NCBI RefSeq assembly: GCF_900184265.1
Contig: NZ_FXXA01000002.1
Span: 2,280,539 to 2,344,538 of the forward strand
Reading direction: 5' to 3'
From: Eggerthella timonensis
GTDB taxonomy: Bacteria > Actinomycetota > Coriobacteriia > Coriobacteriales > Eggerthellaceae
DNA length: 64,000 nucleotides
Below the pieces are notes generated by a model that saw only the letters and a program-made list of their open reading frames with translations, was not told the DNA's origin and did no database searches. Below, piece by piece: positions 1 through 64,000 of this stretch. A program made the translations under genes and the position numbers. Positions within the stretch are counted from its first letter, which is position 1, and the number at the start of each line of letters is the position of its first letter.

Positions 1-960
1 CACGAGCGCCTCGTGGCGCGCCATGCGCTGCACGCCCAGCGCCATGGTGATGGTGGCCGTGGCCGGCAGGCTCTCGGGGATCACCGAGATGGCCAGCGAC
101 ACGGCCAGCAGCAGCAAGGGGGCGAACGGCCGGCCGTAGGCGAGGCCGATGGCCAGCACGGCGAGCGCGGCCGCCACGCCCACGATGGTGAGGATCTTGC
201 CGAACGAGGCCAGCTTGCGCTTGATGGGAGTGTCCAGCTCGTCGTCGCCCTCGAGCATGCCGGCGATGTGCCCGACCTCGGTGCCCATGCCCGTGGCCAC
301 CACGATGCCCGCCCCGCGGCCCGCCGTGACGATGGCCGTGGCGAACGCCATGTTCGTCCGGTCGCCCAGCGGCGCGCCGGGCAGCACGACGGCGGAGGCG
401 TCCTTCTCGACGGGTACGGACTCGCCCGTGAGCGCGGCCTCCTGCATGCGCAGCCCGGCCGCCTCGACGAGGCGCAGGTCGGCGGGCGCCATGCTGCCGT
501 CGCCGAGCTGCACGAGGTCGCCCGGCACGAGGTCGCGCGCGGGCACCACCATCTCCACGCCGTCGCGCACCACGCGCGCCTCGGGCGCGCTCATCGATTT
601 CAGCGCTTCGAGCGAGGACTGCGCTTTGCGCTCCTGCACGATGCCGATCACCGCGTTCACCACCACGATGGCGAAGATGATGCCGGCTTCGGCCCACTCC
701 TGCAACATCGCCGACAGCACGGCCGCGACGAGGAGGATGAGGATCATGGGGTCGGTCAGCTGCTCGCGGGTCATCTGCGCCAGGGTGCGCGGAGGCTTCG
801 CGTTCAGCTCGTTCGGGCCGTGCGCGGCGAGGCGGCGCGCGGCCTCGAGGTCGCTCAGCCCCTCGAGCGAGGAGTCGAGCTCGACGAGGACTTCGGGAAG
901 GGGCTCCGCGTGCCAGGGTCGGGGCGCGGGCTGGTTGCTGGGTGTTTGAGGGTTCGACAT
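1..960 (-). CDS. Cation-transporting P-type ATPase, N-terminal part (runs off left edge)
   Basis: The minus-strand frame opens at the ATG at 960 and stays open to base 1, giving the first 320 residues of a P-type ATPase that pumps cations (probably Ca2+ or Mg2+-type) across the membrane. Visible in order: a cation-ATPase N-terminal domain, membrane segments (around 65-105), the actuator loop with the phosphatase motif TGES, two more membrane helices, and PESLPATATITMALGVQRMA, the transmembrane-4 ion-binding signature (usually PEGLP). The phosphorylation motif DKTGT and the nucleotide domain lie beyond the window. A Shine-Dalgarno AAAGGA sits six bases before the start. It is transcribed away from mtnA. 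The exact ion is not determinable from this part. Confidence 0.93.
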   Translation of the reverse strand, partial: MSNPQTPSNQPAPRPWHAEPLPEVLVELDSSLEGLSDLEAARRLAAHGPNELNAKPPRTLAQMTREQLTDPMILILLVAAVLSAMLQEWAEAGIIFAIVVVNAVIGIVQERKAQSSLEALKSMSAPEARVVRDGVEMVVPARDLVPGDLVQLGDGSMAPADLRLVEAAGLRMQEAALTGESVPVEKDASAVVLPGAPLGDRTNMAFATAIVTAGRGAGIVVATGMGTEVGHIAGMLEGDDELDTPIKRKLASFGKILTIVGVAAALAVLAIGLAYGRPFAPLLLLAVSLAISVIPESLPATATITMALGVQRMARHEALV

Positions 961-1110
961 GGAAGGTCCTTTGCGCGATCGCTGCAGCGTTGTCTGCGTT
1001 CACCATACCCGCTTGCGGCCCGCTTCAGGCGAACCGTCACGAGCCGGTAACCGATCGGGCGCTCGGATGCCGCGCGCGGCCCGTTCGCCGAGGCGGGGCT
1101 GCGAGCGCGC

Positions 1111-1220
1111 GACGTCGCGCTCCCCGCAGGCGAGCCACAAGCGCACCCCCCCCCGGCGTCGCGCTCCCCGCAGGCGAGCCAAACGCAGCCTCCCGACGTC
1201 GCACTCCCCGCGGACGAGCC
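1111..1220. repeat. Three copies of a 26-bp direct repeat
   Basis: Copies at 1111-1136, 1155-1180 and 1195-1220 follow GACGTCGCGCTCCCCGCAGG then CGAGCC, with one to three differences. Starts are 44 and 40 bases apart. A second direct repeat, GGGCGGGGAAYCGGCCCT, follows at about 1235-1275. Function is unknown. Confidence 0.7.
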
Positions 1221-1330
1221 GCCGGTCCTCGTCCGGGCGGGGAATCGGCCCTAGCTCGGGCGGGGAACCGGCCCTTGTCCGGCCGACTTCGCCCTCTCGC
1301 CGCCGGCGAGCACGTTTTTCCGGTCCTTTG

Positions 1331-1470
1331 TGTTGCAGAATCGGGTTTTTGGCAGGTTTCGCGTGCTTCTCCGAAGAGTTTTCGATCAAAACCCCAGGTC
1401 GCGATTTTCCGCAACCTCGAAGATGCCGTCCCGGACGGTTCAAGATTGCCAAAAAGCCGATTCTGCAACA
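1331..1470. repeat. 140-bp element bounded by 24-bp inverted repeats
   Basis: The left arm at 1331-1354 starts TGTTGCAGAATCGG and the right arm at 1447-1470 ends CCGATTCTGCAACA. They pair at 23 of 24 positions around a 92-nt centre. No coding frame fits. Size and layout resemble the elements at 34332, 34707, 52202 and 53997. An RNA copy could form a very long hairpin. Confidence 0.8.
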
Positions 1471-1489
1471 CATGAGGTCTCGCCGGTCG

Positions 1490-1600
1490 CGCATCCGGCG
1501 AGATACGGCCGCGCACCCGGCGAGATATGGCCGCGCATCCGACGAGATACGGCGGCGCCCCCGGCGAGATGCGACGATTACGCACCCGGCGAGATGCGGA
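1490..1600. repeat. 22-bp tandem array, five degenerate copies
   Basis: Units begin at 1490, 1512, 1534, 1556 and 1581, with consensus CGCAYCCGGCGAGATACGGC plus two linker bases. The first three intervals after unit one are exactly 22 bases and the last is 25. The array lies just upstream of the mtnA promoter, so it could be a cooperative protein-binding array. The constant GGCGAGAT core is the best-kept part. Confidence 0.75.
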
Positions 1601-1661
1601 CGCGAGCGCCCGGCTGCGAGCCGTGCCGCGCGGCGCGCTCCCGCAGCCGGGCGCTTTCCGG

Positions 1662-1667
1662 TAGAAT
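1662..1667 (+). promoter_or_regulatory. Candidate -10 box for mtnA
   Basis: TAGAAT lies 31 bases before the GTG start of mtnA. No good -35 hexamer is seen at the usual distance. Confidence 0.45.
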
Positions 1668-1698
1668 GAGCGGCATCGAGAAGAAAGGAAGGACCCCT

Positions 1699-2766
<1,068 letters not shown>

Positions 2767-2828
2767 TATACTGATCCACACCGATCCCGCGGGCCGCCCG
2801 CGAGCGGGCGACGGACAAGGAGGGCCTT

Positions 2829-3872
2829 ATGCGCATCATCCATCGCGAGGACCAAGAGCAGCGCGAGCACGTCGAGCTGGCGCGCGACGCGGCGTTCGCC
2901 GACGAGAGCGACGGCCGCGACCGCTCCACCGAGCCCGACATCCTGCGCACCGACTTCCAGCGCGACCGCGACAAGATCCTCCACACGAAGTCGTTCCGAC
3001 GCCTGTCGCACAAGACGCAGGTCTTCCTCGCCGCCGAGGGCGACCACTTCCGCACGCGGCTCACGCACACGCTGGAGGTGGCGCAGATCGCGCGCACCAT
3101 CGCGCGGGCGCTCGGGTTGAACGAAGACCTCGCCGAGGCCATCTCGCTCGGCCACGACCTGGGGCACACCCCGTTCGGCCATACCGGGGAGGAGGCGCTC
3201 GCGCGCTGCATCGCCCGGCACAAGGGCGTCGACCCGGCCTCGCCCGAGGCCGAGGGGTACTACCGCCACAACGAGCAGAGCCTGCGCGTCGTCGAGCGCA
3301 TCGAGAACGGCGGCAAGGGGCTCAACCTCACGCCCGAGGTGCGCGACGGCATCGTCAACCACACGGGAGACCTGCGCGCCGAGACGCTCGAGGGGCGTAT
3401 CGTGGGCACGGCCGACCGCATCGCGTACGTGAACCACGACATCGACGACGCCATCCGCGCGGGAATCCTGCGCGAGGAGGACCTGCCGGCCTCGACGCAC
3501 GCCATGCTGGGCCCCGACCACTCGTCGCGCATCGAGACGCTCGTGCTCGACATGGTGGAGACATCGGCGGCCGTCGACGACATCCGCATGAGCGACGCGG
3601 TGTGGAACGCCATGATGGAGCTGCGGTCGTTTTTGTTCGAGCGCGTGTACAACGCGCCCGCCGTCACCGACGAGGTGGCGAAGGCGACGCACCTCGTGGA
3701 CGATTTGTTCGAGCACTACGTGGCGCATGTCGACGAGGTGCCGCAGGAGTACCGCGCCATCTCCGAGGGCGACGACCTGCGCGCCGTCACCGACTTCATC
3801 GCCGGCATGACCGATCGCTACGCCAAGAACCTCTACCAGCGCATCTTCATACCTAACGCGCTGCATTATTAG
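2829..3872 (+). CDS. dgt: dGTPase-like deoxynucleotide triphosphohydrolase
   Basis: HD-domain phosphohydrolase of the Dgt family, which removes the triphosphate from deoxynucleotides in the cytosol and so adjusts dNTP pools. The metal-binding set is visible: H in RTRLTHTLEVAQIART, the HD pair in SLGHDLGHTPFGHTGEEAL, and a downstream D in VGTADRIAYVNHDIDDA. The N-terminal KSFRRLSHKTQVF motif is characteristic of the family. At 347 residues it belongs to the shorter class found in Gram-positives rather than the 505-residue enterobacterial enzyme. AAGGAGGG precedes the ATG. It follows mtnA by 62 bases and may be co-transcribed. Substrate preference among dNTPs cannot be told. Confidence 0.9.
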   Translation: MRIIHREDQEQREHVELARDAAFADESDGRDRSTEPDILRTDFQRDRDKILHTKSFRRLSHKTQVFLAAEGDHFRTRLTHTLEVAQIARTIARALGLNEDLAEAISLGHDLGHTPFGHTGEEALARCIARHKGVDPASPEAEGYYRHNEQSLRVVERIENGGKGLNLTPEVRDGIVNHTGDLRAETLEGRIVGTADRIAYVNHDIDDAIRAGILREEDLPASTHAMLGPDHSSRIETLVLDMVETSAAVDDIRMSDAVWNAMMELRSFLFERVYNAPAVTDEVAKATHLVDDLFEHYVAHVDEVPQEYRAISEGDDLRAVTDFIAGMTDRYAKNLYQRIFIPNALHY

Positions 3873-3937
3873 GGACGGCGCCTTGCGCCCGCGCGGGCGG
3901 GCCCTCGCGGTTCTGCCCGCGCCGGCTTTTCCATCCT

Positions 3938-3964
3938 TGCGCATGTGCACAATGATTGTATAAT
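3938..3964 (+). promoter_or_regulatory. Promoter of azlCD, near-leaderless start
   Basis: TTGCGC (3938-3943), a 15-base spacer, and a consensus TATAAT (3959-3964). Transcription would begin about three bases before the ATG at 3974, and no Shine-Dalgarno is present, so the mRNA is probably leaderless or nearly so. Confidence 0.6.
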
Positions 3965-3973
3965 CGTCTGACT

Positions 3974-4660
3974 ATGCTTTCGGGGGATCACATCAGGCAA
4001 TCGTTTTCGGCGGCGCTGCCCATCATGCTGGGCTACGTCGCCATCGGCATACCCTGCGGCATCCTGAGCGCCTCCATCGGCATGAACGAGCTGCAGGTGT
4101 TCCTCCTGTCCGCCGTGTTCTATTCGGGCGCGGGGCAGTTCATGATCCCGAACATGTGGCTGGCCGGCTCGCCGCTCGCGTCCATCATCGCCAGCGTGTC
4201 GCTCGTGAACACCCGCCAGATGCTGTATTCCGCCTCGTTCGCGCCGCGCTGCGAGCACGTGAAGAAGCGCTTGGCGTTCTTGTTCGCGGCCACCGTCACC
4301 GATGAGAGCTACGGCGTGAACACGGCGAAGTTCGAGGAGGGCGGCTGGTCGGTGGGCCGCGCGACGCTCGTGAACCTGCTGTCGCAGAGCTCCTGGGCGC
4401 TGTCGAACGTGGTGGGCGTGCTCGTGGGCAACGCCATCGGCATACCGCTGGCCATCGCGTCGTTCGCTATGACCTCCATCTTCATCTGCCTGCTGGTCAC
4501 GCAGAAGGTGACGCCCGCGAATGTGATAGCCGCGGCGTTCGCCGTGCTGGGAGTGTACACGTGCAAGACCATCGGGCTCGCGGGCCCGGCCATCCTCGTG
4601 GGAGCGCTCGCGGGCGTGATGGCGGCGCTGCTGTTCACCTGGGCGAAGGAGCGCGGCTGA
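3974..4660 (+). CDS. azlC: AzlC family branched-chain amino acid exporter subunit
   Basis: Integral membrane protein of the AzlC family (228 residues), the large subunit of a two-component exporter of branched-chain amino acids and analogues. Family features are visible: the N-terminal helix with LPIMLGYVAIGIPCGIL, FYSGAGQFM, and SLVNTRQMLYSASFAP, followed by further hydrophobic segments. The ATG at 3974 is preferred over an in-frame TTG at 3956, which lies inside the -10 box. The next gene, azlD, starts within the stop codon (TGATG), the usual tight coupling of this pair. The substrate is assigned from the family only. Confidence 0.93.
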   Translation: MLSGDHIRQSFSAALPIMLGYVAIGIPCGILSASIGMNELQVFLLSAVFYSGAGQFMIPNMWLAGSPLASIIASVSLVNTRQMLYSASFAPRCEHVKKRLAFLFAATVTDESYGVNTAKFEEGGWSVGRATLVNLLSQSSWALSNVVGVLVGNAIGIPLAIASFAMTSIFICLLVTQKVTPANVIAAAFAVLGVYTCKTIGLAGPAILVGALAGVMAALLFTWAKERG

Positions 4661-4992
4661 TGGCGACGATGGGCTGGGGCGATTACTTCGTCGTGCTGGG
4701 CTGCTGCGCGCTCACCATGCTGGTATGCCGCGTGGTTCCGCTGTTCGTCCTCAAGGGCAAGGAGCTGCCGCAGGGGGTCGAGCAGGCGCTCGGCTTCATC
4801 CCGCCGGCCGCGTTCGCCGCGCTCGTGGCGAACGACCTTCTGACGCCCGGGATGTTCGACGCGGGGCTGTGGCCGGCCGCCGCGCCGCTGGTCGCCGCGC
4901 TCGTGGTGGCGCTCGTCGCGTGGAAGACGAAGTCGCTTCTGTGGTGCGCCGTGTCGGGCGTGGCCGCCTACGCGCTGCTCACGCTGGTGTAG
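4660..4992 (+). CDS. azlD: AzlD family branched-chain amino acid exporter small subunit
   Basis: A 110-residue hydrophobic protein with about four membrane segments and the AzlD signature RVVPLFVLKGKELP followed by LGFIPPAAFAALVANDLL. It is the small partner of AzlC and its ATG overlaps the azlC stop by one base, so the two are translationally coupled. The downstream stretch to 5173 holds no gene; a TTGTGCGA direct repeat (5121 and 5150) is the only pattern seen there. Confidence 0.92.
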   Translation: MATMGWGDYFVVLGCCALTMLVCRVVPLFVLKGKELPQGVEQALGFIPPAAFAALVANDLLTPGMFDAGLWPAAAPLVAALVVALVAWKTKSLLWCAVSGVAAYALLTLV

Positions 4993-5173
4993 GGCGCAGC
5001 GTCGGCGACGGATCGGCGCGCCCCTTTCGCATGGGGCACGGAGGGCCTTCGTGAAGGGAGAGCGGGCCGAGAGGCGGTTTCCCTGTGGGCATGGCCTGTG
5101 CCCTCGCACGCGAGGAGGCGTTGTGCGAGAATGAACAGTTGACGGTACCTTGTGCGAAAGGCGTGCACCTATC

Positions 5174-6106
5174 ATGACGCAGACCCCCTCGGCGCTCTTC
5201 GATTCGGCGAACTTCGTGGTGCTCTACATCCGCTGCGATGCGTTCGAGCGCTGCCTGCGGGCGCACGGGCTCAGTGCAACGCAGCTTGCCGTGCTGCTCA
5301 AGCTCGAGGAGATCGACGGTGCCGAAACCGCCATCCAGGACCTCGCGGAGCTCGTGCGCGTCCAGCCGAACGTGGTCACCCAGGCCGCCAACGAGCTCGA
5401 GCGGCTCGGATTCGCCGAGCGCTGCACGCGAAGCGGGGACGGCCGTTCGAAGTACCTGCTGGTCACCAAGCGGGGACGGGAGTTCCTTTCTCAGTTCGAC
5501 GGCGAGCTTTACGTGGCGCTGGAGGATCTGTTCTCACCCGAGGGCGGCATGCAGATTCGCGACGTTTTCGAGCGAGGCCTGCGCATCGGCGCGCGAGTGG
5601 GAGAGCTGTGGTCCGAGTCGTTCGTCGAGCGGTATCCTTCGGCCACCAACCTCGTGGCGGTCACTTCGTTTTTGCGCCGCGTCGAGCGCGAGCTGCGCAA
5701 AGGGGAGGGGACCACGCTGAGCGAGGCGCGCGTGCTGCAACGGCTCGACGAAGTGAGCCTGCCCATGCGTGTGGTCGACCTGTCCACCTACCTGCGCCTT
5801 CCTGCGGCTACCGTAACGCGCGCGGCATCGAAGCTTGAACAGTCGGGTCTTGTCGAACGGCTGGTCAGCCGCCATGATCGCAAGGCCGTCTACTTCGATC
5901 TCACCGACAAGGGCCGTTTGTCTGCCGCGTCCATCGAGCGCACGCTCAACCGCCTCAGCAACGAGATGTACTGGGGACGGCTTCCGGCCGACGACCTGTC
6001 GGTCACCGATCGAATCAAGGAGCACACGCTTGCCGTCATCCGCTCCGCCGAGCAGCGCGAGCGCGACGAGCGCCTCGCGGCCTTGGAATCGGCGGCTCGC
6101 CGCTAG
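5174..6106 (+). CDS. Tandem MarR-type transcriptional regulator A
   Basis: A 310-residue cytosolic regulator made of two MarR-like winged-helix units in one chain, at roughly 15-130 and 165-290. Each unit has a helix-turn-helix and a wing; the second contains LPAATVTRAASKLEQSGLVERL then SRHDRKAVYFDLTDKG, typical of MarR. A single chain with both halves could bind one palindrome without dimerising. It lies directly upstream of a strong promoter and a perfect 17-bp palindrome (6186-6202), its likely operator. A paralogue occupies the same place in the next cassette (9463). The ATG at 5174 gives the start that aligns with the paralogue. The ligand is unknown; a substrate of the reductases is the obvious guess. 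Confidence 0.85.
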   Translation: MTQTPSALFDSANFVVLYIRCDAFERCLRAHGLSATQLAVLLKLEEIDGAETAIQDLAELVRVQPNVVTQAANELERLGFAERCTRSGDGRSKYLLVTKRGREFLSQFDGELYVALEDLFSPEGGMQIRDVFERGLRIGARVGELWSESFVERYPSATNLVAVTSFLRRVERELRKGEGTTLSEARVLQRLDEVSLPMRVVDLSTYLRLPAATVTRAASKLEQSGLVERLVSRHDRKAVYFDLTDKGRLSAASIERTLNRLSNEMYWGRLPADDLSVTDRIKEHTLAVIRSAEQRERDERLAALESAARR

Positions 6107-6145
6107 CGTGCCGCGCCGCGTTCGAGCGGTTTTCTCCGAAATAGC

Positions 6146-6173
6146 TTGACAACCCTCTATCTGACTGTATCAT
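6146..6173 (+). promoter_or_regulatory. Strong sigma-70 promoter of cassette A
   Basis: TTGACA (6146-6151), 16-base spacer, TATCAT (6168-6173). It drives the reductase/FMN genes downstream of regulator A. The region is markedly AT-rich compared with its surroundings. Confidence 0.8.
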
Positions 6174-6185
6174 GCAAATATAAAG

Positions 6186-6202
6186 TTACCTAAGTTAGGT
6201 AA
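6186..6202. promoter_or_regulatory. Perfect 17-bp palindrome, likely operator of regulator A
   Basis: TTACCTAAGTTAGGTAA has two perfect 8-bp arms around a central G. It starts 13 bases after the -10 box, where a bound repressor would block transcription. The site differs from the one in cassette B (10479-10511), which suggests that the two regulators have separate targets. Confidence 0.7.
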
Positions 6203-6267
6203 TGAAAAAGATATGGGAAGATTGGAAATGCGGTCGAGTGCCGCGAGTCGGAAGGGAAGGGAAGCCG

Positions 6268-6998
6268 ATGGGAACCGAATTGAATCGAAGGGAGTTCCTG
6301 CTGGGGATGGGTGCGAGCGGTTTGGCCGTCGCAGGCGCGGGGATGCTGGCGGGGTGCGCTTCGGGGGAGGACGCCCAGAGGGCGGCTGCCAAGGAGGAGC
6401 CTGCGGAAGCCGTGGGCCGGACGGACGCTCCTTCGTCGTGTTCGACTCCAACTGGGACGAGTACCTCCAGACGTTCGGGCAGAAGGCGTGCCGGGAGCCC
6501 ATCCAAGAGGGCGTCGCCCGCCAGCCGCTCGTCCCCGAGTACTATCAGGACTACCATGCGGGCGTCCAGGACGCGATCGATGCGGGCATCATCAAGGAAT
6601 GCGGTACGCTTGCAGAGCTGGCCGAAGAGCTCGGACTCGATGCCGACGTGCTCGTGCGCACGGTTGAGGATTGGAACGCCATGGTGGCGACCGGGCACGA
6701 CGACGAGGTCTTCCCCTATGAGGACGGCTGGCTGCATCCTGTCGACACGCCGCCCTACTACGGGGCGAAGATCAGCGGGAACCTGTTCATGACGCAGACG
6801 GGGCTGCTCGTGAACACGAGGTTGCAAGTGCTTGACACCGAAGGGCGCGCGATCCCCGGCCTGTACGCCGGTTGGCATACCGCCGGCGGCGCGGCGGCGC
6901 CCGTTGCCGTGACCAGCATGGCATTCGACACAGGCGGCGTGAGCAAGTCCTACCTTGGCGGCTATCTGGCTGCGGAGAGCATCGCCGAGCTCGAGTAG
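6268..6998 (+). pseudogene. Decayed Tat-exported flavin reductase (internal deletion and frameshift)
   Basis: A good Shine-Dalgarno (AAGGGAAGGGAAG) and ATG begin a Tat lipoprotein signal, NRREFLLGMGASGLAVAGAG then lipobox LAGC. After about 55 codons the frame turns into a non-homologous reading. The genuine C-terminal third of the family resumes in another frame at about 6435 (FVVFDSNWDEYLQTFGQKAC) and runs to the stop at 6998. About 380 residues, including the FAD dinucleotide motif, are missing relative to the intact paralogues at 7579 and 10573. The middle of the remnant resembles the cassette B enzyme, while its ends resemble the cassette A enzyme, so it looks like a recombination product. 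It cannot make a working reductase. Confidence 0.85.
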
Positions 6999-7098
6999 AT
7001 CACCTCTCGCGGCCCCGGGGGCTTCCAACCCCTCCCTCCCTGGAGTTCCCGGTGGCCGCTTCACCTGCATTCAACCATCCAACAGAAAGGAAGGCATC

Positions 7099-7497
7099 AT
7101 GGTCGACATCAAACGGAAGGTTCGCCGCACTGCCCGCGCGGCCGGCGCGGCGGCGGTGTGCGCCTCGTTCGCGCTGGGCGCCGCCGGCTGCGGCGGGGCC
7201 CAGGCGGCGGGCAAGTACGTGCCCGGAACCTACACGGGCGAGGGCAACGGCATGAGCGGCCCCATAAAGGTAGAGCTCACGGTGGACGCGGAGTCCATCG
7301 CCAGCGTCGACTCCATAACTGATTCCGGCGAGACCAAGGGCGTCGGCGGCAAGGAGGCCATCGAGGACGGCACCTTCGCCGCCCAGATCATCGAGGCCCA
7401 GTCCTCCGAGATAGACGGCGTGTCCGGCGCCACGGTGACCACGGGCGGCGTCAAGCAGGCGGTGGACAACGCGCTCGCCCAGGCGGCGAACGAGTAA
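7099..7497 (+). CDS. FMN-binding domain lipoprotein (flavinylated electron carrier) A
   Basis: A 132-residue exported protein: basic N-terminus, hydrophobic signal segment and an AAGC lipobox at about residue 31, followed by one FMN-binding domain. It carries DGVSGATVTT (106-115), the site where ApbE-type transferases attach FMN to a threonine. It would shuttle electrons outside the membrane to the reductase encoded 81 bases downstream. AGAAAGGAAGG precedes the ATG. It is a near copy of the gene at 12338, with identical stretches of 69-70 bases. ApbE itself is encoded at 12808. Covalent flavinylation is inferred from the motif, not shown. Confidence 0.88.
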   Translation: MVDIKRKVRRTARAAGAAAVCASFALGAAGCGGAQAAGKYVPGTYTGEGNGMSGPIKVELTVDAESIASVDSITDSGETKGVGGKEAIEDGTFAAQIIEAQSSEIDGVSGATVTTGGVKQAVDNALAQAANE

Positions 7498-7509
7498 GGA
7501 TGTAAAGGA

Positions 7510-7541
7510 CGGGCCGAAAGGGCAAGCCCCCTTTTGGCCCG
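7510..7541 (+). terminator. Intergenic hairpin between FMN protein A and reductase A
   Basis: Arms 7510-7522 (CGGGCCGAAAGGG) and 7529-7541 pair with one G-T wobble. There is no following T-run, so it may be a processing or attenuation hairpin rather than a full terminator. Confidence 0.5.
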
Positions 7542-7578
7542 ACGAAGGGCCGGAAGGCTCGAAGGGGAGTGGTTCGAG

Positions 7579-9309
7579 ATGGAAAAGACGATGGACAGGC
7601 GCGATTTCCTGCTGGGCATGGGGGCGGGAGGCCTCGCCATGGCGGGGGCCGGCCTGCTGGGCGGCTGCGCCGCTCCTGCTCCCGAGGGAGCGGCTCAGGC
7701 GAAGGCGGCGCCCGACGAAGGAGGGGCTTCCGATGGGGCGCCGAAGGGCATAGCCTCCACGGCGCCCATCGAGCCGGTCGGCGTTCCGCAGGCGTGGGAC
7801 AAGGAAGCCGACGTCGTGGTGGTGGGCATGGGCGGAGGAGGCTTGAACGCCGCTTCGCGCGCACGGCAGCTGGGCCTCTCGGTCATCATCATCGACAAGC
7901 TGGCGCGCCCCGGCGGCAACAGCCAGAGCGCCACCATGTTCACCATCGGGGGCGGCACGCCCGAGCAAGACGCCGTCGGCTTCGCCACGCCGTCGTTCCC
8001 CTACGAGGTCGACAAATGGGTCGACCATATGATGACGGGCCTGGGCCAGGGCGGCAACCCCGAGATGCTGCGCCTCATCGGCGAGAACATGCCGAAGTGC
8101 TTCAGCTGGATGACCGAGACCTACGGGCTCGAGTGGACGATGGGTCCGAACGCGTCCTATTTCTTCGTGCAGCAGGACGGCATGACCAAGATCATCGACG
8201 CTGCCTCGTCCTATGCCCAGGGCGAGGGCGCGGAGTTCATCCAGAGCTGCGAGGCGCAAGCCCTCGTGATGGATGGGGATCGCGTCGTGGGCGTGAAGGC
8301 GAAGCAGGGCGACGGTTCGGAGATCTTCCTGCACGGCTCGAAGGCGGTGCTGCTTACCGGCGGCGGCTTCGCGGCCAACAAAGACCTGCTCGCCGAGCAC
8401 TGTCCGAGCGCGCTCGAGCGCGCCAAGGCGTGCTACCTGGCCAACACCGATACCGGAGAGTGCTTCCGCATGGGGCTCGGCGCGGGCGCGGACATCGTGA
8501 ACCGCAACTGCTACACCATGTTCGACGGCGGGATGGACTGGGAGGGCCATGGCGGCGAATGGTGCCACTACCTGTTCGACGGTGCCACGCAGCTCGTGCG
8601 TCAGCCATGGCTGGCCATCAAGAAGGATGGATCGCGCATCCGCTACATCGACATCATGGAGAGCATGGGCGCGCTGACCGATCTGGCCGCCGTGCAAAGC
8701 GCGTCTCCCGGAGGCGAGAGCTACGTGGTGTTCGACGGCCGTTGGGACGACTATCTCAAGGGCGTCGAGAACTACATGTCGGGCTTTTGCCAGTACGAAT
8801 GCCGCATGCCCGTGCAGGACGGCATGTACAAGCAGGCCGATATCCCCGAGTACTACCAGGACTACCATCAGGGCGTGCAGGATGCCATCGACGTGGGCGT
8901 CATCTGCGAGTGCGACACCCTCGAGGAGCTTGCCCGCGAATTGGGGCTTGACGAGGAGGTGCTGGGCGCGTCGGTGGAGAAGTGGAACGACATGGTGGCC
9001 TCGGGCAAGGACGACTTCGTCTACCCCTACAAGGAGCAGTGGCTCCATCCCATCTCCGAACCGCCTTTCTACGGCGCCAAGCTGGGAGGCTTCCTGTTCA
9101 TGACGCAGACGGGCCTGCTCGTCAACACGAAGATGCAGGTTGTGTCCTCGACGGGCGCGGTCATCCCCGGGCTGTACGCGGGCTGGCATACCGCCGGCGG
9201 CGCGGGAGCGCCCGACACGGTGACCAGCATGACCTTCGACACGGGCGGCGTGAGCAAGTCCTATCTGGGCGGTTACCTGGCCGCCGGCTTCATCGCAGAG
9301 GAGGAGTGA
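7579..9309 (+). CDS. Tat-exported FAD-dependent reductase A (fumarate-reductase-like flavoprotein)
   Basis: A 576-residue lipoprotein flavoenzyme of the FAD_binding_2 family. It has a twin-arginine signal (MDRRDFLLGMGAGG) with a lipobox ending at Cys30. The FAD dinucleotide motif VVVVGMGGGGLNAASRARQ is followed by RPGGNSQSATMF and, near the C-terminus, GLLVNTKMQVVSSTGAVIPG and LYAGWHTAGGA. The histidine motif of true fumarate reductases (HHTMGG) is replaced here by FMTQTG, so the natural acceptor is probably not fumarate. Related Eggerthella enzymes reduce diet- or host-derived molecules at the cell surface. Electrons would come from the flavinylated partner at 7099. Substrate unknown. Confidence 0.87.
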   Translation: MEKTMDRRDFLLGMGAGGLAMAGAGLLGGCAAPAPEGAAQAKAAPDEGGASDGAPKGIASTAPIEPVGVPQAWDKEADVVVVGMGGGGLNAASRARQLGLSVIIIDKLARPGGNSQSATMFTIGGGTPEQDAVGFATPSFPYEVDKWVDHMMTGLGQGGNPEMLRLIGENMPKCFSWMTETYGLEWTMGPNASYFFVQQDGMTKIIDAASSYAQGEGAEFIQSCEAQALVMDGDRVVGVKAKQGDGSEIFLHGSKAVLLTGGGFAANKDLLAEHCPSALERAKACYLANTDTGECFRMGLGAGADIVNRNCYTMFDGGMDWEGHGGEWCHYLFDGATQLVRQPWLAIKKDGSRIRYIDIMESMGALTDLAAVQSASPGGESYVVFDGRWDDYLKGVENYMSGFCQYECRMPVQDGMYKQADIPEYYQDYHQGVQDAIDVGVICECDTLEELARELGLDEEVLGASVEKWNDMVASGKDDFVYPYKEQWLHPISEPPFYGAKLGGFLFMTQTGLLVNTKMQVVSSTGAVIPGLYAGWHTAGGAGAPDTVTSMTFDTGGVSKSYLGGYLAAGFIAEEE

Positions 9310-9462
9310 GGGAAGGCTTCGAGCCGCGAATCCGACTGACGTGGTTTTATTTTATCGACGCAATGATATCATGACGGTTTGAAATGGAATCGGGTATGAT
9401 CGGAGGGGATGCGCGCTCGTGCGCGTCTCCTCCGAACGTCTGCCATGCGAAGAGAGATTGCG

Positions 9463-10380
9463 ATGCGCACCTTGCCCTACTTCGATTCTGTGAACTTCAT
9501 CGTGCTCGACGAGCGCTACCGTCTTCTCGACCGGGTGCTCGTCGCCAACGATCTCAGCCTCACGAAGCATTGCGTGCTGCTGAAGTGCGTCGAGCTCGAA
9601 GGCGTCAAAGTGCCTACCAAGGATATAGCGGAGATGCTCGGGCTCAAGCCGAGCATCGTCACCCAGGCGGTCAACGACCTCGAGGGCCGGGGCCTCGTCG
9701 AGCGCCTCGCGTCGGAGGCTGACGCGCGCGCGAAGCACGTCGTCATCGCGTCGGCCGGCCGCGAGCTCGTCGACAAGGTGGACGGGGAGCTGTACGCTTC
9801 GATGCGGGAGCTGTTCAATCCCGAGGGCAACGCCGAGAACCGCGGGTTCCTCGAGCGGGGTCTGCGCGTGGGCGGCAAGATCGGCGGCATATGGTCGACG
9901 AAGCTGATCGAGGCGTTCCCCTCGTCGACGAACCTGACCGCTATCTCCTTGTTCAGGCGCAGCGTCGAACAGGAGCTCAAGGATGCGACGAGGCTCTCGC
10001 TCAGCGAATGCCGCGTGCTCCAGCGCCTCGACGAGGCAGGCGAGCCCCTCCGTATCGGCGATCTGGCCGATCAGATGAGGCTCTCGCCGACGATCGCCAC
10101 GCGCGCGGGCGCGGGCCTCGAACGCGCGGGCCTCGTTCGGCGCCTCTTGAGCCCCGACGACCGCAAAGCCGTCTACCTCGAGCCCACCGAGGAGGGGGAG
10201 CGGGTGCAGGACGCGATCGCCGAGCGCCTCGACGCGATTGGGCGCGACCGTTATTGGGGACGTCTCGACGCGCAGGATCTCGAGGCCACGATGAAGATCC
10301 GCGAGCTCTTCGACCTCGCGAGGAACCGTCGAGCCGAGGAGGAGCGCCGCCGCGCCCTCGCATCGCTTGAAGCCCGCTGA
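9463..10380 (+). CDS. Tandem MarR-type transcriptional regulator B
   Basis: A 305-residue paralogue of the protein at 5174 with the same two winged-helix halves. The two share the opening FDS.NF.VL pattern, PSIVTQAVNDLEGRGLVERL in the first unit, and LSPDDRKAVYLEPTEEGERV in the second. AGAGAG lies just before the ATG at 9463, which is preferred over an unsupported ATG at 9445. It precedes the second promoter/palindrome and reductase. A short palindrome ATGATATCAT (9363-9372) upstream might serve autoregulation. Role inferred from position: control of the genes at 10573-13806. Confidence 0.85.
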   Translation: MRTLPYFDSVNFIVLDERYRLLDRVLVANDLSLTKHCVLLKCVELEGVKVPTKDIAEMLGLKPSIVTQAVNDLEGRGLVERLASEADARAKHVVIASAGRELVDKVDGELYASMRELFNPEGNAENRGFLERGLRVGGKIGGIWSTKLIEAFPSSTNLTAISLFRRSVEQELKDATRLSLSECRVLQRLDEAGEPLRIGDLADQMRLSPTIATRAGAGLERAGLVRRLLSPDDRKAVYLEPTEEGERVQDAIAERLDAIGRDRYWGRLDAQDLEATMKIRELFDLARNRRAEEERRRALASLEAR

Positions 10381-10445
10381 GCAGCTTCCGCGCCGCCTTC
10401 GCGGGCCCCTCTTCATCGCCGCGTCGCTTTTCTTGCAGAAAAACC

Positions 10446-10474
10446 TTGACAAGCCTATTTTCCGATTCTATATT
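10446..10474 (+). promoter_or_regulatory. Strong sigma-70 promoter of cassette B
   Basis: TTGACA (10446-10451), 17-base spacer, TATATT (10469-10474). Near-consensus spacing and an AT-rich surrounding make this one of the clearest promoters in the window. Confidence 0.85.
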
Positions 10475-10478
10475 GCAA

Positions 10479-10511
10479 GTATATTATTGCTCAAATAAAG
10501 CAATAATATAC
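10479..10511. promoter_or_regulatory. 33-bp inverted repeat, likely operator of regulator B
   Basis: Perfect 13-bp arms, GTATATTATTGCT (10479-10491) and its complement (10499-10511), around a 7-base spacer. It begins four bases after the -10 box and covers the start of the transcript. It is not flanked by a T-run and lies upstream of a gene, so an operator is more likely than a terminator. Confidence 0.7.
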
Positions 10512-10572
10512 ATACAGTAATGCCGCAAACAAACAAGCGAAGGGAAGCGGCAAGGAGAGAAGGAGGGCAAGG

Positions 10573-12279
10573 ATGGAGAAGGGGATAGACAGAAGGTCGT
10601 TCCTCGTCGGCGGCGCGGCCGCCGGCATCATGGCGATGGCTGGAGGCGCGCTTGCGGGATGCGCGACCGGGAAGGCCGACGGAGCCGATGCGGCTTCCGG
10701 CAAGACCGGGACGGCGCAGGGCGAGGCGAAGGCCGAAGTCGCGCGGAACGATCGCACGGCCCCCATCGAGCCGGTGGCCGTGCCGGAGAAATGGGACAAG
10801 GAGGTCGACGTCGTGGTGGTGGGCGCGGGCGGCGGCGGCCTGAACGCGGCCTCGCGCGCTTGCCAAGAGGGACTCTCCTGCGTCGTTCTGGAGAAGCTGA
10901 CGCAGCCCGGCGGCAACACGCAGAGCGCGACCATGTTCACGCTGCCTGGCGGCACTGCGCTGCAGAACGAGGCGCAGATCGCGCTCCCCGAATACCCTTA
11001 CGACGCGGTCAAGTGGAACGAGTTCATCGCGAAGAGCTACCATAACGGATACAACCCCGACATGATCAAGCTCATCGGCGAAAACATCGTCCCGTGCTTC
11101 GATTGGATGACCGAGACCTACGGCTTGGAATGGCAGCTGGGCAACGGCGGCACTTACGCCACGGTGGCCCCGGTGGGAATGACCGTCATCACGGAGGCGG
11201 CCTACCGCTACGCCACGGAGAACGGGGCGGAGTTCCTGCTCGGATGCGAGGCGTTGGCGCTCGTCATGGACGGCGAGCGCGTCGTGGGCGTGAAGGCGAA
11301 GGCTCAGGACGGCTCCGAGATTCACCTGCACGGCAAGAAGGGCGTCCTGCTCACGGGAGGCGGCTTCGCGGCGAACAAGGACCTGCTCGCCGAGTACTGC
11401 CCCTCCGCGGTGCGCCGGGCGGTGTCGTGCTACCTCACGAGCACCGACTCCGGGGAATGCTTCCGCATGGGGCTCGGCGCAGGGGCCATGGTCTCGGCGC
11501 GCAACAGCTTCGCCATGTTCGACGGCGGCATGGACTGGGAGAACCATGGCGGCGAGTGGTGCCGCTACCTCTACGACGGGTCGACCCAGCTCGTGCGCCA
11601 GCCATGGCTTTCCATCGATTGCGCGGGGCGAAGGATGCGCTACATTCCTACGAAGGTGGGCGGGGCCCTCACCGACCAGGCCACCGTCGAGACGTCCACG
11701 CCCGACAACCGCGCCTACGTCATCTTCGACTCCAACTGGGATGAGTACCTCCAGACGTTCGGGCAGAAGGCGTGCCGCGAGCCCATCCAGGACGGCGTTG
11801 CGCGTCAGTCCTATGTTCCCGCGTACTACCAGGACTACCATGCGGGCGTCCAAGACGCCATCGATGCGGGGCTCATCTTCGTCTGCGACACTCTCGATGA
11901 GCTTGCGGAGAAGTTGGGCCTCGACGCGGGCGTCGTGAAAGCTTCGGTGGACGATTGGAACGCCATGGTCGCTTCCGGCCACGACGACTTCGTGTTCCCG
12001 CTCGAGGACGAGTGGCTTCATCCCGTGGACGCTCCGCCGTACTACGGCGCGAAGATCGGCGGGAACTTGTTCCAGTCGAAGACGGGGCTGCTCATCAACA
12101 CGAAGATGCAGGTGCTCAACACGAAGGGAACGGTCATCCCCGGCCTGTACGCCGGCTGGTACACGGCGGCATCCGGTATCGACGACCATCTGAGCACCAT
12201 GGCAGCTTCGGTGGGAGGGGTGAGCAACTCCTATTTGGGAGGGTTCTTGGCAATCGGGACGATTGCGGAAGAAGAGTAA
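10573..12279 (+). CDS. Tat-exported FAD-dependent reductase B (fumarate-reductase-like flavoprotein)
   Basis: A 568-residue paralogue of the protein at 7579: twin-arginine signal (IDRRSFLVGGAAAG), lipobox with Cys30, FAD motif VVVVGAGGGGLNAASRACQ, QPGGNTQSATMF, and the C-terminal GLLINTKMQVLNTKGTVIPG. The classical fumarate histidine motif is again absent (LFQSKTG in its place), and the AGWHTAGGA motif of paralogue A reads AGWYTAASG, which suggests a different substrate pocket. AAGGAGAGAAGGAGGG precedes the ATG. It is followed by an FMN-binding lipoprotein (12338) and apbE (12808), a complete set for a flavin-based exported reductase. Substrate unknown. Confidence 0.87.
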   Translation: MEKGIDRRSFLVGGAAAGIMAMAGGALAGCATGKADGADAASGKTGTAQGEAKAEVARNDRTAPIEPVAVPEKWDKEVDVVVVGAGGGGLNAASRACQEGLSCVVLEKLTQPGGNTQSATMFTLPGGTALQNEAQIALPEYPYDAVKWNEFIAKSYHNGYNPDMIKLIGENIVPCFDWMTETYGLEWQLGNGGTYATVAPVGMTVITEAAYRYATENGAEFLLGCEALALVMDGERVVGVKAKAQDGSEIHLHGKKGVLLTGGGFAANKDLLAEYCPSAVRRAVSCYLTSTDSGECFRMGLGAGAMVSARNSFAMFDGGMDWENHGGEWCRYLYDGSTQLVRQPWLSIDCAGRRMRYIPTKVGGALTDQATVETSTPDNRAYVIFDSNWDEYLQTFGQKACREPIQDGVARQSYVPAYYQDYHAGVQDAIDAGLIFVCDTLDELAEKLGLDAGVVKASVDDWNAMVASGHDDFVFPLEDEWLHPVDAPPYYGAKIGGNLFQSKTGLLINTKMQVLNTKGTVIPGLYAGWYTAASGIDDHLSTMAASVGGVSNSYLGGFLAIGTIAEEE

Positions 12280-12337
12280 GCATGCGCGCAGCATCGCGCG
12301 GGATGTTCGGATCGATGAGAGAGGATGGGTCGAGGCT

Positions 12338-12733
12338 ATGAAGACTGCTATGGGCAAGGCCATGCGCGCAGCGGGCGCAGCGGCGGTGTGCGCCTCGTTC
12401 GCGTTGGCGACGACGGGGTGCGCCGCCGGCGCGGCGGAGGCGGCGGGCAAGTACGTGCCCGGAACCTACACGGGCGAGGGCAACGGCATGAGCGGCCCCA
12501 TAAAGGTGGAGCTCACGGTGGACGCGGAGGCCATCACAAGCGTGGACGGCATCTCCGATTCCGGCGAGACCAAGGGCGTCGGCGGCAAGGAGGCCATCGA
12601 GGACGGCACCTTCGCCGCCCAGATCGTCGAGGCCCAGTCCTCCGAGATAGACGGCGTGTCCGGCGCCACGGTGACCACCGGCGGTGTGAAGCAGGCGGTG
12701 GAAAACGCGCTTTCGCAGGCGAAGAGCGAGTAA
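12338..12733 (+). CDS. FMN-binding domain lipoprotein (flavinylated electron carrier) B
   Basis: A 131-residue exported protein with a signal segment and a TTGC lipobox, then a single FMN-binding domain with DGVSGATVTT for covalent FMN attachment. It is almost the same as the protein at 7099 in its mature part. Identical tracts include 7202-7271 with 12438-12507 and 7321-7389 with 12557-12625, while the signal peptides differ. It lies 58 bases after reductase B and is the probable electron donor to it. The ATG at 12338 is chosen because it starts a proper signal peptide; an upstream in-frame start would add a charged segment. Confidence 0.88.
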   Translation: MKTAMGKAMRAAGAAAVCASFALATTGCAAGAAEAAGKYVPGTYTGEGNGMSGPIKVELTVDAEAITSVDGISDSGETKGVGGKEAIEDGTFAAQIVEAQSSEIDGVSGATVTTGGVKQAVENALSQAKSE

Positions 12734-12749
12734 GGCTCGCGCAAAGACG

Positions 12750-12777
12750 ACGGATGCCCGCAGGAGCGGGCATCCGT
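12750..12777 (+). terminator. Perfect 12-bp hairpin between FMN protein B and apbE
   Basis: ACGGATGCCCGC (12750-12761), loop AGGA, and its complement (12766-12777). No T-run follows. It may partly end transcription so that apbE is made at a lower level than the two upstream genes. Confidence 0.55.
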
Positions 12778-12807
12778 CGAGCGCTTTCGAGGATGGAGGA
12801 ACGGGCG

Positions 12808-13806
12808 ATGGCCGAAGCGCTGATGAGAGAGGGCGGCCTCCGCGTAGAGTACGAGGAACCCGATGCGGACGGCTTCGCGTCGTGCAGGTTTTTCGCGTTC
12901 GACACGGTGGTGTCGATACGCGTTGGGACGTGCGTCGGAGCGGAGCGCGCGGCAACCGCCTTCAACGCGCTCGAAAGCGCGGTTGGGCTGTGCCGTCGGT
13001 TCGAGCGGCTCCTATCGAGAACGTCGGCAGGCGGGGACGTATGGAATCTGAATCGCTCGACCGGAGAGCTGATCGAGGTGCATTCCGACACATGGGATGC
13101 GCTGCGGGACGCAAGGCGCTTTTCGGCAGAGAGCGGAGGAACATTCGATTTCACCATGGGAAGCGTGACGCGGCTTTGGGATTTCCATGAAGGGATCGAA
13201 CCCGATGCCGATGAGCTTGCAGACGCGCTCGCCCATGTCGGATGGCGCAAGGTGGAGCTGTTCGAAGCCGACGAGCCCGGCAGGCGGCGGCGTTTCGCGC
13301 GCAAGGCCGACCCTTTCGTCTGCGTCGACGTCGGGGGCACGGCGAAGGGGCTGATAGCCGATCGCGTCTGCGCTTTGCTGCGTCAGGCGGGCGTGCGCTG
13401 CGGATACGTGGATTTGGGCGGCAACATCGCCGTGTTCGGGGGCAAGCCGGAAGGAGCTCCTTGGCTCATCGGCGTGCGCGATCCTTTCGGCAATGAGCAA
13501 CCTGTCGCCATCGTGGCTCTTCGCGACGGGTCGGTTGTGACGAGCGGCGCATCGGAGCGGAGCTTTTTCCGGGCCGGAAGGCTCTTCCACCATATACTCG
13601 ATCCGGTTACCGGCATGCCGGTCGATTCCGATTTGGCCAGCGTGACGCTGGTCGCCCCTACATCGACTGAGGCGGACGGGCGCTCCACCATGGTCTTCGC
13701 CATGGGGCTCGAGCGGGCTCTCGGCTATGTGGAGCGATGCGAGGAGCTCGAGGCGATCCTCGTCGCAAAGGACGGAAGCGTGCTGTCGACGAGCGGGCTG
13801 CGGTGA
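12808..13806 (+). CDS. apbE: FAD:protein FMN transferase
   Basis: ApbE family enzyme (332 residues) that cleaves FAD and links the FMN part to threonine in DGxSGAT motifs of exported proteins. Visible family motifs: DFTMGSVTRLWDFH, VDVGGTAKGLIADRVC, GYVDLGGNIAVFGG, SVVTSGASERSFF, HHILDPVTGMP and TSTEADGRSTMVFAMG with a metal ligand. No lipoprotein signal is visible, unlike many ApbE proteins that act outside the membrane, so the location of flavinylation is open. GGAGGA lies seven bases before the ATG. Its place after two FMN-domain proteins supports the assignment. Confidence 0.92.
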   Translation: MAEALMREGGLRVEYEEPDADGFASCRFFAFDTVVSIRVGTCVGAERAATAFNALESAVGLCRRFERLLSRTSAGGDVWNLNRSTGELIEVHSDTWDALRDARRFSAESGGTFDFTMGSVTRLWDFHEGIEPDADELADALAHVGWRKVELFEADEPGRRRRFARKADPFVCVDVGGTAKGLIADRVCALLRQAGVRCGYVDLGGNIAVFGGKPEGAPWLIGVRDPFGNEQPVAIVALRDGSVVTSGASERSFFRAGRLFHHILDPVTGMPVDSDLASVTLVAPTSTEADGRSTMVFAMGLERALGYVERCEELEAILVAKDGSVLSTSGLR

Positions 13807-13907
13807 TCCTTTCTGGTTTTCGTGCCGAAACGTTTGGCGAGACGCTCGGTAACGGCGCTGCTCTGCGTGAAGAACCCAAGTTTTTGCCGAAGACCTTGGA
13901 TTTCTCC

Positions 13908-13936
13908 TTGCAGTACCATTCCGTTGACGGTATACT
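13908..13936 (+). promoter_or_regulatory. Promoter of rplS
   Basis: TTGCAG (13908-13913), 17-base spacer, TATACT (13931-13936). It gives an untranslated leader of about 60 bases before rplS. A second TTGACG (13924) is too close to this -10 to be its partner. Confidence 0.75.
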
Positions 13937-14003
13937 ATCCAATCGTGTCTTTACAAGATGACATGCAATTAGGTTTCATTGAACATATAAGAAGGAACGG
14001 GTC

Positions 14004-14351
14004 ATGGATATCATTCGCGCCATCGAACAGCAGCAGATCAAGCAGGACGTCCCCGAGTTCAACGTCGGCGACAACGTGAAGGTTCACTACCGCATCACCG
14101 AGGGCAACCGCGAGCGTATCCAGGTGTTCCAGGGCGACGTCATCCGTCGCCAGGGCGCCTCGAACCGTGAGACGTTCACCGTTCGCAAGATCAGCTTCTC
14201 CATCGGCGTGGAGCGCACCTTCCCCGTGCATTCGCCGAAGATCGACCGCATCGAGGTCACGCGCAAGGGCGACGTGCGCCGCGCCAAGCTGTACTACCTC
14301 CGCAAGAAGGTGGGCAAGGCCGCGAAGATCAAGGAGAAGGCCTACCGCTAG
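14004..14351 (+). CDS. rplS: 50S ribosomal protein L19
   Basis: A 115-residue ribosomal protein located at the 30S-50S interface. Sequence features are typical: [71 protein letters not shown]. It has its own promoter and a strong terminator. In many genomes it ends the rpsP-rimM-trmD-rplS group; here those genes are not upstream, the apbE cassette is. Confidence 0.97.
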
Positions 14352-14375
14352 GCCTGCAATCCGATTCGGATCTGC

Positions 14376-14415
14376 AAGAACCCCTCGCCGTCCCCGGATG
14401 GCGAGGGGTTCTTTT
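14376..14415 (+). terminator. Rho-independent terminator of rplS
   Basis: Stem GAACCCCTCGCC (14378-14389), ten-base loop, complementary arm 14400-14411, then TTTT. Textbook form. Confidence 0.9.
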
Positions 14416-14490
14416 CGTCGCGGCGCGCTCGGGCGCGCGCGGCCTTCTGGTATCATAGTCGCTCGAAGACGAGCATGCCGAGGGGGATTC

Positions 14491-15279
14491 ATGGGACCGA
14501 CCGTCGCCGATATCAAGCAGCGCCTGCACGAGGCCGACGAGCGCGAGTTCGCGGTGCTCGAGCGCTCGCTCGTGGCCGACACGCGCAAAGGCGTGCGCGA
14601 TGCCGTGGAACGTGCGCGGCAGCGCCTGGCGGCCGACGCTGCGGAGCGGCGGCGCCTGGAGGCCCTATACGCGTTCGAGCGCGCGTTGGCCGAAGGCCGC
14701 GGCGACGGCGTGATCGTGGGGCTCGACGAGGTGGGCCGCGGCCCTTTGGCCGGGCCGCTGGCCGTGGGCGCGGTGGTTCTGCCCGCCGAGCCCGTCATCG
14801 CGGGGCTCAACGACTCCAAGCAGGTGAAGCCCGAAGCGCGCGAGCGCATCGCCGTGCAGGTGAAAGCCGTGGCCGTGGCGTGGACGGTCGAGTACGTGGA
14901 GGCTTGCGACATCGACGCCTGCGGCATGACGGCGTCGCTCGTGCTGGCGTTTCGGCGCGCGATCGCCCGCATCGAGGAGGCCGGCGTGCATCCTGACGTG
15001 GTGCTGCTCGACGGCAATCCGATGCGTCTCGACGAGCGAGAGGTGAACGTGGTGAAGGGCGACGGGAAATGCGCTTCCATCGCCGCCGCCTCCATCGTGG
15101 CGAAGGTGGAGCGCGACGCGCTCATGTGCCGCTATGCCGAGGAGTACCCTGCATACGGCTTCGAGGCCTGCAAGGGCTACGCGAGCGCCGCCCACATCGA
15201 GGCCATCAAGCGCTACGGGCTGACGCCCATCCACCGCGCCTCGTTCTGCACCGCCTTCACGCAGCCGACGCTGTTCTAG
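14491..15279 (+). CDS. rnhB: Ribonuclease HII
   Basis: A 262-residue cytosolic endonuclease that cuts the RNA strand of RNA-DNA hybrids and single ribonucleotides in DNA. The catalytic acidic residues are in IVGLDEVGRGPLAGPLAVG and VVLLDGNPMRL, and the C-terminal part has KGDGKCASIAAASIVAKVERD and YGFEACKGYASAAHIEAI. A charged, probably helical N-terminal extension of about 70 residues (ADIKQRLHEADEREF onward) precedes the catalytic domain, as in several Gram-positive RNases HII. A TATCAT -10 box lies at 14451-14456 and AGGGGG precedes the ATG. The conserved neighbours yraN-comM-dprA follow. Confidence 0.95.
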   Translation: MGPTVADIKQRLHEADEREFAVLERSLVADTRKGVRDAVERARQRLAADAAERRRLEALYAFERALAEGRGDGVIVGLDEVGRGPLAGPLAVGAVVLPAEPVIAGLNDSKQVKPEARERIAVQVKAVAVAWTVEYVEACDIDACGMTASLVLAFRRAIARIEEAGVHPDVVLLDGNPMRLDEREVNVVKGDGKCASIAAASIVAKVERDALMCRYAEEYPAYGFEACKGYASAAHIEAIKRYGLTPIHRASFCTAFTQPTLF

Positions 15280-15838
15280 CCCCTCGTGCGCAGGACGCTG
15301 CGCTTCTGCTGCCACGTCTCGGCTCCGCTGCGCTTCGGCGCCGCCGCGCGCCGCCCGCGCGTTTCCGCCGGTTCCGCCGATATCCGCGTTTCCACCGGCT
15401 TCCCCCTCGGGTCTCCACGCCGTTCGGCGCGCTTTCGAGCGTTGTCGGGCGGCTTTTTCATCTGCGGATACGGCGCGACATCGGATGCTCGTGGGAATCG
15501 CGTGCGCTCCGCGTTCGAACCGCGTTGGAAACGGTGGCACGGCGCGTGTACTTCGCGTGGAAACGGCGTCGCTTCCCGGATGGATTCCGCGGCGCGTTTC
15601 GCTGGATACGCGCCATCGGCGCGTAAGACGGCGTCCTTATCATGGAACCACAGACGAAAGGGGCGTGGTGCCATGGAACGGGAAACGGCGGCGGCGACGA
15701 TCGTGCGCGAGGAAGCGGGAGGGAAGCCGGAGCGCAGCGCGGCGGCGCAGGGCGAAAGGGCGGACGGGGAAGAGCGCCGCGGGCGCGGGAGCGAAGCGAC
15801 GCTCGAAGAAGGGCGCCGCGGCGCTCTTCCCCGTCCCG
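15280..15838. other. Gene-free stretch between rnhB and the yraN remnant
   Basis: No supported gene. It is GC-rich and arginine-rich in every frame, with loose repeats of GCGTTTCCRCCGG around 15359-15400. A TATCAT box (15638-15643) and an ATG with AAAGGGG (15673) look like expression signals of the lost gene. The frame from that ATG has no recognisable homology and runs on into comM. Confidence 0.55.
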
Positions 15839-15991
15839 TCGCGCGACCGCTACGAGCGCATCGCCGCCCTGTTCCTGCAGGGATACGACGTGGTGGACGT
15901 GCCGGTGCGCTTCGACATCGTGTCCATCGTGGTGATCGCGCCCGACCGCGCGATGATCCGCCACCACATCAACGCGTTCGGCGCGCAATGA
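15839..15991 (+). pseudogene. YraN (UPF0102) C-terminal remnant
   Basis: Only the last 50 or so codons match the YraN nuclease-like family: RDRYERIAALFLQGYDVVDV then VRFDIVSIVVIAPDRAMIRH and HINAF at the end. The catalytic N-terminal part of YraN (GEIDIVA and EVKTR motifs) is absent in all three frames. The position between rnhB and comM is the usual place of yraN, which supports homology. The stop overlaps the comM start as ATGA. The open frame extends upstream to 15485 but is only arginine-rich, so a working short protein is unlikely though not excluded. Confidence 0.6.
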
Positions 15992-17487
15992 GCGTGCAGG
16001 GCCAATGCGTCGTGCGGGCCGCGACGCTGCGCGGGGTGGATGCCGTCCCCGTGGACGTGGAGGTGGTCGTGTCGAACGGGATACCCGGGTTCTCCATCGT
16101 GGGAATGGCCGACGCGTCGGTGCAGGAGTCGCGCGAGCGCGTGAAAGCCGCGCTGCGCTCGTGCGGCTTCGCCATGCCCGCCAGCAAGGTGGTGGTGAAC
16201 CTGGCGCCGGGCGCGCTGCGCAAGACGGGATCGGGGTTCGACTTGCCCATCGCGGCGGGCATCCTGTGCGCGACGGGTCAGCTCGACCCGCGCGCGGTGG
16301 CCGGCCAGCTGTTCGTGGGCGAGCTGTCCCTGGAGGGCGCCGTGCGCCCGGTGGCGGGGCTGCTCGCCTACGCCCTGTGCGCGCAGCGGCTCGGCGTCGA
16401 CCTCGTGTGCGCGCCGGTTCGGCGGGGGTTCGCCAAGCTCGACGGGCTCGTGCGGCGCGCGGCGACGTCGCTTTCGGGGTTCCGATCGGGGCCGTTCCCG
16501 GAAGCCGTCGCCGACGCCTCGCCGCGCAGCGCCGCAGCGCTGGACTTCCGCGACATCGCCGGGCACGACATGGCGAAGCGCGCGCTGCAGATCGCGGCGG
16601 CGGGCGGCCACGGGGTGCTCATGTCGGGCCCTCCCGGTTCGGGGAAGACGATGCTCGCATCGAGGCTGCCGTCCATCCTGCCGCCGCTGGCCGAAGCCGA
16701 GGCCATCGAGACGGCGGTCGTGCATTCGGTGGCCGGCGAGGAGGTGGAGTCGATCCTCGGCGGCGTGCGGCCGTTCCGAAGCCCTCATCATTCGGCCAGC
16801 CTGGCGGGCCTCATCGGCGGCGGCGCGCCGCTGCGTCCCGGCGAGATATCGCTTGCGAACAACGGCGTGCTGTTCCTCGACGAGCTCGCCGAGTTCAGCC
16901 CCTCGGTGCTGCAGGGCATCCGCCAGCCGCTCGAGTCGGGGCGGGTCACCATCACGCGCGCCGACGGCAACGTCGACTTCCCGGCGCGGTTCATGCTGGT
17001 GGCCGCCACGAACCCGTGCCCGTGCGGCTACTACGGCGACGAGGAGGAGCCGTGCACGTGCACGTACCGCCAGATGCAGCTGTACCGCAACCGCATCGGC
17101 GGGCCCATCATGGACCGCATCGACGTGCACATCGCCGTGCGCCGCATCCCTCCCGGCGAGGTGCTGGCCACCGGGAGGGGCACGAGCTCGGAGGAGCTGC
17201 GGCGCGACGTGCTGCGGGCGCGCGAGTACGCCTCGTGGCGACGGGCGCGCTTGGACGAGGGGGAGGGTCCCCGCACGTCGGAGGCGCTCGTCAAGGCGTG
17301 CGCGCTCACGGCGCAGGACGAGGGGTTCCTCGAGGGGGCGGCGCGGGCGAGCCGCCTGAGCGGGCGCGCCATCATGCGCACGCTCGCGTTGGCCCGCACG
17401 ATCGCCGATATGGAGGAGAGCGCGCGCGTGGAGCGGGGGCACCTCTGCGAGGCCATCGGGTTCCGGCTGCGGGAGGGGGAGTCGTGA
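15988..17487 (+). CDS. comM: ComM/YifB family AAA+ ATPase
   Basis: A 499-residue Mg-chelatase-like helicase of the YifB/ComM family, which promotes branch migration during integration of foreign DNA. An N-terminal Lon-protease-like domain (GIPGFSIVGMADASVQESRE, NLAPGALRKTGSGFDLPIA) is followed by the ATPase with Walker A GPPGSGKT (about 214-221), Walker B VLFLDELAEF and NPCPCGYYGD with a cysteine cluster, and a C-terminal Mg-chelatase domain. Its start overlaps the yraN remnant and its stop overlaps dprA, so the pair is translationally coupled. No competence pilus genes are visible here. Confidence 0.95.
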   Translation: MSVQGQCVVRAATLRGVDAVPVDVEVVVSNGIPGFSIVGMADASVQESRERVKAALRSCGFAMPASKVVVNLAPGALRKTGSGFDLPIAAGILCATGQLDPRAVAGQLFVGELSLEGAVRPVAGLLAYALCAQRLGVDLVCAPVRRGFAKLDGLVRRAATSLSGFRSGPFPEAVADASPRSAAALDFRDIAGHDMAKRALQIAAAGGHGVLMSGPPGSGKTMLASRLPSILPPLAEAEAIETAVVHSVAGEEVESILGGVRPFRSPHHSASLAGLIGGGAPLRPGEISLANNGVLFLDELAEFSPSVLQGIRQPLESGRVTITRADGNVDFPARFMLVAATNPCPCGYYGDEEEPCTCTYRQMQLYRNRIGGPIMDRIDVHIAVRRIPPGEVLATGRGTSSEELRRDVLRAREYASWRRARLDEGEGPRTSEALVKACALTAQDEGFLEGAARASRLSGRAIMRTLALARTIADMEESARVERGHLCEAIGFRLREGES

Positions 17488-18395
17488 GGGCGCTCGCAGG
17501 GCGGAGGACGGTGCTCGAGCGCGGGGGCGCGGGGTACCCGCCTGCGCTCGAGCGCGTGCCGCAACCGCCCGAGCGGCTCTACGTGGCGGGCGACCCCGCC
17601 GCGCTCGAGGAGGGCATCGCCATCGTCGGCGCGCGCAAGGCCACGCCGTACGGGCGGGGGTGCGCGCAGCGCTTCGCGGCCTTGGCCGCGCGGCGGGGCG
17701 TCGTGGTGGTGTCGGGCGGCGCGCGCGGATGCGACGCTGCGGCGCACGAGGCCGCGCTCGGCGCCGGCGGGCGCACGGTGGCGTTCTTAGGCGGCGGGTG
17801 CGACCGCCCGTACCCGGCCGAGCATGCGGGGCTGTTCCAACGCATCGTGGACGGAGGCGGCGCGGTGGCCTCCGAATACGCGTGGGACGAAGATCCCAAG
17901 CCCTACCGCTTCCGTCTGCGCAACCGCCTCATCGCGGGGCTTGCGCGGGCCACGCTCATCGTGGAGGCGGGGCTGCCCTCGGGAACCTTCTCCACGGCCG
18001 ACGAGGCGCTCGCGGCGAACCGCGACGTGCTCGTAGTGCCCGGCGCCATCACGGCCGCGTCCTCGCGTGGGGCGAACCGGCTGCTCTACCAGGGGGCGAC
18101 GCCCGTCGTCGACGACGAGACGTTCGAGGACGCGCTGTTCTCGCTGTTCGGTCTCCTGAAGCAGCATGAGGCTGTCGGCGACGGATCGCGGCCGGGCGGC
18201 GACGGGCCGTCGAACCCGGTGGCGGACGCCCTGCGCGCCGAGCCGCTCGGCATGGAGCAGCTTTACGCGATCGCGACGGCGTCGTGCGGCGAGGCCGACG
18301 CGCGCTCGTGGCTCATGGAGCGCCTCGTGGAAGCCGAGCTCGCCGGCGCCATCGCCCGCCACCCCGACGGCCGCTGGGGCCCCGCCGTGAGGTGA
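17484..18395 (+). CDS. dprA: DNA-processing protein DprA
   Basis: A 303-residue single-stranded-DNA-binding protein that loads RecA on incoming DNA. The Rossmann-like domain carries IAIVGARKATPYG, VVVSGGARGCDAAAHEAAL, FRLRNRLIAGLARATLIVEA, SGTFSTADEALAANRDVLVV and PGAITAASSRGANRLLYQGA, followed by a C-terminal winged-helix domain (MEQLYAIATASCGEADARSW). The N-terminal SAM-like extension is short. The GTG start at 17484 overlaps the comM stop (GTGA), the only start that gives the full domain. Confidence 0.94.
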   Translation: MRALAGRRTVLERGGAGYPPALERVPQPPERLYVAGDPAALEEGIAIVGARKATPYGRGCAQRFAALAARRGVVVVSGGARGCDAAAHEAALGAGGRTVAFLGGGCDRPYPAEHAGLFQRIVDGGGAVASEYAWDEDPKPYRFRLRNRLIAGLARATLIVEAGLPSGTFSTADEALAANRDVLVVPGAITAASSRGANRLLYQGATPVVDDETFEDALFSLFGLLKQHEAVGDGSRPGGDGPSNPVADALRAEPLGMEQLYAIATASCGEADARSWLMERLVEAELAGAIARHPDGRWGPAVR

Positions 18396-18412
18396 GGGCC
18401 GACCCTCGGCGT

Positions 18413-18441
18413 TTGCATGCGGGCTATTTTTGTCATACAAT
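18413..18441 (+). promoter_or_regulatory. Promoter of the toxin-antitoxin-like pair
   Basis: TTGCAT (18413-18418), 17-base spacer, TACAAT (18436-18441), 23 bases before the ATG of the first gene. The small locus thus has its own promoter. Confidence 0.75.
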
Positions 18442-18464
18442 AATATGGGAAAGCAGAGGGGCAC

Positions 18465-18728
18465 ATGAATCGCGTATTCGTGCATCCGCGGGTGATGGAA
18501 CGTCATCCCGACCTGTCCGAAGCCGACGTTCTCGCGGCATGGGAGGGCTGCGAGCGGTGGGCTCAGCGAAGGGCATCGAACGCAAGCGTTGCGGTGGGCT
18601 TCGACGCTCGAGGGCGGTTCGTCGAGATGGTCGCCGCTCGCTCGCCGGACGGGGACTGGCTTATCTACCATGCCATGACGCCGCCTTCGAAGAAGGTGCT
18701 CGCAGAGGTCAGACTGAAGGGAAGGTAA
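18465..18728 (+). CDS. Small protein, candidate toxin of a two-gene module
   Basis: An 87-residue soluble protein, HPRVMERHPDLSEADVLAAW near the start and RFVEMVAARSPDGDWLIYHA near the end, that I cannot assign to a named family with confidence. The fold pattern (short helices, then beta strands ending in a basic tail) and the position just before a ribbon-helix-helix protein suggest a BrnT- or RelE-like type II toxin. The gap to the next gene is two bases. It sits between dprA and trmFO, which are usually closer together, so it is probably an insertion. Function inferred from context only. Confidence 0.6.
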   Translation: MNRVFVHPRVMERHPDLSEADVLAAWEGCERWAQRRASNASVAVGFDARGRFVEMVAARSPDGDWLIYHAMTPPSKKVLAEVRLKGR

Positions 18729-18730
18729 AC

Positions 18731-19006
18731 ATGGATCGGGAAGAGCTCAACAAGGCGTTCGGCGTGACCGAGGAGCAGTTGGACGACTGGGCGGAAGAGT
18801 ACGAAAACGGGACCTGGGACGCCTCGACGCTCGGCGAGGTGCGAAGGGGCCGTCCGTCGATCGCCGACGAGGACGTCAAGCCCGTGACGTTCCGCCTCCC
18901 TTCTTCTCAGATCCTCGCGGTGGACAGGCGAGCCGAGGAAAAGGGCATCACCCGTTCAGAATTCCTGCGCGATGCCGTGCAATCGGCGCTCGCCGATTGC
19001 GGTTGA
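18731..19006 (+). CDS. Ribbon-helix-helix protein, candidate antitoxin
   Basis: A 91-residue acidic protein. The N-terminal part has LNKAFGVTEEQLDDWAEEYE, and the C-terminal part has the ribbon-helix-helix pattern VKPVTFRLPSSQILAVDRRA then EEKGITRSEFLRDAVQSAL typical of CopG-type DNA-binding antitoxins. AAGGGAAGG precedes the ATG. Toxin-first order fits BrnT/BrnA-like modules. It would bind the promoter at 18413 and repress both genes. Function inferred from fold and neighbour. Confidence 0.7.
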   Translation: MDREELNKAFGVTEEQLDDWAEEYENGTWDASTLGEVRRGRPSIADEDVKPVTFRLPSSQILAVDRRAEEKGITRSEFLRDAVQSALADCG

Positions 19007-19071
19007 CGGGGCGCAATCGCAGGACGCGCGTAGATTCGGAGGTTTCCGGGCGTTTCCGGGCCGGGTTTTGC

Positions 19072-19077
19072 TATCCT
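19072..19077 (+). promoter_or_regulatory. -10 box of trmFO, leaderless start
   Basis: TATCCT ends seven bases before the trmFO ATG and no Shine-Dalgarno precedes it, so transcription and translation probably start at or next to the same base. Confidence 0.5.
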
Positions 19078-19084
19078 TGACGGC

Positions 19085-20482
19085 ATGTCTCAATCCGTAA
19101 CCATACTGGGTGCCGGCCTCGCGGGGAGCGAGGCGGCGTTGCAGCTCGCCGACCGCGGCGTGCGGGTGCGCCTGGTCGAAATGCGCCCGGCGGTGCCCAC
19201 GCCCGTGCACGTCACGGGGTGCTGCGCCGAGCTCGTGTGCTCGAACTCCCTCAAAAGCGAGAAGCCCGACAGCGCGGCCGGCATGCTCAAGCGCGAGCTC
19301 GCCGAGCTGGGCTCGCGGCTGTACGCCCAGGCGAAGGCCCATGCCGTGCCCGCAGGCGGCGCGCTGGCCGTCGACCGCGCGGCGTTCGCCTCAGCGGTGA
19401 CCGTGCTCGTGGAGGCCCATCCGCTCATCCAGCTCGTGCACGAGGAGGCCGTCGACCTCGCGCAGGCCGCCGAAGGCGCCGACGCGCTCGTGGTGGCCTC
19501 GGGCCCGCTGACTTCCGACGCGCTCGCGGCGTCGCTCGTCCGCTTCACGGGCGAGGAGTCGTGCGCGTTCTACGACGCCGCCGCGCCCATCGTCATGGCT
19601 GACTCCCTCGACGGCGAGCGCCTGTTCCGCCAGAGCCGCTACGAGGATGCCGGCGCCGACGTGGGCGACTACCTGAACGCGCCCTTCTCGCGCGAGGAGT
19701 ACGACGCCTTCATCGACGAGCTTGTGAGCGCCGAGCGCGTCATCCGCCGCGACTTCGAGACCCGCGACCTGTTCCAGGCCTGCCAGCCCATCGAGGAGAT
19801 CGCCCGCAAGGGCCACGACGCGCCGCGCTTCGGCACGCTCAAGCCGGTGGGGCTCACCGACCCGCGCACGGGCCGCCGCCCGTGGGCCGCGCTGCAGCTG
19901 CGCGCCGAGGACGCCCACGGCTCCAGCTACAACCTCGTCGGGTTCCAGACGAACCTCACCTTCCCCGAGCAGCGCCGCGTGTTCCGCCTCATCCCGGGCC
20001 TCGAGCACGCCGAGTTCGCGCGCTACGGCGTGATGCACCGCAACACGTTCGTCGACGCGCCGCGCCTGCTGGACGCGAACCTGCGCCTGCGCACGCCCGA
20101 GGCCGAGCGGCTCGGGACGCCGGTGTACCTCGCCGGCCAGATCGCCGGGACCGAAGGGTACTGCGAGGCCATCCGCTCGGGGCTCCATGCCGCCATCGCC
20201 GTGGCCGCCGAGCTCGGCAACGCGCAGGCGCCCCTGCTGCCGAGCGAGACGGCGTTCGGCGCGCTCATGGCCTACGCCACCGACCCGGCCACGTCCGACT
20301 ACCAGCCCATGCACGTGAACTTCGGCATCCTGCCCCCGTTCGAGCAGCGCATCCGCAACAAGCGCGACCGCTACGCCGCCTATGCCGCGCGCGGCGCCGA
20401 GGCGCTCGCCGCGTACCGCGACGAGCTGGCCGCGCGCGGCCTCGCGCTCGATGAGCGCGGCAAGCCGGAGGCGGCCTCATGA
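19085..20482 (+). CDS. trmFO: Methylenetetrahydrofolate-tRNA-(uracil-5-)-methyltransferase
   Basis: Flavoenzyme (465 residues) that makes 5-methyluridine at position 54 of tRNA using methylenetetrahydrofolate and FADH2. The N-terminus has the FAD motif ILGAGLAGSEAALQLADRGV, followed by CAELVCSNSLKSEKPDSAAG with the catalytic cysteine region. Later motifs are ETRDLFQACQPIEEIARKG, FGTLKPVGLTDPRTGRRPWA, and IAGTEGYCEAIRSGLHAAI near the C-terminus. It overlaps xerC by four bases, a common arrangement in Gram-positives. Confidence 0.97.
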   Translation: MSQSVTILGAGLAGSEAALQLADRGVRVRLVEMRPAVPTPVHVTGCCAELVCSNSLKSEKPDSAAGMLKRELAELGSRLYAQAKAHAVPAGGALAVDRAAFASAVTVLVEAHPLIQLVHEEAVDLAQAAEGADALVVASGPLTSDALAASLVRFTGEESCAFYDAAAPIVMADSLDGERLFRQSRYEDAGADVGDYLNAPFSREEYDAFIDELVSAERVIRRDFETRDLFQACQPIEEIARKGHDAPRFGTLKPVGLTDPRTGRRPWAALQLRAEDAHGSSYNLVGFQTNLTFPEQRRVFRLIPGLEHAEFARYGVMHRNTFVDAPRLLDANLRLRTPEAERLGTPVYLAGQIAGTEGYCEAIRSGLHAAIAVAAELGNAQAPLLPSETAFGALMAYATDPATSDYQPMHVNFGILPPFEQRIRNKRDRYAAYAARGAEALAAYRDELAARGLALDERGKPEAAS

Positions 20483-21447
20483 CCGTGGGCGACGGCTCGT
20501 CGTCCTTGCGCGACCCCCTCGACTGCGATCCGCGCATCGTCGAGCTGATCGACGCGTTCTGCCACGCCATGCGCGTGGAGCGCAATGCCTCGGTGCACAC
20601 GCTGCGCGCCTACCGCATCGACCTCATGGACTTCGCTCGCTGGGCCTTCCGCGAGCGCATCGACATCCTCGCGGCCACCCATCGCCAGCTGCGCCGCTAC
20701 CTGGGAGAGCTCGACCGCGCGCAGTACTCCCGCACCACGGTGAACCGCCGCCTGTCGGCGTTGCGCAGCTTCTTCCGCTGGCTCAACGTCACCGGGACAA
20801 CTGACGAGGACCCCGCGAGCATCCTGCAAGGACCCAAGCAGCCGAAGAGCCTGCCGCACGTCATCCGGGCGTCAGACATGGTGAAGCTGCTGACGGTGTA
20901 CGGCAAGCGCGACATCGCCGGGCGCGAGCGCGACCAGTCGTCCGTCGACGCGCGCAACCAGGCGCTGCTCGAGTTCCTGTACGCGTGCGGCGCCCGCGTG
21001 TCCGAGGCGTCGGGATTGCTGGCGGCCAACGTGGACTTCGGCAGCGGCCAGGTGAAGGTGTTCGGCAAGGGGTCGAAGGAGCGCATCGTGCCCCTGCACG
21101 ACATGGCGGTGTCGTCCATGCGCGCCTACGCCACGTGGGCCCGCCCGCTCATCCTGCGCGACCGCACCTGCGACTACTTCTTCGTGTCCACGCGCGGCAA
21201 CCGCATGGGCACCGACGCCATACGCAAGATGTTCAAGGAGGCGCTGCGCCAGGCCGGCCTCGACGAGACGCTCTCGCCGCACGACATGCGCCACACCTTC
21301 GCCACCGACCTGCTCGACGGCGGCGCCGACCTGCGCAGCGTCCAGGAGATGCTCGGCCATGCCAGCCTGTCCACCACGCAGATCTACACCCACCTGTCCC
21401 CGGGCCGCCTCAAGCAGGTGCATGCCCGTACCCATCCGCGAGGGTAG
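20479..21447 (+). CDS. xerC: Tyrosine recombinase XerC
   Basis: A 322-residue site-specific recombinase that resolves chromosome dimers at dif. An N-terminal SAM-like DNA-binding domain (HTLRAYRIDLMDFARWAF) is followed by the catalytic domain with all active residues: Arg in YACGARVSEASGL, Lys in VFGKGSKERIVPL, HxxR in HDMRHTFATDLL, His in LGHASLSTTQIYTHL and the Tyr in the same motif. The start ATG lies within the trmFO stop (ATGA). Housekeeping context rules against a phage integrase. Assignment to XerC rather than XerD follows the trmFO-xerC synteny. Confidence 0.92.
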   Translation: MTVGDGSSSLRDPLDCDPRIVELIDAFCHAMRVERNASVHTLRAYRIDLMDFARWAFRERIDILAATHRQLRRYLGELDRAQYSRTTVNRRLSALRSFFRWLNVTGTTDEDPASILQGPKQPKSLPHVIRASDMVKLLTVYGKRDIAGRERDQSSVDARNQALLEFLYACGARVSEASGLLAANVDFGSGQVKVFGKGSKERIVPLHDMAVSSMRAYATWARPLILRDRTCDYFFVSTRGNRMGTDAIRKMFKEALRQAGLDETLSPHDMRHTFATDLLDGGADLRSVQEMLGHASLSTTQIYTHLSPGRLKQVHARTHPRG

Positions 21448-21599
21448 GGTTCCCGGTTCCCACCCGGTTGCGGCTGCGTGACCGCCGGCTGACGCTTGGC
21501 GCGCGCCGCGATTCCCACCCGCTCGATCCTCCACAATCGGGGGCGTACATCGAAACGCTCACGACGTGCGCGCCGCGCACCGACCCATAAGGAGGCTTC

Positions 21600-22094
21600 A
21601 TGAGCAAGAAGAAGATGCGGGCGTTCGCCGGCGCGATGGCTGTCGTGCTCGCTTTCATCCCGTTCCTGAGCGGCTGCACCACCAACGCGGCCGAGGACAA
21701 CCCGCAGGCTCAGCAAGAGCTGAACGCCGACGAGCAATCGCGCAACGAAGCCGAGGGCTCCATCGGCGAAAGCGTCCAGTACGGCCAGGTCATGGCAGTG
21801 AACGGCACCGAGGCGACGGTCGTCGTCGGCACGCTTGACGACGCGAACGACGGCAGCGGCGGCCAGGCCTTCAACGCGGGCCAGGACGAGATCACGTTCG
21901 ATGCGAACAACGTGTCCATCGTCGACGAGTCGGGCGCCGAGATCGAGGGCCGCACCCTTTCCGCCGACGACGTCATCGTCATGCGCGGCACGGGCTCCGG
22001 CTCCGGCTTCACGCCTACGACCATCGAGATCCTCGACGTGGCGGGCGCCGGCACGAACGCCGACGATGCGCGCGTTCCCCAGAACGTCCTGTAG
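21600..22094 (+). CDS. Hypothetical lipoprotein
   Basis: A 164-residue exported lipoprotein of unknown function: signal segment AGAMAVVLAFIPFLSGC with lipobox LSGC, an acidic linker, and a mature part with VQYGQVMAVNGTEATVVVGT, FDANNVSIVDESGAEI and SADDVIVMRGTGSG, probably a small beta-sheet (OB-like) domain. A strong AAGGAGG precedes the ATG. No close family is recognised. Confidence 0.75.
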   Translation: MSKKKMRAFAGAMAVVLAFIPFLSGCTTNAAEDNPQAQQELNADEQSRNEAEGSIGESVQYGQVMAVNGTEATVVVGTLDDANDGSGGQAFNAGQDEITFDANNVSIVDESGAEIEGRTLSADDVIVMRGTGSGSGFTPTTIEILDVAGAGTNADDARVPQNVL

Positions 22095-22240
22095 CGAATT
22101 CCCGAGCGGGCCGGCGCTTCCCTGTGGAGAACGCCGGCCCGACCTTGCCTCGGCCGGCTTCGAGCCTATAATGGGCAGATGCTCGCGCGCGGCCGCGTGA
22201 CGCGGGCGATCGGGTACAAGTCGCATCGAAGGAGCATGGC

Positions 22241-22717
22241 ATGCAGCTGCTGAAGGTTTCGACCGAAAAGCTTCTGCTCGTGGCCGGCATCGTGTGGTTC
22301 ATCGCCGGCGCGAACATCGTGAACATCGGTCTGACGGCCTTCCTGGACGAGACCGGGTGGCTGTTGTGGGTTCTGATCATCGGGACCCTCGTCATTTTCG
22401 TGCTGTTCCACATCTTCGTGTTCACGAAGATGGTAGGCAAGCACGCGAGCCGCATCACGGGTTACGAGGAAGACAAGACCCATGTGTTCAAGTTCTTCGA
22501 CAAGAAGGGCTACATCATGATGGCCATCATGATGGGCGGCGGCATCGCGCTGCGCGCTTCGGGCATCGCCCCCGAGTGGTTCATCGCGTTCTTCTACACG
22601 GGCCTCGGCTTGGCGCTGGCGGTGGCGGGCGTCAGCTTCGTGCTGCGCTACTTCAAAAGCAGCAAGGCCGCCTGTCCGGCGATGCCGAGCACGTACTCCA
22701 AACATCATAAAGGCTAG
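22241..22717 (+). CDS. Hypothetical four-helix membrane protein
   Basis: A 158-residue membrane protein with about four hydrophobic segments: LLVAGIVWFIAGANIVNIGL, LLWVLIIGTLVIFVLFHIFV, GYIMMAIMMGGGIALRAS and FIAFFYTGLGLALAVAGVSF. The loop between segments two and three is charged (KHASRITGYEEDKTHVFKFF). AAGGAG precedes the ATG. It is commonly seen as a conserved hypothetical protein in Coriobacteriia. Function unknown. Confidence 0.75.
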   Translation: MQLLKVSTEKLLLVAGIVWFIAGANIVNIGLTAFLDETGWLLWVLIIGTLVIFVLFHIFVFTKMVGKHASRITGYEEDKTHVFKFFDKKGYIMMAIMMGGGIALRASGIAPEWFIAFFYTGLGLALAVAGVSFVLRYFKSSKAACPAMPSTYSKHHKG

Positions 22718-22834
22718 CTTCGGAGCGGCAACGAAACGGTTACGCCTCGCTGTCGGCAACGGTGCGCTGCCGTACTATGGATGGGAAAGCGAAGTCGAAG
22801 GGCCGTCCGGGGCGGGCGGCCGTGAGGAGGGCCC

Positions 22835-23503
22835 ATGGCACGCATCTTCGTCGTGGAGGACGACGCGTCGCTGCGCGACGAGCTTATGCGCCTGTTGGAG
22901 CTGCAAGGCCACGAACCGTTGACCAGCATCTCGTTCGACCGGATCGCCGACGACATCTTGGCCGCATCGCCCGACATCGTGATCCTCGACCTCAAGCTGC
23001 CCGGCACGGGAGGGCACTCCGTCTGCCGCGACCTGCGCCGCGCAAGCCAGGTCCCCATCATCATGCTCACCTCGTCCGACAGCGAGTTCGACGAGGTCAT
23101 GAGCATGAACCTGGGTGCGGACGACTACGTCACCAAGCCCTACAACCCCGCCGTGCTGCTCGCGCGCATCCAGTCGGTGCTGCGGCGCTCCCAGAGCGCG
23201 GAGCCGCCGACGCGCATCGCCCATCGCGGCGTGGTGCTCGACGTGGCGCGCGGGCGCGTGGAGCACGACGGCCGTACCGTCGACCTCACGCGCAACGAGC
23301 TCAAGATCCTCCATATGCTCATGGCGAACCACGACGCCATCATATCGCGCCAGGAGCTCATGTGCGAGCTGTGGCAGTCCGACGCCTTCATCGACGACAA
23401 CACGCTGACCGTCAACATCAACCGGCTGCGCAAGAGCCTCGGCAGCATCGGCGTGCCGGACGATTTCCTCATCACCCGGCGCGGCCAAGGGTACGTGGTG
23501 TGA
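22835..23503 (+). CDS. OmpR-family response regulator (BceR-like)
   Basis: A 222-residue response regulator: receiver domain with acidic pair VVEDD (7-10), phospho-acceptor Asp52 in IVILDLKLPG, Lys in DDYVTKPYNP, then a winged-helix DNA-binding domain (VDLTRNELKILHMLMANHDA, NTLTVNINRLRKSLG). It is followed by a short histidine kinase and a two-gene ABC transporter, the standard Bce module that senses and removes cell-wall-active peptide antibiotics. GAGGAGGG precedes the ATG. The exact inducer is not determinable. Confidence 0.9.
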   Translation: MARIFVVEDDASLRDELMRLLELQGHEPLTSISFDRIADDILAASPDIVILDLKLPGTGGHSVCRDLRRASQVPIIMLTSSDSEFDEVMSMNLGADDYVTKPYNPAVLLARIQSVLRRSQSAEPPTRIAHRGVVLDVARGRVEHDGRTVDLTRNELKILHMLMANHDAIISRQELMCELWQSDAFIDDNTLTVNINRLRKSLGSIGVPDDFLITRRGQGYVV

Positions 23504-23540
23504 TGCGCGCGCCGCAGCGTCCGGGGGAGGGCCGCTCGCG

Positions 23541-24569
23541 ATGACCTTGTCCGCCTTCCTCAAGGACCGTGCGATCTCCATCGCCATCGCCGTCGCATGC
23601 GCGCTCGCGCTGGGCTTCATGGTGGCCGTTCTGGGGGCGGGCGCCGATGCGTCGGTGCTGGCAGCGTGCATCGTGCTCGCCTGCGCCGCGGTGGCGCTGG
23701 CCGTGGACTTCGCACGGCGCCGCGCGTTCTACCGCGACCTCGAGCAGGTGGTGGGCGATCTCGATCGCACCTACTACGCCACGTCGCTCATCGAGCCGCC
23801 CGACTTCCTCGAAGGCCGGCTGGCCTTCGAGGCCCTGCAGGCATCGGGGAAGGCCGCTGCCGACGACGTGGCCGTGCACAAGCAACGCTCCGAGGCCTAC
23901 CGCGACTACATCGAGCTGTGGATCCACGAGATCAAGACGCCCATCGCCGCCGCTGCCCTCATGGCTTCCGACCTGCACGGGCCGCAGGCGGCGCGGCTCA
24001 AAGGAGAGCTCGACCGCATCGAGGGGTACGTGGAGCAGGCGCTGTACTACGCGCGCTCCACCTCGCTCTCCCAGGACTACGCCATTCGCGAGACGAGCCT
24101 CGCCGATGCCGTGCGCGAGGCGGTGCGCAAGCATGCGCGCTACCTTATCGAGCGCGGCGTGTCGCCGACGGTGGACGTGCCGGACGACGTTCGCGTGTTC
24201 GCCGACGCGAAGTGGCTCGCCTTCGTCATCGGGCAGCTCGTGGCGAACGCGGCGAAGTACGGCGCGACGACGCTGCGCTTCTCCGTGCAGGAGGAGGGCG
24301 CGAAAACGAGCGGCGAGCGCACGGTGCTCGAGGTGGCCGACGACGGCTGGGGCGTGCCGGCCGGCGACGTGCCCCGCGTGTTCGAGCGGGCCTTCACCGG
24401 CGAGAACGGGCGGCGGGTCGGCTCGTCGACGGGCATGGGGCTGTACCTCGTGGCCGAGCTGTGCGCGAAGATGGGGCTGTCCGTGGCGCTCGCGTCGGAA
24501 GAGGGCGCGGGCACGCGCGTGCTGTTGGCGTTCCCGCACGATCGCCGCAGACTCGACCTGTGCGGATGA
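23541..24569 (+). CDS. Intramembrane-sensing histidine kinase (BceS-like)
   Basis: A 342-residue kinase with two N-terminal membrane helices (about 12-31 and 37-55) and almost no extracellular loop, so it cannot bind a ligand outside by itself; in this family the ABC permease does the sensing. His129 in ELWIHEIKTPIAAAALMASD is the phosphorylation site. The ATPase part has an N-box (GQLVANAAKYGA), G1 box (VADDGWGVPAGD) and G2 box (GSSTGMGLYLVAELC). It follows the regulator gene by 37 bases and is separated from the transporter genes by a perfect 45-bp inverted repeat. Confidence 0.9.
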   Translation: MTLSAFLKDRAISIAIAVACALALGFMVAVLGAGADASVLAACIVLACAAVALAVDFARRRAFYRDLEQVVGDLDRTYYATSLIEPPDFLEGRLAFEALQASGKAAADDVAVHKQRSEAYRDYIELWIHEIKTPIAAAALMASDLHGPQAARLKGELDRIEGYVEQALYYARSTSLSQDYAIRETSLADAVREAVRKHARYLIERGVSPTVDVPDDVRVFADAKWLAFVIGQLVANAAKYGATTLRFSVQEEGAKTSGERTVLEVADDGWGVPAGDVPRVFERAFTGENGRRVGSSTGMGLYLVAELCAKMGLSVALASEEGAGTRVLLAFPHDRRRLDLCG

Positions 24570-24574
24570 GACGG

Positions 24575-24666
24575 GGCGGGACGGGGGTGAGACAGAGGGA
24601 CGGGGTAATTGTCTCATCGGACGATGAGACAATTACCCCGTCCCTCTGTCTCACCCCCGTCCCGCC
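24575..24666. repeat. Perfect 45-bp inverted repeat (REP-like palindrome)
   Basis: Arms 24575-24619 and 24622-24666 are exact complements with a two-base centre. Each arm includes GAGACAGAGGGACGGGGTAA and ATTGTCTCAT. The GAGACAGAGGGACGG wording is like palindromes often found scattered in genomes that carry REP-associated tyrosine transposases. As RNA it forms a very stable hairpin between kinase and transporter genes and could end or weaken transcription. Confidence 0.92.
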
Positions 24667-24771
24667 TCCACTCTTGCATTTTCGTAAGGTACGCGTCACC
24701 GACTTCGATGGCGCCCGCGCGTACTGGGCCGTAGCATGGTCGCAGACCGTAAAGCGAGGAAGGATACGACC

Positions 24772-25611
24772 ATGACCGAAGTCTACGCGACTCCGAATAC
24801 CGCGCCCGCACCGCGCTCGGGCGCCGCGGCCCCGTCCCTGGGAAGCCGCCCCATCCTGTCGGTGCGCCAGATCGAGAAGGTGTACGGCAACCGCGATTCC
24901 GTCACCCATGCCATCAACGACATCAGCTTCGACGTGGCCCCCGGCGAGTTCGTGGGCATCATGGGGCCGTCGGGCTCCGGCAAGACGACGCTCTTGAACT
25001 GCGTGGCCACCATCGACACCGTCACGAGCGGCCACATCCTCGTCGACGGCCGCGACATCACGGGCCTGCGCTCCCGTGCGCTCGCGAAGTTCCGCCGCGA
25101 CGACCTGGGCTTCATCTTCCAGGATTCCAACCTCCTGGACACGCTCACCGGCTTCGAGAACATCGCGCTCGCGCTGACGGTGAAGGGCGAGCCCGCCGCC
25201 TCCGTCAAGCCGCGCGTGCAGGCCATCGCGCGCACGTTGGGCGTGGAGGAGGTGTTGGGCAAGTACCCCTACCAGATGTCGGGAGGGCAGCGTCAGCGCA
25301 TCGCCGCCTCGCGCGCCATGGTAGCCGACCCGAAGCTCGTGCTGGCCGACGAGCCCACCGGCGCGCTCGACTCGCGCAGCGCCACGGTGATGCTCGAGAC
25401 CCTGTCCATGATGAACGCCGATCTGCATGCCACCATCATGATGGTCACGCACGACTCGTTCGCGGCCTCGTTCGCCAGCCGCATCCTGTTCATCAAGGAC
25501 GGCGCGGTGTTCAACGAGATACGCCGCGGCGCCACGAGCCGCGCCGACTTTTTCAACCGCATCATGGAAGTGGTGACGTTCTTGGGCGGTGACGTGCGCG
25601 ATGCTGGCTAA
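24772..25611 (+). CDS. ABC transporter ATP-binding protein (BceA-like)
   Basis: A 279-residue ATPase of the MacB/Bce class: Walker A GPSGSGKT (65-72), Q-loop in GFIFQDSNLLDTLTGFENIA, signature MSGGQRQRIAASRAM, Walker B KLVLADEPTGALDSR and switch histidine in MMVTHDSF. An unusual N-terminal tail of about 25 residues rich in Ala and Pro precedes the domain. AGCGAGGAAGGA lies upstream of the ATG. The gene overlaps the permease gene by 11 bases. With the permease it forms a peptide-antibiotic detoxification pump and sensor. Confidence 0.92.
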   Translation: MTEVYATPNTAPAPRSGAAAPSLGSRPILSVRQIEKVYGNRDSVTHAINDISFDVAPGEFVGIMGPSGSGKTTLLNCVATIDTVTSGHILVDGRDITGLRSRALAKFRRDDLGFIFQDSNLLDTLTGFENIALALTVKGEPAASVKPRVQAIARTLGVEEVLGKYPYQMSGGQRQRIAASRAMVADPKLVLADEPTGALDSRSATVMLETLSMMNADLHATIMMVTHDSFAASFASRILFIKDGAVFNEIRRGATSRADFFNRIMEVVTFLGGDVRDAG

Positions 25612-27793
25612 ACTCGCATTCCGCAACATCGGGCGCTCGGTGAAGGACTACAGCGTGTACTTCGTCACGCTCGTGTTCGGCGTCGCGGTGTTCTACGCGT
25701 TCAACTCGGTGACGAGCCAGTCCATCCTGTTCGACCTCGAGGACGCGGCGTCGGCCAGCGTGTTCGAGATGACCGGGCAGTTCATCGGAATGTTCAGCGT
25801 GGTCATCGCCTGCGTGCTGGGCTTCCTCGTGCTGTACGCGAACGGCTTCCTCATCAGGCGGCGCAAGCAGGAGTTCGGCACGTACCTCATGTTGGGCATG
25901 AACCCCCGCAGCGTGTCGGCCATCGTGCTCATGGAGACGGCGGCGGTGGGTTTCGTTTCGCTCGTCGTGGGCCTCGCGCTGGGCTTCGCGCTGTCGCAGG
26001 GACTGTCGTTCGTCACGGCGGGGCTGTTCAACATCGAGATGACCCAGTACCGCTTCATCTTCTCGGTCGACGGCTTCGTGCTCACGCTGATGTGCTTCGT
26101 GCTCATCTTCGCCGTGACGGGGCTGTTCAACACGCTGTCCATACGGCGCTACAAGCTCATCGACCTGCTGTCCGCCCGCTCGAAGAACGCGCGCTTCCGC
26201 GTGCGCAACCCGTGGATCAGCCTCGTCGGGTTCGTTGCGGCCGTGGGCGTGGTCGCGTGGTCGTACCTCACGCTCCTGGACAACGGCCTCATGCAGTTCG
26301 ACGAGGGGTTCTGGAAAGCCACCGTGCTCATGGTGATCGGCACGTTTTTGCTGTTCTGGTCGCTGGCGGGCTTCGCGCTCGCGGTGATCGAGCGCACGCG
26401 CGGCATCTACTTCAAGGGCCTGGCCATGTTCACGATGCGCCAGATCGCCAGCAAGGTGAACACGGCGTTCGTGTCGCTGTCGGTGGTGTGCATCATGCTG
26501 TTCTTCTCGCTCACCGTGTTCTCCACGGGCATGGGCCTGGCGCGCGCCTTCAGCGGCAACATCGAGGACGGCACGGTGTACGACGCCACGCTCACGGCGA
26601 ACGTGTACCTCAACGCGGGCGGCGTCCACGACGAGGAGGCGCTCGCGAGCATGAGCGAGGAGGATCGCGAGTACCAGCGGGTCGCAGACGAGAAGGCGGC
26701 CGCCGTGACCGCCGATGCGGAGGCCTACGGCTGGGACATCGCCGCCAAGCTGGCGGACTCCTCGCCGGTGTGGGACCGGCTGGTCGATCGTTCCGCGCAG
26801 ATCGATGCGTTCGTGAACGACGACGTGTCGTACGGCGAGCTCATGGACCGCTACGGGCACGACACGGGCAACGAGAAGCAGAACGAGGCGCTGCACAACC
26901 AGGGCGTCACGCTCATCGGCGTCTCGCAGTTCAACGCGGCGGCCGAGCTGTCGGGTCGGCCGACGGTGGACGTGGGCGAGGACGGCTACGCGGTGAACAA
27001 CACGCTCGACGCGATGAAGGCGCTCTCGGAGGCCGTATCGCGCAAGGGCGAGACGATCGAGGCGGCCGGTCGCACCTTGACGGCTACGGGCGAGCTGCGC
27101 AGCCAGCCGCTCGAGGATGCCGCGTTCTCCGCGAGCGGGGCCGAGCTCATCGTGCCCGACGCGGTGATCGCCGAGCTGCGCGCTCAGGGCGCGATACCCG
27201 AGCAGAGCCTGCTCAACCTCATGTACAAGACGGATCGCGTCGAGGGCGACAAGCTGCTGGCCGAGATGCTCGCCGAGGTTTCGCCCGCGAGCGCGGAGGT
27301 GGCGGCGTCCGGATGGGCGTTCGGCCCGAAGCCCTGGCCCGTGACGCTGTCGTTCACCGCCGAGGAGGTGCTCGTCCAGTCGAGCGGCATGAACCTCATG
27401 ATCTCGTACTTGGCGCTGTACATCGGATTCGTGTTCCTCATCGCCACGGCGGCCATCCTGGCCATCCAGCAGCTGTCCGAGACGAGCGATTCCCTGGGAC
27501 GCTACCAGGTGCTCGCCGAGATCGGCTGCGACCGCCGCATGATATTCCGGTCGCTGCGCACGCAGGTGCTCGTGTACTTCCTCGTGCCGCTCGCGCTGGC
27601 CGTGAGCCACACCGTGTGCGCCGTCGGCATCATCAGCGACTCGGTGCTCGCGCAGCTGGGCGTGTCGGTGCTCGAGCCCGCGATGATGACCGGCGTGCTG
27701 GTGGGCATCGTGTACGGCGCCTACCTCCTGGTCACGTACTTCGCCAGCCGGAGCATCATCCGCGCCTCGCTCGGCAAGAAGCTGTTGGGCTAG
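25601..27793 (+). CDS. ABC transporter permease (BceB-like, FtsX domains)
   Basis: A 730-residue membrane protein with about ten helices, one FtsX domain near the N-terminus (VVIACVLGFLVLYANGFLI; RRRKQEFGTYLMLGMN) and one at the C-terminal end, and a large extracellular region between helices seven and eight (about 310-590). That region is the ligand sensor in Bce-type pumps. The ATG at 25601 overlaps the ATPase gene. The RRRKQEFGTY coupling-helix motif is typical of BceB. It completes the RR-HK-ABC-permease set. Confidence 0.9.
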   Translation: MLAKLAFRNIGRSVKDYSVYFVTLVFGVAVFYAFNSVTSQSILFDLEDAASASVFEMTGQFIGMFSVVIACVLGFLVLYANGFLIRRRKQEFGTYLMLGMNPRSVSAIVLMETAAVGFVSLVVGLALGFALSQGLSFVTAGLFNIEMTQYRFIFSVDGFVLTLMCFVLIFAVTGLFNTLSIRRYKLIDLLSARSKNARFRVRNPWISLVGFVAAVGVVAWSYLTLLDNGLMQFDEGFWKATVLMVIGTFLLFWSLAGFALAVIERTRGIYFKGLAMFTMRQIASKVNTAFVSLSVVCIMLFFSLTVFSTGMGLARAFSGNIEDGTVYDATLTANVYLNAGGVHDEEALASMSEEDREYQRVADEKAAAVTADAEAYGWDIAAKLADSSPVWDRLVDRSAQIDAFVNDDVSYGELMDRYGHDTGNEKQNEALHNQGVTLIGVSQFNAAAELSGRPTVDVGEDGYAVNNTLDAMKALSEAVSRKGETIEAAGRTLTATGELRSQPLEDAAFSASGAELIVPDAVIAELRAQGAIPEQSLLNLMYKTDRVEGDKLLAEMLAEVSPASAEVAASGWAFGPKPWPVTLSFTAEEVLVQSSGMNLMISYLALYIGFVFLIATAAILAIQQLSETSDSLGRYQVLAEIGCDRRMIFRSLRTQVLVYFLVPLALAVSHTVCAVGIISDSVLAQLGVSVLEPAMMTGVLVGIVYGAYLLVTYFASRSIIRASLGKKLLG

Positions 27794-27808
27794 GGAGGGG
27801 AAGATTGA

Positions 27809-27835
27809 GGCTGCGGTCCGAACGGGGCCGCAGCC
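27809..27835 (+). terminator. Hairpin after the Bce-type operon
   Basis: GGCTGCGG (27809-27816) pairs with CCGCAGCC (27828-27835) across an 11-base loop, 16 bases after the permease stop. No T-run. The remaining sequence to 27986 is GC-rich with no other visible feature. Confidence 0.55.
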
Positions 27836-27986
27836 GCTCATGGCGAAGGCGGGGCGGCGCTGTCCGAAGTTCGACGGCGCCGCTCCCGTTCGGCGCAGCG
27901 CGCGTAGCGGGCGGTTTCCGCGACGATTCCGGCCGCTTCGGGCGCCGTCGGCTCGTTTCGGCGCAGCGGCCCCTTCGGCGGGCGCG

Positions 27987-28337
27987 CTACCTTCCCAACA
28001 GGTGGCGGACGGCTGCCACGGGGTGCTTCCGCAGCATGCGGGGGCCGGCGTAGCGCATGACGGCGCGGATGCGCTCGCGCTCCTCGGGCTTGTAGCAGTG
28101 GTTCTCGCACTCGTCGCACGAGGTCTTCACGTCCATCTTGCGGCAGCGTTCGGTGCGCAGCACGGCGTAGGCGTCGATGCGCGCGCACTCGTCGCACACC
28201 GCTTCTCCGCAGTGGGCGGTTTCGGTGCGATCGGCCGCCTCGTGGTTGTCGGCGCAGTACAGCGCCACCATCTGCGAGATGGTGCGCTTCTCGCGGACGC
28301 GGCGCTGGGCGGTCTTCGGGCTGTCCTGCTGCATCAT
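27987..28337 (-). CDS. YgbA_NO family protein (nitrous-oxide-stimulated promoter family)
   Basis: A 116-residue cysteine-rich protein of the YgbA_NO family. Pairs of Cys (CADN, CGEAVCDECARIDAYA, CRKMD, CDECENHCYKPEERERIRAV) suggest metal binding, and the C-terminal MRYAGPRMLRKHPVAAVRHL is the hallmark motif of the family. In enterobacteria ygbA is under nitric-oxide control (NsrR); its biochemical role is not settled. The ATG at 28337 has GGAGG six bases before it, so the longer upstream reading is rejected. It is alone, between the Bce operon and the EIIC-EAL gene, and converges with the former. Confidence 0.85.
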   Translation of the reverse strand: MMQQDSPKTAQRRVREKRTISQMVALYCADNHEAADRTETAHCGEAVCDECARIDAYAVLRTERCRKMDVKTSCDECENHCYKPEERERIRAVMRYAGPRMLRKHPVAAVRHLLGR

Positions 28338-28554
28338 ATGCTTCCTCCGTGGTCTCAGCGCGAGGATACCAGAACCCGCGCCTGCGCGCACGCGTGATTT
28401 CCCCTCGAATCGGCCGCGAAGGCGGCGAGCGCGCGCGGAGCGCCCCGTTTTTTGCGAAATCGTTGCTTGTCCTCGCGTGTCCGTCACCGTAGAATGGCGA
28501 GAGCACGTTCAGAAGAGCGGCGTTTGCAGACGCGCAGGATCGAAGGGGGTCGAG

Positions 28555-30714
28555 GTGAACGCAGTGCTCGCGTGGTTCGCGCGCGTCGAGGACGTCATGG
28601 CGTTCAAGGCGATCCGCCAAGGCCTCATCCTCACGATCCCCGTCGTGCTCATCGGATCGTTCAGCCTCATCTTCCTCAACCTGCCGCTTCCCGGCTATCA
28701 GGACTTCCTGGCCGCAACTCCCTGGTTCCAGAACCTCTTCGACGTGTCGTACGCGGCCACGCTCGGCATCTTCTCGCTGTACGTGTCGGTGGCCATCGCG
28801 CTGCGCTACGCGCACGCCTACGCCGGCCGCCACGGCGACTTCTTCACGCAGGGCGCGCCGTTCGCCGCGCTCGCGGCGTACCTCATGTTCGTGGGCTTCG
28901 GCTCCGACGGGTTCGACAAGGCGGTGCTCAGCACCCGCTCGCTGTTCATCGCCATCGTGTGCGGCCTCGTCTCGTCGCTGATCTACTGCCGGCTCGTGCG
29001 CATGCGCCGCCGTCGCCGCTACGGAGACAGCATCGACGGCGTGTTCAACCAGGCCGTCACCGCGCTCGTGCCCATCGGCGCCGTCGTGGCGCTGTTCGCC
29101 GTGGCGAACGTCGCGGTGTCGATGCTGTTCGGCGTGGACAGCGTGGAGGAGCTGTTCTTCGCGAGCGTGAGCGCGCTGTTCCCGCTCGCTTCGGCCACGC
29201 TCGGCAGCGGGCTTCTGTACCTGCTCATGAACAACGTCATGTGGTTCTTCGGCATCCACGGCGGCAACATGCTGGACGGCGTGGCCCAGAGCGTCTTCGT
29301 GCCCGGCACCGCGGCCAACGCGGCGGCGCTCGCGGCCGGCGGCGAGCCGGTGCAGATCGTCACGAAGACCTTCCTCGACGTGTTCGCCTCCATCGGCGGG
29401 GCGGGGGCCCTGCTGTCGCTGCTCGTGGCCATCCTTCTGTTCGGCCGACGGCGCAACGTGCGGCGGCTGTCGGCGTTCGCGGCGCTGCCCATGGCGTTCA
29501 ACGTGAGCGAGATCATGCTGTTCGGCCTCCCCGTGGTATGGAACCCCATGCTGTTCGTGCCGTTCATCCTCGTGCCCCTCGTGAACATGGTCATCGCCTA
29601 CGCCGCCATGGCGACGGGGATCGTGCCGCCCACGGTGGTGGACGTGTCGTGGACCACGCCGCCCGTGGTGGGCGGCTACCTGGCCACGGGCTCGATGGCG
29701 GGAGGCGTGCTGCAGTTGGCGTGCATCGTGCTGGGCGCGGCGATCTACCTGCCGTTCCTGCGCCGCTACGAGCACCTGGCCGACGAGCGCGAGCGCGAGG
29801 AGTACCGCGCGCTGCTCGACGCGCTCATGGAAGCGGAGCGCGCGGGGGTGGGCATCGAGCTGACGGCGCTGCCGGGCGCCGTGGGAGCGTTGGCGACGTC
29901 GCTTGCCGAGGACGTGCGCGCGGCCGTCGAGCAGCGCGCGTTCGCCCTGCGCTACCAGCCGCAGTTCGACACGGCCGGCCGCGCCGTGGGCGCCGAGGCG
30001 CTCCTGCGCTTCGAGCATCCCGTGTACGGCATGGTGTACCCGCCGCTCGTCATCGAGCTGGCGCAGGAGATGGGCGCGCTCGACGATCTCGAGCGCGCCG
30101 TGTTCGCCCGCGCCCTCGACGACGCGGTGCTCGTCGAGCGGCTCGCCCATGCCGGCGTCGTGCACGAGGGGTTCAGCGTCAGCGTCAACGCCACCGCGCG
30201 GCTGCTGCAAAGCGACGGCGGCGTGCGCTACATCATCGACGGCGTGCGCGAGCGCGGCCTCGACCGGGGGCGCGTGGTGGTGGAGGCCACCGAGCGCGAG
30301 GCCCTGCGCTGGGACGACGGCGCCTCGGCGCTGCTCGAGCGCCTCGTGGACGCCGGCGTCCCCTTGGCCATCGACGACTTCTCCATGGGGCGCACGTCGT
30401 TCCAGTACCTCGAGACGAGCGTGTTCAGCGTGGTGAAGCTGGACGGCACCATCGCGAAGGGCGTGCTGGAGAACGAGCGCTACGCCGACATCGTCTCGTC
30501 CATCACGCATCTGTCGAGCCAGCTGGGCTTCACCGTGCTGGCGGAGTACGTGGAAACCGCCGAGCAGCGCGATCTGCTGGAGCGGCTGGGATGCTCGTAC
30601 TTCCAGGGTTACCTGTACGCGCCCGCGCTGCCGTTCGACGAGCTGGTCGAACGCGTCCGCCTCGCGACGGCGGGGGAGCTCGCCGACCGCGGGCGGACCC
30701 GTTCCGCGCGCTGA
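28555..30714 (+). CDS. PTS EIIC-like membrane domain fused to EAL c-di-GMP phosphodiesterase
   Basis: A 719-residue fusion. Residues about 10-420 form an EIIC domain of the lactose/cellobiose class (KAIRQGLILTIPVVLIGSFS, NNVMWFFGIHGGNML, LFGLPVVWNPMLFVPFILVP). Residues about 450-705 form an EAL domain with an apparently complete active site: EALLRFEHP, SVNATARLL, VEATERE, AIDDFSMGRTSFQYL, VVKLDG, LAEYVETAEQ and QGYLYA. No EIIA or EIIB domain is attached or adjacent, so sugar transport is doubtful; the EIIC part may act as a sugar sensor that controls c-di-GMP breakdown. GTG with AAGGGGG five bases before is the chosen start. Confidence 0.87.
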   Translation: MNAVLAWFARVEDVMAFKAIRQGLILTIPVVLIGSFSLIFLNLPLPGYQDFLAATPWFQNLFDVSYAATLGIFSLYVSVAIALRYAHAYAGRHGDFFTQGAPFAALAAYLMFVGFGSDGFDKAVLSTRSLFIAIVCGLVSSLIYCRLVRMRRRRRYGDSIDGVFNQAVTALVPIGAVVALFAVANVAVSMLFGVDSVEELFFASVSALFPLASATLGSGLLYLLMNNVMWFFGIHGGNMLDGVAQSVFVPGTAANAAALAAGGEPVQIVTKTFLDVFASIGGAGALLSLLVAILLFGRRRNVRRLSAFAALPMAFNVSEIMLFGLPVVWNPMLFVPFILVPLVNMVIAYAAMATGIVPPTVVDVSWTTPPVVGGYLATGSMAGGVLQLACIVLGAAIYLPFLRRYEHLADEREREEYRALLDALMEAERAGVGIELTALPGAVGALATSLAEDVRAAVEQRAFALRYQPQFDTAGRAVGAEALLRFEHPVYGMVYPPLVIELAQEMGALDDLERAVFARALDDAVLVERLAHAGVVHEGFSVSVNATARLLQSDGGVRYIIDGVRERGLDRGRVVVEATEREALRWDDGASALLERLVDAGVPLAIDDFSMGRTSFQYLETSVFSVVKLDGTIAKGVLENERYADIVSSITHLSSQLGFTVLAEYVETAEQRDLLERLGCSYFQGYLYAPALPFDELVERVRLATAGELADRGRTRSAR

Positions 30715-30751
30715 ATCGAACAGTTTGTGCTCAGAATTTGAACGAATCAGA

Positions 30752-30765
30752 CGAACGGATGTTTT
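30752..30765. promoter_or_regulatory. Candidate LexA (SOS) box upstream of uvrA
   Basis: CGAACGGATGTTTT matches the Gram-positive/actinobacterial LexA consensus CGAACRNRYGTTYG at 13 of 14 defined positions (last base T, not G). It lies 124 bases before the uvrA start and just before a TAAAAT -10-like hexamer (30791). uvrA is a classical SOS gene. Confidence 0.6.
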
Positions 30766-30888
30766 TGCCGATTCCATCGTCGGACTGCGCTAAAATGAGC
30801 GATTGCACGGAAATGATAGTTCTCCGGTAGCCATATTCACCTCCGGCATCGCGCCGGGCTGCAAACGATAGAAAGAGCGATACGCCAC

Positions 30889-33780
30889 ATGGGACAGAAC
30901 GCCATCGTCATCAAGGGTGCCCGCGAGCACAACCTCAAGGACATCGACCTCACCATCCCGCGCGACGAGCTCGTGGTCATCACGGGCCTGTCGGGCAGCG
31001 GCAAGTCCTCGCTTGCGTTCGACACGATGTACGCCGAGGGCCAGCGCCGCTACGTGGAGAGCCTGTCGAGCTACGCGCGCATGTTCCTCGGGCAGATGTC
31101 GAAGCCCGACCTCGACAGCATCGACGGGCTGTCGCCGGCGGTGTCCATCGATCAGAAGACCACGAGCAAGAACCCGCGCTCCACGGTGGGCACCACCACC
31201 GAGATCTACGACTACCTGCGCCTGCTGTTCGCGCGCGTGGGCGTGCCTCACTGCCCCGAGTGCGGCCGCGTCATCAAGAAGCAGACCACCGACCAGGTGA
31301 CCGACGAGATCCTCGCGCTCGCGCCCGACGCGAAGGCCATCATCATGGCGCCCGTGGTGGCGGGCCGCAAGGGCGAGTTCACGAAGCTGTTCGCCGACCT
31401 CCAGAAGGAGGGCTTCAGCCGCGTGCGCATCGACGGCGAGATCGTGAAGCTCGACGGGGAGCCGCGCACGCTCAACAAGAAGATCAAGCACTTCATCGAC
31501 GTGGTGGTGGACCGCGTGCAGCTGAAGGGGAGCGCGACGAGCCGCATCGCCGAGGCGGTGGAGCTGGCCACGAAGCTGGCCGACGGGCGCGTGCTCGTGC
31601 AGGTGCTGGGCGACGACGGCCAGCCGCTCGGCGAGGCCGGCGGCCAGTCGAGCGGAGCGAAGGGCGGCCTGGGCGAGGGCGAGCACATCTTCTCGCTCGC
31701 GCTGGCGTGCCCCGAGCACGGCCATTCCATGGACGAGCTGCAGCCGCGCGATTTCTCGTTCAACGCCCCCTACGGCGCCTGCCCCGACTGCCTCGGCATC
31801 GGCAGCCGCGAGGAGGTGGACGCCTCGCTCGTGGTGCCCGACCCGTCGCTGTCGCTCAACGAGGGCGCCATCGCGCCGTTCAAGACCGGCAACTACTACC
31901 CGCAGGTGCTGCGTGCCGTGGCCGCGCACCTCGGCACCGACGCCGACACCCCGTGGGAGGACATGCCGGCGAAGGCGCAGCGGGGCCTGCTGGAGGGCCT
32001 GGGCAAGGACAAGGTGCGCGTCGACTACGTCACGGTGGACGGGCGCGAGACGTACTGGTACATCGAGTGGGAGGGCGCGCTGGCCGCGGTGCAGCGCCGC
32101 TACCAGGAGGCCCAGAGCGACTCGCAGCGCGAGAAGCTGGCCAGCTACTTCGCCGTCGTTCCGTGCGCAACCTGCGGCGGCAAGCGCCTGAAGCCCGAGA
32201 TCCTCGCCGTCACGGTGAACGAGCGCTCCATCCACGACGTCACCGAGATGAGCGCGGCCGACTCCCTGTCGTTCTTCGAGGGCCTCGTCTTCCATGGTTC
32301 CGAGGAGCACATCGCCGGGCCCATCGTGAAGGAGATCAAGGCGCGCCTCAAGTTCCTCGTGGACGTGGGGCTCGACTACCTCACGCTCGAGCGCGCTACG
32401 GCCACGCTGTCGGGCGGCGAGGCGCAGCGCATCCGCCTGGCCACGCAGATCGGCGCGGGCCTCATGGGCGTGCTCTACATCCTCGACGAGCCCTCCATCG
32501 GCCTGCACCAGCGCGACAACGAGCGGCTCATCGCCACGCTCGAGCGCCTGCGCGACCTCGGCAACACCGTCATCGTGGTCGAGCACGACGAGGACACCAT
32601 CCGCAGCGCCGACTTCGTGGTGGACATGGGCCCGGGCGCGGGCGAGCACGGCGGCGAGATCGTGGCCATCGGCACGCCCGACGAGATCGTGAACGCGCAA
32701 GGCTCGCTCACGGCCGACTACCTGTCGGGACGCCGCCGCATCGAGGTGCCGGAGAAGCGCCGCAAGCCGCGCCGCGGGTCGCTCAAGCTGACGGGCGCCA
32801 CCGAGAACAACCTGCACAACGTCACGCTCGAGGTGCCCTTCGGCACGCTCACCGTGGTTACGGGCGTGTCGGGCTCGGGCAAGAGCTCGCTGGTCACCGA
32901 CACGCTGGCGCCGGCGCTCGCGAACCGCGTGAACCACGCGCACCGTCGCACGGGCGCGTACAAGAAGATCACCGGGCTCGACAAGATCGACAAGGTCATC
33001 AACATCGACCAGAGCCCCATCGGCCGCACGCCGCGCTCGAACCCGGCCACCTATATCGGGCTGTGGGACGACATCCGCGCCCTGTTCGCCTCCACGCAGG
33101 AGTCGAAGGCGCGCGGCTACTCGCCGGGCCGCTTCTCGTTCAACGTGAACGGCGGCCGCTGCGAGGCATGCAAGGGCGACGGCCAGATCAAGATCGAGAT
33201 GCACTTCCTGCCCGACATCTACGTGCCGTGCGAGGTGTGCGGCGGCGCGCGCTACAACCGCGAGACGCTGCAGGTGACGTACCGCGGCAAGAACATCGCC
33301 GAGGTGCTCGACATGACCGTCGAGGACGCGCTCGCGTTCTTCGAGAACATCCCCGGCATCAAGCGCAAGCTGCAGACGCTGCACGACGTGGGCCTCGGCT
33401 ACATCCGCCTCGGCCAACCGGCCACGACGCTGTCGGGCGGCGAGGCGCAGCGCGTGAAGCTGTCGAGCGAGCTGCAGCGCCGCCAGACCGGCAAGACGTT
33501 CTACATCCTCGACGAGCCCACCACGGGCCTGCATTTCGAGGACGTGCGCCAGCTGCTCGAGGTGCTCGACCGGCTCGTGGACGCCGGCAACACCGTGCTC
33601 GTCATCGAGCACAACCTCGACGTCATCAAGTGCGCCGACCGCATCATCGACCTCGGACCCGAGGGCGGCGAGCGCGGCGGCACCATCGTGGCCCAGGGTA
33701 CGCCCGAGGAAGTCGCCCAGGTGGAAGGCAGCTACACCGGCGCCTTCGTGAAGAAGATGCTGGAGGACGGCCGGCTGTAG
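30889..33780 (+). CDS. uvrA: Excinuclease ABC subunit A
   Basis: A 963-residue damage-recognition ATPase of nucleotide excision repair; two UvrA subunits scan DNA and hand the lesion to UvrB. Two ABC modules are present: Walker [10 protein letters not shown] and GVSGSGKSS, signatures [18 protein letters not shown] and [18 protein letters not shown], Walker [15 protein letters not shown] and [14 protein letters not shown]. Zinc modules include [33 protein letters not shown] and [14 protein letters not shown]. Full length for the family. uvrB and uvrC are not in the window. A candidate LexA box lies upstream. Confidence 0.98.
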
Positions 33781-33820
33781 AGGTTGCGGTGCCTCGTACG
33801 GGGGCCGGAAACATCGCGGC

Positions 33821-33846
33821 CGGAGCGCCCGGACCCGGGCGCTCCG
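33821..33846 (+). terminator. GC-rich hairpin after uvrA
   Basis: CGGAGCGCCCG (33821-33831), loop GACC, perfect complement (33836-33846). No T-run follows, but the 11-bp GC stem 40 bases after the stop is the most likely end of the uvrA transcript. Confidence 0.6.
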
Positions 33847-33907
33847 CCGTGCCATGGGACGCGGCGGGCCGGGAACCGCTGGCCCGCAGGCGCGTCCTAC
33901 TTTCGGA

Positions 33908-33923
33908 TGTTTCACGTGAAACA
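33908..33923. promoter_or_regulatory. parS site, perfect consensus
   Basis: TGTTTCACGTGAAACA is the canonical ParB/Spo0J binding palindrome. It is followed by TTGTTCCGATTCCCC, whose reverse complement also precedes the parS-like site at 52438. No parA or parB gene is in the window. Confidence 0.88.
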
Positions 33924-34065
33924 TTTGTTCCGATTCCCCCTTTGACGCGCAACGCCCGCTCGAGCGCTTTTCCCGGGCGTGCCCAGGTTCCCGCCTCGTC
34001 CTGTCCGGCATCCGCCCGCCCCCATTCTCCCAGGTCGCGGAGGCACCGCGGGAAGGGCTCGCGGG

Positions 34066-34101
34066 AAACGCCCTCGGACGGCACCGTACGAGGGCGTTTT
34101 T
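34066..34101 (+). terminator. Terminator-like hairpin without an obvious gene
   Basis: AAACGCCCTCG (34066-34076) pairs with CGAGGGCGTTT (34089-34099), and the run of T extends to 34101. It has proper terminator form, yet no gene ends here, so it may close a small RNA or belong to a repeat element. Confidence 0.5.
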
Positions 34102-34331
34102 CCGTCGGAAACCGCCACGGGCCGCGCCCTCGCCCCCTCCTTCTCGGAACCGGCGCCGTGCCAGGGGCCGCCCCGCTCAGCCGTTTCCGGGCCCATGTGG
34201 AAAGCGCCTGTTCGGCGCATTCGCCCCGACTGTGCGCTTGAGGCATGATCGCATAGCGTCCGACAGGTTGCGCCTGCCCCGGGCGGACCGCCCCGTATGC
34301 ATCCGACGGGGCTGCGGATGGCAAGTTTTTA

Positions 34332-34466
34332 CCGGATTCGGATGTTTCGGGCGCGTCGAGAGCGCGCCGGGATGCTCCGTCCCGCATCATGCCTGTTCGC
34401 GGAGAACCTCTGTCCCGCCGGAGATGCTCCGCCCGCCCAGGGCGGGCCGCAAGCTTCCGAATCCGG
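34332..34466. repeat. 135-bp element bounded by 11-bp inverted repeats
   Basis: CCGGATTCGGA (34332-34342) and its exact complement (34456-34466). The weakest member of the set of long inverted-repeat elements in the window; size and layout are the same. A separate perfect 10-bp hairpin, GGGAATCGGA, follows at 34567-34594. Confidence 0.5.
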
Positions 34467-34706
34467 CGATTTCTCGCCATTTCGGCGGCGCGACGATGCA
34501 CGGGGGTCCCTGCGGGACGACGCGCCCGCCGGGGATGAGGCCGTACCTGGGATTATGTGCCATGCGGGGAATCGGAGCGTCTGTTCCGATTCCCTCTGAT
34601 GCATGACCGCAGCTGGAAGCTCGGCGCGGCCCCTGCAGGAGGCTTTCCGAGCGGCGCGATCGCCGCCGCCTCGGAGGCGCCGCTGTGCCTCAAACGCCCG
34701 CCGAGT

Positions 34707-34864
34707 CACAAAAAGCAGCGCTGTGAAGGCCGCACGCGGGTTCTGCGGCCGGCCCGGTTCACCCGACCCAGGAAAACGCCTTCGCGTCGTGGCGAGTGGC
34801 AGGCGGGAGCGGCCCGAAAGCGGCCCGGAGGGGCTGAAATCCCTTCACAGCGCGTCTTTTTGTG
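34707..34864. repeat. 158-bp element bounded by 23-bp inverted repeats
   Basis: Left arm 34707-34729 (CACAAAAAG then GCGCTGTGAAGG) and right arm 34842-34864 match at 21 of 23 positions. The centre includes GACCCAGGAAAACGCCTTC, resembling the GACCTGGGAAAACGC core of the repeats at 34935 and 52265. Confidence 0.75.
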
Positions 34865-34934
34865 CATCGGGGCGTGAAAGCCCCGCCGTCGGGGAGCGCC
34901 CGCGACGGGGCGCGGCGCGGGGCGACGCGGCGAA

Positions 34935-35008
34935 AGGCGACCTGGGAAAACGCTCGCAATCGGGAAGGCGTGGGCCCGGATCTGCAACAGGCGGGCGAGA
35001 ACTGCGCA
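34935..35008 (+). repeat. Dispersed repeat, copy 1 (partial)
   Basis: This stretch matches 52265-52347 closely: both contain GGCGACCTGGG, then AAACGCT, CAATCGGGAAGGCGTGGG, ATCTGCAACA and AACTGCGCA in the same order. Here an insert of about 12 bases present in the other copy is missing and there is no matching left arm, so this copy seems truncated. Confidence 0.75.
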
Positions 35009-35092
35009 GGGGAGGCGCGCCCGGCGGGCCCGCAGCGCCGCGCGTTCGCCGGGCCGCCCGCTGGTCTTTGCCCGAATCTTACGCAAAACCCC

Positions 35093-35121
35093 TTTACCGC
35101 GCAGTCGGGACGTGCGACAAT
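35093..35121 (+). promoter_or_regulatory. Promoter of EamA-GNAT gene 1
   Basis: TTTACC (35093-35098), 17-base spacer, GACAAT (35116-35121). The same block, including CGCAAAAC upstream and GACGTGCGACAATGC, recurs at 36791-36830 before the second copy, so the promoter was duplicated with the gene. Confidence 0.7.
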
Positions 35122-35177
35122 GCCTCGGCTTTGTTGGTGCGGGTGACGGCGGCGTGCGGGAAGAGGGTTCGATCAAG

Positions 35178-36725
35178 GTGGCGGAAATGGCAGCGGCGGC
35201 GGGGAGCCGCCATGTTGCGCGCGGTGTCGTGTGCGCTCTCGCGGGCGGCATCTGCTGGGGCTTCTCGGGCACGTGCGCCCAGCTGCTCATGAACGAGTAC
35301 GGCGCTCCCGCCACGTGGATCACCTGCGTGCGCATGGTCATCGCCGCCGTGTTCTTCCTGTTCCTCACCGCGGTGCGCAACTGGCGCGACCTCGTGGCGG
35401 TGTTCCGCGACTGGCGCTCGCTCGCGCAGATCGCGGCGTTCGCCATCTTCGGCGTGCTGCTCACCCAGCTCAGCTACTTGAACGCCATCTCCTTCACGAG
35501 CGCGGGCGTGGGCACCACCATCGAGCAGGTGGGCCTCGTGCTCATCATGCTGTACGTGTGCCTGCGCGCGAAGCGCCTGCCGCGCCTGCGCGAGGCGGCC
35601 GGCCTCGTGTTCGCGCTGGGCGGCATGCTGATCATCGCCACGCAGGGCGAGATCGACCAGCTGGCCATTCCCGCCGAGGGCCTGGCCTGGGGCCTCGTCT
35701 CGGCCGTGGCGCTGACCTTCTACACCCTCATGCCGGTTCGCGTGCTGAAGAAGTGGGGCTCCATGCTGGTGACGGGCCTCGCCATGCTGTTCGGTGGCTC
35801 GGCCGCCTCGGTGGTGGTGCAGCCCTGGACCATGCCGGTGAACCTGCCGCTTGGCGGCATCGCCGCGCTCGTGGCCATCGTCATCGTGGGCACGCTGGGC
35901 GCCTACATGCTGTACCTGCAGGGCGTGAACGACGCGGGCCCCGTGAAGGCGAGCCTTCTGTGCTGCGTCGAGCCCGTGTCGGCCATGATCCTCGCGCTCG
36001 TGTGGCTGCGCACGCCGGTGAGCGCCTGGGACCTTGCGGGATGCGCGCTCATCGTGGTCATGATCTTCCTCGTCACCGAGCGCGAGCCGAAGACGGGGCC
36101 GGCCGCGGCGGGCGAGGGCGCGCTTTCGGGAGCCTACGACGACGACCCGCCGCTGTTCGCGGGCCGTGCGTCGGTGCTGGGCTACTACACGAGCCGCCCG
36201 GCCGTGCGCGAGGACTTCGAGCGCGCTGCTGCGCTGTTGGACGTGGGGCACCGGACGTTCGCGGAGCTCGGCATCGACGAGGGCCGCAGCAAGAAGTACC
36301 CCTCGGCGCGCCGTCTCATGCACAGCATCAAGAACTCCACGACGCACGTCATCGAGGACGCCCACGGCCGCATGATCGCCCTGTTCGCTGTATCGTTCTC
36401 GCCGGACAAGAACTACGAGCGACCTATCGAGGGCGCATGGCTCACCGATACGTCCGCCCGTCCGCAGCCGTACGCGGAGCTGCACTGGGTGGCGGTCGAT
36501 TACCCGGCGCGCCGCCGCGGCGTGGGCATGTTCATCCTCGACAAGGCCGACCAGATCGCCCGCGCCGGCGGTCGGTCGAGCATCCGCGCCGACGTCTACG
36601 AGCTGAACGAGCCCATGCAGAACCTCCTCGAGAAGCACGGCTACGAGCGCTGCGGCACCCTCGTGATCAAGGACGTGTTCGGTCGCGAGAAGCGTCGCGT
36701 GTGCTACGAGCGGCTGTTGCGCTGA
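35178..36725 (+). CDS. EamA/DMT transporter fused to GNAT acetyltransferase, copy 1
   Basis: A 515-residue two-part protein. Residues about 12-305 are a ten-helix EamA (drug/metabolite transporter) domain: GGICWGFSGTCAQLLMNEYG, LSYLNAISFTSAGVGTTIEQ, CVEPVSAMILALVWL. After a short acidic linker, residues about 335-515 form a cytosolic GNAT domain with WVAVDYPARRRGVGMFILDK as the acetyl-CoA-binding motif and NEPMQNLLEKHGYERCG. A transporter joined to an acetyltransferase suggests that a small amine or amino acid is modified while it is moved. The GTG at 35178 (AAGAGGG upstream) is preferred; the ATG at 35187 is possible. Substrate unknown. Confidence 0.85.
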   Translation: MAEMAAAAGSRHVARGVVCALAGGICWGFSGTCAQLLMNEYGAPATWITCVRMVIAAVFFLFLTAVRNWRDLVAVFRDWRSLAQIAAFAIFGVLLTQLSYLNAISFTSAGVGTTIEQVGLVLIMLYVCLRAKRLPRLREAAGLVFALGGMLIIATQGEIDQLAIPAEGLAWGLVSAVALTFYTLMPVRVLKKWGSMLVTGLAMLFGGSAASVVVQPWTMPVNLPLGGIAALVAIVIVGTLGAYMLYLQGVNDAGPVKASLLCCVEPVSAMILALVWLRTPVSAWDLAGCALIVVMIFLVTEREPKTGPAAAGEGALSGAYDDDPPLFAGRASVLGYYTSRPAVREDFERAAALLDVGHRTFAELGIDEGRSKKYPSARRLMHSIKNSTTHVIEDAHGRMIALFAVSFSPDKNYERPIEGAWLTDTSARPQPYAELHWVAVDYPARRRGVGMFILDKADQIARAGGRSSIRADVYELNEPMQNLLEKHGYERCGTLVIKDVFGREKRRVCYERLLR

Positions 36726-36800
36726 GCGCGCTGTATTCGCCTTTTGACGTGGTGTTTTGATCGTCTGCCCAAATCATGGGCAAAACTCTCGCAAAACGTC

Positions 36801-36829
36801 TTTACCGCGCTGCCCAGACGTGCGACAAT
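36801..36829 (+). promoter_or_regulatory. Promoter of EamA-GNAT gene 2
   Basis: TTTACC (36801-36806), 17-base spacer, GACAAT (36824-36829), a duplicate of the promoter at 35093. Confidence 0.7.
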
Positions 36830-36907
36830 GCGCTGATGCAACGTGGCGAACGGCTCGCGAGCGGGGTTCGGGCGCCTCGCCGCGCAGGGTCGATGGGAGG
36901 AGGAAGC

Positions 36908-38500
36908 ATGGGTCAGACGGTCGCATCTGCCCCCAAGCAGGACGGCGCCGCCGCCGCTCGGGGGAACCACGTGGTTCGGGGCATCGTCTTCGCGGCGCTC
37001 GGCGGCATATGCTGGGGCTTCTCGGGCACGTGCGCCCAGCTCATGACGAGCGGCTTCGGCGTTCCCGTCGCCTGGATCACCTGCGTGCGCCTGCTGCTGG
37101 CGGCCGTCATCTTCCTCGTGGTGTGCGCCGTGCGCGAGCCGAGGAACCTGCTGGCCGCCCTGCGCGACGCGCGGTCGCTCGGGCGCATCGCCGCCTTCTC
37201 GCTCTTGGGCGTGCTGTTGACCCAGGTGAGCTACCTGTCGGCCATCTCGTACACGAACGCGGGCACCGGCACCGTCCTCGAGCGCACGGGCCTCATCGTC
37301 ATCATGGCCTACGTGTGCCTGCGCACGAAGCGCCTGCCGCGCGTCCGCGAGGCCATCGGGCTCGTGCTCGCCATCGGCGGCACCGTGCTCATCGCCACGA
37401 AGGGCAACCTCGGTTCGCTCGCGATCCCGGCCGAGGGCCTGTTCTGGGGCATCGTCTCGGCGTTCGCGCTGGCGTTCTACACGCTGCTTCCCGGCAAGGT
37501 GCTGGAGAAGTGGGGCAGCTTCATCGTGACGGGCCTCGCCATGCTCATCGGCGGCTGCGTGGCCACCGTCGCGGTGCAGCCCTGGTCCATACCCGTCGAC
37601 GTGTCGCCCGCGCTCGCCGGGGTCATGTTCGCCATGGTGATCGTGGGCACGTTCGCCGCCTACCTGTTCTACCTGCAGGGCATCACCGACGCCGGCCCCG
37701 TGCGCGCGGGCCTCGTCGGCTGCGTCGAGCCCGTGTCCGCCACGGTGATCTCGGCCGTATGGCTGGGCACGTCGGTTGGCGTCGTCGACATCGTCGGCTG
37801 CGCCATGATCATCGCCATGGTGTTCCTCGTCACCGAGCGCGAGGAGGGCTCGGGCGGCGCCGCGGCCTACGAGGGCGCCGCCTACGACCTGCCCCCGTTC
37901 CAAGGACGCGCCACCGAGCTGGGCTACTACAAGGCGCGCCGCGCCACGCGCGACGACTTCGAGCGCGCGAAGGCGCTGCTCGAGGACGGCCATCGGGCGA
38001 TGGCGGCGCTCGGCATCAAGGAGGGCCTCAAGAAGTACCCCTCCGCGCGGCGCCTCATGCGTTCGATCGACGAGGGCAAGACCTACGTCGTGGTGTCCTC
38101 GTCGAGCGATGCCGAGGGCGCGGGCGCCCCGGCCGACGAAGGGCGCGTCATCGGCATGTTCGCGCTCAACCCGCAGGGCGACCCCGCCTACGCGCACATG
38201 ACGGGCGCGAAGTGGGCCACGGAACCGTCCTCGCCCGACGATCCCGCGTACGCGGCGCTGCATTGGGTGACGGTGGCGGCCGACGCGCGAAGACGCGGCG
38301 TGGGCGGCTACATCCTGGGAACGGCCGAGCGCATCGCCAAGGACGCGGGGAAGATCAGCATCTGCTGCGACATCTACGAGGACAACGTCCCCATGCGCGA
38401 GCTGCTCCTGTCGTACGGCTACGAGTTCTGCGGCAACGTCGAGATCCACTCCCGCCTCGGCCGCGTCAAGCGCCGCGCCGTGTTCGAACGCGTCTGGTAG
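36908..38500 (+). CDS. EamA/DMT transporter fused to GNAT acetyltransferase, copy 2
   Basis: A 530-residue paralogue of the preceding protein with the same order of parts: EamA domain (GGICWGFSGTCAQLMTSGFG; VSYLSAISYTNAGTGTVLER; CVEPVSATVISAVWLG) and a C-terminal GNAT domain from about 338 (GYYKARRATRDDFERAKALL; WVTVAADARRRGVGGYILGT; NVPMRELLLSYGYEFCG). A GGAGGAGG Shine-Dalgarno precedes the ATG. The GNAT part has an extra acidic, Ala-rich insertion (about 395-415). Retention of both parts in two diverged copies implies that the fusion is functional. Confidence 0.87.
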   Translation: MGQTVASAPKQDGAAAARGNHVVRGIVFAALGGICWGFSGTCAQLMTSGFGVPVAWITCVRLLLAAVIFLVVCAVREPRNLLAALRDARSLGRIAAFSLLGVLLTQVSYLSAISYTNAGTGTVLERTGLIVIMAYVCLRTKRLPRVREAIGLVLAIGGTVLIATKGNLGSLAIPAEGLFWGIVSAFALAFYTLLPGKVLEKWGSFIVTGLAMLIGGCVATVAVQPWSIPVDVSPALAGVMFAMVIVGTFAAYLFYLQGITDAGPVRAGLVGCVEPVSATVISAVWLGTSVGVVDIVGCAMIIAMVFLVTEREEGSGGAAAYEGAAYDLPPFQGRATELGYYKARRATRDDFERAKALLEDGHRAMAALGIKEGLKKYPSARRLMRSIDEGKTYVVVSSSSDAEGAGAPADEGRVIGMFALNPQGDPAYAHMTGAKWATEPSSPDDPAYAALHWVTVAADARRRGVGGYILGTAERIAKDAGKISICCDIYEDNVPMRELLLSYGYEFCGNVEIHSRLGRVKRRAVFERVW

Positions 38501-38569
38501 CCGCCTCGCTCCCGCGCGCCGCGCGCCCCTCCCGATAATCGAACGGTTAGAGAAGAAAGAGAACCTCCT

Positions 38570-39100
38570 GTGCAATTTCGCAGAACCTGCGCATGCGACA
38601 TCGATCGCATCATGACCATCCTCGCCGACGGGCGCGCCTCGCTGGCCGCGCTCGGCATCGACCAGTGGCAGGGCGGCTACCCGCACCGCGCCGTCATCGA
38701 GGCCGACGCGGCGCGCGGCGACTCCTACGTGGTGGAGGACGACGGGGTCGTCATCGCCACGGCCATGATCGGCTTCGCGGGCGAGCGCGACTACGACCGC
38801 ATCGACGAGGGGGCCTGGCTCACCTCGTGCACGTCCGAGAGCCCGTGCTACGGCGTGGTGCACCGCGTCGCCGTGGCGTCGGACGTCAAGAACCGGGGCG
38901 CGGCCACCTTCCTGCTGGCCCGCGCCGAGGACCTGGCGCGCGCGAACGGCAGCGCGAGCGTGCGCATCGACACGCATCCCGGCAACGCTCCCATGCGCAG
39001 GCTGCTGGCGAAGGCGGGCTACGCGCAGTGCGGCATCATCTACATCGCCCACGCCGAGGAGGGGACACCCGAGCGCGTCGCCTACGAGCGGCTCGTCTAG
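38570..39100 (+). CDS. Stand-alone GNAT acetyltransferase
   Basis: A 176-residue GNAT protein, RRTCACDIDRIMTILADGRA at the start, HRVAVASDVKNRGAATFLLA as the acetyl-CoA motif and GNAPMRRLLAKAGYAQCG near the end. It resembles the GNAT halves of the two upstream fusions and follows them by 69 bases, so it may act on the same or a related substrate. The GTG start has AGAAAGAG upstream. Substrate unknown. Confidence 0.85.
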   Translation: MQFRRTCACDIDRIMTILADGRASLAALGIDQWQGGYPHRAVIEADAARGDSYVVEDDGVVIATAMIGFAGERDYDRIDEGAWLTSCTSESPCYGVVHRVAVASDVKNRGAATFLLARAEDLARANGSASVRIDTHPGNAPMRRLLAKAGYAQCGIIYIAHAEEGTPERVAYERLV

Positions 39101-39182
39101 CCGAGCGCGCGCCGCTTCCTTTCCGCTTCCTGTCGAAATTCTGTCGCTCGCGCAGCGTGGGCGACGTATTCGCGACGCGGGG

Positions 39183-39188
39183 TATAAT
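39183..39188 (+). promoter_or_regulatory. Consensus -10 box, near-leaderless start
   Basis: TATAAT ends ten bases before the ATG at 39199 and there is no Shine-Dalgarno, so the leader is only a few bases. No clear -35. Confidence 0.5.
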
Positions 39189-39198
39189 ACGGGTCACT

Positions 39199-40077
39199 AT
39201 GTCGGTTCAATCACGCGAGAAAATAGCATTGGCGGTGTTCGCCGCCTTGATCGTGCTGAGCCTCCTCGGCTTGGGATGGTACCTGATTGCCGGGCACTCG
39301 TGGAACGTGGCCGCGTCCAACATCGACGACACCTTCGGCAGCATGGACGGCTACACGGCCATCGTGTACGAGGGCACCGCCATGCCGAAGGCGGCAGGCG
39401 AGCGGGAAGCGGGCGGCGCGGGGGCGAGCGGGGCTGCGGGCAAGCAGGCGCCTGGCGCGGCCGATCCTGCGGCCTCCGACGACGATGCGCGGAAGGATCC
39501 CGCGTCGAAGGGTGCCGAGCCGCAATCCGACGCCGATGCCGATGCGCGGGAGCTTCCCGAGGGCGATGCCGCGGCCGACGACGCGCCCGGCGCGGACGAG
39601 GGCGCCGTGAGCGCGGGCACGGGAACGCTAGCGAACGGCGCGTCCTCGAAGGCCAAGCCGACCGTGACCGTGGACGAGGCCCAGAAGAGCTACGAGGACA
39701 AGAAGGCCACCGTGTTCTCCCTCGACACCGTCGACCTCGAGCAGTACGGCGAGGGCACCATCCTCAAGAAGGGCGACCACCGCTTCGGCGTGTTCAGCGT
39801 GACCGAGCCCACCACGGTGCGGGCCATCGAGAAGCAGGTGGCGTACTTCGCCAAGCACAAGGTCGACTTCATCGTGGCGATCACGCCCGACAAGGAGTAC
39901 GTCGAGGACGCCTCGGGCATCGACATCGTCGTGTCAACCCAGGACGAGGACCTGTTCGTGATGGGCGAGACCATCGACGGCACGTTCTACGTGGACGCCC
40001 CCGAGGTGGGCAAGGTGGGCACCATCCTCATCTCGCCCAGCAACGTCGTGTCGGCGAAAGTCATCGAAGAGCTGTGA
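39199..40077 (+). CDS. Membrane-anchored, degenerate metallophosphoesterase-like protein
   Basis: A 292-residue protein: short cytosolic start, one membrane helix (IALAVFAALIVLSLLGLGWY), a long acidic Ala/Asp-rich linker (about 60-150), and an extracellular domain (about 155-292). The domain follows the second half of 5'-nucleotidase-type phosphoesterases (FGVFSVTEPTTVRAIEKQV; VDFIVAITPDKEYVEDASGI; DIVVSTQDEDLFVMGETIDG). The expected metal ligands are missing: the usual SHLG and GHSH histidines read TPDK and TQDE. It is probably a binding rather than a catalytic protein. Its stop overlaps the next start (GTGA). Homology is by eye and should be checked. Confidence 0.65.
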   Translation: MSVQSREKIALAVFAALIVLSLLGLGWYLIAGHSWNVAASNIDDTFGSMDGYTAIVYEGTAMPKAAGEREAGGAGASGAAGKQAPGAADPAASDDDARKDPASKGAEPQSDADADARELPEGDAAADDAPGADEGAVSAGTGTLANGASSKAKPTVTVDEAQKSYEDKKATVFSLDTVDLEQYGEGTILKKGDHRFGVFSVTEPTTVRAIEKQVAYFAKHKVDFIVAITPDKEYVEDASGIDIVVSTQDEDLFVMGETIDGTFYVDAPEVGKVGTILISPSNVVSAKVIEEL

Positions 40078-41030
40078 TCGTCAGCGCGTCGAGGAGGACC
40101 GACATCCCGCGGTTTCATTTCGATTGGCTGCTCAGGCGCTTCGAAGAGGGCTACGCGCTCGTGCGCAACCCGGTGGCGCGCACGCAGGTGAGCCGCGTGA
40201 GCCTGGCACCCGACGCGGTGGACTGCATCGCGTTCTGGACGAAGAACCCCGCCGTGCTGCTCGCGCGCAGAGACGAGCTGGAGCGCGCGACGCCGGCGCC
40301 CTACTTCGTGCAGTTCACGCTCAACGCCTACGGGGCCGACGTGGAGGCCGGCCTGCCGCGCAAGGCGCAGCTGCTCGACACGTTCCGCACGCTCGCGAAG
40401 GCGATCGGCCCGGAGCGCGTCGTGTGGCGCTACAGCCCCATCCTCGTGGGCGGCCCCTACGACATCGCGCACCACCTGCACTGGTTCGAGGAGTTCGCCG
40501 CGCGCCTCGAAGGCAGTACGCGCGCCTGCCGCATCAGCTTCCTCGACCTGTACCCGAAGATCGCCGGGCGCATGGCGACGCTCGGGTTCTCGGGCGTGCC
40601 GGACGCGGAGAAGGCCTCGCTCGCGCTGCGGCTGGCCGAGCTGGGAGCCGCGCACGGCATCGACGTGGGAGGCTGCGGCGACGGCGCGCTCGACGACGCG
40701 GGGCTGGCGCGGGCCGGATGCATCGATGGGGGCCTCGTGGAGCGCATCGCGGGCGTGCGGGCGGGTCGCGCGCCGGGCGCCGGTCGGCGGGGAGCCTGCC
40801 GCTGCGCGCCGAGCGTGGACATCGGCACGTACGACACGTGCGCGAACGGCTGCGTGTACTGCTACGCGAATCCCGGCACGGCGGCCGCGGCTCGCGGGGC
40901 GGCCGATCCCTGGCGCTTGCGGCGCTACGACCCGGCATCGCCGATGCTCTGCGACGAGCTGGGGCCCGACGACGCCGTGGTGGAGTGCGCCGCGGCGAAG
41001 CTGCCCGACGCGCCGCCGCGGCTGTTCTGA
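40074..41030 (+). CDS. DUF1848 family protein
   Basis: A 318-residue DUF1848 protein. Family motifs: VSASRRTDIPRFHFDWLLRR, GYALVRNPVARTQVSRVSLA, VDCIAFWTKNPAVLL, VWRYSPILVGGPYDIAHHLH, and the Cys cluster CRCAPSVDIGTYDTCANGCV then YCYANP, which resembles an iron-sulfur or radical-SAM-like motif located at the C-terminal side. Biochemical function is not established for the family. The GTG start overlaps the previous stop, giving translational coupling with the phosphoesterase-like gene. Confidence 0.9.
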   Translation: MIVSASRRTDIPRFHFDWLLRRFEEGYALVRNPVARTQVSRVSLAPDAVDCIAFWTKNPAVLLARRDELERATPAPYFVQFTLNAYGADVEAGLPRKAQLLDTFRTLAKAIGPERVVWRYSPILVGGPYDIAHHLHWFEEFAARLEGSTRACRISFLDLYPKIAGRMATLGFSGVPDAEKASLALRLAELGAAHGIDVGGCGDGALDDAGLARAGCIDGGLVERIAGVRAGRAPGAGRRGACRCAPSVDIGTYDTCANGCVYCYANPGTAAAARGAADPWRLRRYDPASPMLCDELGPDDAVVECAAAKLPDAPPRLF

Positions 41031-41042
41031 GCGGCGGGACCG

Positions 41043-41708
41043 CTAGCGCAGGTCGCTCACATGCTCGCAGGCGTCGCCGTAGGGCACGTAGCGGTAGGAG
41101 GCCTCGACCTCCCGGCCGTTCGCCGGATCGAGCGCGATGAAGTTGTCGAGGGTGAGGGCGTCGGGATCCTCCACGCCCTGGTAGCCCATGAGGCAGATCC
41201 AGTGCTCGCCGTAGGGGCCCGCCACGTGGATCACCGTGGGACGGCCGGCGGCGATCTCGTCGTACGCTTCGCGCAGCAGCGCCTCGTCGGAGCCGAGCGA
41301 GCGGAACGACGAGTCGCCGCCGCCCCAGCCCGGCCACGTGCAGCAGCCGCAGCCGTAAGAGCCGTGGTCGTTCGCCTGACCGGTGAGGATCGCGTCGCCG
41401 TAGGCGCACGCGTAGGCGGGGCAGCAGACGGTGTGGCCGCCTGCCGACTGGTCGCCGATGGCGGCGATGAGGGCGGGATCGTAGTCGAGGCGCTTGTCGC
41501 GCAGCTCGGCGGCCTGCTCGGCCGCGCGCTGCGATGCGAGAGCGCGCACCTGCTCGAGGGTCGCGGCGGCCTCGTCGGCGGCGGTCGCCGGGTCGGAGAG
41601 GGCCGGGGCGACGAGGCCGCCGCGACCCTCGAGCAGGTGGGCGCACGCGATGCCGAGCGAGATCGCCGCGCCGAACGCGAGCGCGCGATAGGGAAAGCGC
41701 GATGCCAT
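41043..41708 (-). CDS. Exported C39-like cysteine peptidase family protein
   Basis: A 221-residue protein with an N-terminal membrane anchor or signal (about 8-25), a helical linker (AADEAAATLEQVRALASQRA), and a papain-like domain resembling Peptidase_C39_2: Cys in GGHTVCCPAYACAYGDAILT (about 95-96), His169 in GPYGEHWICLMGYQ and Asp194 in FIALDPANG. Several extra cysteines (GSYGCGCCTWPG) may form disulfides. GCAGGAAGGATGCTCC lies before the ATG on this strand. It converges with the DUF1848 gene with a 12-base gap. Family assignment is moderate; it could also be a non-peptidase member such as an amidase. Confidence 0.65.
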   Translation of the reverse strand: MASRFPYRALAFGAAISLGIACAHLLEGRGGLVAPALSDPATAADEAAATLEQVRALASQRAAEQAAELRDKRLDYDPALIAAIGDQSAGGHTVCCPAYACAYGDAILTGQANDHGSYGCGCCTWPGWGGGDSSFRSLGSDEALLREAYDEIAAGRPTVIHVAGPYGEHWICLMGYQGVEDPDALTLDNFIALDPANGREVEASYRYVPYGDACEHVSDLR

Positions 41709-42296
41709 GGAGCATCCTTCCTGCGTCCGCGTCTGGTTCGTTTAGGGTGGATGTGCGGCCGCGATGCGGTATGGTAACAAAACGGCAACGCCGCAGCTCG
41801 TCCTCGCGCCAATGCTCTGCGAACCGCCACAGGAGGTTCAAAAATCCTCCATGTGGGGGGCTGCGGGCGTAGAAGCGGGCGCGCAGGACGTTCTTCGTTG
41901 CAGGTGCAAAGTCCCTTCGTTTTGCGCGCCCGCGTTCGGAAAAACGCCCGAAAATGCAAGGTCCCTTCGTTTTGCGCGCCCGCTTCGCGGAAAACCAGGC
42001 CGCCGGCGTCTCCGTGCGACGGGCCCTTCGGAGAAGTCCCAGGTGGAAAAGGTAGTCTGGGCGAATATGCCGTGCGATACGCTTCCGCGCATGTGCATAA
42101 CTCGTGCACATTGCATTTTCGGGCCGTTTCCCCACGCCGCCGCGCGGCCGCGTGGGCGAAGCGGGTCTGCGACCCGCCCGGCCGGCCCTGGAAGCGCTGT
42201 GGGCGAGGATCGTCTCTTCGTCGACAAGAGGGGTACAATGGTCGTCGGACATTCGAGCCTCGTCGAGCCGCGGCGGGGCGAACGCGAGGAGGCAAC
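41709..42296. other. 588-bp intergenic region with direct and inverted repeats
   Basis: No supported gene. Contents: a hairpin CCACAGGAGG with its near-complement (41829-41858), a 29-bp direct repeat (41905 and 41955), an inverted repeat (41938-41959 with 42111-42131), and a TACAAT -10 candidate (42234-42239) for the flavoprotein downstream. The stretch 42024-42046 reads on the minus strand CCACCTGGGACTTCTCCGAA, similar to the centre of the element at 53997. Confidence 0.65.
41905..41983. repeat. 29-bp direct repeat, two copies 50 bp apart
   Basis: Copies 41905-41933 and 41955-41983 differ at one of 29 bases; each contains GTCCCTTCGTTTTGCGCGCC. Only two copies, so not a CRISPR. An inverted copy of the adjoining GCCCGAAAATGCAA lies at 42111-42126. 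Confidence 0.8.
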
Positions 42297-43700
42297 ATGC
42301 GAACCATCGACACCGACGTGGTCATCGTAGGGGCGGGACCGGCCGGCATCTTCTGCTCGCTCGCGCTGCTCGAGCGCGGCTTCGCGGGGCGCATCGTCAT
42401 GGTGGACAAGGGCCTCGCCGTGGAGGACCGCGCCTGCCCGAAGCAGGCGGGCGCGCCGTGCGCGAACTGTGAGCCTTGTCGCATCACGACGGGCTTCTCG
42501 GGCGCGGGGGCGTTCTCGGACGGGAAGCTGTCGCTGTCTCCCGACGTGGGCGGCGACCTTCCCGACCTCGTCGGGCGCGAGGCCGAGCAGGCCGCTATCG
42601 ACGAGGTGGACGGCGTGTACCTGGGCTTCGGCGCCGACGGGCGCGTGGAGGGCGCCGAGCGCAAGCCCGAGGTTGACGAGATCCGGCGGCGCGCCATCAA
42701 GGCGGGCCTCAAGCTGGTGGACTGCCCGCTGCGCCACCTCGGCACCGAGCGCGCGCACGACCTGTACGCCCGCATCGAGCACCACCTGCGGGATGCGGGC
42801 GTGGACCTGCTCTTCCGCACGGAATGCACCCAGGTGCTCATCGAGGGGGACGAGTGCCGCGGCGTGCGCGTCGCGGGCCCGGACGGCCCGGGCGAGATCC
42901 GCGCGCGGCGCACCGTGGTGGCCACGGGCCGGCGCGGCGCCGACTGGCTCGAGCGCATGTGCCGCGAGCACCGCATCGCCCACGCGCCCGGCCCCGTCGA
43001 CATCGGCGTGCGCGTGGAGGGGCGCAACGAGGTGATGGAGACGGTCAACGACGTGCTGTACGAGAGCAAGCTCATCGGCTATCCCCAGCCCTTCAAGAAC
43101 AAGGTGCGCACGTTCTGCCAGAACCCCGGCGGCTTCGTGAGCCAGGAGAACTACGACGGCGGCCTGGCCGTGGTGAACGGGCATTCCTACAAGGAGCGCA
43201 AGTCGCCGAACACGAACCTGGCCATCCTGTGCTCGCAGAACTTCTCGCATCCCTTCGACCAGCCCATCGCCTACGCGCAGAAGGTGGGCGAGCTCACGAA
43301 CATGCTAGGCGACGGCCGCATCCTCGTGCAGCGCTTCGGCGACATCCTCGACGGCAAGCGCACCTGGGAGAAGGAGCTCGCGCGCTCGAACGTGGCGCCC
43401 ACGCTGGCCGACGCGGTGGCGGGCGACATCACGGCCGCCATGCCGTACCGCGCCATGACGAACATCCTCAACTTCATGCTGGCCGTGGACGAGGTGGTGC
43501 CGGGGTTCGCCGCGCAGGAGACGCTCTTGTACTCGCCCGAGCTCAAGTTCTACAGCAACCGCGTGAAGATGGACGAGCGGTTCCTCACGAGCGTTCGCAA
43601 CCTGCAGTGCCTCGGCGATTCCAGCGGATGGACGCGCGGGCTCATGATGGCGAGCGTCATGGGGTGGCTTGCGGGGCGTATCGTGGCCGATGAGCTGTGA
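42297..43700 (+). CDS. FAD-dependent oxidoreductase (COG2509 family)
   Basis: A 467-residue flavoprotein with an N-terminal dinucleotide motif VVIVGAGPAGIFCSLALLER, a Cys cluster (CPKQAGAPCANCEPCRITTG), FSGAGAFSDGKLSLSPDVGG, VVATGRRGADWLERMCREH and a C-terminal GDSSGWTRGLMMASVMGWLA that closes the FAD site. It belongs to the uncharacterised FAD-dependent dehydrogenases of COG2509. GAGGAGG precedes the ATG. It stands alone; the substrate is unknown. Confidence 0.88.
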   Translation: MRTIDTDVVIVGAGPAGIFCSLALLERGFAGRIVMVDKGLAVEDRACPKQAGAPCANCEPCRITTGFSGAGAFSDGKLSLSPDVGGDLPDLVGREAEQAAIDEVDGVYLGFGADGRVEGAERKPEVDEIRRRAIKAGLKLVDCPLRHLGTERAHDLYARIEHHLRDAGVDLLFRTECTQVLIEGDECRGVRVAGPDGPGEIRARRTVVATGRRGADWLERMCREHRIAHAPGPVDIGVRVEGRNEVMETVNDVLYESKLIGYPQPFKNKVRTFCQNPGGFVSQENYDGGLAVVNGHSYKERKSPNTNLAILCSQNFSHPFDQPIAYAQKVGELTNMLGDGRILVQRFGDILDGKRTWEKELARSNVAPTLADAVAGDITAAMPYRAMTNILNFMLAVDEVVPGFAAQETLLYSPELKFYSNRVKMDERFLTSVRNLQCLGDSSGWTRGLMMASVMGWLAGRIVADEL

Positions 43701-43878
43701 TCAGGCACGACGCATAACGTACCCCGTTTGCATGACACGGGTTGGTGCGGCGATGCGCATAAAATCATGCGTCTGCACGATAGGCGCGCCGCCGGTTTCG
43801 GGGCATACTGGGCCTCGTTGAAACCGGCGGCGGCTCCCCAGCGAGGCGCGCGCCACCGACACGCTGTAGGAGGCGCAC

Positions 43879-44145
43879 ATGAAAATCTTAGGCATGGGGG
43901 TTCCCGAGCTCCTCATCATCCTCGCCGTCATTCTGCTCATCTTCGGCCCCAAGAACCTTCCGAAGCTCGGCGCGTCGGTGGGCAAGACCGTGAAGAGCCT
44001 GCGCGAGGGCCTCGGCGGCGGCGAGAAGCTCGTCGAAGCCGAGGACGAGGAAGAGATCGTCGAAGAAGTCGTCGAGGAGGCGGCTCCCGCCGCCGCTCCC
44101 AAGAAGACCGTCAAAGTGGCCAAGAAGGCCGAGAAGGTCGCATAA
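43879..44145 (+). CDS. tatA: Sec-independent protein translocase subunit TatA
   Basis: An 88-residue protein with one N-terminal helix (VPELLIILAVILLIFGPKNL), the hinge motif FGPKNLPKLG, an amphipathic helix (ASVGKTVKSLREGLGGG) and an acidic then basic tail. TatA forms the channel-like part of the twin-arginine system, which exports folded, cofactor-loaded proteins such as the flavin reductases at 7579 and 10573. tatC is not adjacent. AGGAGG precedes the ATG. TatE is not separable by sequence here. Confidence 0.93.
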   Translation: MKILGMGVPELLIILAVILLIFGPKNLPKLGASVGKTVKSLREGLGGGEKLVEAEDEEEIVEEVVEEAAPAAAPKKTVKVAKKAEKVA

Positions 44146-44167
44146 CCTACCCACCCTTCCCTTTACG

Positions 44168-44237
44168 GGCGCGAACCCTCCCTCCCTCGCGCCCGCAACC
44201 GCCCGCGGCATCCGTGCCGCGGGCGGTTGCGCATTTT
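44168..44237 (+). terminator. Strong terminator of tatA (double hairpin)
   Basis: A first stem GGGCGCGA/TCGCGCCC (44168-44194) is followed by a perfect 16-bp stem (44195-44210 with 44215-44230, loop TCCG) and GCATTTT. Confidence 0.85.
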
Positions 44238-44320
44238 GAGGAGGGCGCGGCGGGATACGGCAAGCCGGCGTGCAACTCGGCTATCATGGGAGCATCAATC
44301 AGGATGCGAAGGGGGAGCAC

Positions 44321-45805
44321 GTGCAATTCGGCTTGCGCGCTGGCAGGTTGGGCGATTCGCGCTCGGCGCGGGTGATCGGCGGCTTCGTCTGCAACGAGGC
44401 GTTCGTGTTCTCGCTGTTCTACATGGGCGAGAACCGCGCGTTCGGCGACGGGCCGTTCGCCTTCGAGCGCGCCGACCTGCTGGGCACGCTGCTGTGCATG
44501 CTGCTCTCGTTCGCCCTGCTGCGCCTCGCCTCGCCGCGGGCGCGCGACGCGCTGCTATCGCGACCGCTCGTGTGGTGCTACGCCGGGCTGCTCGTGCTGG
44601 GCTCGCTCATGCCGGTCATCGCGGGCGACGGCAGCCACGGCATCGTGCTGGAGAGCTTGCTCGTGGGCGTGCCGGCGGGTCTCATGCTGGCCGCGTGGGG
44701 CCGCGCGCTCGGCCGTCGGCCGGTGAGCGACTCGGTGCCCGAGGTGTTCGTCGCCGCAGCAGTGGCGGCGGGCGTCTGCCTGGTCATGGCCGCGATTCCC
44801 GTCCCCCAGGCGCTCTTCGCGCTCAAGCTGCTGCCCCTCGGCAGCGCGCTGGCCCTGCGCGGCCTGCTGCCCGCCCGCGACGCCTCGCGCGACGCCCGTT
44901 CCGAGGGCGGGCCGCTGTCGTTCGGCGACCTGCTGGCCACGAAGGAGCAGCGCGACGAGACGGCGCGGCTCTCGAAGAAGATCATCGCCGGCACCGTGCT
45001 GTTCGGCCTGGCCGCCGGCTTCATGGAGACGTTCGGATCCGACCCCGGCATGGCCTCGACGCCCACGGTGCTCGCCAGCCTGCTGCTGCTCATCCTGTTC
45101 TGCGTCGCGGCGCTGCAGTTGCTGGCCGCCGGCGGGCTCGGCAAGGGCAAGGAGGGGGCGGCTGCGGACGGGCCGCTCGACGGCGTGTACCGTCTTGCCG
45201 TGCTCGTGATGATGGCCGGCTTCCTGTTCGTGCCCGTGCTGAAGTCGTTCGGCGTGCCGGGCGAGGCCATCGTGCTGGCGGGCTACCTCGGGCTCACCTT
45301 CGTGCTCGTGTCGCTGTTCCTCGTCATGGCCAAGATCACGGGGCAGGACGCCGCCGTGTCGTTCGCGCGCGGGTTCGCCGCGCTGTACGTGGGCGAGATG
45401 GCGGGCATCGCCTGCGGCAACGGCATCGAGCTCTTGGAACCGGCCGGGCAGGTGCCCTACGCCGTGGCGGCGTTCGCCGGCCTCGCCGCGCTGTACGCCT
45501 ACCTGTTCCTGTTCACCGAGCGCGACTTCCGCGCCCTGTCGGTCATCGTGCGCGACGCCGACCGCTTCGACGACGCCTGCCGCCTCATCGCCTCCACCTA
45601 CGGCCTGTCGAAGCGCGAGGCCGAGGTCTTGCCGCTCGCGCTCAAGGGGCGCACGGGCGAGCGCATCGCCGCCGAGTTCTTCATCTCGAAGAGCACGGTG
45701 GACACGCATTTGCGGCGCATCTACACGAAGACGGGCATGCACGGCCGCCAGGAGCTCATCGACCTGGGCGAGCGCACGGTGCATGAGCTGTCGAACGGCT
45801 CCTGA
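44321..45805 (+). CDS. LuxR-type regulator with twelve-helix membrane domain
   Basis: A 494-residue membrane-bound transcription factor: about twelve hydrophobic helices (about 20-400), then a C-terminal LuxR helix-turn-helix (about 430-490) with YGLSKREAEVLPLALKGRTG and ISKSTVDTHLRRIYTKTG. This layout is greatly expanded in Eggerthella and relatives, where such genes often sit beside the systems they control. Here the next gene, 15 bases downstream, encodes a GGDEF diguanylate cyclase. The GTG start follows GGGGGAG; a TATCAT -10 lies at 44282-44287. The signal sensed in the membrane is unknown. Confidence 0.85.
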   Translation: MQFGLRAGRLGDSRSARVIGGFVCNEAFVFSLFYMGENRAFGDGPFAFERADLLGTLLCMLLSFALLRLASPRARDALLSRPLVWCYAGLLVLGSLMPVIAGDGSHGIVLESLLVGVPAGLMLAAWGRALGRRPVSDSVPEVFVAAAVAAGVCLVMAAIPVPQALFALKLLPLGSALALRGLLPARDASRDARSEGGPLSFGDLLATKEQRDETARLSKKIIAGTVLFGLAAGFMETFGSDPGMASTPTVLASLLLLILFCVAALQLLAAGGLGKGKEGAAADGPLDGVYRLAVLVMMAGFLFVPVLKSFGVPGEAIVLAGYLGLTFVLVSLFLVMAKITGQDAAVSFARGFAALYVGEMAGIACGNGIELLEPAGQVPYAVAAFAGLAALYAYLFLFTERDFRALSVIVRDADRFDDACRLIASTYGLSKREAEVLPLALKGRTGERIAAEFFISKSTVDTHLRRIYTKTGMHGRQELIDLGERTVHELSNGS

Positions 45806-45820
45806 CGAGACGGGGCGAAC

Positions 45821-46969
45821 ATGGGGAAACGGTATGCGAAGCTCGGGTTGAGCAGGGTCGACGTCCAGGTGTGCATCATCGTCGCCGTGGTGGTGGCGCT
45901 GTCGTTTCTGTGCGTGTACGCGTTCAACTACTCCGTGACCTACCATGAGATGATCGAGACGCTCAGGGAGCGCTCCGACAGCATCGAGGGCTACGTCGAC
46001 GACGCGCTGGACACGGCCACGTTCACGGGCATCGATGCCGCCGAGGACATGGAGGACGAATCCTACCGCGCGATGAAGGAGGCGTTCAAGGCCGTGCGCG
46101 AGTCCACGGGCGTGCGCTACCTCTACACCGCCAAGCGCGACGACGAGGGCGGCTTCGTCTACGTCGTGGACGGCCTGCCTCACGAGAGCGAGGACTTCCG
46201 CGAGCCGGGCGCCCCCATCGAGGAGGAGATCGTCCCCGACATGGAGCGCGCTCTCGCCGGCGAGGTGGTGTACCCTGCCGACATCAAGGACACCGGCTGG
46301 GGCTACGTCTTCGTGACCTACTACCCCGTCCACGAGGGCGGCGAGGTCGTCGGCGTCCTCGGCATCGAGTTCGACGCCCAGCGCCAGTACGAGACGTTCC
46401 GCATCGTGCGCCTCGGCACGCCGGCGATCGCCGTGGCGTTCTGCCTGCTGGCCATCGCCATCGCGTTCTTCGCCTTCAGGCGCGTGTCGAACCCGTGGTA
46501 CCGCGACATGGCGAACACCGACTACCTCACCGGGCTCAAGAACCGCAACGCCTTCGAGGTGGACGTCGCGAACTGGGAGCGCAGCGAGGGGCGCGCGTGC
46601 GCCGGCATCGTCTCGGCCGACCTCGACGGCCTGAAGGGCATGAACGACACGCGCGGCCACGCCGCGGGCGACGAGCTCATCAAGCGCGCGGCGGCCGTCC
46701 TGGCCGAGGCGTGCGCGGACGCGGGGGCGGTGTACCGCGTGGGCGGCGACGAGTTCGCGGCCTGCTACTTCGACCTCGACGAGGAGCGCGCGGCAGCCGT
46801 CGCCGAGCGCATCCGCGCGTTCTGCGCGCGGCACCGGGCGGAAGGGTGGCCGCTGTCGATGTCCGTCGGGTGGGCGCTGCGGCTGCCGGGGGAGCGCGTG
46901 GAGGACCTGCTGCTGCGCGCCGACCGGCGCATGTACGAGGAGAAGCAGCGCGCGAGGGCCGTGCGCTAG
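45821..46969 (+). CDS. Diguanylate cyclase with extracellular sensor domain
   Basis: A 382-residue protein: membrane helix (about 15-37), an extracytoplasmic Cache-like sensor (about 38-195, with VRYLYTAKRDDEGGFVYVVD and YPADIKDTGWGYVFVTYYPV), a second helix (about 200-222), and a cytosolic GGDEF domain with NTDYLTGLKNRNAFEVDVAN and an intact VGGDEF active site (about 307-312). The inhibitory RxxD I-site is absent, so product feedback may not operate. It makes c-di-GMP, opposite to the EAL domain at 28555. Coupled to the LuxR gene upstream. Confidence 0.9.
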   Translation: MGKRYAKLGLSRVDVQVCIIVAVVVALSFLCVYAFNYSVTYHEMIETLRERSDSIEGYVDDALDTATFTGIDAAEDMEDESYRAMKEAFKAVRESTGVRYLYTAKRDDEGGFVYVVDGLPHESEDFREPGAPIEEEIVPDMERALAGEVVYPADIKDTGWGYVFVTYYPVHEGGEVVGVLGIEFDAQRQYETFRIVRLGTPAIAVAFCLLAIAIAFFAFRRVSNPWYRDMANTDYLTGLKNRNAFEVDVANWERSEGRACAGIVSADLDGLKGMNDTRGHAAGDELIKRAAAVLAEACADAGAVYRVGGDEFAACYFDLDEERAAAVAERIRAFCARHRAEGWPLSMSVGWALRLPGERVEDLLLRADRRMYEEKQRARAVR

Positions 46970-47090
46970 CGCGCGCCCGCGCCGCTCGCGTGCGCCGGGC
47001 GCGCGACGTGCTCGATCGCCCGATATGCGCTACCATGGTGCGATACGCACAACGCGGCCTGCGGGCCGCGCGACGGGAAGGACATGCGCT

Positions 47091-48008
47091 GTGGATCGGG
47101 AAACGCTGAGGGATGTGCTGGCGGGCCTGTTCGAGGACGGGTGCGCGCACCTCGACGTGCCGATGGCCGAGCTCACCACGTTTCGCATCGGCGGCCCGGC
47201 CGACTGCGTCGTGGAGCCCCGGACCGTCGACGAGGTGGGCGCGGCGCTGGCCGCGTGCCGCCGCGCGGGCGCGCCGGTGCGCGTGATGGGCCGCGGCTCG
47301 GACGTGCTGGTGGCCGACGAGGGGCTGCGCTGCGTCGTGGTCCGCATCGCGGAGAACCTGTCGCGGATCGAGGTCGATGGCGCGCGGATGCGCGTGGAGG
47401 CGGGCGCGTCGAACGAGGACGTGGCGCGGCGCGCGTGCGCCGAGGGGCTCGCGGGCTACGAGTTCGCCTGCGGCATCCCGGGCACCGTGGGCGGCGCGGC
47501 CATCATGAACGCGGGCGCCTACGGCGGCGAGTTCAAGGACGTGGCCGAGGAGGTGCGCTGCCTCACGCCCGAGGGCGAGCTGGTGGACGTGGACGCCGAG
47601 CGCGCCCAGTGGTCGTACCGCCACTCCATGATGGACGCCGCCGGCTATGTGGTGCTGGGCGCCACGCTGCGCCTGACACCCGACGACCCGCGCGCCATCC
47701 AGGAGCGCATGGACGACCTCGCGCGGCGCCGCGCCGAGAAGCAGCCGCTCGAGCTGCCGAGCGCCGGCAGCACCTTCAAGCGTCCCGAGGGGTTCTTCGT
47801 CGGGCAGCTCGTCCAGGAGGCGGGCCTGCGCGGCTTGCGGGTGGGCGGCGCGCAGGTGTCGGAGAAGCACACGGGCTTCGTGGTGAACGCGGGCGGCGCC
47901 ACGGCCGCCGACGTGCGCCGGCTCATCGCCGACGTGCAGGAGCGCGTGCACGCGAGCGCCGGCGTGCGCCTCGAGCCCGAAGTGCGCATGTGGGGCTTCG
48001 AGGAGTAG
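47091..48008 (+). CDS. murB: UDP-N-acetylenolpyruvoylglucosamine reductase
   Basis: A 305-residue FAD enzyme that makes UDP-N-acetylmuramate in peptidoglycan synthesis. Motifs: TTFRIGGPADCVVEPRTVDE, MGRGSDVLVADEGLRCVVV, AGYEFACGIPGTVGGAAIMN, AGAYGGEFKDVAEEV, SYRHSMM, PSAGSTFKRPEGFFVGQLVQ with the catalytic Ser, and KHTGFVVNAGGATAADVRRL. Type II MurB, as in most Gram-positives. The GTG start has GGGAAGGA eight bases before it. A ParB site follows 35 bases after the stop. Confidence 0.96.
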   Translation: MDRETLRDVLAGLFEDGCAHLDVPMAELTTFRIGGPADCVVEPRTVDEVGAALAACRRAGAPVRVMGRGSDVLVADEGLRCVVVRIAENLSRIEVDGARMRVEAGASNEDVARRACAEGLAGYEFACGIPGTVGGAAIMNAGAYGGEFKDVAEEVRCLTPEGELVDVDAERAQWSYRHSMMDAAGYVVLGATLRLTPDDPRAIQERMDDLARRRAEKQPLELPSAGSTFKRPEGFFVGQLVQEAGLRGLRVGGAQVSEKHTGFVVNAGGATAADVRRLIADVQERVHASAGVRLEPEVRMWGFEE

Positions 48009-48043
48009 GCGGCCGGCCGCCTGTCGCAATGTCCCGCGACAAG

Positions 48044-48075
48044 CGAACAAGTGTTTCACGTGAAACACTTGTTCG
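48044..48075. promoter_or_regulatory. parS site inside a perfect 32-bp palindrome
   Basis: The 16-bp consensus TGTTTCACGTGAAACA lies at 48052-48067, and the symmetry extends eight bases further on each side (CGAACAAG and CTTGTTCG). ParB/Spo0J would bind here. It is the strongest of the three parS-type sites in the window. Confidence 0.9.
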
Positions 48076-48512
48076 TGAGTGGAGAGCGGCACGAGGAGCA
48101 GCGCGGAGCGATCGCCTGCGCGATGCGCGGCTGCGGGGCCTTTGCGGGTGCCGGGATGCGGAAACTCGCGGGCGCCGGGGCGCGGCGGCGCGGAGCGCGT
48201 GCGCGCGGAGGCTTGCGGGCGTCGGGACGCCGGGACTCGCGGACGCGGAGGCGTCGGAGGCGTCGGCGGCGCCGGACATGACGCGAGGCGGGCTTCGCGA
48301 GTGCGGAGGCGCCGGGCGCCGTGACCGTGTGCGGGATGGGTTCGGCCGCCGTTTTGGCGCGGGCGATCCTTGCAGACCGGCCGGCGTGCGGTGCGCCGAT
48401 TCGCGCGGGCGCTCTGCGCGACCCGCGCGGCAAAGGACGCGCTGGTGCCGGACGGTGCGTCGGGCCGTGGGGCGCCGCGCGGGAATACCCACTTGCACGG
48501 TATCCTCCTGAA

Positions 48513-48533
48513 ATGTTACTATTGATATAACAT
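48513..48533. promoter_or_regulatory. Possible operator upstream of cydDC
   Basis: ATGTTA (48513-48518) and TAACAT (48528-48533) are separated by nine bases in an AT-rich patch 25-45 bases before cydD. A redox regulator site is possible. TTGCAC (48493) is a -35 candidate, but no clean -10 pairs with it. Confidence 0.35.
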
Positions 48534-48557
48534 ATTACGATACGAGGGGGCTTCTGC

Positions 48558-50285
48558 ATGATCGATCGGGCGTTGTTCGCGCTGGAGGGCATCCGCGGGG
48601 CGCTTGTGGCGCTGGTGGCGCTCGCGACGGCGCGCGCGCTGCTCGTGGTCGGCCAGGCGTGGGCGCTCGCCAGCGCCATCGTGCATCTGTGGGAGGGCGC
48701 GCCGCTCGCCGACCAAGGGATGCTCGTCGCCCTGTTCTTCGCCTGCTTCGTAGGCGGCCAAGGCGTTCGCTACGCCCAGGACTCCTACCTCGACCGCTAC
48801 GCCTACGCGCGCATCGACGAGCTGCGCCGCAAGCTGTTGCAGGCGGTGTTCGGCCAAGGCGCGCGCATCGTGCAGGAGACGGGCACCGGCAGCGTCACCG
48901 CGCTCGTGCTCGAGGGCATCGACCAGGTGGAAACGTACCTGCGCCTCATCCTGCCGAAGATCGTGTGCGTGGTGGTCGTGCCGTTCGTGGTGCTCGTATG
49001 CGTGTTCCCGGTCGACTGGGTGTCGGGCGTGATCATGCTCGTGATGTACCCGGTCATCGTGTTCTACATGGGCCTCATCGGCGCGACGGCGAAGGCGGCG
49101 GCATCGCTGCAGCACGAGGAGTACCAACGGCTGTCCAACCACTTCATCGACTCGATGCGCGGCATCGACACGCTCAAGCTGCTCGGCCGGGGCAAGAGCC
49201 ACGGGGAGCGCATCTTCGAGGTGAGCGAGCGCTTCCGCGAAGCCACGGTGAAGACGCTGCGCATCGCCACGCTGTCCGGCTCGGTGCTCGACCTCATTTC
49301 CACGCTATCGTTGGCGGCCGTGGCCATCATGCTGGGATTCCGCCTGGTGGACGGCTCGATCGCCTTCTTCCCGGCTCTGTTCGTGCTCGTGCTCGTGCCC
49401 GAGTACTTCAAGCCCATCCGCGAGTTCGCGAGCGACTACCATGCCTCGCTCGACGGCAAGAACGCGCTGGCCTCCATCCAGGCGATCATCGCGTCGGCGG
49501 CGTCCGGCGACGGCGGGCGCGCGGCGTGCGCCGTTCCCGCGTGGAGAGAGGACGCCGTCCTCGAGCTCGACGGCGTGGGCTTCTCGTATCCCGAGCACGA
49601 GGCGCTGTCGGGCGTCACCTTCGACGTGCGCGGCTTCGCGCGCATCGGCGTGATCGGCGCGAGCGGCTCGGGCAAGAGCACGCTCGTGAACCTGCTGGGC
49701 GGCTTCTCCGCGCCCAGCGCGGGCACGGTGCGCGCGGCGGGGCGGGGGCTCGCCGACCTGCGCGATCCCTCGTGGCAGCGCCAGGTGCTCTACATCCCGC
49801 AGGACCCCTACCTGTTCCACGCGACCCTGCGCGAGAACATCGTGTTCTACCGACCGGACGCCGGCGACGAGGACGTCGAGCGGGCCGTGCGCGTCGTGGG
49901 CCTGGAAGACCTCGTGGCCGAGCTGCCCGAGGGCCTGGAAACGCTCGTGGGCGAAGGCGCCCGCGCGCTGTCGGGCGGCGAGAAGCAGCGCATCGCGCTC
50001 GCCCGCGCGCTGCTCGACCGCTCGCGGCGCATCCTCTTGTTCGACGAGCCCACGGCCCATCTCGACATCGAGACCGAGCTGGAGCTGAAGGAGCGCATGC
50101 TGCCGCTCATGGAGGGCCGCCTCGTGTTCTTCGCCACGCACCGGCTGCACTGGGTGCACGACATGGACGCGGTGCTGGTCATGGAGGACGGGCACGCGGT
50201 CGAGTTCGGCGCGCCGTCGGAGCTCGCCGCCCGCGGCGGCGCCTTCGCGCGCCTGGCGGCGCAGGCGGAAGGGGGCCCGCGATGA
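48558..50285 (+). CDS. cydD: Thiol reductant ABC exporter subunit CydD
   Basis: A 575-residue half-transporter: six-helix membrane domain (1-300, with YLRLILPKIVCVVVVPFVVL, FIDSMRGIDTLKLLGRGKSH) and an ATPase with Walker A GASGSGKST, YIPQDPYLFHATLRENIVFY, signature LSGGEKQRIALARALL and Walker B ILLFDEPTAHLD. With CydC it exports glutathione or cysteine-like thiols and is needed to assemble cytochrome bd and c-type hemes. The last bases overlap cydC (ATGA). cydAB are not in the window. The start ATG has GAGGGGG upstream. Confidence 0.93.
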   Translation: MIDRALFALEGIRGALVALVALATARALLVVGQAWALASAIVHLWEGAPLADQGMLVALFFACFVGGQGVRYAQDSYLDRYAYARIDELRRKLLQAVFGQGARIVQETGTGSVTALVLEGIDQVETYLRLILPKIVCVVVVPFVVLVCVFPVDWVSGVIMLVMYPVIVFYMGLIGATAKAAASLQHEEYQRLSNHFIDSMRGIDTLKLLGRGKSHGERIFEVSERFREATVKTLRIATLSGSVLDLISTLSLAAVAIMLGFRLVDGSIAFFPALFVLVLVPEYFKPIREFASDYHASLDGKNALASIQAIIASAASGDGGRAACAVPAWREDAVLELDGVGFSYPEHEALSGVTFDVRGFARIGVIGASGSGKSTLVNLLGGFSAPSAGTVRAAGRGLADLRDPSWQRQVLYIPQDPYLFHATLRENIVFYRPDAGDEDVERAVRVVGLEDLVAELPEGLETLVGEGARALSGGEKQRIALARALLDRSRRILLFDEPTAHLDIETELELKERMLPLMEGRLVFFATHRLHWVHDMDAVLVMEDGHAVEFGAPSELAARGGAFARLAAQAEGGPR

Positions 50286-52036
50286 GCCGTCCGGAAAGCC
50301 TTGCGGGCGCGCTGCGCCGCGACGCCTGGGTGAAGCCGTTCTTCTTCCGCTACCGCAAGGCGCTCGCGCTGGCGCTTGTGCTGGGGCTGCTGACGTTCGG
50401 GTTCGCCTCGGCGCTGATGGTGACCTCGGGCTACCTCGTGAGCGCGTCGGCCGTGGCCGAGACCATCCTGTTTCTGCACCTGCCGCTCATCTTCGTGCGC
50501 ATCTTCGGCGTGGGCAAGCCCATCCTGCAATACCTCGAGCGCCTGACCAGCCATGACTGGGTGCTCCGCATGACGAGCGGCCTCAGGCTCAAGCTGTACC
50601 GCGCCCTCGAGCGCGACGCGGTGTTCTTCCGCGCCACGCACCGCACGGGCGACGTGCTGGGCCTGTTGGCCGAGGACATCGGGCACATCCAGAACCTGTA
50701 TCTGCGCACGGTGTTCCCCACGGTGGTGGCGTGGCTGCTCTACGTCGTGCTCGTCGCGTGCCTGGGCTGGTTCTCGCTTTGGCTCGCGCTGGCGATGCTG
50801 CTCGTGCTGGGCGTGGCGGTGTTCCTCGTGCCGCTCGTGTCGGTGCTTGCCAACGCGGCGCGCCAGGCCCGCCACAAGCAGATGAAGAACGAGCTGTACG
50901 CCGAGCTGGCCGACAACGTGCTGGGCGTGTCGGACTGGGTGTTCGCCGGTCGCGGCGACGAGTACCTCACGCGCCACAAGGAGCGCGAACGGCAGATGCG
51001 CGCCGTCCAGGAGCGCATGGAGCGCTTCGGACGCCGCCGCGACCTCGTGCTGCAGGCCCTGTTCGGCCTGTGCGCGGTGCTGCTGCTCGTGTGGGCGGGC
51101 GGCCGCTTCGGGCCGGAGGGCGGCGACGCCGCCAACTGGATCGCCGCGTTCGTGCTGGGCTTCTTCCCGCTCATCGACGCGTTCGCGCCGCTGTCGTCGG
51201 CGGCCGTGGAAGCCGGCGCCTACCGCGACTCCATCGCACGCCTGAACGACCTGCCCGCTCCTGCGGAGGACGACGCGCCCGCGTGCGAGCCGACTGCCCC
51301 CTTCGACGTGCGCGTGGAGCATGCGGCGTACCGCTATCCCGGCGCCGAGCGGGCCGTGCTGAGCGACGTGAGCCTGACGGTGCCGCAGGGCCAGCGCGTG
51401 GCCGTGCTGGGCCGCAGCGGTGCGGGCAAGTCCACGCTCGCCTCGCTCGTGCGCGGCGACGTGCGGCCGAACGCGGGCGGCGTGACGCTGGGCGGCGCGC
51501 CGACGGCCGAACTCGGCGACGGGGCGGCGCGGTGGATCGGCGTGATCCAGCAGCGCACGTACCTGTTCAACATGACGCTCGCCGACAATCTGCGCCTCGG
51601 GCGCGAGGACGCCTCCGACGAGGATTTGTGGGACGCGCTCGACAAGGTGGGGCTACGGCCGCTGGTCGAGCGTCTTGACCAGGGCCTCGACACGATGGTG
51701 GACGAGGCGGGCCTGCGCTTCTCGGGCGGCGAGCGCCATCGTGTCGCGCTCGCGCGCGTGCTGCTGCAGGACGTCCCCGTCGTCATCCTCGACGAGCCCA
51801 CGGTGGGCCTGGACCCCCTCACCGAGCGCGCGCTGCTCGACACCCTGTTCGAGGCGCTGGCGGGCAAGACGGTGATCATGATCACCCACCACTTGGCCGG
51901 CGTGGGCGCGATGGACCGCGTCGTGTTCGTGGAGGACGGCCGCATCGCGCTCGACGGCGCGCCCGACGAGCTCGCGCGCACGAGCGAGCGCTATCGCCGC
52001 CTGCTCGCCTTCGACCGCGGCGAGGCGGCAGGGTAG
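50282..52036 (+). CDS. cydC: Thiol reductant ABC exporter subunit CydC
   Basis: A 584-residue partner of CydD: membrane domain (VTSGYLVSASAVAETILFLH, IFGVGKPILQYLERLTSHDW, ALERDAVFFRATHRTGDVLG, all typical of CydC) and ATPase with Walker A GRSGAGKST, QQRTYLFNMTLADNLRLG, signature FSGGERHRVALARVLL, Walker B VVILDEPTVGLDPLTE and switch His in MITHHLAG. Translational coupling with cydD through ATGA overlap. The exporter may support the maturation of the heme protein encoded at 61020 as well as cytochrome bd. Confidence 0.93.
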   Translation: MSRPESLAGALRRDAWVKPFFFRYRKALALALVLGLLTFGFASALMVTSGYLVSASAVAETILFLHLPLIFVRIFGVGKPILQYLERLTSHDWVLRMTSGLRLKLYRALERDAVFFRATHRTGDVLGLLAEDIGHIQNLYLRTVFPTVVAWLLYVVLVACLGWFSLWLALAMLLVLGVAVFLVPLVSVLANAARQARHKQMKNELYAELADNVLGVSDWVFAGRGDEYLTRHKERERQMRAVQERMERFGRRRDLVLQALFGLCAVLLLVWAGGRFGPEGGDAANWIAAFVLGFFPLIDAFAPLSSAAVEAGAYRDSIARLNDLPAPAEDDAPACEPTAPFDVRVEHAAYRYPGAERAVLSDVSLTVPQGQRVAVLGRSGAGKSTLASLVRGDVRPNAGGVTLGGAPTAELGDGAARWIGVIQQRTYLFNMTLADNLRLGREDASDEDLWDALDKVGLRPLVERLDQGLDTMVDEAGLRFSGGERHRVALARVLLQDVPVVILDEPTVGLDPLTERALLDTLFEALAGKTVIMITHHLAGVGAMDRVVFVEDGRIALDGAPDELARTSERYRRLLAFDRGEAAG

Positions 52037-52201
52037 GGGCGCGTGCGGGAACGGGCGCGCGTGGCGTTAGGCGAGCGCGGGCAGCAGGGCGGCGGCGTCC
52101 TCGGGCGCGAGGGCGCATGCGGTCGACCGCTTCGTCGAAGAACTCGCACGACGTGCGATGGTCGGGGCGCCTCCTGTTCCTGCGTGAACCCTCGTTTCCG
52201 T

Positions 52202-52346
52202 GCAGTTCTCACCCAAATGTTGCGGTTTTGCGCTCCGGGGCGCGGCACAGGGCAGCGCGGCTGAGGGCGACCTGGGGAAACGCTTCCAATCGGGAAGGCG
52301 TGGGGGCTGCAAGGGCCCGTATCTGCAACATTTGGGTGAAAACTGC
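52202..52346. repeat. 145-bp element bounded by 24-bp inverted repeats (dispersed repeat copy 2)
   Basis: Left arm 52202-52225 starts GCAGTTCTCACCCAAATG; right arm 52323-52346 is its complement at 22 of 24 positions. The interior 52265-52322 matches the repeat at 34935 (GGCGACCTGGGGAAACGCTT, CAATCGGGAAGGCGTGGG). This is the most complete copy of the shared sequence. Confidence 0.8.
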
Positions 52347-52437
52347 GCATGGCGGGCCACGCCGCGGCCCGCAGCCCCGTCCGGAGGAGGAGGGCGATCT
52401 GTCGGGGATCGTGCGTCGAACGGGGAATCAGAACAAA

Positions 52438-52453
52438 TATTTCACGTGAAACA
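52438..52453. promoter_or_regulatory. parS-like site, one mismatch
   Basis: TATTTCACGTGAAACA differs from the parS consensus at one position (A for G at base 2). It shares its flank with the site at 33908. Confidence 0.75.
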
Positions 52454-52606
52454 TTTGTCGCAGGGCGATGCGACCGGGTTCCGCGGGGTTTTCCCGCGCA
52501 TCGGCGCCGCTCGGCGCGCTGTTGTATTTGCAACGGATGTCGTCGCGCCTGTGCGGTATGGTTCCCCTGACATGAAAAGGCGGGGAACGAGGAGGTGAAG
52601 GCGGCC

Positions 52607-53086
52607 ATGGGGGAGAGCGCGGAACGATCGCGGTGGGGAGCGTTTGCGCGGCGCGGCTCGATCACCGCTTTCGACGTTCTCCTCGCGCTCGCGTGCGCGC
52701 TCGGCCTGGCGGCCTGCGCCGCCGCGCCGAGCGACGGCGCGCCCGCCGCGCGGCAGGCCGGCGACGAGGCGCTTCCGGAGCTCGACGGCGCGTTCGCCTA
52801 CACGCTCCTGGAGGTGGTGTCGAAGGACGCGGATGCGGACAGCTTGGAGGTTCGCGCGCTGCCGTGGGAGCTCGACGGCCCGTTCGCGAAGAGCGGCATC
52901 GAGGCGGGGGAGACCGGCACCGTGTCGTGCGCGCAGCTCGTGCTGTTCCCGGCCGGCATCCCCGACGGCCACGCCGTGGTGGTGGCGAGCCCGGCCGCCG
53001 ACGCCGGCTCGTTCCCCCTCGTGGCGCGCTCTATCGAGAAGCCCGCTTGGTTCGAGGCCCGGCTCGCGCGCTTCGACAACGCCTGA
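52607..53086 (+). CDS. Hypothetical lipoprotein
   Basis: A 159-residue exported lipoprotein: basic start, hydrophobic segment FDVLLALACALGLAACAAAP with lipobox LAAC, then a mature domain with FAYTLLEVVSKDADADSLEV and VSCAQLVLFPAGIPDGHAVV, probably a small beta-barrel. Family not recognised. The ATG at 52607 follows GAGGAGG at 11 bases; a GTG at 52595 overlaps that Shine-Dalgarno. It is 21 bases upstream of a ferric-reductase-like membrane protein and is probably its partner or operon mate. Confidence 0.7.
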   Translation: MGESAERSRWGAFARRGSITAFDVLLALACALGLAACAAAPSDGAPAARQAGDEALPELDGAFAYTLLEVVSKDADADSLEVRALPWELDGPFAKSGIEAGETGTVSCAQLVLFPAGIPDGHAVVVASPAADAGSFPLVARSIEKPAWFEARLARFDNA

Positions 53087-53107
53087 CCCCGAGAGAAGAG
53101 GCCCCTC

Positions 53108-53908
53108 ATGCTTCCGTTCGTCCCCGCGTTCGTTCCCAACCTGCTGCAGGTCGCCCCGTTCGTGCTGGCCTTCGCCCTCGCGTGCGCGAAGCCGCTGCGG
53201 CTCCATCCGGGGCCGTTCTACCTGGCATGGGCGGTCCTGTGCGCGCTGGTCGCCTGGTTCGATCCCGTTTTCGCCTCGCCCGCGCTCGACGCGGCCGTGC
53301 AGTTGGCCACGTCGGCCTACACGGGCGTCTGCCTCTACTTCGTCGTGATGTTCGCGGGCGCGCTCGACCGCACGCCGTGGGTCAAGCGCCTGCTGTCCGT
53401 CCGCTCGGAGCTGTCCGTCATCGGCGGCATCGTCATCGCGGCGCACCTCGTGCGCGTCGTCGGGTTCTTCACGCTGTCGCTGACGCCGATGTGGGAGCGC
53501 GTCTGGGGCCAGCCGACGGCCTCGCTCATGTTTGCGGCGGCGGTGATCGTGGGCGTGCCGCTGACGCTGACGTTCCTCGTGCCGTGGATCACCTCGTTCA
53601 AGGTCGTGCGCAGGCGGCTGTCGGCGAAGGCATGGAAGCGCACGCAGCTGCTGGCGTACCCGTTCGTCATCCTCATGGCGGCGCAAGGGTTCCTGCTGGC
53701 GGTGGGGCACGCGCTGTACGGCTACCCTTATGACGGGCTGGCCGCGTCGGCGGCGTTCGCAGCCGATCCCGCCGGTTGGCTCGCTACCTTCGCGGGGCAG
53801 GTGGCCACCGCCTGGCTGTACCTGGCGCTCGGAGCGGGCTATGCGGTGCTGCGTCTGCGCAAGCGCGCGCGGGACAGGGCGCGCCGCGCGGCCGCGCTCG
53901 CAGGGTAG
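53108..53908 (+). CDS. Ferric-reductase-like transmembrane protein
   Basis: A 266-residue membrane protein with about six helices resembling the heme-binding ferric-reductase/MsrQ superfamily: RSELSVIGGIVIAAHLVRVV and RTQLLAYPFVILMAAQGFLL then AVGHALYG carry histidines that could hold b-type heme. Such proteins pass electrons from quinol across the membrane to exported acceptors. Here the neighbour is a lipoprotein of unknown function rather than an FMN-domain or MsrP protein. AGAAGAGG lies before the ATG. The assignment is by pattern and moderate. Confidence 0.65.
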   Translation: MLPFVPAFVPNLLQVAPFVLAFALACAKPLRLHPGPFYLAWAVLCALVAWFDPVFASPALDAAVQLATSAYTGVCLYFVVMFAGALDRTPWVKRLLSVRSELSVIGGIVIAAHLVRVVGFFTLSLTPMWERVWGQPTASLMFAAAVIVGVPLTLTFLVPWITSFKVVRRRLSAKAWKRTQLLAYPFVILMAAQGFLLAVGHALYGYPYDGLAASAAFAADPAGWLATFAGQVATAWLYLALGAGYAVLRLRKRARDRARRAAALAG

Positions 53909-54295
53909 GACGAGAGGCGCCCCGGCTTCCTGTTCGGCGCACGCCGTCGGAAGCGCGGTCGTTGGGTACGGCAGGCGTTCCCTCCACGTGGCTTTTTGGC
54001 AGGATATTCCCCTATTGGCAAGCCTGCTCGGATCTGTTCATGCCATGCCTGTCTTCGCGAGCCTGCGACCTGGCTGTTCTCCGAAAGCTTCCGACATGCA
54101 AGACGCGCTTTCCTCATCCGGCTTGCCAATAGGGGAATATCCTGCCATTTCGATCGATCTCGCCGGAACAGCCCACCGTCTGCGTCTGCGCATCCGCATC
54201 TGATGATTCTCCGATCTTCGCGCCGAGCGGCCCTCGTTTCCGGTATCCTGAGCGTTCGCGACAATTTCAATCGAACAGAGCGCAAGAGAGGCTTC
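53909..54295. other. 387-bp intergenic region dominated by an inverted-repeat element
   Basis: Apart from the 151-bp element at 53997-54147 it holds only a TATCCT -10 candidate (54243-54248) for the downstream gene. No gene is supported. Confidence 0.65.
53997..54147. repeat. 151-bp element bounded by perfect 28-bp inverted repeats
   Basis: Arms 53997-54024 and 54120-54147 are exact complements of each other; the left arm includes GGATATTCCCCTATTGGCAA. The 95-nt centre contains GCGACCTGG (54065-54073) and TTCTCCGAA, also found inside or near similar elements. It is the most perfect member of the set, and perfect arms suggest either recent origin or selection on pairing. Confidence 0.9.
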
Positions 54296-55354
54296 ATGAA
54301 GATCAACCATGCGATCCTGCACGTTTTCGACTTCGTGTCGTGCGTCAACGTGTACGCCCAAGAGGAGCTCGACCTTTCGAGCAAGAACGCCAAACGCTAT
54401 GTGACGAGCCACGCGAAGAAGGCGCTCGGCAACATGGACAGCAAGCGCGGCGAGTTCGCCGAGAACAGCATGTTCGCCGAGGAGCTGCGCAGCTACTTCC
54501 GCGGCCAACGCGAGTTCGTCGACCTGTCCGTCCAGGTGGCCGAGTACATCGTCGGGGAGCTGGGGCGCATGGAGAAGACCGAGTCCGCCGACCTGCTGGT
54601 GCTCGACTTCGAGGCCGACCCCGACAACACGGTGCGGGAGATGACCGACGAGGAGGCCGAAGCCGCCTACGAGGCGCGCGGAAAGCGCTACTTCGCGTTC
54701 ATGCTGCTGGAGGCCAAGCAGGCCTACATGCACGAGGTGGGCTACGGCGAGAGCGGCGCGCAGCGCAACGACATCGCGCGCCATCACGCCATCCTGCCGA
54801 ACCCCTCGCAGAAGGTGCCGTCGTTCGCGGTCATCGAGTCGAAGACGCTGTCGGTGTCGTTCAGCGACAAGGAGCGCACCATCGCCGGCGAGAACCGCTG
54901 GCTCATCCCCGACGGCCTGCTGCAATGCTCGATGGAGGCATCGAGCAAGGAGGTGTTCGACACGGTGACGCGCATCGTGGAGGAGGTCGCCGAGGAGTAC
55001 GGCGCCAACTCGGCCGTTGCGGTGTCGAAGGCGAAGAGCTACGTGGCCGAGAACGCTGCGGAGTCCGACGAGCTGGCCCCGTGGGATCTCGGCGAAGAGG
55101 TGTTCGACGACGAGCCGCTGCAGAAGCGTTTCGAGGAGGCGCTCGCCGAGGAGGCGCTGCCCGAGCGCGTCGTGGTGGAGAAGAGCGTGGCCAAGCGCGT
55201 GGCGAAGAACCACAAGATCCGCACCGACACGGGCATCGACATCACGTTCCCGGCCGAGTACGGCGAGAACCCCGACTTCATCGAGTTCGTGAGCGGCCCG
55301 AACGGCCTCATCAACATCGAGCTCAAGAACATCGGCCGCATCGAGAACCGCTAG
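54296..55354 (+). CDS. Nucleoid-associated protein (NdpA/YejK family)
   Basis: A 352-residue cytosolic DNA-binding protein of the 37-kDa nucleoid-associated family (PF04245). Features: INHAILHVFDFVSCVNVYAQ, a helical part (SSKNAKRYVTSHAKKALGNM), ARHHAILPNPSQKVPSFAVI, and the C-terminal DIRTDTGIDITFP-like segment KIRTDTGIDITFPAEYGENP. AGAGAGG precedes the ATG. The role in the cell is not firmly known. In this window it lies close to the ParB-type site at 52438. Confidence 0.9.
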   Translation: MKINHAILHVFDFVSCVNVYAQEELDLSSKNAKRYVTSHAKKALGNMDSKRGEFAENSMFAEELRSYFRGQREFVDLSVQVAEYIVGELGRMEKTESADLLVLDFEADPDNTVREMTDEEAEAAYEARGKRYFAFMLLEAKQAYMHEVGYGESGAQRNDIARHHAILPNPSQKVPSFAVIESKTLSVSFSDKERTIAGENRWLIPDGLLQCSMEASSKEVFDTVTRIVEEVAEEYGANSAVAVSKAKSYVAENAAESDELAPWDLGEEVFDDEPLQKRFEEALAEEALPERVVVEKSVAKRVAKNHKIRTDTGIDITFPAEYGENPDFIEFVSGPNGLINIELKNIGRIENR

Positions 55355-55459
55355 GGCGGAAAGGCGGCATCCGTCATTCGCCGCGCGGGGCCTTCGCGCT
55401 TCCGCGCGGCGGCCCCGTGTGAGACAATGGGGCGAACCATTCAGAACAGGAGCAACCCG

Positions 55460-57139
<1,680 letters not shown>

Positions 57140-57142
57140 CGC

Positions 57143-57177
57143 ATGTCCCAAACGGGGACAGTCCCCATTTGGGACAT
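57143..57177. repeat. Short REP-like palindrome
   Basis: ATGTCCCAAACGGGGA (57143-57158), CAG, then its complement with one G-T pair (57162-57177). This TGTCCC...GGGACA palindrome is a type often repeated many times in Coriobacteriia genomes. Confidence 0.8.
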
Positions 57178-57182
57178 TCTGA

Positions 57183-57208
57183 CGAGGCCCCGGGATCCCG
57201 GGGCCTCG
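57183..57208. terminator. Perfect 26-bp palindrome between convergent genes
   Basis: CGAGGCCCCGGGA and its exact complement with no loop base, placed between ettA (+) and the regulator gene (-). A bidirectional terminator is the natural reading, though T-runs are absent. Confidence 0.65.
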
Positions 57209-57229
57209 CTGCGCTTCAGGACGGGCGCG

Positions 57230-57673
57230 CTACCAGCGCTTGAGCGTGGGCAGCAGCGCTCCCATGAACGACACGGCCTCGTCGCGCGTGATGTGGCACG
57301 TCTCGGCCATGCCCGGCGCGCAGCGCTCGATGAGCTCCTCGAGCGTCTCGTCCCGGATGAACGAGCCGTCCGCGTAGCACCACGAGCAGAACTCGCCCGA
57401 CGGCGAGCCGTCCGCCTCGGTGCCGTGGTCCTTCTCCTGGAAGAACGGCATGCCGCAGCTCTGGCAGAAGTCGCCGTCGGGCATCTCCAGCAGCAGCGTG
57501 ACGGGCACGTCGCAGGTGGCGGCGATGAGCTTGCACATGTCGATGCCGGGCGAGGTCTCGCCGTTCTCCCAGCGCGAGACGGCCTGGCGGGTGACGAAGA
57601 GCTTGCGCGCAAGCTCTTCCTGGGTGAGGTTGCGTTCCTTGCGGATGCGGATGAGGGCGTCTCCGATGACCAC
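57230..57673 (-). CDS. Helix-turn-helix regulator with C-terminal zinc ribbon
   Basis: A 147-residue protein: XRE-type helix-turn-helix (about 5-60: LIRIRKERNLTQEELARKLF, VTRQAVSRWENGETSPGIDM) followed by a putative zinc-ribbon domain (about 70-110) with CQSCGMPFFQEKDHGT and EFCSWCYADGSFIRDETLEE. The GTG start is preceded by GAAAGGA on this strand. XRE proteins with this ribbon are common small regulators in Firmicutes and Coriobacteriia; the target is unknown. It is divergent from thrH, whose promoter region it could control. Confidence 0.88.
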   Translation of the reverse strand: MVIGDALIRIRKERNLTQEELARKLFVTRQAVSRWENGETSPGIDMCKLIAATCDVPVTLLLEMPDGDFCQSCGMPFFQEKDHGTEADGSPSGEFCSWCYADGSFIRDETLEELIERCAPGMAETCHITRDEAVSFMGALLPTLKRW

Positions 57674-57845
57674 GGGGGTTCCTTTCGTCGGATGGATGCG
57701 GCGCGACCATTGAACCATGCGAGCGCGCCTGCCGTAAAGAAACAAAGCGTTGCGGCGGGCGGTCACGGGCGTTTCCGGGTATGATGGCACGACGAGACGG
57801 AGAAGCCTGCTGAGCGGTCGTGCGCGACCGAGAAGGAGACGAGAG

Positions 57846-58448
57846 ATGTACGTAACCTGCCTGGATCTGGAAGGCGTGCTGGTGCCGGAGATTTGGATCG
57901 CGTTTGCGGAGGAGACCGGCATCGCGCAGCTCAAGCGCACGACGCGCGACGAGCCCGATTACGACAAGCTCATGAACTACCGCCTGGACATCCTCAGGCA
58001 GCACGGCCTGGGCCTCGTGGAGATCCAGGAGACCATCGCGCGCATCGACCCGCTGCCGGGCGCGAAGGAGTTCCTCGACGAGCTGCGCGCCACGACGCAG
58101 GCCATCATCATCAGCGACACGTTCACCCAGTTCGCCCAGCCCCTCATGGAGAAGCTGGGCTGGCCGACCATCTTCTGCAACGAGCTGGAGGTGGCCGACG
58201 ACGGGTCCATCAGCGGGTTCCGCATGCGCTGCCCGGAATCCAAGCTCACCACGGTGCGCGCGCTGCAGTCGTGCGGCTTCGACACCATCGCGGCGGGCGA
58301 CAGCCATAACGACCTGGGGATGATCCGCGCCAGCAAGGCGGGCTTTTTGTTCAAGAGCCCCGACTCCATCAAGGCCGACAACCCCGATCTGCCGGCCTTT
58401 GAGGAGTACGACGAGCTCATGGCCGCCATCGCGGGGGCCCTGGCTTAG
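57846..58448 (+). CDS. thrH: Bifunctional phosphoserine phosphatase/homoserine phosphotransferase
   Basis: A 200-residue HAD-family enzyme. The start YVTCLDLEGVLVPEIWIAFA is the ThrH signature, with Asp7 as phospho-acceptor and the unusual DLEG in place of DxDxT. Further motifs: TTRDEPDYDKLMNYRLDILR, IIISDTFTQFAQPLMEKLGW (motif II Ser) and TIAAGDSHNDLGMIRASKAG (motif III/IV). In Pseudomonas ThrH dephosphorylates phosphoserine and can transfer the phosphate to homoserine, linking serine and threonine synthesis. GAAGGAGA precedes the ATG. Confidence 0.95.
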   Translation: MYVTCLDLEGVLVPEIWIAFAEETGIAQLKRTTRDEPDYDKLMNYRLDILRQHGLGLVEIQETIARIDPLPGAKEFLDELRATTQAIIISDTFTQFAQPLMEKLGWPTIFCNELEVADDGSISGFRMRCPESKLTTVRALQSCGFDTIAAGDSHNDLGMIRASKAGFLFKSPDSIKADNPDLPAFEEYDELMAAIAGALA

Positions 58449-58626
58449 GGGGAGAGCTTCGCGTAGCGCATCGAGCAAGGGGCGGGCTTCGGCGCGCCCC
58501 TTTCCGCGTGTGTGTCGATTCGACGAACGACTGGCGGGGCGGAATGCTTCAAAACGGTGACCGCCCGGCTCCTCGTGGTAGTATGTTCCGGTTCGAGCGA
58601 ACCAACACACGATCGAGGAGACAGAC

Positions 58627-59415
58627 GTGCCATACAAGGTGAACGAGCCGGTGGGAGAGCCGAGGCGGGTCATCGACGACGAGCAGCTGAAGCGGATGAT
58701 GGCGAACAACCAGCCGAGCTTCTTCGAGCGCAACCGCTACCGTATCGTCACGCTCGCGCTCATCGCGATCAACGTGCTCGTGTTCGCGGTCGAGGTGCTG
58801 CTGTCAGGCATGCGCGTCGACATCTCCACGCGCACCCTCGTCGACATGGGCGCGATGTACGCGCCGCTCATCCAATCGCCGGCCGACCTGTACCGCTTCG
58901 TCACGCCCATGTTCCTGCACATGGACCTCATGCACCTCGGCTTCAACATGGTGGCGCTGTTCAGCGTCGGCGAGGTGCTCGAGCGCGTGCTGGGCAAGGG
59001 GAACTACCTCGCGCTGTACTTCATCGCCGGCATCACGGGCAACGCCGTGTCCTACGCGGCCGACGTGGTTCTGGGCACCGGCGCGTCCGTGAGCGCCGGA
59101 GCTTCCACCAGCGTGTTCGGCCTGTTCATTGCCGTGGCGCTGCTGGGGTTGCTGCACAAAGGGAACCGCTCGTTCTTCGCGCAGTACAGCAAGAGCATGC
59201 TCGCGGTGATCGGCATCAACGTGGTGTACACGCTGCTCATGCCCAGCATCTCCGTGAGCGGGCACCTCGGAGGCGCGCTGGGCGGCCTCATCGCCATGTT
59301 CATGATCCCCGCGAAGAACCTGCGCGTGCCGACGCCCGTGCGCATCGTCGTGGCCATGCTGTGGGCGGCGGCGCTCGTCTGGCTGCTCGCGTCGCAGGGA
59401 GTGCTCGGTGTCTAG
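58627..59415 (+). CDS. Rhomboid family intramembrane serine protease
   Basis: A 262-residue membrane protease with about six helices. The catalytic Ser160 lies in SAGASTSVFGLFIAVALLG and the partner His213 in SISVSGHLGGALGGLIAMF. HMDLMHLGFNMVALFSVGEV is the other conserved motif (HxxHLxxNM-like). It cleaves membrane-spanning proteins; targets are unknown. The GTG start has CGAGGAGA upstream. It overlaps brnQ by eight bases. Confidence 0.92.
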   Translation: MPYKVNEPVGEPRRVIDDEQLKRMMANNQPSFFERNRYRIVTLALIAINVLVFAVEVLLSGMRVDISTRTLVDMGAMYAPLIQSPADLYRFVTPMFLHMDLMHLGFNMVALFSVGEVLERVLGKGNYLALYFIAGITGNAVSYAADVVLGTGASVSAGASTSVFGLFIAVALLGLLHKGNRSFFAQYSKSMLAVIGINVVYTLLMPSISVSGHLGGALGGLIAMFMIPAKNLRVPTPVRIVVAMLWAAALVWLLASQGVLGV

Positions 59416-60748
59416 CGAGCGCCGCGCCGCCGGTCTGCGGCCGGCTCAGCTGCTGGCGGTGGGAGGCATGCTGTTCTCGATGTTTTTCGGTGCGGGCAAC
59501 CTCATCCTGCCGCCGCTGCTGGGCCTGCAGGCGGGCGGCGCGGCTGTACCGGCCATGACGGGTTTCCTCGCGGCGGGCATCGGGCTGCCGGTGCTCGGCA
59601 TCGTGGCGGTTGCCGTGTGCGGCGGCGTGCGCGAGCTGGCCGGGCGCGTGAGCCCGCTGTTCGCCTCGGTGTTCATCGGGCTCATGTACCTCACCATCGG
59701 GCCGTTCCTCGCCATCCCGCGCACCTCCTCGACCGCCTTCGAGATGCTGAAGCCCTTGCTGCCCGCAACCGACGCGGCGGGTCTCGACATCGCGGCGATC
59801 GCGTTCTCGGCGGCGTTCTTCGCCGTCGCGTTCGCGTTGGCGCTGCGGCCCGGCCTGCTGTCGCGCGTGCTCGGGCGCTTCTCCGCACCGGCCCTCATCG
59901 CGCTCATCGTGCTCGTGGTGGGCGCCTCGCTGCTGGGCGGCGCAGACTTCTCGTCGCAGCCGCACGCGCCCTATGACGCGAGCCCCGTGTCGCACGGCTT
60001 CCTCACGGGGTACCAGACCATGGACCTGCTTGCGGCGCTGTGCTTCGGCATCGTGGTGGCTGCGAACGTGCGCGAGCTGGGCGTGCGCGATCCGAAGCGC
60101 GTGGCGGGCTCCATCTCGGGCGCGGGCCTCATCGCCGGCGCGCTCATGATGGCGATCTACTGCGGGCTGGCGTTCGTGGGCGCGACGATGGCGTCCTCGA
60201 TGCCCGACGCGGCCAACGGCGCGTCCATCCTCACCGCGTCGGCGAGCGCGCACTTCGGCGCCGCGGGCACCGTCATCGTAGCGGCCATCTTCCTGCTGGC
60301 GTGCCTCAACGTGTGCACGGGGCTCATCTCGTGCTGCTCGGAATACTTCTCCGAGGCCTTCCCACGCATCCCGCTCCCTGCATGGGCGGCGGCGTTCGCC
60401 GTGTTCAGCTGCGCGGTGTCGCTCGTGGGGCTCGACGCCATCCTCGCGTTCTCGGCACCTCTGCTCGGCGCGCTCTACCCGCCGGCCATCGTGCTCGTGG
60501 CGATGGGGCTCGTGCGCAGGCGCTGCGATAGGTTGCCGCGCATGTGGCCGTGGGCCGTGCTGACGACGGCGGCCTACAGCGTCGCCGTCGGGTTGCGCGA
60601 CGCGTTCGCCCCGGGGCTCTGGCTGGCTCTCGACGCCCTCCCATTCGCCGATGCCGGCCTCGGATGGCTGCTGCCCGCGCTCGTAGGCGCCGCGATCGGC
60701 GCGGCCTGGTCGTTCAGGGAGCGCAAGCGCCTCGTGCGGCGGGCGTAG
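59408..60748 (+). CDS. brnQ: Branched-chain amino acid:cation symporter
   Basis: A 446-residue, twelve-helix carrier of the LIVCS family that imports leucine, isoleucine and valine with Na+ or H+. Signatures: GGMLFSMFFGAGNLILPPLL near the start, IGPFLAIPRTSSTAFEM, TGYQTMDLLAALCFGIVVAA and LLACLNVCTGLISCCSEYFS. The GTG start lies within the rhomboid gene, so the two are probably translated together. It is the import counterpart to the AzlCD exporter at 3974. Confidence 0.95.
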   Translation: MSSERRAAGLRPAQLLAVGGMLFSMFFGAGNLILPPLLGLQAGGAAVPAMTGFLAAGIGLPVLGIVAVAVCGGVRELAGRVSPLFASVFIGLMYLTIGPFLAIPRTSSTAFEMLKPLLPATDAAGLDIAAIAFSAAFFAVAFALALRPGLLSRVLGRFSAPALIALIVLVVGASLLGGADFSSQPHAPYDASPVSHGFLTGYQTMDLLAALCFGIVVAANVRELGVRDPKRVAGSISGAGLIAGALMMAIYCGLAFVGATMASSMPDAANGASILTASASAHFGAAGTVIVAAIFLLACLNVCTGLISCCSEYFSEAFPRIPLPAWAAAFAVFSCAVSLVGLDAILAFSAPLLGALYPPAIVLVAMGLVRRRCDRLPRMWPWAVLTTAAYSVAVGLRDAFAPGLWLALDALPFADAGLGWLLPALVGAAIGAAWSFRERKRLVRRA

Positions 60749-60774
60749 AACGCGAAGCCGGGATAGCCTGCCGT

Positions 60775-60849
60775 AGGGGCAGGTTCGTCTCCTGTCGGGC
60801 TGCAACTGCGAAAACCGATCAGGCGTTTTAGGCGGAGTGACCTGCCCCT
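60775..60849. repeat. 10-bp inverted repeat downstream of brnQ
   Basis: AGGGGCAGGT (60775-60784) and ACCTGCCCCT (60840-60849) bracket 55 bases. It could form a hairpin ending the brnQ transcript. The rest of the gap to 61019 shows no gene. Confidence 0.5.
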
Positions 60850-61019
60850 GTTGGGCCTTGCGGCCCCGAACCGCCCGAACATCCTTCGAAATCAGGCGAA
60901 ATCCGCTATTGCTTCCGCCCGTGGGGAAGGAGGCAGAATGCTCCTTGGGGAAAGGGGCCGATGCGGCATCGCCGCTGCGAAAGGCGCCCTTCCGAGAAGA
61001 ACAAGGAGAAGGGAGACGC

Positions 61020-62621
61020 ATGAAGATTCGGAAAAAATGGCTTGCCAGCGGGCTCGTCGTTGCGGCAACGGCAGGTGCGCTCGTGGCCGCCGGCTGCGCC
61101 CCGCAGGCGCAGGAAAAGGCCGCGGGTTCCAGTGGGACGGACGTAGAGCCTATCAGCGCGGCTGAGTATGATTTGTACGATCCGGTTGTGAAGACGCTTG
61201 AGAACGGCGTGACAATCCAGCGAACGCCGAGCGAGGACGTTTCCGCGTCGAGCGACGCGACGGCGGTGTACCACCATCCCGACGAGAACGTGCCGTACAA
61301 CACCTACTTCCTCAAAGCCGACGCAAAAGGCTGCAACGCGTGTCACGAAGACCTCGCGAAAACCGTGGCCAATATGCCGTATGGGCATGTGGAGCTGCAG
61401 AACACGCTCGGCGTGGAGGTTACCGTGGACATGTGCTTCGCCTGCCACACCGAGAGCGGCGCGACGACCAACCAGAAGTCGTTCGGGACGCTGATCCACG
61501 GCATCCACGAAGAGACCGGCTACGCGGAGTGTCAGAACTGTCACAACGCCACGAACGACGGCTCAGGTATGCAGCTTTGGGATGCGGTGAAGCATCAGCA
61601 GCTCCGCGGATTCACCGATATTGCAGAGGGTGACATGGAAGAGGGCTTCTCGTACCGCACCGATGAGACCATCGGCCAGTCCGACCTGTTCGATGTGACG
61701 TGGCTGCACTACGATGCCGTCGATTACGAGATCTGGGATCACGTGAAGAACGACGATCCCTTGGACCAGCAGATGTTCGAAGATTGGACGCTCACGTTCT
61801 CAGGAGAGGTGGAGAAGCCGGTTACCTTCAAGCTGACCGATTTGATTGCGGAGGCTCCCGTCGAGACGAAGGCCATGAAGCTCAACTGTCTGGCCAATCC
61901 TATAGGCGGCCCGCTCGTCGGCCAGGTTGAGGTCACCGGCATACCGCTGAGCTGGCTGCTCGACCGGGTCGGCATGACCGATGCAGCGAACGTGCTGCGC
62001 GTGGTGTCGAGCGGTGGAAAGGGCTACGGCTCCGCTCGCGAAATCGACCACTTCATCGAGCAAGAGGCTATGATCGTCTATCAGATCGACGGCGAGCCTC
62101 TTTCGTGGCTGCACGGATACCCCTGCATGCTCATGTCGGGCGGCGTGGCGGCGGATGCCGACATCAAATGCTGCTCCGACTTCATCCTGCAGTCGGGAGA
62201 AGATTCGGCGCGCTCAGAGGGGAAGGTCGATTACAGCGGAAACTACTACGGCAAGCCGGGCGTTGGCGTGTTCGGCGTGTATGAAGGCCAGATCGTCGAG
62301 GTAGGAGAGCCTTTCACGGTTCGCGGTTATGCCGATGGGTGGAACGAGTCCATCGCTGCGATGGAGATATCGCTTGATCGTGGCAAGACGTGGAAGCGCT
62401 TCGATACCCCCGACACCTCAACGCTGAATTGGGTGACGTGGGAATACACTTTCACTCCAACCGAGGAGTCGGCCTATTGCATAGCGGTTCGCGCGGTAAG
62501 CGAGACGGGGCGTGTCACCACGATCGCACCGTACACCGGTCGAGACGAGTCGGCGGCTCCTGTGGAGAAGATGATCGTGGCGAAGAACGATGTGTCGGCA
62601 TACGAAAGCGAGGCGAAGTAA
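61020..62621 (+). CDS. Exported triheme cytochrome c - molybdopterin oxidoreductase fusion
   Basis: A 533-residue lipoprotein: signal with lipobox AAGC (Cys26), a cytochrome region with three CxxCH heme sites (105-109, 139-143, 171-175), then a sulfite-oxidase-type molybdopterin domain (about 235-430). The latter has the likely molybdenum-ligand Cys290 in KLNCLANPIGGPLVG and YQIDGEPLSWLHGYPCMLMS. An Ig-like C-terminal domain follows (about 445-520; MEISLDRGKTWKRFDTPDTS). Heme and molybdenum centre on one chain would allow electron flow from heme to the active site or back. The signal peptide is not twin-arginine, surprising for a molybdoenzyme. Substrate unknown. AAGGAGAAGGGAG precedes the ATG. 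Confidence 0.88.
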   Translation: MKIRKKWLASGLVVAATAGALVAAGCAPQAQEKAAGSSGTDVEPISAAEYDLYDPVVKTLENGVTIQRTPSEDVSASSDATAVYHHPDENVPYNTYFLKADAKGCNACHEDLAKTVANMPYGHVELQNTLGVEVTVDMCFACHTESGATTNQKSFGTLIHGIHEETGYAECQNCHNATNDGSGMQLWDAVKHQQLRGFTDIAEGDMEEGFSYRTDETIGQSDLFDVTWLHYDAVDYEIWDHVKNDDPLDQQMFEDWTLTFSGEVEKPVTFKLTDLIAEAPVETKAMKLNCLANPIGGPLVGQVEVTGIPLSWLLDRVGMTDAANVLRVVSSGGKGYGSAREIDHFIEQEAMIVYQIDGEPLSWLHGYPCMLMSGGVAADADIKCCSDFILQSGEDSARSEGKVDYSGNYYGKPGVGVFGVYEGQIVEVGEPFTVRGYADGWNESIAAMEISLDRGKTWKRFDTPDTSTLNWVTWEYTFTPTEESAYCIAVRAVSETGRVTTIAPYTGRDESAAPVEKMIVAKNDVSAYESEAK

Positions 62622-62623
62622 CC

Positions 62624-63430
62624 GTGGAGCAGAGGATGAGAAGGATCGCAGGCGTTGCGGGCTCGGCCCTGATGTTGGGATCGATGGGAGCGGGCGCGAC
62701 GTTGGCTTTCGCCCAGGAGACTGCCCAGCCAGAGATAGCCGCCGTCGATGCATCGCAGTTTGGTGGCGCGCGGAAAACCGTTTCGAACGTCGAGGGAGCG
62801 TTTTCTTTTGATCAGGATACCCTCGCTTCGAAAGACGCTATCGCGCGAGCGCTCGGCAAGGCGAGCGCGCGTCTTTGTGGTTCGAGCTTCGCGGAGACGG
62901 CACACCGTGCGGAAGGGAGTAGGCCTGCAGGAGCGTGGATCATCTCGATTGGCGGGGAAGTGGAGAACGCTTTCAGCGCCACGCTGAATGAGCTTGCCGA
63001 AAAAGGCGCGCAGCATGTCGTCATGGGATGCTCGTGTGGCGGGAATCCTGCCGGCGGGACGGCGAGCGCGAACGCCGAAGTGGAGGGCGTCCCTCTACAG
63101 ACGATACTCGAGACGGCGCGGCCGAACGAAGGTGCCAATACGATCGTGTTCACGTCTTCCGACGGTTACGAAGTGGCGCTGCCGCTGTTCTACATGCGGC
63201 ATCATTATGCGCTGATTGCGAGCACCTTGAACGAGGCTCCTCTCGAAGACTCGATAGGCGGCACCAACCAGCTGTGGCTCGGATCGACCTCCGCGTTCTA
63301 TTTCGCGCGCGATATCGTATCCATCGACATCGAGACGCGCCAAACCCCTCCTCCTGTTCCTGGAACCGAAGAAGCTGAGCGTGCTAACCTGCCGAACGTC
63401 AGTGTCACCTATGGCGGCGAATCACGATGA
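62624..63430 (+). CDS. Molybdopterin oxidoreductase-like protein, N-terminal fragment
   Basis: A 268-residue exported protein (signal about 8-31, AGSALMLGSMGAGATLAFA) with a reduced sulfite-oxidase-like domain: HVVMGCSCGGNPAGGTASAN holds the candidate molybdenum-ligand cysteines (136, 138), then VEGVPLQTILETARPNEGAN and a final SIDIETRQTPPPVPG. It lacks hemes. It starts two bases after the previous stop and its own stop overlaps the next ATG. Compared with the protein at 61020, the Ig-like C-terminal part is missing and appears in the next frame, so this may be half of a broken gene. The GTG start is weakly supported; an ATG at 62636 is an alternative. Confidence 0.65.
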   Translation: MEQRMRRIAGVAGSALMLGSMGAGATLAFAQETAQPEIAAVDASQFGGARKTVSNVEGAFSFDQDTLASKDAIARALGKASARLCGSSFAETAHRAEGSRPAGAWIISIGGEVENAFSATLNELAEKGAQHVVMGCSCGGNPAGGTASANAEVEGVPLQTILETARPNEGANTIVFTSSDGYEVALPLFYMRHHYALIASTLNEAPLEDSIGGTNQLWLGSTSAFYFARDIVSIDIETRQTPPPVPGTEEAERANLPNVSVTYGGESR

Positions 63431-63705
63431 TTGCGCACATGAACGGACGCGTGGGACATCCCATGCGGTTCAAGGGGTCGGCTTATGATTTCGGTCACGC
63501 CATCGTCGCGATCCAATTCTCGCTCGACGATGGTGCCACCTGGACCACGTACGAAACTCCCGAGACGAACGATTTTCAAAATGTGGGATGGACGTTTGAT
63601 TACGCTCCCGAGGAGCCGGGATGTTACGTCTTGAAGGTTCGTTCGGTGAACGATGAGGGCGCGGCGAGCCCCGAAGCCGCGTTCGCGGAATTCACCGTCG
63701 CGTGA
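63427..63705 (+). CDS. Ig-like dimerisation domain of molybdopterin oxidoreductase, separate frame
   Basis: A 92-residue frame with NGRVGHPMRFKGSAYDFGHA and FSLDDGATWTTYETPETNDF, GCYVLKVRSVNDEGAASPEA, matching the C-terminal Mo-co dimerisation (E-set) domain of the protein at 61020. It has no signal peptide, so it could only act outside if joined to the upstream protein. ATGA overlap with the upstream stop could reflect a natural frameshift, a programmed slip or a sequencing error. Confidence 0.65.
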   Translation: MIAHMNGRVGHPMRFKGSAYDFGHAIVAIQFSLDDGATWTTYETPETNDFQNVGWTFDYAPEEPGCYVLKVRSVNDEGAASPEAAFAEFTVA

Positions 63706-63748
63706 CATGGACGCGCCTGGGACACTTTCGCGCGTCCCAGGCGCAACT

Positions 63749-64000
63749 CTATCGTGCGGGCCTCACCGGCGCACAGAACCGGTAGAGCAGGTTCTCGCCG
63801 ATGTTGAAGAATCGCGGGTAGCGGCAAAGAACCTCGCCGAACACGTCCCCTGCCAATTCCAAATGTTTCTTATGTGCGTAATCGGCCATACGGATCAGTC
63901 GATCGGTGTCCAGCTCTTGACCCGCGTCGTCGTACGCTCGATCCAGGTACAGCGTGAGGTGCTCACCGCCGGGCAACGGCTCGGAGTCCTCGAAACAGGC
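63749..64000 (-). CDS. C-terminal part of an unknown protein (runs off right edge)
   Basis: The minus-strand frame is open from base 64000 to a stop at 63749, 83 residues, with GGEHLTLYLDRAYDDAGQEL, LIRMADYAHKKHLELAGDVF and CRYPRFFNIGENLLYRFCAP. The start is outside the window. The helix-rich pattern and the position next to molybdoenzyme genes would suit a TorD-like chaperone, but I do not recognise the family. Confidence 0.5.
   Translation of the reverse strand, partial: ACFEDSEPLPGGEHLTLYLDRAYDDAGQELDTDRLIRMADYAHKKHLELAGDVFGEVLCRYPRFFNIGENLLYRFCAPVRPAR

Follow-up and report, generated by a model that had tools for sequence, protein, structure and literature searches.

Cgr1/Cgr2 of Eggerthella lenta includes, like the locus described below, a Tat-exported PF00890 reductase that lacks the fumarate residues, and its gene cluster is likewise described as variable between strains (PMC5953540). 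It differs in having a cytochrome as partner rather than an FMN lipoprotein and a LuxR-type regulator in the cluster, and the closest homologues of Cgr2, which is compared here by description only, are reported at less than 28% identity (PMC5953540). Dedicated regulators adjoining inducible enzymes are also described in Eggerthella, namely DadR, HcdR and CadR, which are LuxR proteins with 10-12 transmembrane segments; 50 regulators of this type are reported near flavin-dependent enzymes (PMC9734109). These are membrane activators, whereas the regulators considered here are soluble-looking double-MarR proteins. The term 'MarR' has no occurrence in the main text of PMC9734109, and a literature search in which most papers were judged by title and the beginning of the abstract found none on MarR regulators of Eggerthella reductases. 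Fumarate reductase-like PF00890 enzymes clustered with FMN-binding proteins, as here, have been described as a type for which the account names neither regulator nor substrate (PMC8238504).

Here we analyse a window of 64,000 nucleotides from Eggerthella timonensis (contig NZ_FXXA01000002.1). Our best explanation, which as a whole we consider fairly likely, is that a lineage-specific insertion carries two paralogous regulator-reductase modules, in which two independent single-chain MarR repressors would each control one exported FAD reductase that receives its electrons from an FMN lipoprotein. Gene content, gene order, motifs, palindromes, insertion site and kinship to a second module of the family can be read from the sequence itself. 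The features, in window coordinates, are:

4993..13863, no strand assigned: inserted block between azlD and rplS, about 8.87 kb, breakpoints accurate to a few bases
5174..6106, + strand: MarR1, double-MarR regulator, 310 aa, two MarR stretches (PF01047, E 3.7e-17)
6146..6173, + strand: promoter 1, TTGACA-16-TATCAT, 11/12 consensus positions
6186..6202, no strand assigned: palindrome TTACCTAAGTTAGGTAA, 8-bp arms, putative MarR1 operator
6268..6998, + strand: broken third reductase, Tat/lipobox N-terminus, C-terminal piece in another frame
7099..7497, + strand: FMN carrier lipoprotein 1 (PF04205, E 3e-14), lipobox AAGC, DGVSGAT
7579..9309, + strand: RedA, Tat-exported lipoprotein reductase, 576 aa (PF00890, E 1.5e-29), DRRDFLLG and LGGC
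9463..10380, + strand: MarR2, double-MarR regulator, 305 aa, two MarR stretches (PF01047, E 3.8e-23)
10446..10474, + strand: promoter 2, TTGACA-17-TATATT, 11/12 consensus positions
10479..10511, no strand assigned: palindrome GTATATTATTGCT-N7-AGCAATAATATAC, 13-bp arms, putative MarR2 operator
10573..12279, + strand: RedB, Tat-exported lipoprotein reductase, 568 aa (PF00890, E 1.9e-27), DRRSFLVG and LAGC
12338..12733, + strand: FMN carrier lipoprotein 2 (PF04205, E 1e-14), lipobox TTGC, DGVSGAT
12808..13806, + strand: ApbE flavin transferase (PF02424, E 1.4e-73), domain from residue 31

The block holds eight genes, all of which except the broken reductase are open over their full length with signals and motifs in place. 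Two adjacent cassettes, each headed by a double MarR, had been proposed in the initial annotation and are confirmed, with PF01047 present twice in both MarR1 and MarR2: between 5174 and 13806, MarR1 is followed by the broken reductase, an FMN lipoprotein and RedA, and MarR2 by RedB, an FMN lipoprotein and ApbE, each regulator gene being co-oriented with its own cassette. None of the eight encodes a multi-TM LuxR protein of the kind that accompanies the LuxR-regulated reductases. Homology to same-genus genomes ends at about 4991-4995 and starts again at about 13864; the azlD-rplS gap measures 0.17-0.36 kb in five of six relatives, the sixth stretch carrying neither gene, and the empty site is present in three same-genus species. 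With MarR1, MarR2 and RedB as queries, the best 5-16 candidates per genome were scored in a collection of one genome per species. No match outside the genome of origin exceeded 38% identity for MarR2 (138 genomes of the family and 396 of the phylum), 36% for MarR1 (396 of the class) or 47% for RedB (the 138 of the family). The block had no match at near identity in the plasmids searched, and RedB no relatives in the viral contigs searched. The same gene order, for which a search in other Eggerthellaceae had been suggested, was not found there; what is common to them is a related module.

MarR1 and MarR2 are 45% identical to each other, and their assignment to the MarR family is borne out by matches to PF01047 and PF12802 in all 35 aligned members. 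The predicted structure of MarR2 (pLDDT 91.0, pTM 0.85) superposes on SarS (PDB 1p4x) with a Z score of 16.4, over 235 residues at 3.3 A and covering both lobes. SarS, a two-lobe SarA/MarR-type regulator, resembles MarR2 in being one chain with two winged-helix lobes but is only 15% identical to it; it comes from another phylum and is not known to have a link to reductases.

A promoter scan of positions 4900-14050 returned four promoter-like sites, against 1.3 +/- 1.2 in shuffles. In 1000 dinucleotide shuffles of its intergenic stretch, the arm length of the palindrome at 6186-6202 was attained 8 times; for the palindrome at 10479-10511, none of 1000 attained it. One promoter and one palindrome per cassette, as originally annotated, are confirmed, the palindromes being beyond chance; placement of the palindromes in front of the MarR genes has to be revised, since each promoter and palindrome sits between the MarR gene and the gene that follows it. 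Both palindromes lie just 3' of near-consensus -10 boxes. In the genome, a search allowing up to three mismatches found one other site for the first, with three mismatches, and no second site for the core of the other. The two are unlike each other, so that the two switches would be independent, and they are also unlike the site associated with MarR3 (below): a GTTCA-N4-TGAAA type site has no match in the window at up to one mismatch. The own promoters of MarR1 and MarR2 contained no copy of either palindrome, whereas that of MarR3 carries its operator-like site, a difference that counts against the repressor reading.

Sequence comparison shows a distant kinship of the cassettes with a module, here named MarR3-RedC, that is found in many Eggerthellaceae and has a copy just upstream of the window (L038:4561-10524). 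It consists of a cytochrome, an FMN carrier, the reductase RedC, a membrane protein, a TetR and a convergent downstream double MarR. Its MarR3-type regulator is 33-38% identical to MarR1 and MarR2, RedC (PF00890) is 40-44% identical to RedA and RedB, and an FMN_bind lipoprotein is likewise present. The block, however, departs from its gene order, with no cytochrome, TetR, membrane protein or convergent MarR, and its operator-like sites are different. The four ApbE genes of the genome all lie away from its own MarR3-RedC module, and ApbE lies beside a double MarR in two of ten named loci (L076, L078). Among the double-MarR matches in the 138 family genomes, 40 of 47 are within 2 kb of a RedB-like reductase, the three of E. 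timonensis included, and regulator and reductase are both present in 41 of the 138 genomes, a comparison that ignores kinship and uses a reductase list at E <= 1e-100. Between genera RedC is about 76-95% identical, over full or partial sequences. A 2024 study on gut-bacterial anaerobic respiration may already describe RedC.

The MarR3-RedC module has a conserved operator-like site 3' of the -10 box in both the regulator and the reductase promoter. In the regulator promoters a GTTTCA-N4-TGAAAC type site matches at 9 or more of 12 positions in 26 of 36 cases, compared with 5.1% of simple shuffles; 24 of the 36 have it 28-79 nt ahead of the homologous start, the other two matches being misplaced. 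At the head of the RedC operon, upstream of the cytochrome gene, a similar site reaches at least 9 of 11 positions in 20 of 27 rows (18 of 24 when counted on different sequences), compared with 3.4% of simple shuffles, the shuffles in both cases preserving base composition only. The site was found in none of three rows from genomes that lack the double MarR, rows that also differ in gene context. This conserved site at the regulator's own and at the reductase promoter makes the dedicated regulator-operator pairs suggested for the window likelier. Half-sites were counted on selected sites only, after removal of 8 of the 36 regulator-promoter rows, which had no clear site, and of 10 of the 27 reductase-promoter rows, which were duplicates or had shifted or absent sites; the two halves are identical in 5 of the remaining 28 and in none of the remaining 17, respectively. 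Unequal halves would suit a chain with two unlike lobes; the sites of the window are perfect palindromes, for which the repressor reading gives no explanation. A genome-wide regulon search for MarR3 (GTTTCA-N4-TGAAAC with two mismatches) hit 41 places, compared with 15 for the control pattern, and was set aside as too unspecific. Of seven loci of distant double MarRs, two adjoin a PF00890-type reductase (L171 by Pfam, L172 by BLAST to RedB) and one a molybdopterin oxidoreductase (L175). In the other four, BLAST and ORF listing without a Pfam scan revealed no reductase-type gene, so a double MarR is not always paired with a reductase.

RedA and RedB are 62% identical and have many invariant columns in common with RedC-type enzymes (alignment A4). 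At 103.9 and 97.0 bits against a PF00890 (FAD_binding_2) cut-off of 20.4 they are fumarate reductase-like flavoproteins, and with a twin-arginine N-terminus and lipobox in each, by pattern scan rather than signal-peptide predictor, the earlier reading of two intact Tat lipoprotein reductases is upheld. The third reductase of cassette 1, which that reading did not include, has a large internal deletion and a frame change between its N- and C-terminal pieces. The reported absence of the fumarate histidine motif was also correct. At the HHTMGG position of flavocytochrome c there is no His: the motif lines up with NLFQSKTG of RedB and, in a profile comparison, with the RedC-type consensus, its counterpart in RedA is FLFMTQTG, ANRLGG aligns with n-s in the RedC-type profile, and no Arg follows GLYAGW in either enzyme. 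RedA and RedB lack the C-terminal pair that we take to be the substrate-binding His and Arg of the Shewanella flavocytochrome c fumarate reductase (H504, R544). The comparison left unaligned the cap domain, which presumably holds the catalytic Arg (R402), and the RedB structure predicted for reading the active site was poor (pLDDT 62.8), in the cap domain too.

Both carriers, which are 90% identical over 94 aa, have an FMN_bind domain and the previously noted DGVSGATVTT, in agreement with the ApbE flavinylation motif given as D-x-x-[S/T]-G-A-[S/T] (PMC12052999). The lipoprotein signal of carrier 2 is Sec-like and has no twin arginines. The PF02424 match confirms the single ApbE of the block; a pattern scan detected neither a signal peptide nor a hydrophobic segment ahead of its domain, and a lipobox-like FASC at residue 23 has no hydrophobic segment before it. 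One of the four ApbE proteins of the genome has a signal. Because none is seen on the cassette ApbE, the simple step in which it flavinylates exported carriers is unsupported.

According to the model we propose, each MarR, a single-chain, two-lobed repressor, would occupy the palindrome close to where transcription of the downstream genes starts and would leave this putative operator on binding a small molecule. The derepressed cassette would supply a Tat-exported, lipid-anchored FAD reductase. Electrons would pass from a membrane donor, for which the cassettes contain no gene and which would be encoded elsewhere, to the covalent-FMN lipoprotein and on to the reductase, which would act on a compound that is probably not fumarate. 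The carriers might be loaded with FMN by the cassette ApbE before they are exported, or by an exported ApbE encoded elsewhere.

The palindromes lie at or just after the likely transcription starts and could act in an RNA leader, which raises the possibility that they are 5'-leader stem-loops or the sites of another regulator, the double MarRs being activators or acting on unrelated genes. We regard this as improbable: in the relatives a conserved site occurs 3' of the -10 box in two separate promoters and was not found in the three stretches without the regulator (where context differs too), a location right after the -10 suits repression, and the genome contains no further close copies of the window palindromes. 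The broken reductase means that the block may be decaying, and a search of the other 137 family genomes gave no close match to MarR2 or RedB. That cassette 1 merely lost its first reductase and that the remainder of a decaying acquisition is not under selection nevertheless appears quite improbable, given seven intact genes and the columns that RedA and RedB have kept in common with RedC-type enzymes.

The MarR3 gene lies only about 7 kb upstream of MarR1, and by eye promoter 1 and the RedC promoter L074 have a ATAAAGTT...GAAAAAG frame in common, as would be expected if local duplication of MarR3-RedC and rapid divergence, and not the arrival of a separate lineage, had produced the cassettes. 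We consider this unlikely, as MarR1 and MarR2 group together (97% SH-aLRT) outside the MarR3 clade (93%), the MarR3 of this genome pairs with that of a sister species (86%), RedA, RedB and the C-terminal piece of the remnant cluster with 100% support away from the RedC rows, and three same-genus species have the empty site; the tree evidence is not firm, because long branches meet in both trees. It is conceivable, though not the reading we favour, that the reductases serve detoxification or incidental reduction and not growth-supporting respiration, since the similar enzyme Cgr2 is described as acting on cardenolides without a growth advantage (PMC5953540). Against this, the FMN carriers and the cytochrome of the related module suggest coupling to the respiratory chain.

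Returning to the repressor model, each exported flavin enzyme is probably switched on via its own two-in-one repressor, which would open a direct route to what each enzyme reduces. Should the repressor respond to the compound that its enzyme reduces, a reporter fused to the promoter with the palindrome would become a substrate screen, and genetic tools are reported for Eggerthella (PMC9734109). The MarR3-RedC pair, with both parts in the 41 family genomes, is perhaps a still better target. With slightly less than even confidence, we suggest that single-chain double MarRs form a class of soluble repressors distributed over Coriobacteriia, and that many are wired firmly to a single exported respiratory-type reductase, in parallel to the membrane LuxR activators. 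The operators of the pair in the window would have become mutually orthogonal after duplication, with regulator, operator and enzyme changing together, possibly to follow two new substrates. The genome contains 92 PF00890 matches, 71 of which extend from profile position 1 or 2 to at least 394 of 414, and we expect most of these enzymes to be without a known substrate.

The block at window positions 5174-13806 is, judged by gene order and homology, part of an insertion between azlD and rplS. Five relatives, three of them species of this genus and two from elsewhere in the family, have rplS 0.17-0.36 kb after azlD (a stretch from a sixth relative had neither gene); the gap in the window is about 8.87 kb, and homology to the same-genus genomes stops at about 4991-4995 and restarts at about 13864. 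No integrase is encoded among the eight genes of the block, which are arranged as follows:

Genes and near-consensus promoters of the block (window positions)
5174-6106, + strand: MarR1, double-MarR regulator
6146-6173: near-consensus promoter 1 (11/12 positions)
6268-6998, + strand: broken reductase
7099-7497, + strand: FMN-binding lipoprotein (carrier 1)
7579-9309, + strand: RedA, Tat lipoprotein reductase
9463-10380, + strand: MarR2, double-MarR regulator
10446-10474: near-consensus promoter 2 (11/12 positions)
10573-12279, + strand: RedB, Tat lipoprotein reductase
12338-12733, + strand: second FMN-binding lipoprotein (carrier 2)
12808-13806, + strand: ApbE

The features described in the initial annotation are present where it placed them, and it correctly counted two intact enzymes; a broken third reductase was missing from it. 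Its anatomy is sound and its interpretation mostly sound, and to it we add the insertion, the broken enzyme, a conserved module with an operator-like site, a SarS-like fold and a problem concerning ApbE. The broken reductase, between MarR1 and carrier 1, has an N-terminal export signal and a lipobox but has lost the greater part of its FAD and cap regions, with a change of reading frame; its C-terminal piece, in another frame, groups with RedA and RedB (100% SH-aLRT), separate from the RedC rows. None of the eight proteins gave an NCBIfam row above the curated cut-off (for RedA and RedB, among the best 25 of 44 and 62 rows).

A related module, MarR3-RedC, lies just upstream of the window (L038:4561-10524, a stretch of the genome's own contig G000:C2) and comprises TetR, a cytochrome, an FMN carrier, RedC, a membrane protein and the genome's third double MarR, MarR3, about 7 kb upstream of MarR1. 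MarR3 terminates the module and faces the cytochrome, FMN carrier, PF00890 reductase RedC and membrane protein (no Pfam match at E <= 1e-5), with TetR at the opposite side. A short head-to-tail run of GTGCTGC-type heptamers occupies L038:9321-9386, between the genes for the membrane protein and the double MarR. The module is common in Eggerthellaceae, where many genomes keep it, and RedC shows about 76-95% identity from one genus to another. Reductase, FMN carrier, cytochrome and membrane protein adjoin the double MarR in 8/10 named loci; in the Slackia isoflavoniconvertens stretch the MarR was found and the other parts were not, while the Gordonibacter pamelaeae locus gave no FMN carrier and only a partial match to the MarR. 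ApbE stands beside the MarR in two of these ten loci. Across 138 family genomes a double MarR (E <= 1e-15) occurs in 44, and 40 of the 47 matches, including the three of the genome itself, lie less than 2 kb from a reductase matching RedB (E <= 1e-100); at these thresholds, and uncorrected for kinship, 41 genomes hold both, 3 the MarR only, 10 the reductase only and 84 neither. Outside the family, one genome of another family of the order (L169) groups an FMN carrier, RedC, a membrane protein and MarR, and another has RedC and MarR on a 3.1-kb contig (L167). A distant double MarR adjoins a divergent molybdopterin oxidoreductase gene at L175:3322-6901, a context hinting that double MarRs serve other respiratory-type enzymes too.

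The promoters of MarR3-type genes conserve GTTTCA-N4-TGAAAC, the best site reaching at least 9/12 in 26/36 stretches versus 5.1% of shuffles. Two of these 26 sites are misplaced; in 24/36 stretches the site lies 28-79 nt before the homologous start, and placement is, by eye, mostly directly after a -10-like box. Upstream of the cytochrome gene that opens the RedC operon, AGTTCA-N4-TGAAA (at least 9/11, which shuffles reach in 3.4%) is present in 20/27 rows, or 18 of 24 distinct sequences, and in 0/3 rows from genomes lacking a double MarR, whose gene context also differs. Conserved sites at both promoters thus support, without proving, a model in which the double MarR would repress its own gene and its reductase operon through these putative operators.

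No MarR3-type site is found in the window, whose block region contains four promoter-like sites compared with 1.3 +/- 1.2 in shuffles. In both near-consensus promoters the -10 box is followed by a palindrome: 17 bp with 8-bp arms after promoter 1 (arm length matched in 8/1000 shuffles) and 33 bp with 13-bp arms after promoter 2 (0/1000). The two palindromes are not related; at up to three mismatches the genome has one other site for the first and none for the core of the second, and searches of the MarR1 and MarR2 gene promoters gave no copy of either. By eye, promoter 1 shares with the RedC promoter of locus L074 a ATAAAGTT...GAAAAAG frame around a different core, as if an operator had been replaced in place. 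The halves of the selected MarR3-type sites are mostly unequal, as would be expected for a chain whose two lobes differ; the window's palindromes, being perfect, break this pattern, and the two-lobe reading does not explain them. Transcription from cassette 1 may read through into MarR2, since a scan of the RedA-MarR2 gap found no terminator-like site.

The predicted structure of MarR2 (pLDDT 91.0, pTM 0.85) has SarS as its best solved Foldseek match (264 alignment columns, rmsd 5.3), and VIA-align matches the two folds across 235 residues (model 4-265; Z 16.4, 3.3 A), which provides, on the predicted model, a structural precedent for a single-chain two-lobe MarR protein. Most of the remaining Foldseek rows listed look, from their titles and lengths, like ordinary MarR-type chains of about 130-180 residues. 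Wing residues of MarR lobes play a role in DNA binding, and both lobes of MarR2 may bind DNA because both keep invariant ones (D87 and R89, D233 and K235). The characterised regulators of Eggerthella catechol dehydroxylases differ in being membrane LuxR activators; the study describing them counts 83 transmembrane LuxR proteins in the type strain, and 50 of the 10-12-TM type lie near flavin-dependent enzymes; 'MarR' does not occur in its main text (PMC9734109).

The regulator tree places MarR1 and MarR2 as sister branches (97% SH-aLRT), separate from the MarR3 clade (93%), in which the genome's own MarR3 clusters with the copy of a sister species (86%). Outside the genome, neither MarR2 nor RedB has a match above 38% and 47% identity, respectively, in 138 family genomes, nor MarR1 one above 36% in 396 class genomes. 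Because long branches meet in the regulator and reductase trees, the block may have arisen either by transfer or by fast local divergence. Over 94 residues the carriers share 90% identity, against only about 60% for RedA and RedB; this contrast suggests recent exchange, or gene conversion, between the carriers. At L161:3054-4871 (same coordinates on G000:C2) lies a member of another reductase subfamily, which has about 41% identity to RedB and RedC and relatives in several family genera.

RedA and RedB each carry a twin-arginine signal and a lipobox by pattern scan. Solved relatives include urocanate reductase, flavocytochrome c fumarate reductase and ketosteroid dehydrogenases; the fumarate-binding C-terminal His has no counterpart in either enzyme, and no Arg follows GLYAGW in either. 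A similar lack of fumarate reductase residues is described for Cgr2 of E. lenta, which reduces cardenolides and diverges at 6/7 of them (PMC5953540). The predicted model of RedB is poor, and the cap domain could not be aligned. Many invariant alignment columns are common to RedA, RedB and RedC-type enzymes, a hint of shared chemistry.

Flavinylation by ApbE of an exported reductase system, as initially proposed, needs correction: DGVSGAT in both carriers fits the published motif D-x-x-[S/T]-G-A-[S/T] (PMC12052999), but a simple hydrophobicity and lipobox scan found no signal peptide in the cassette ApbE. The carriers would be flavinylated by this ApbE prior to export, or by the genome's exported ApbE. 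A cytosolic ApbE of Klebsiella is known to act on a soluble fumarate reductase (PMC12052999). By simple scan only one of the four ApbE proteins on G000:C2 has a signal peptide, though the FMN carriers examined are lipoproteins.
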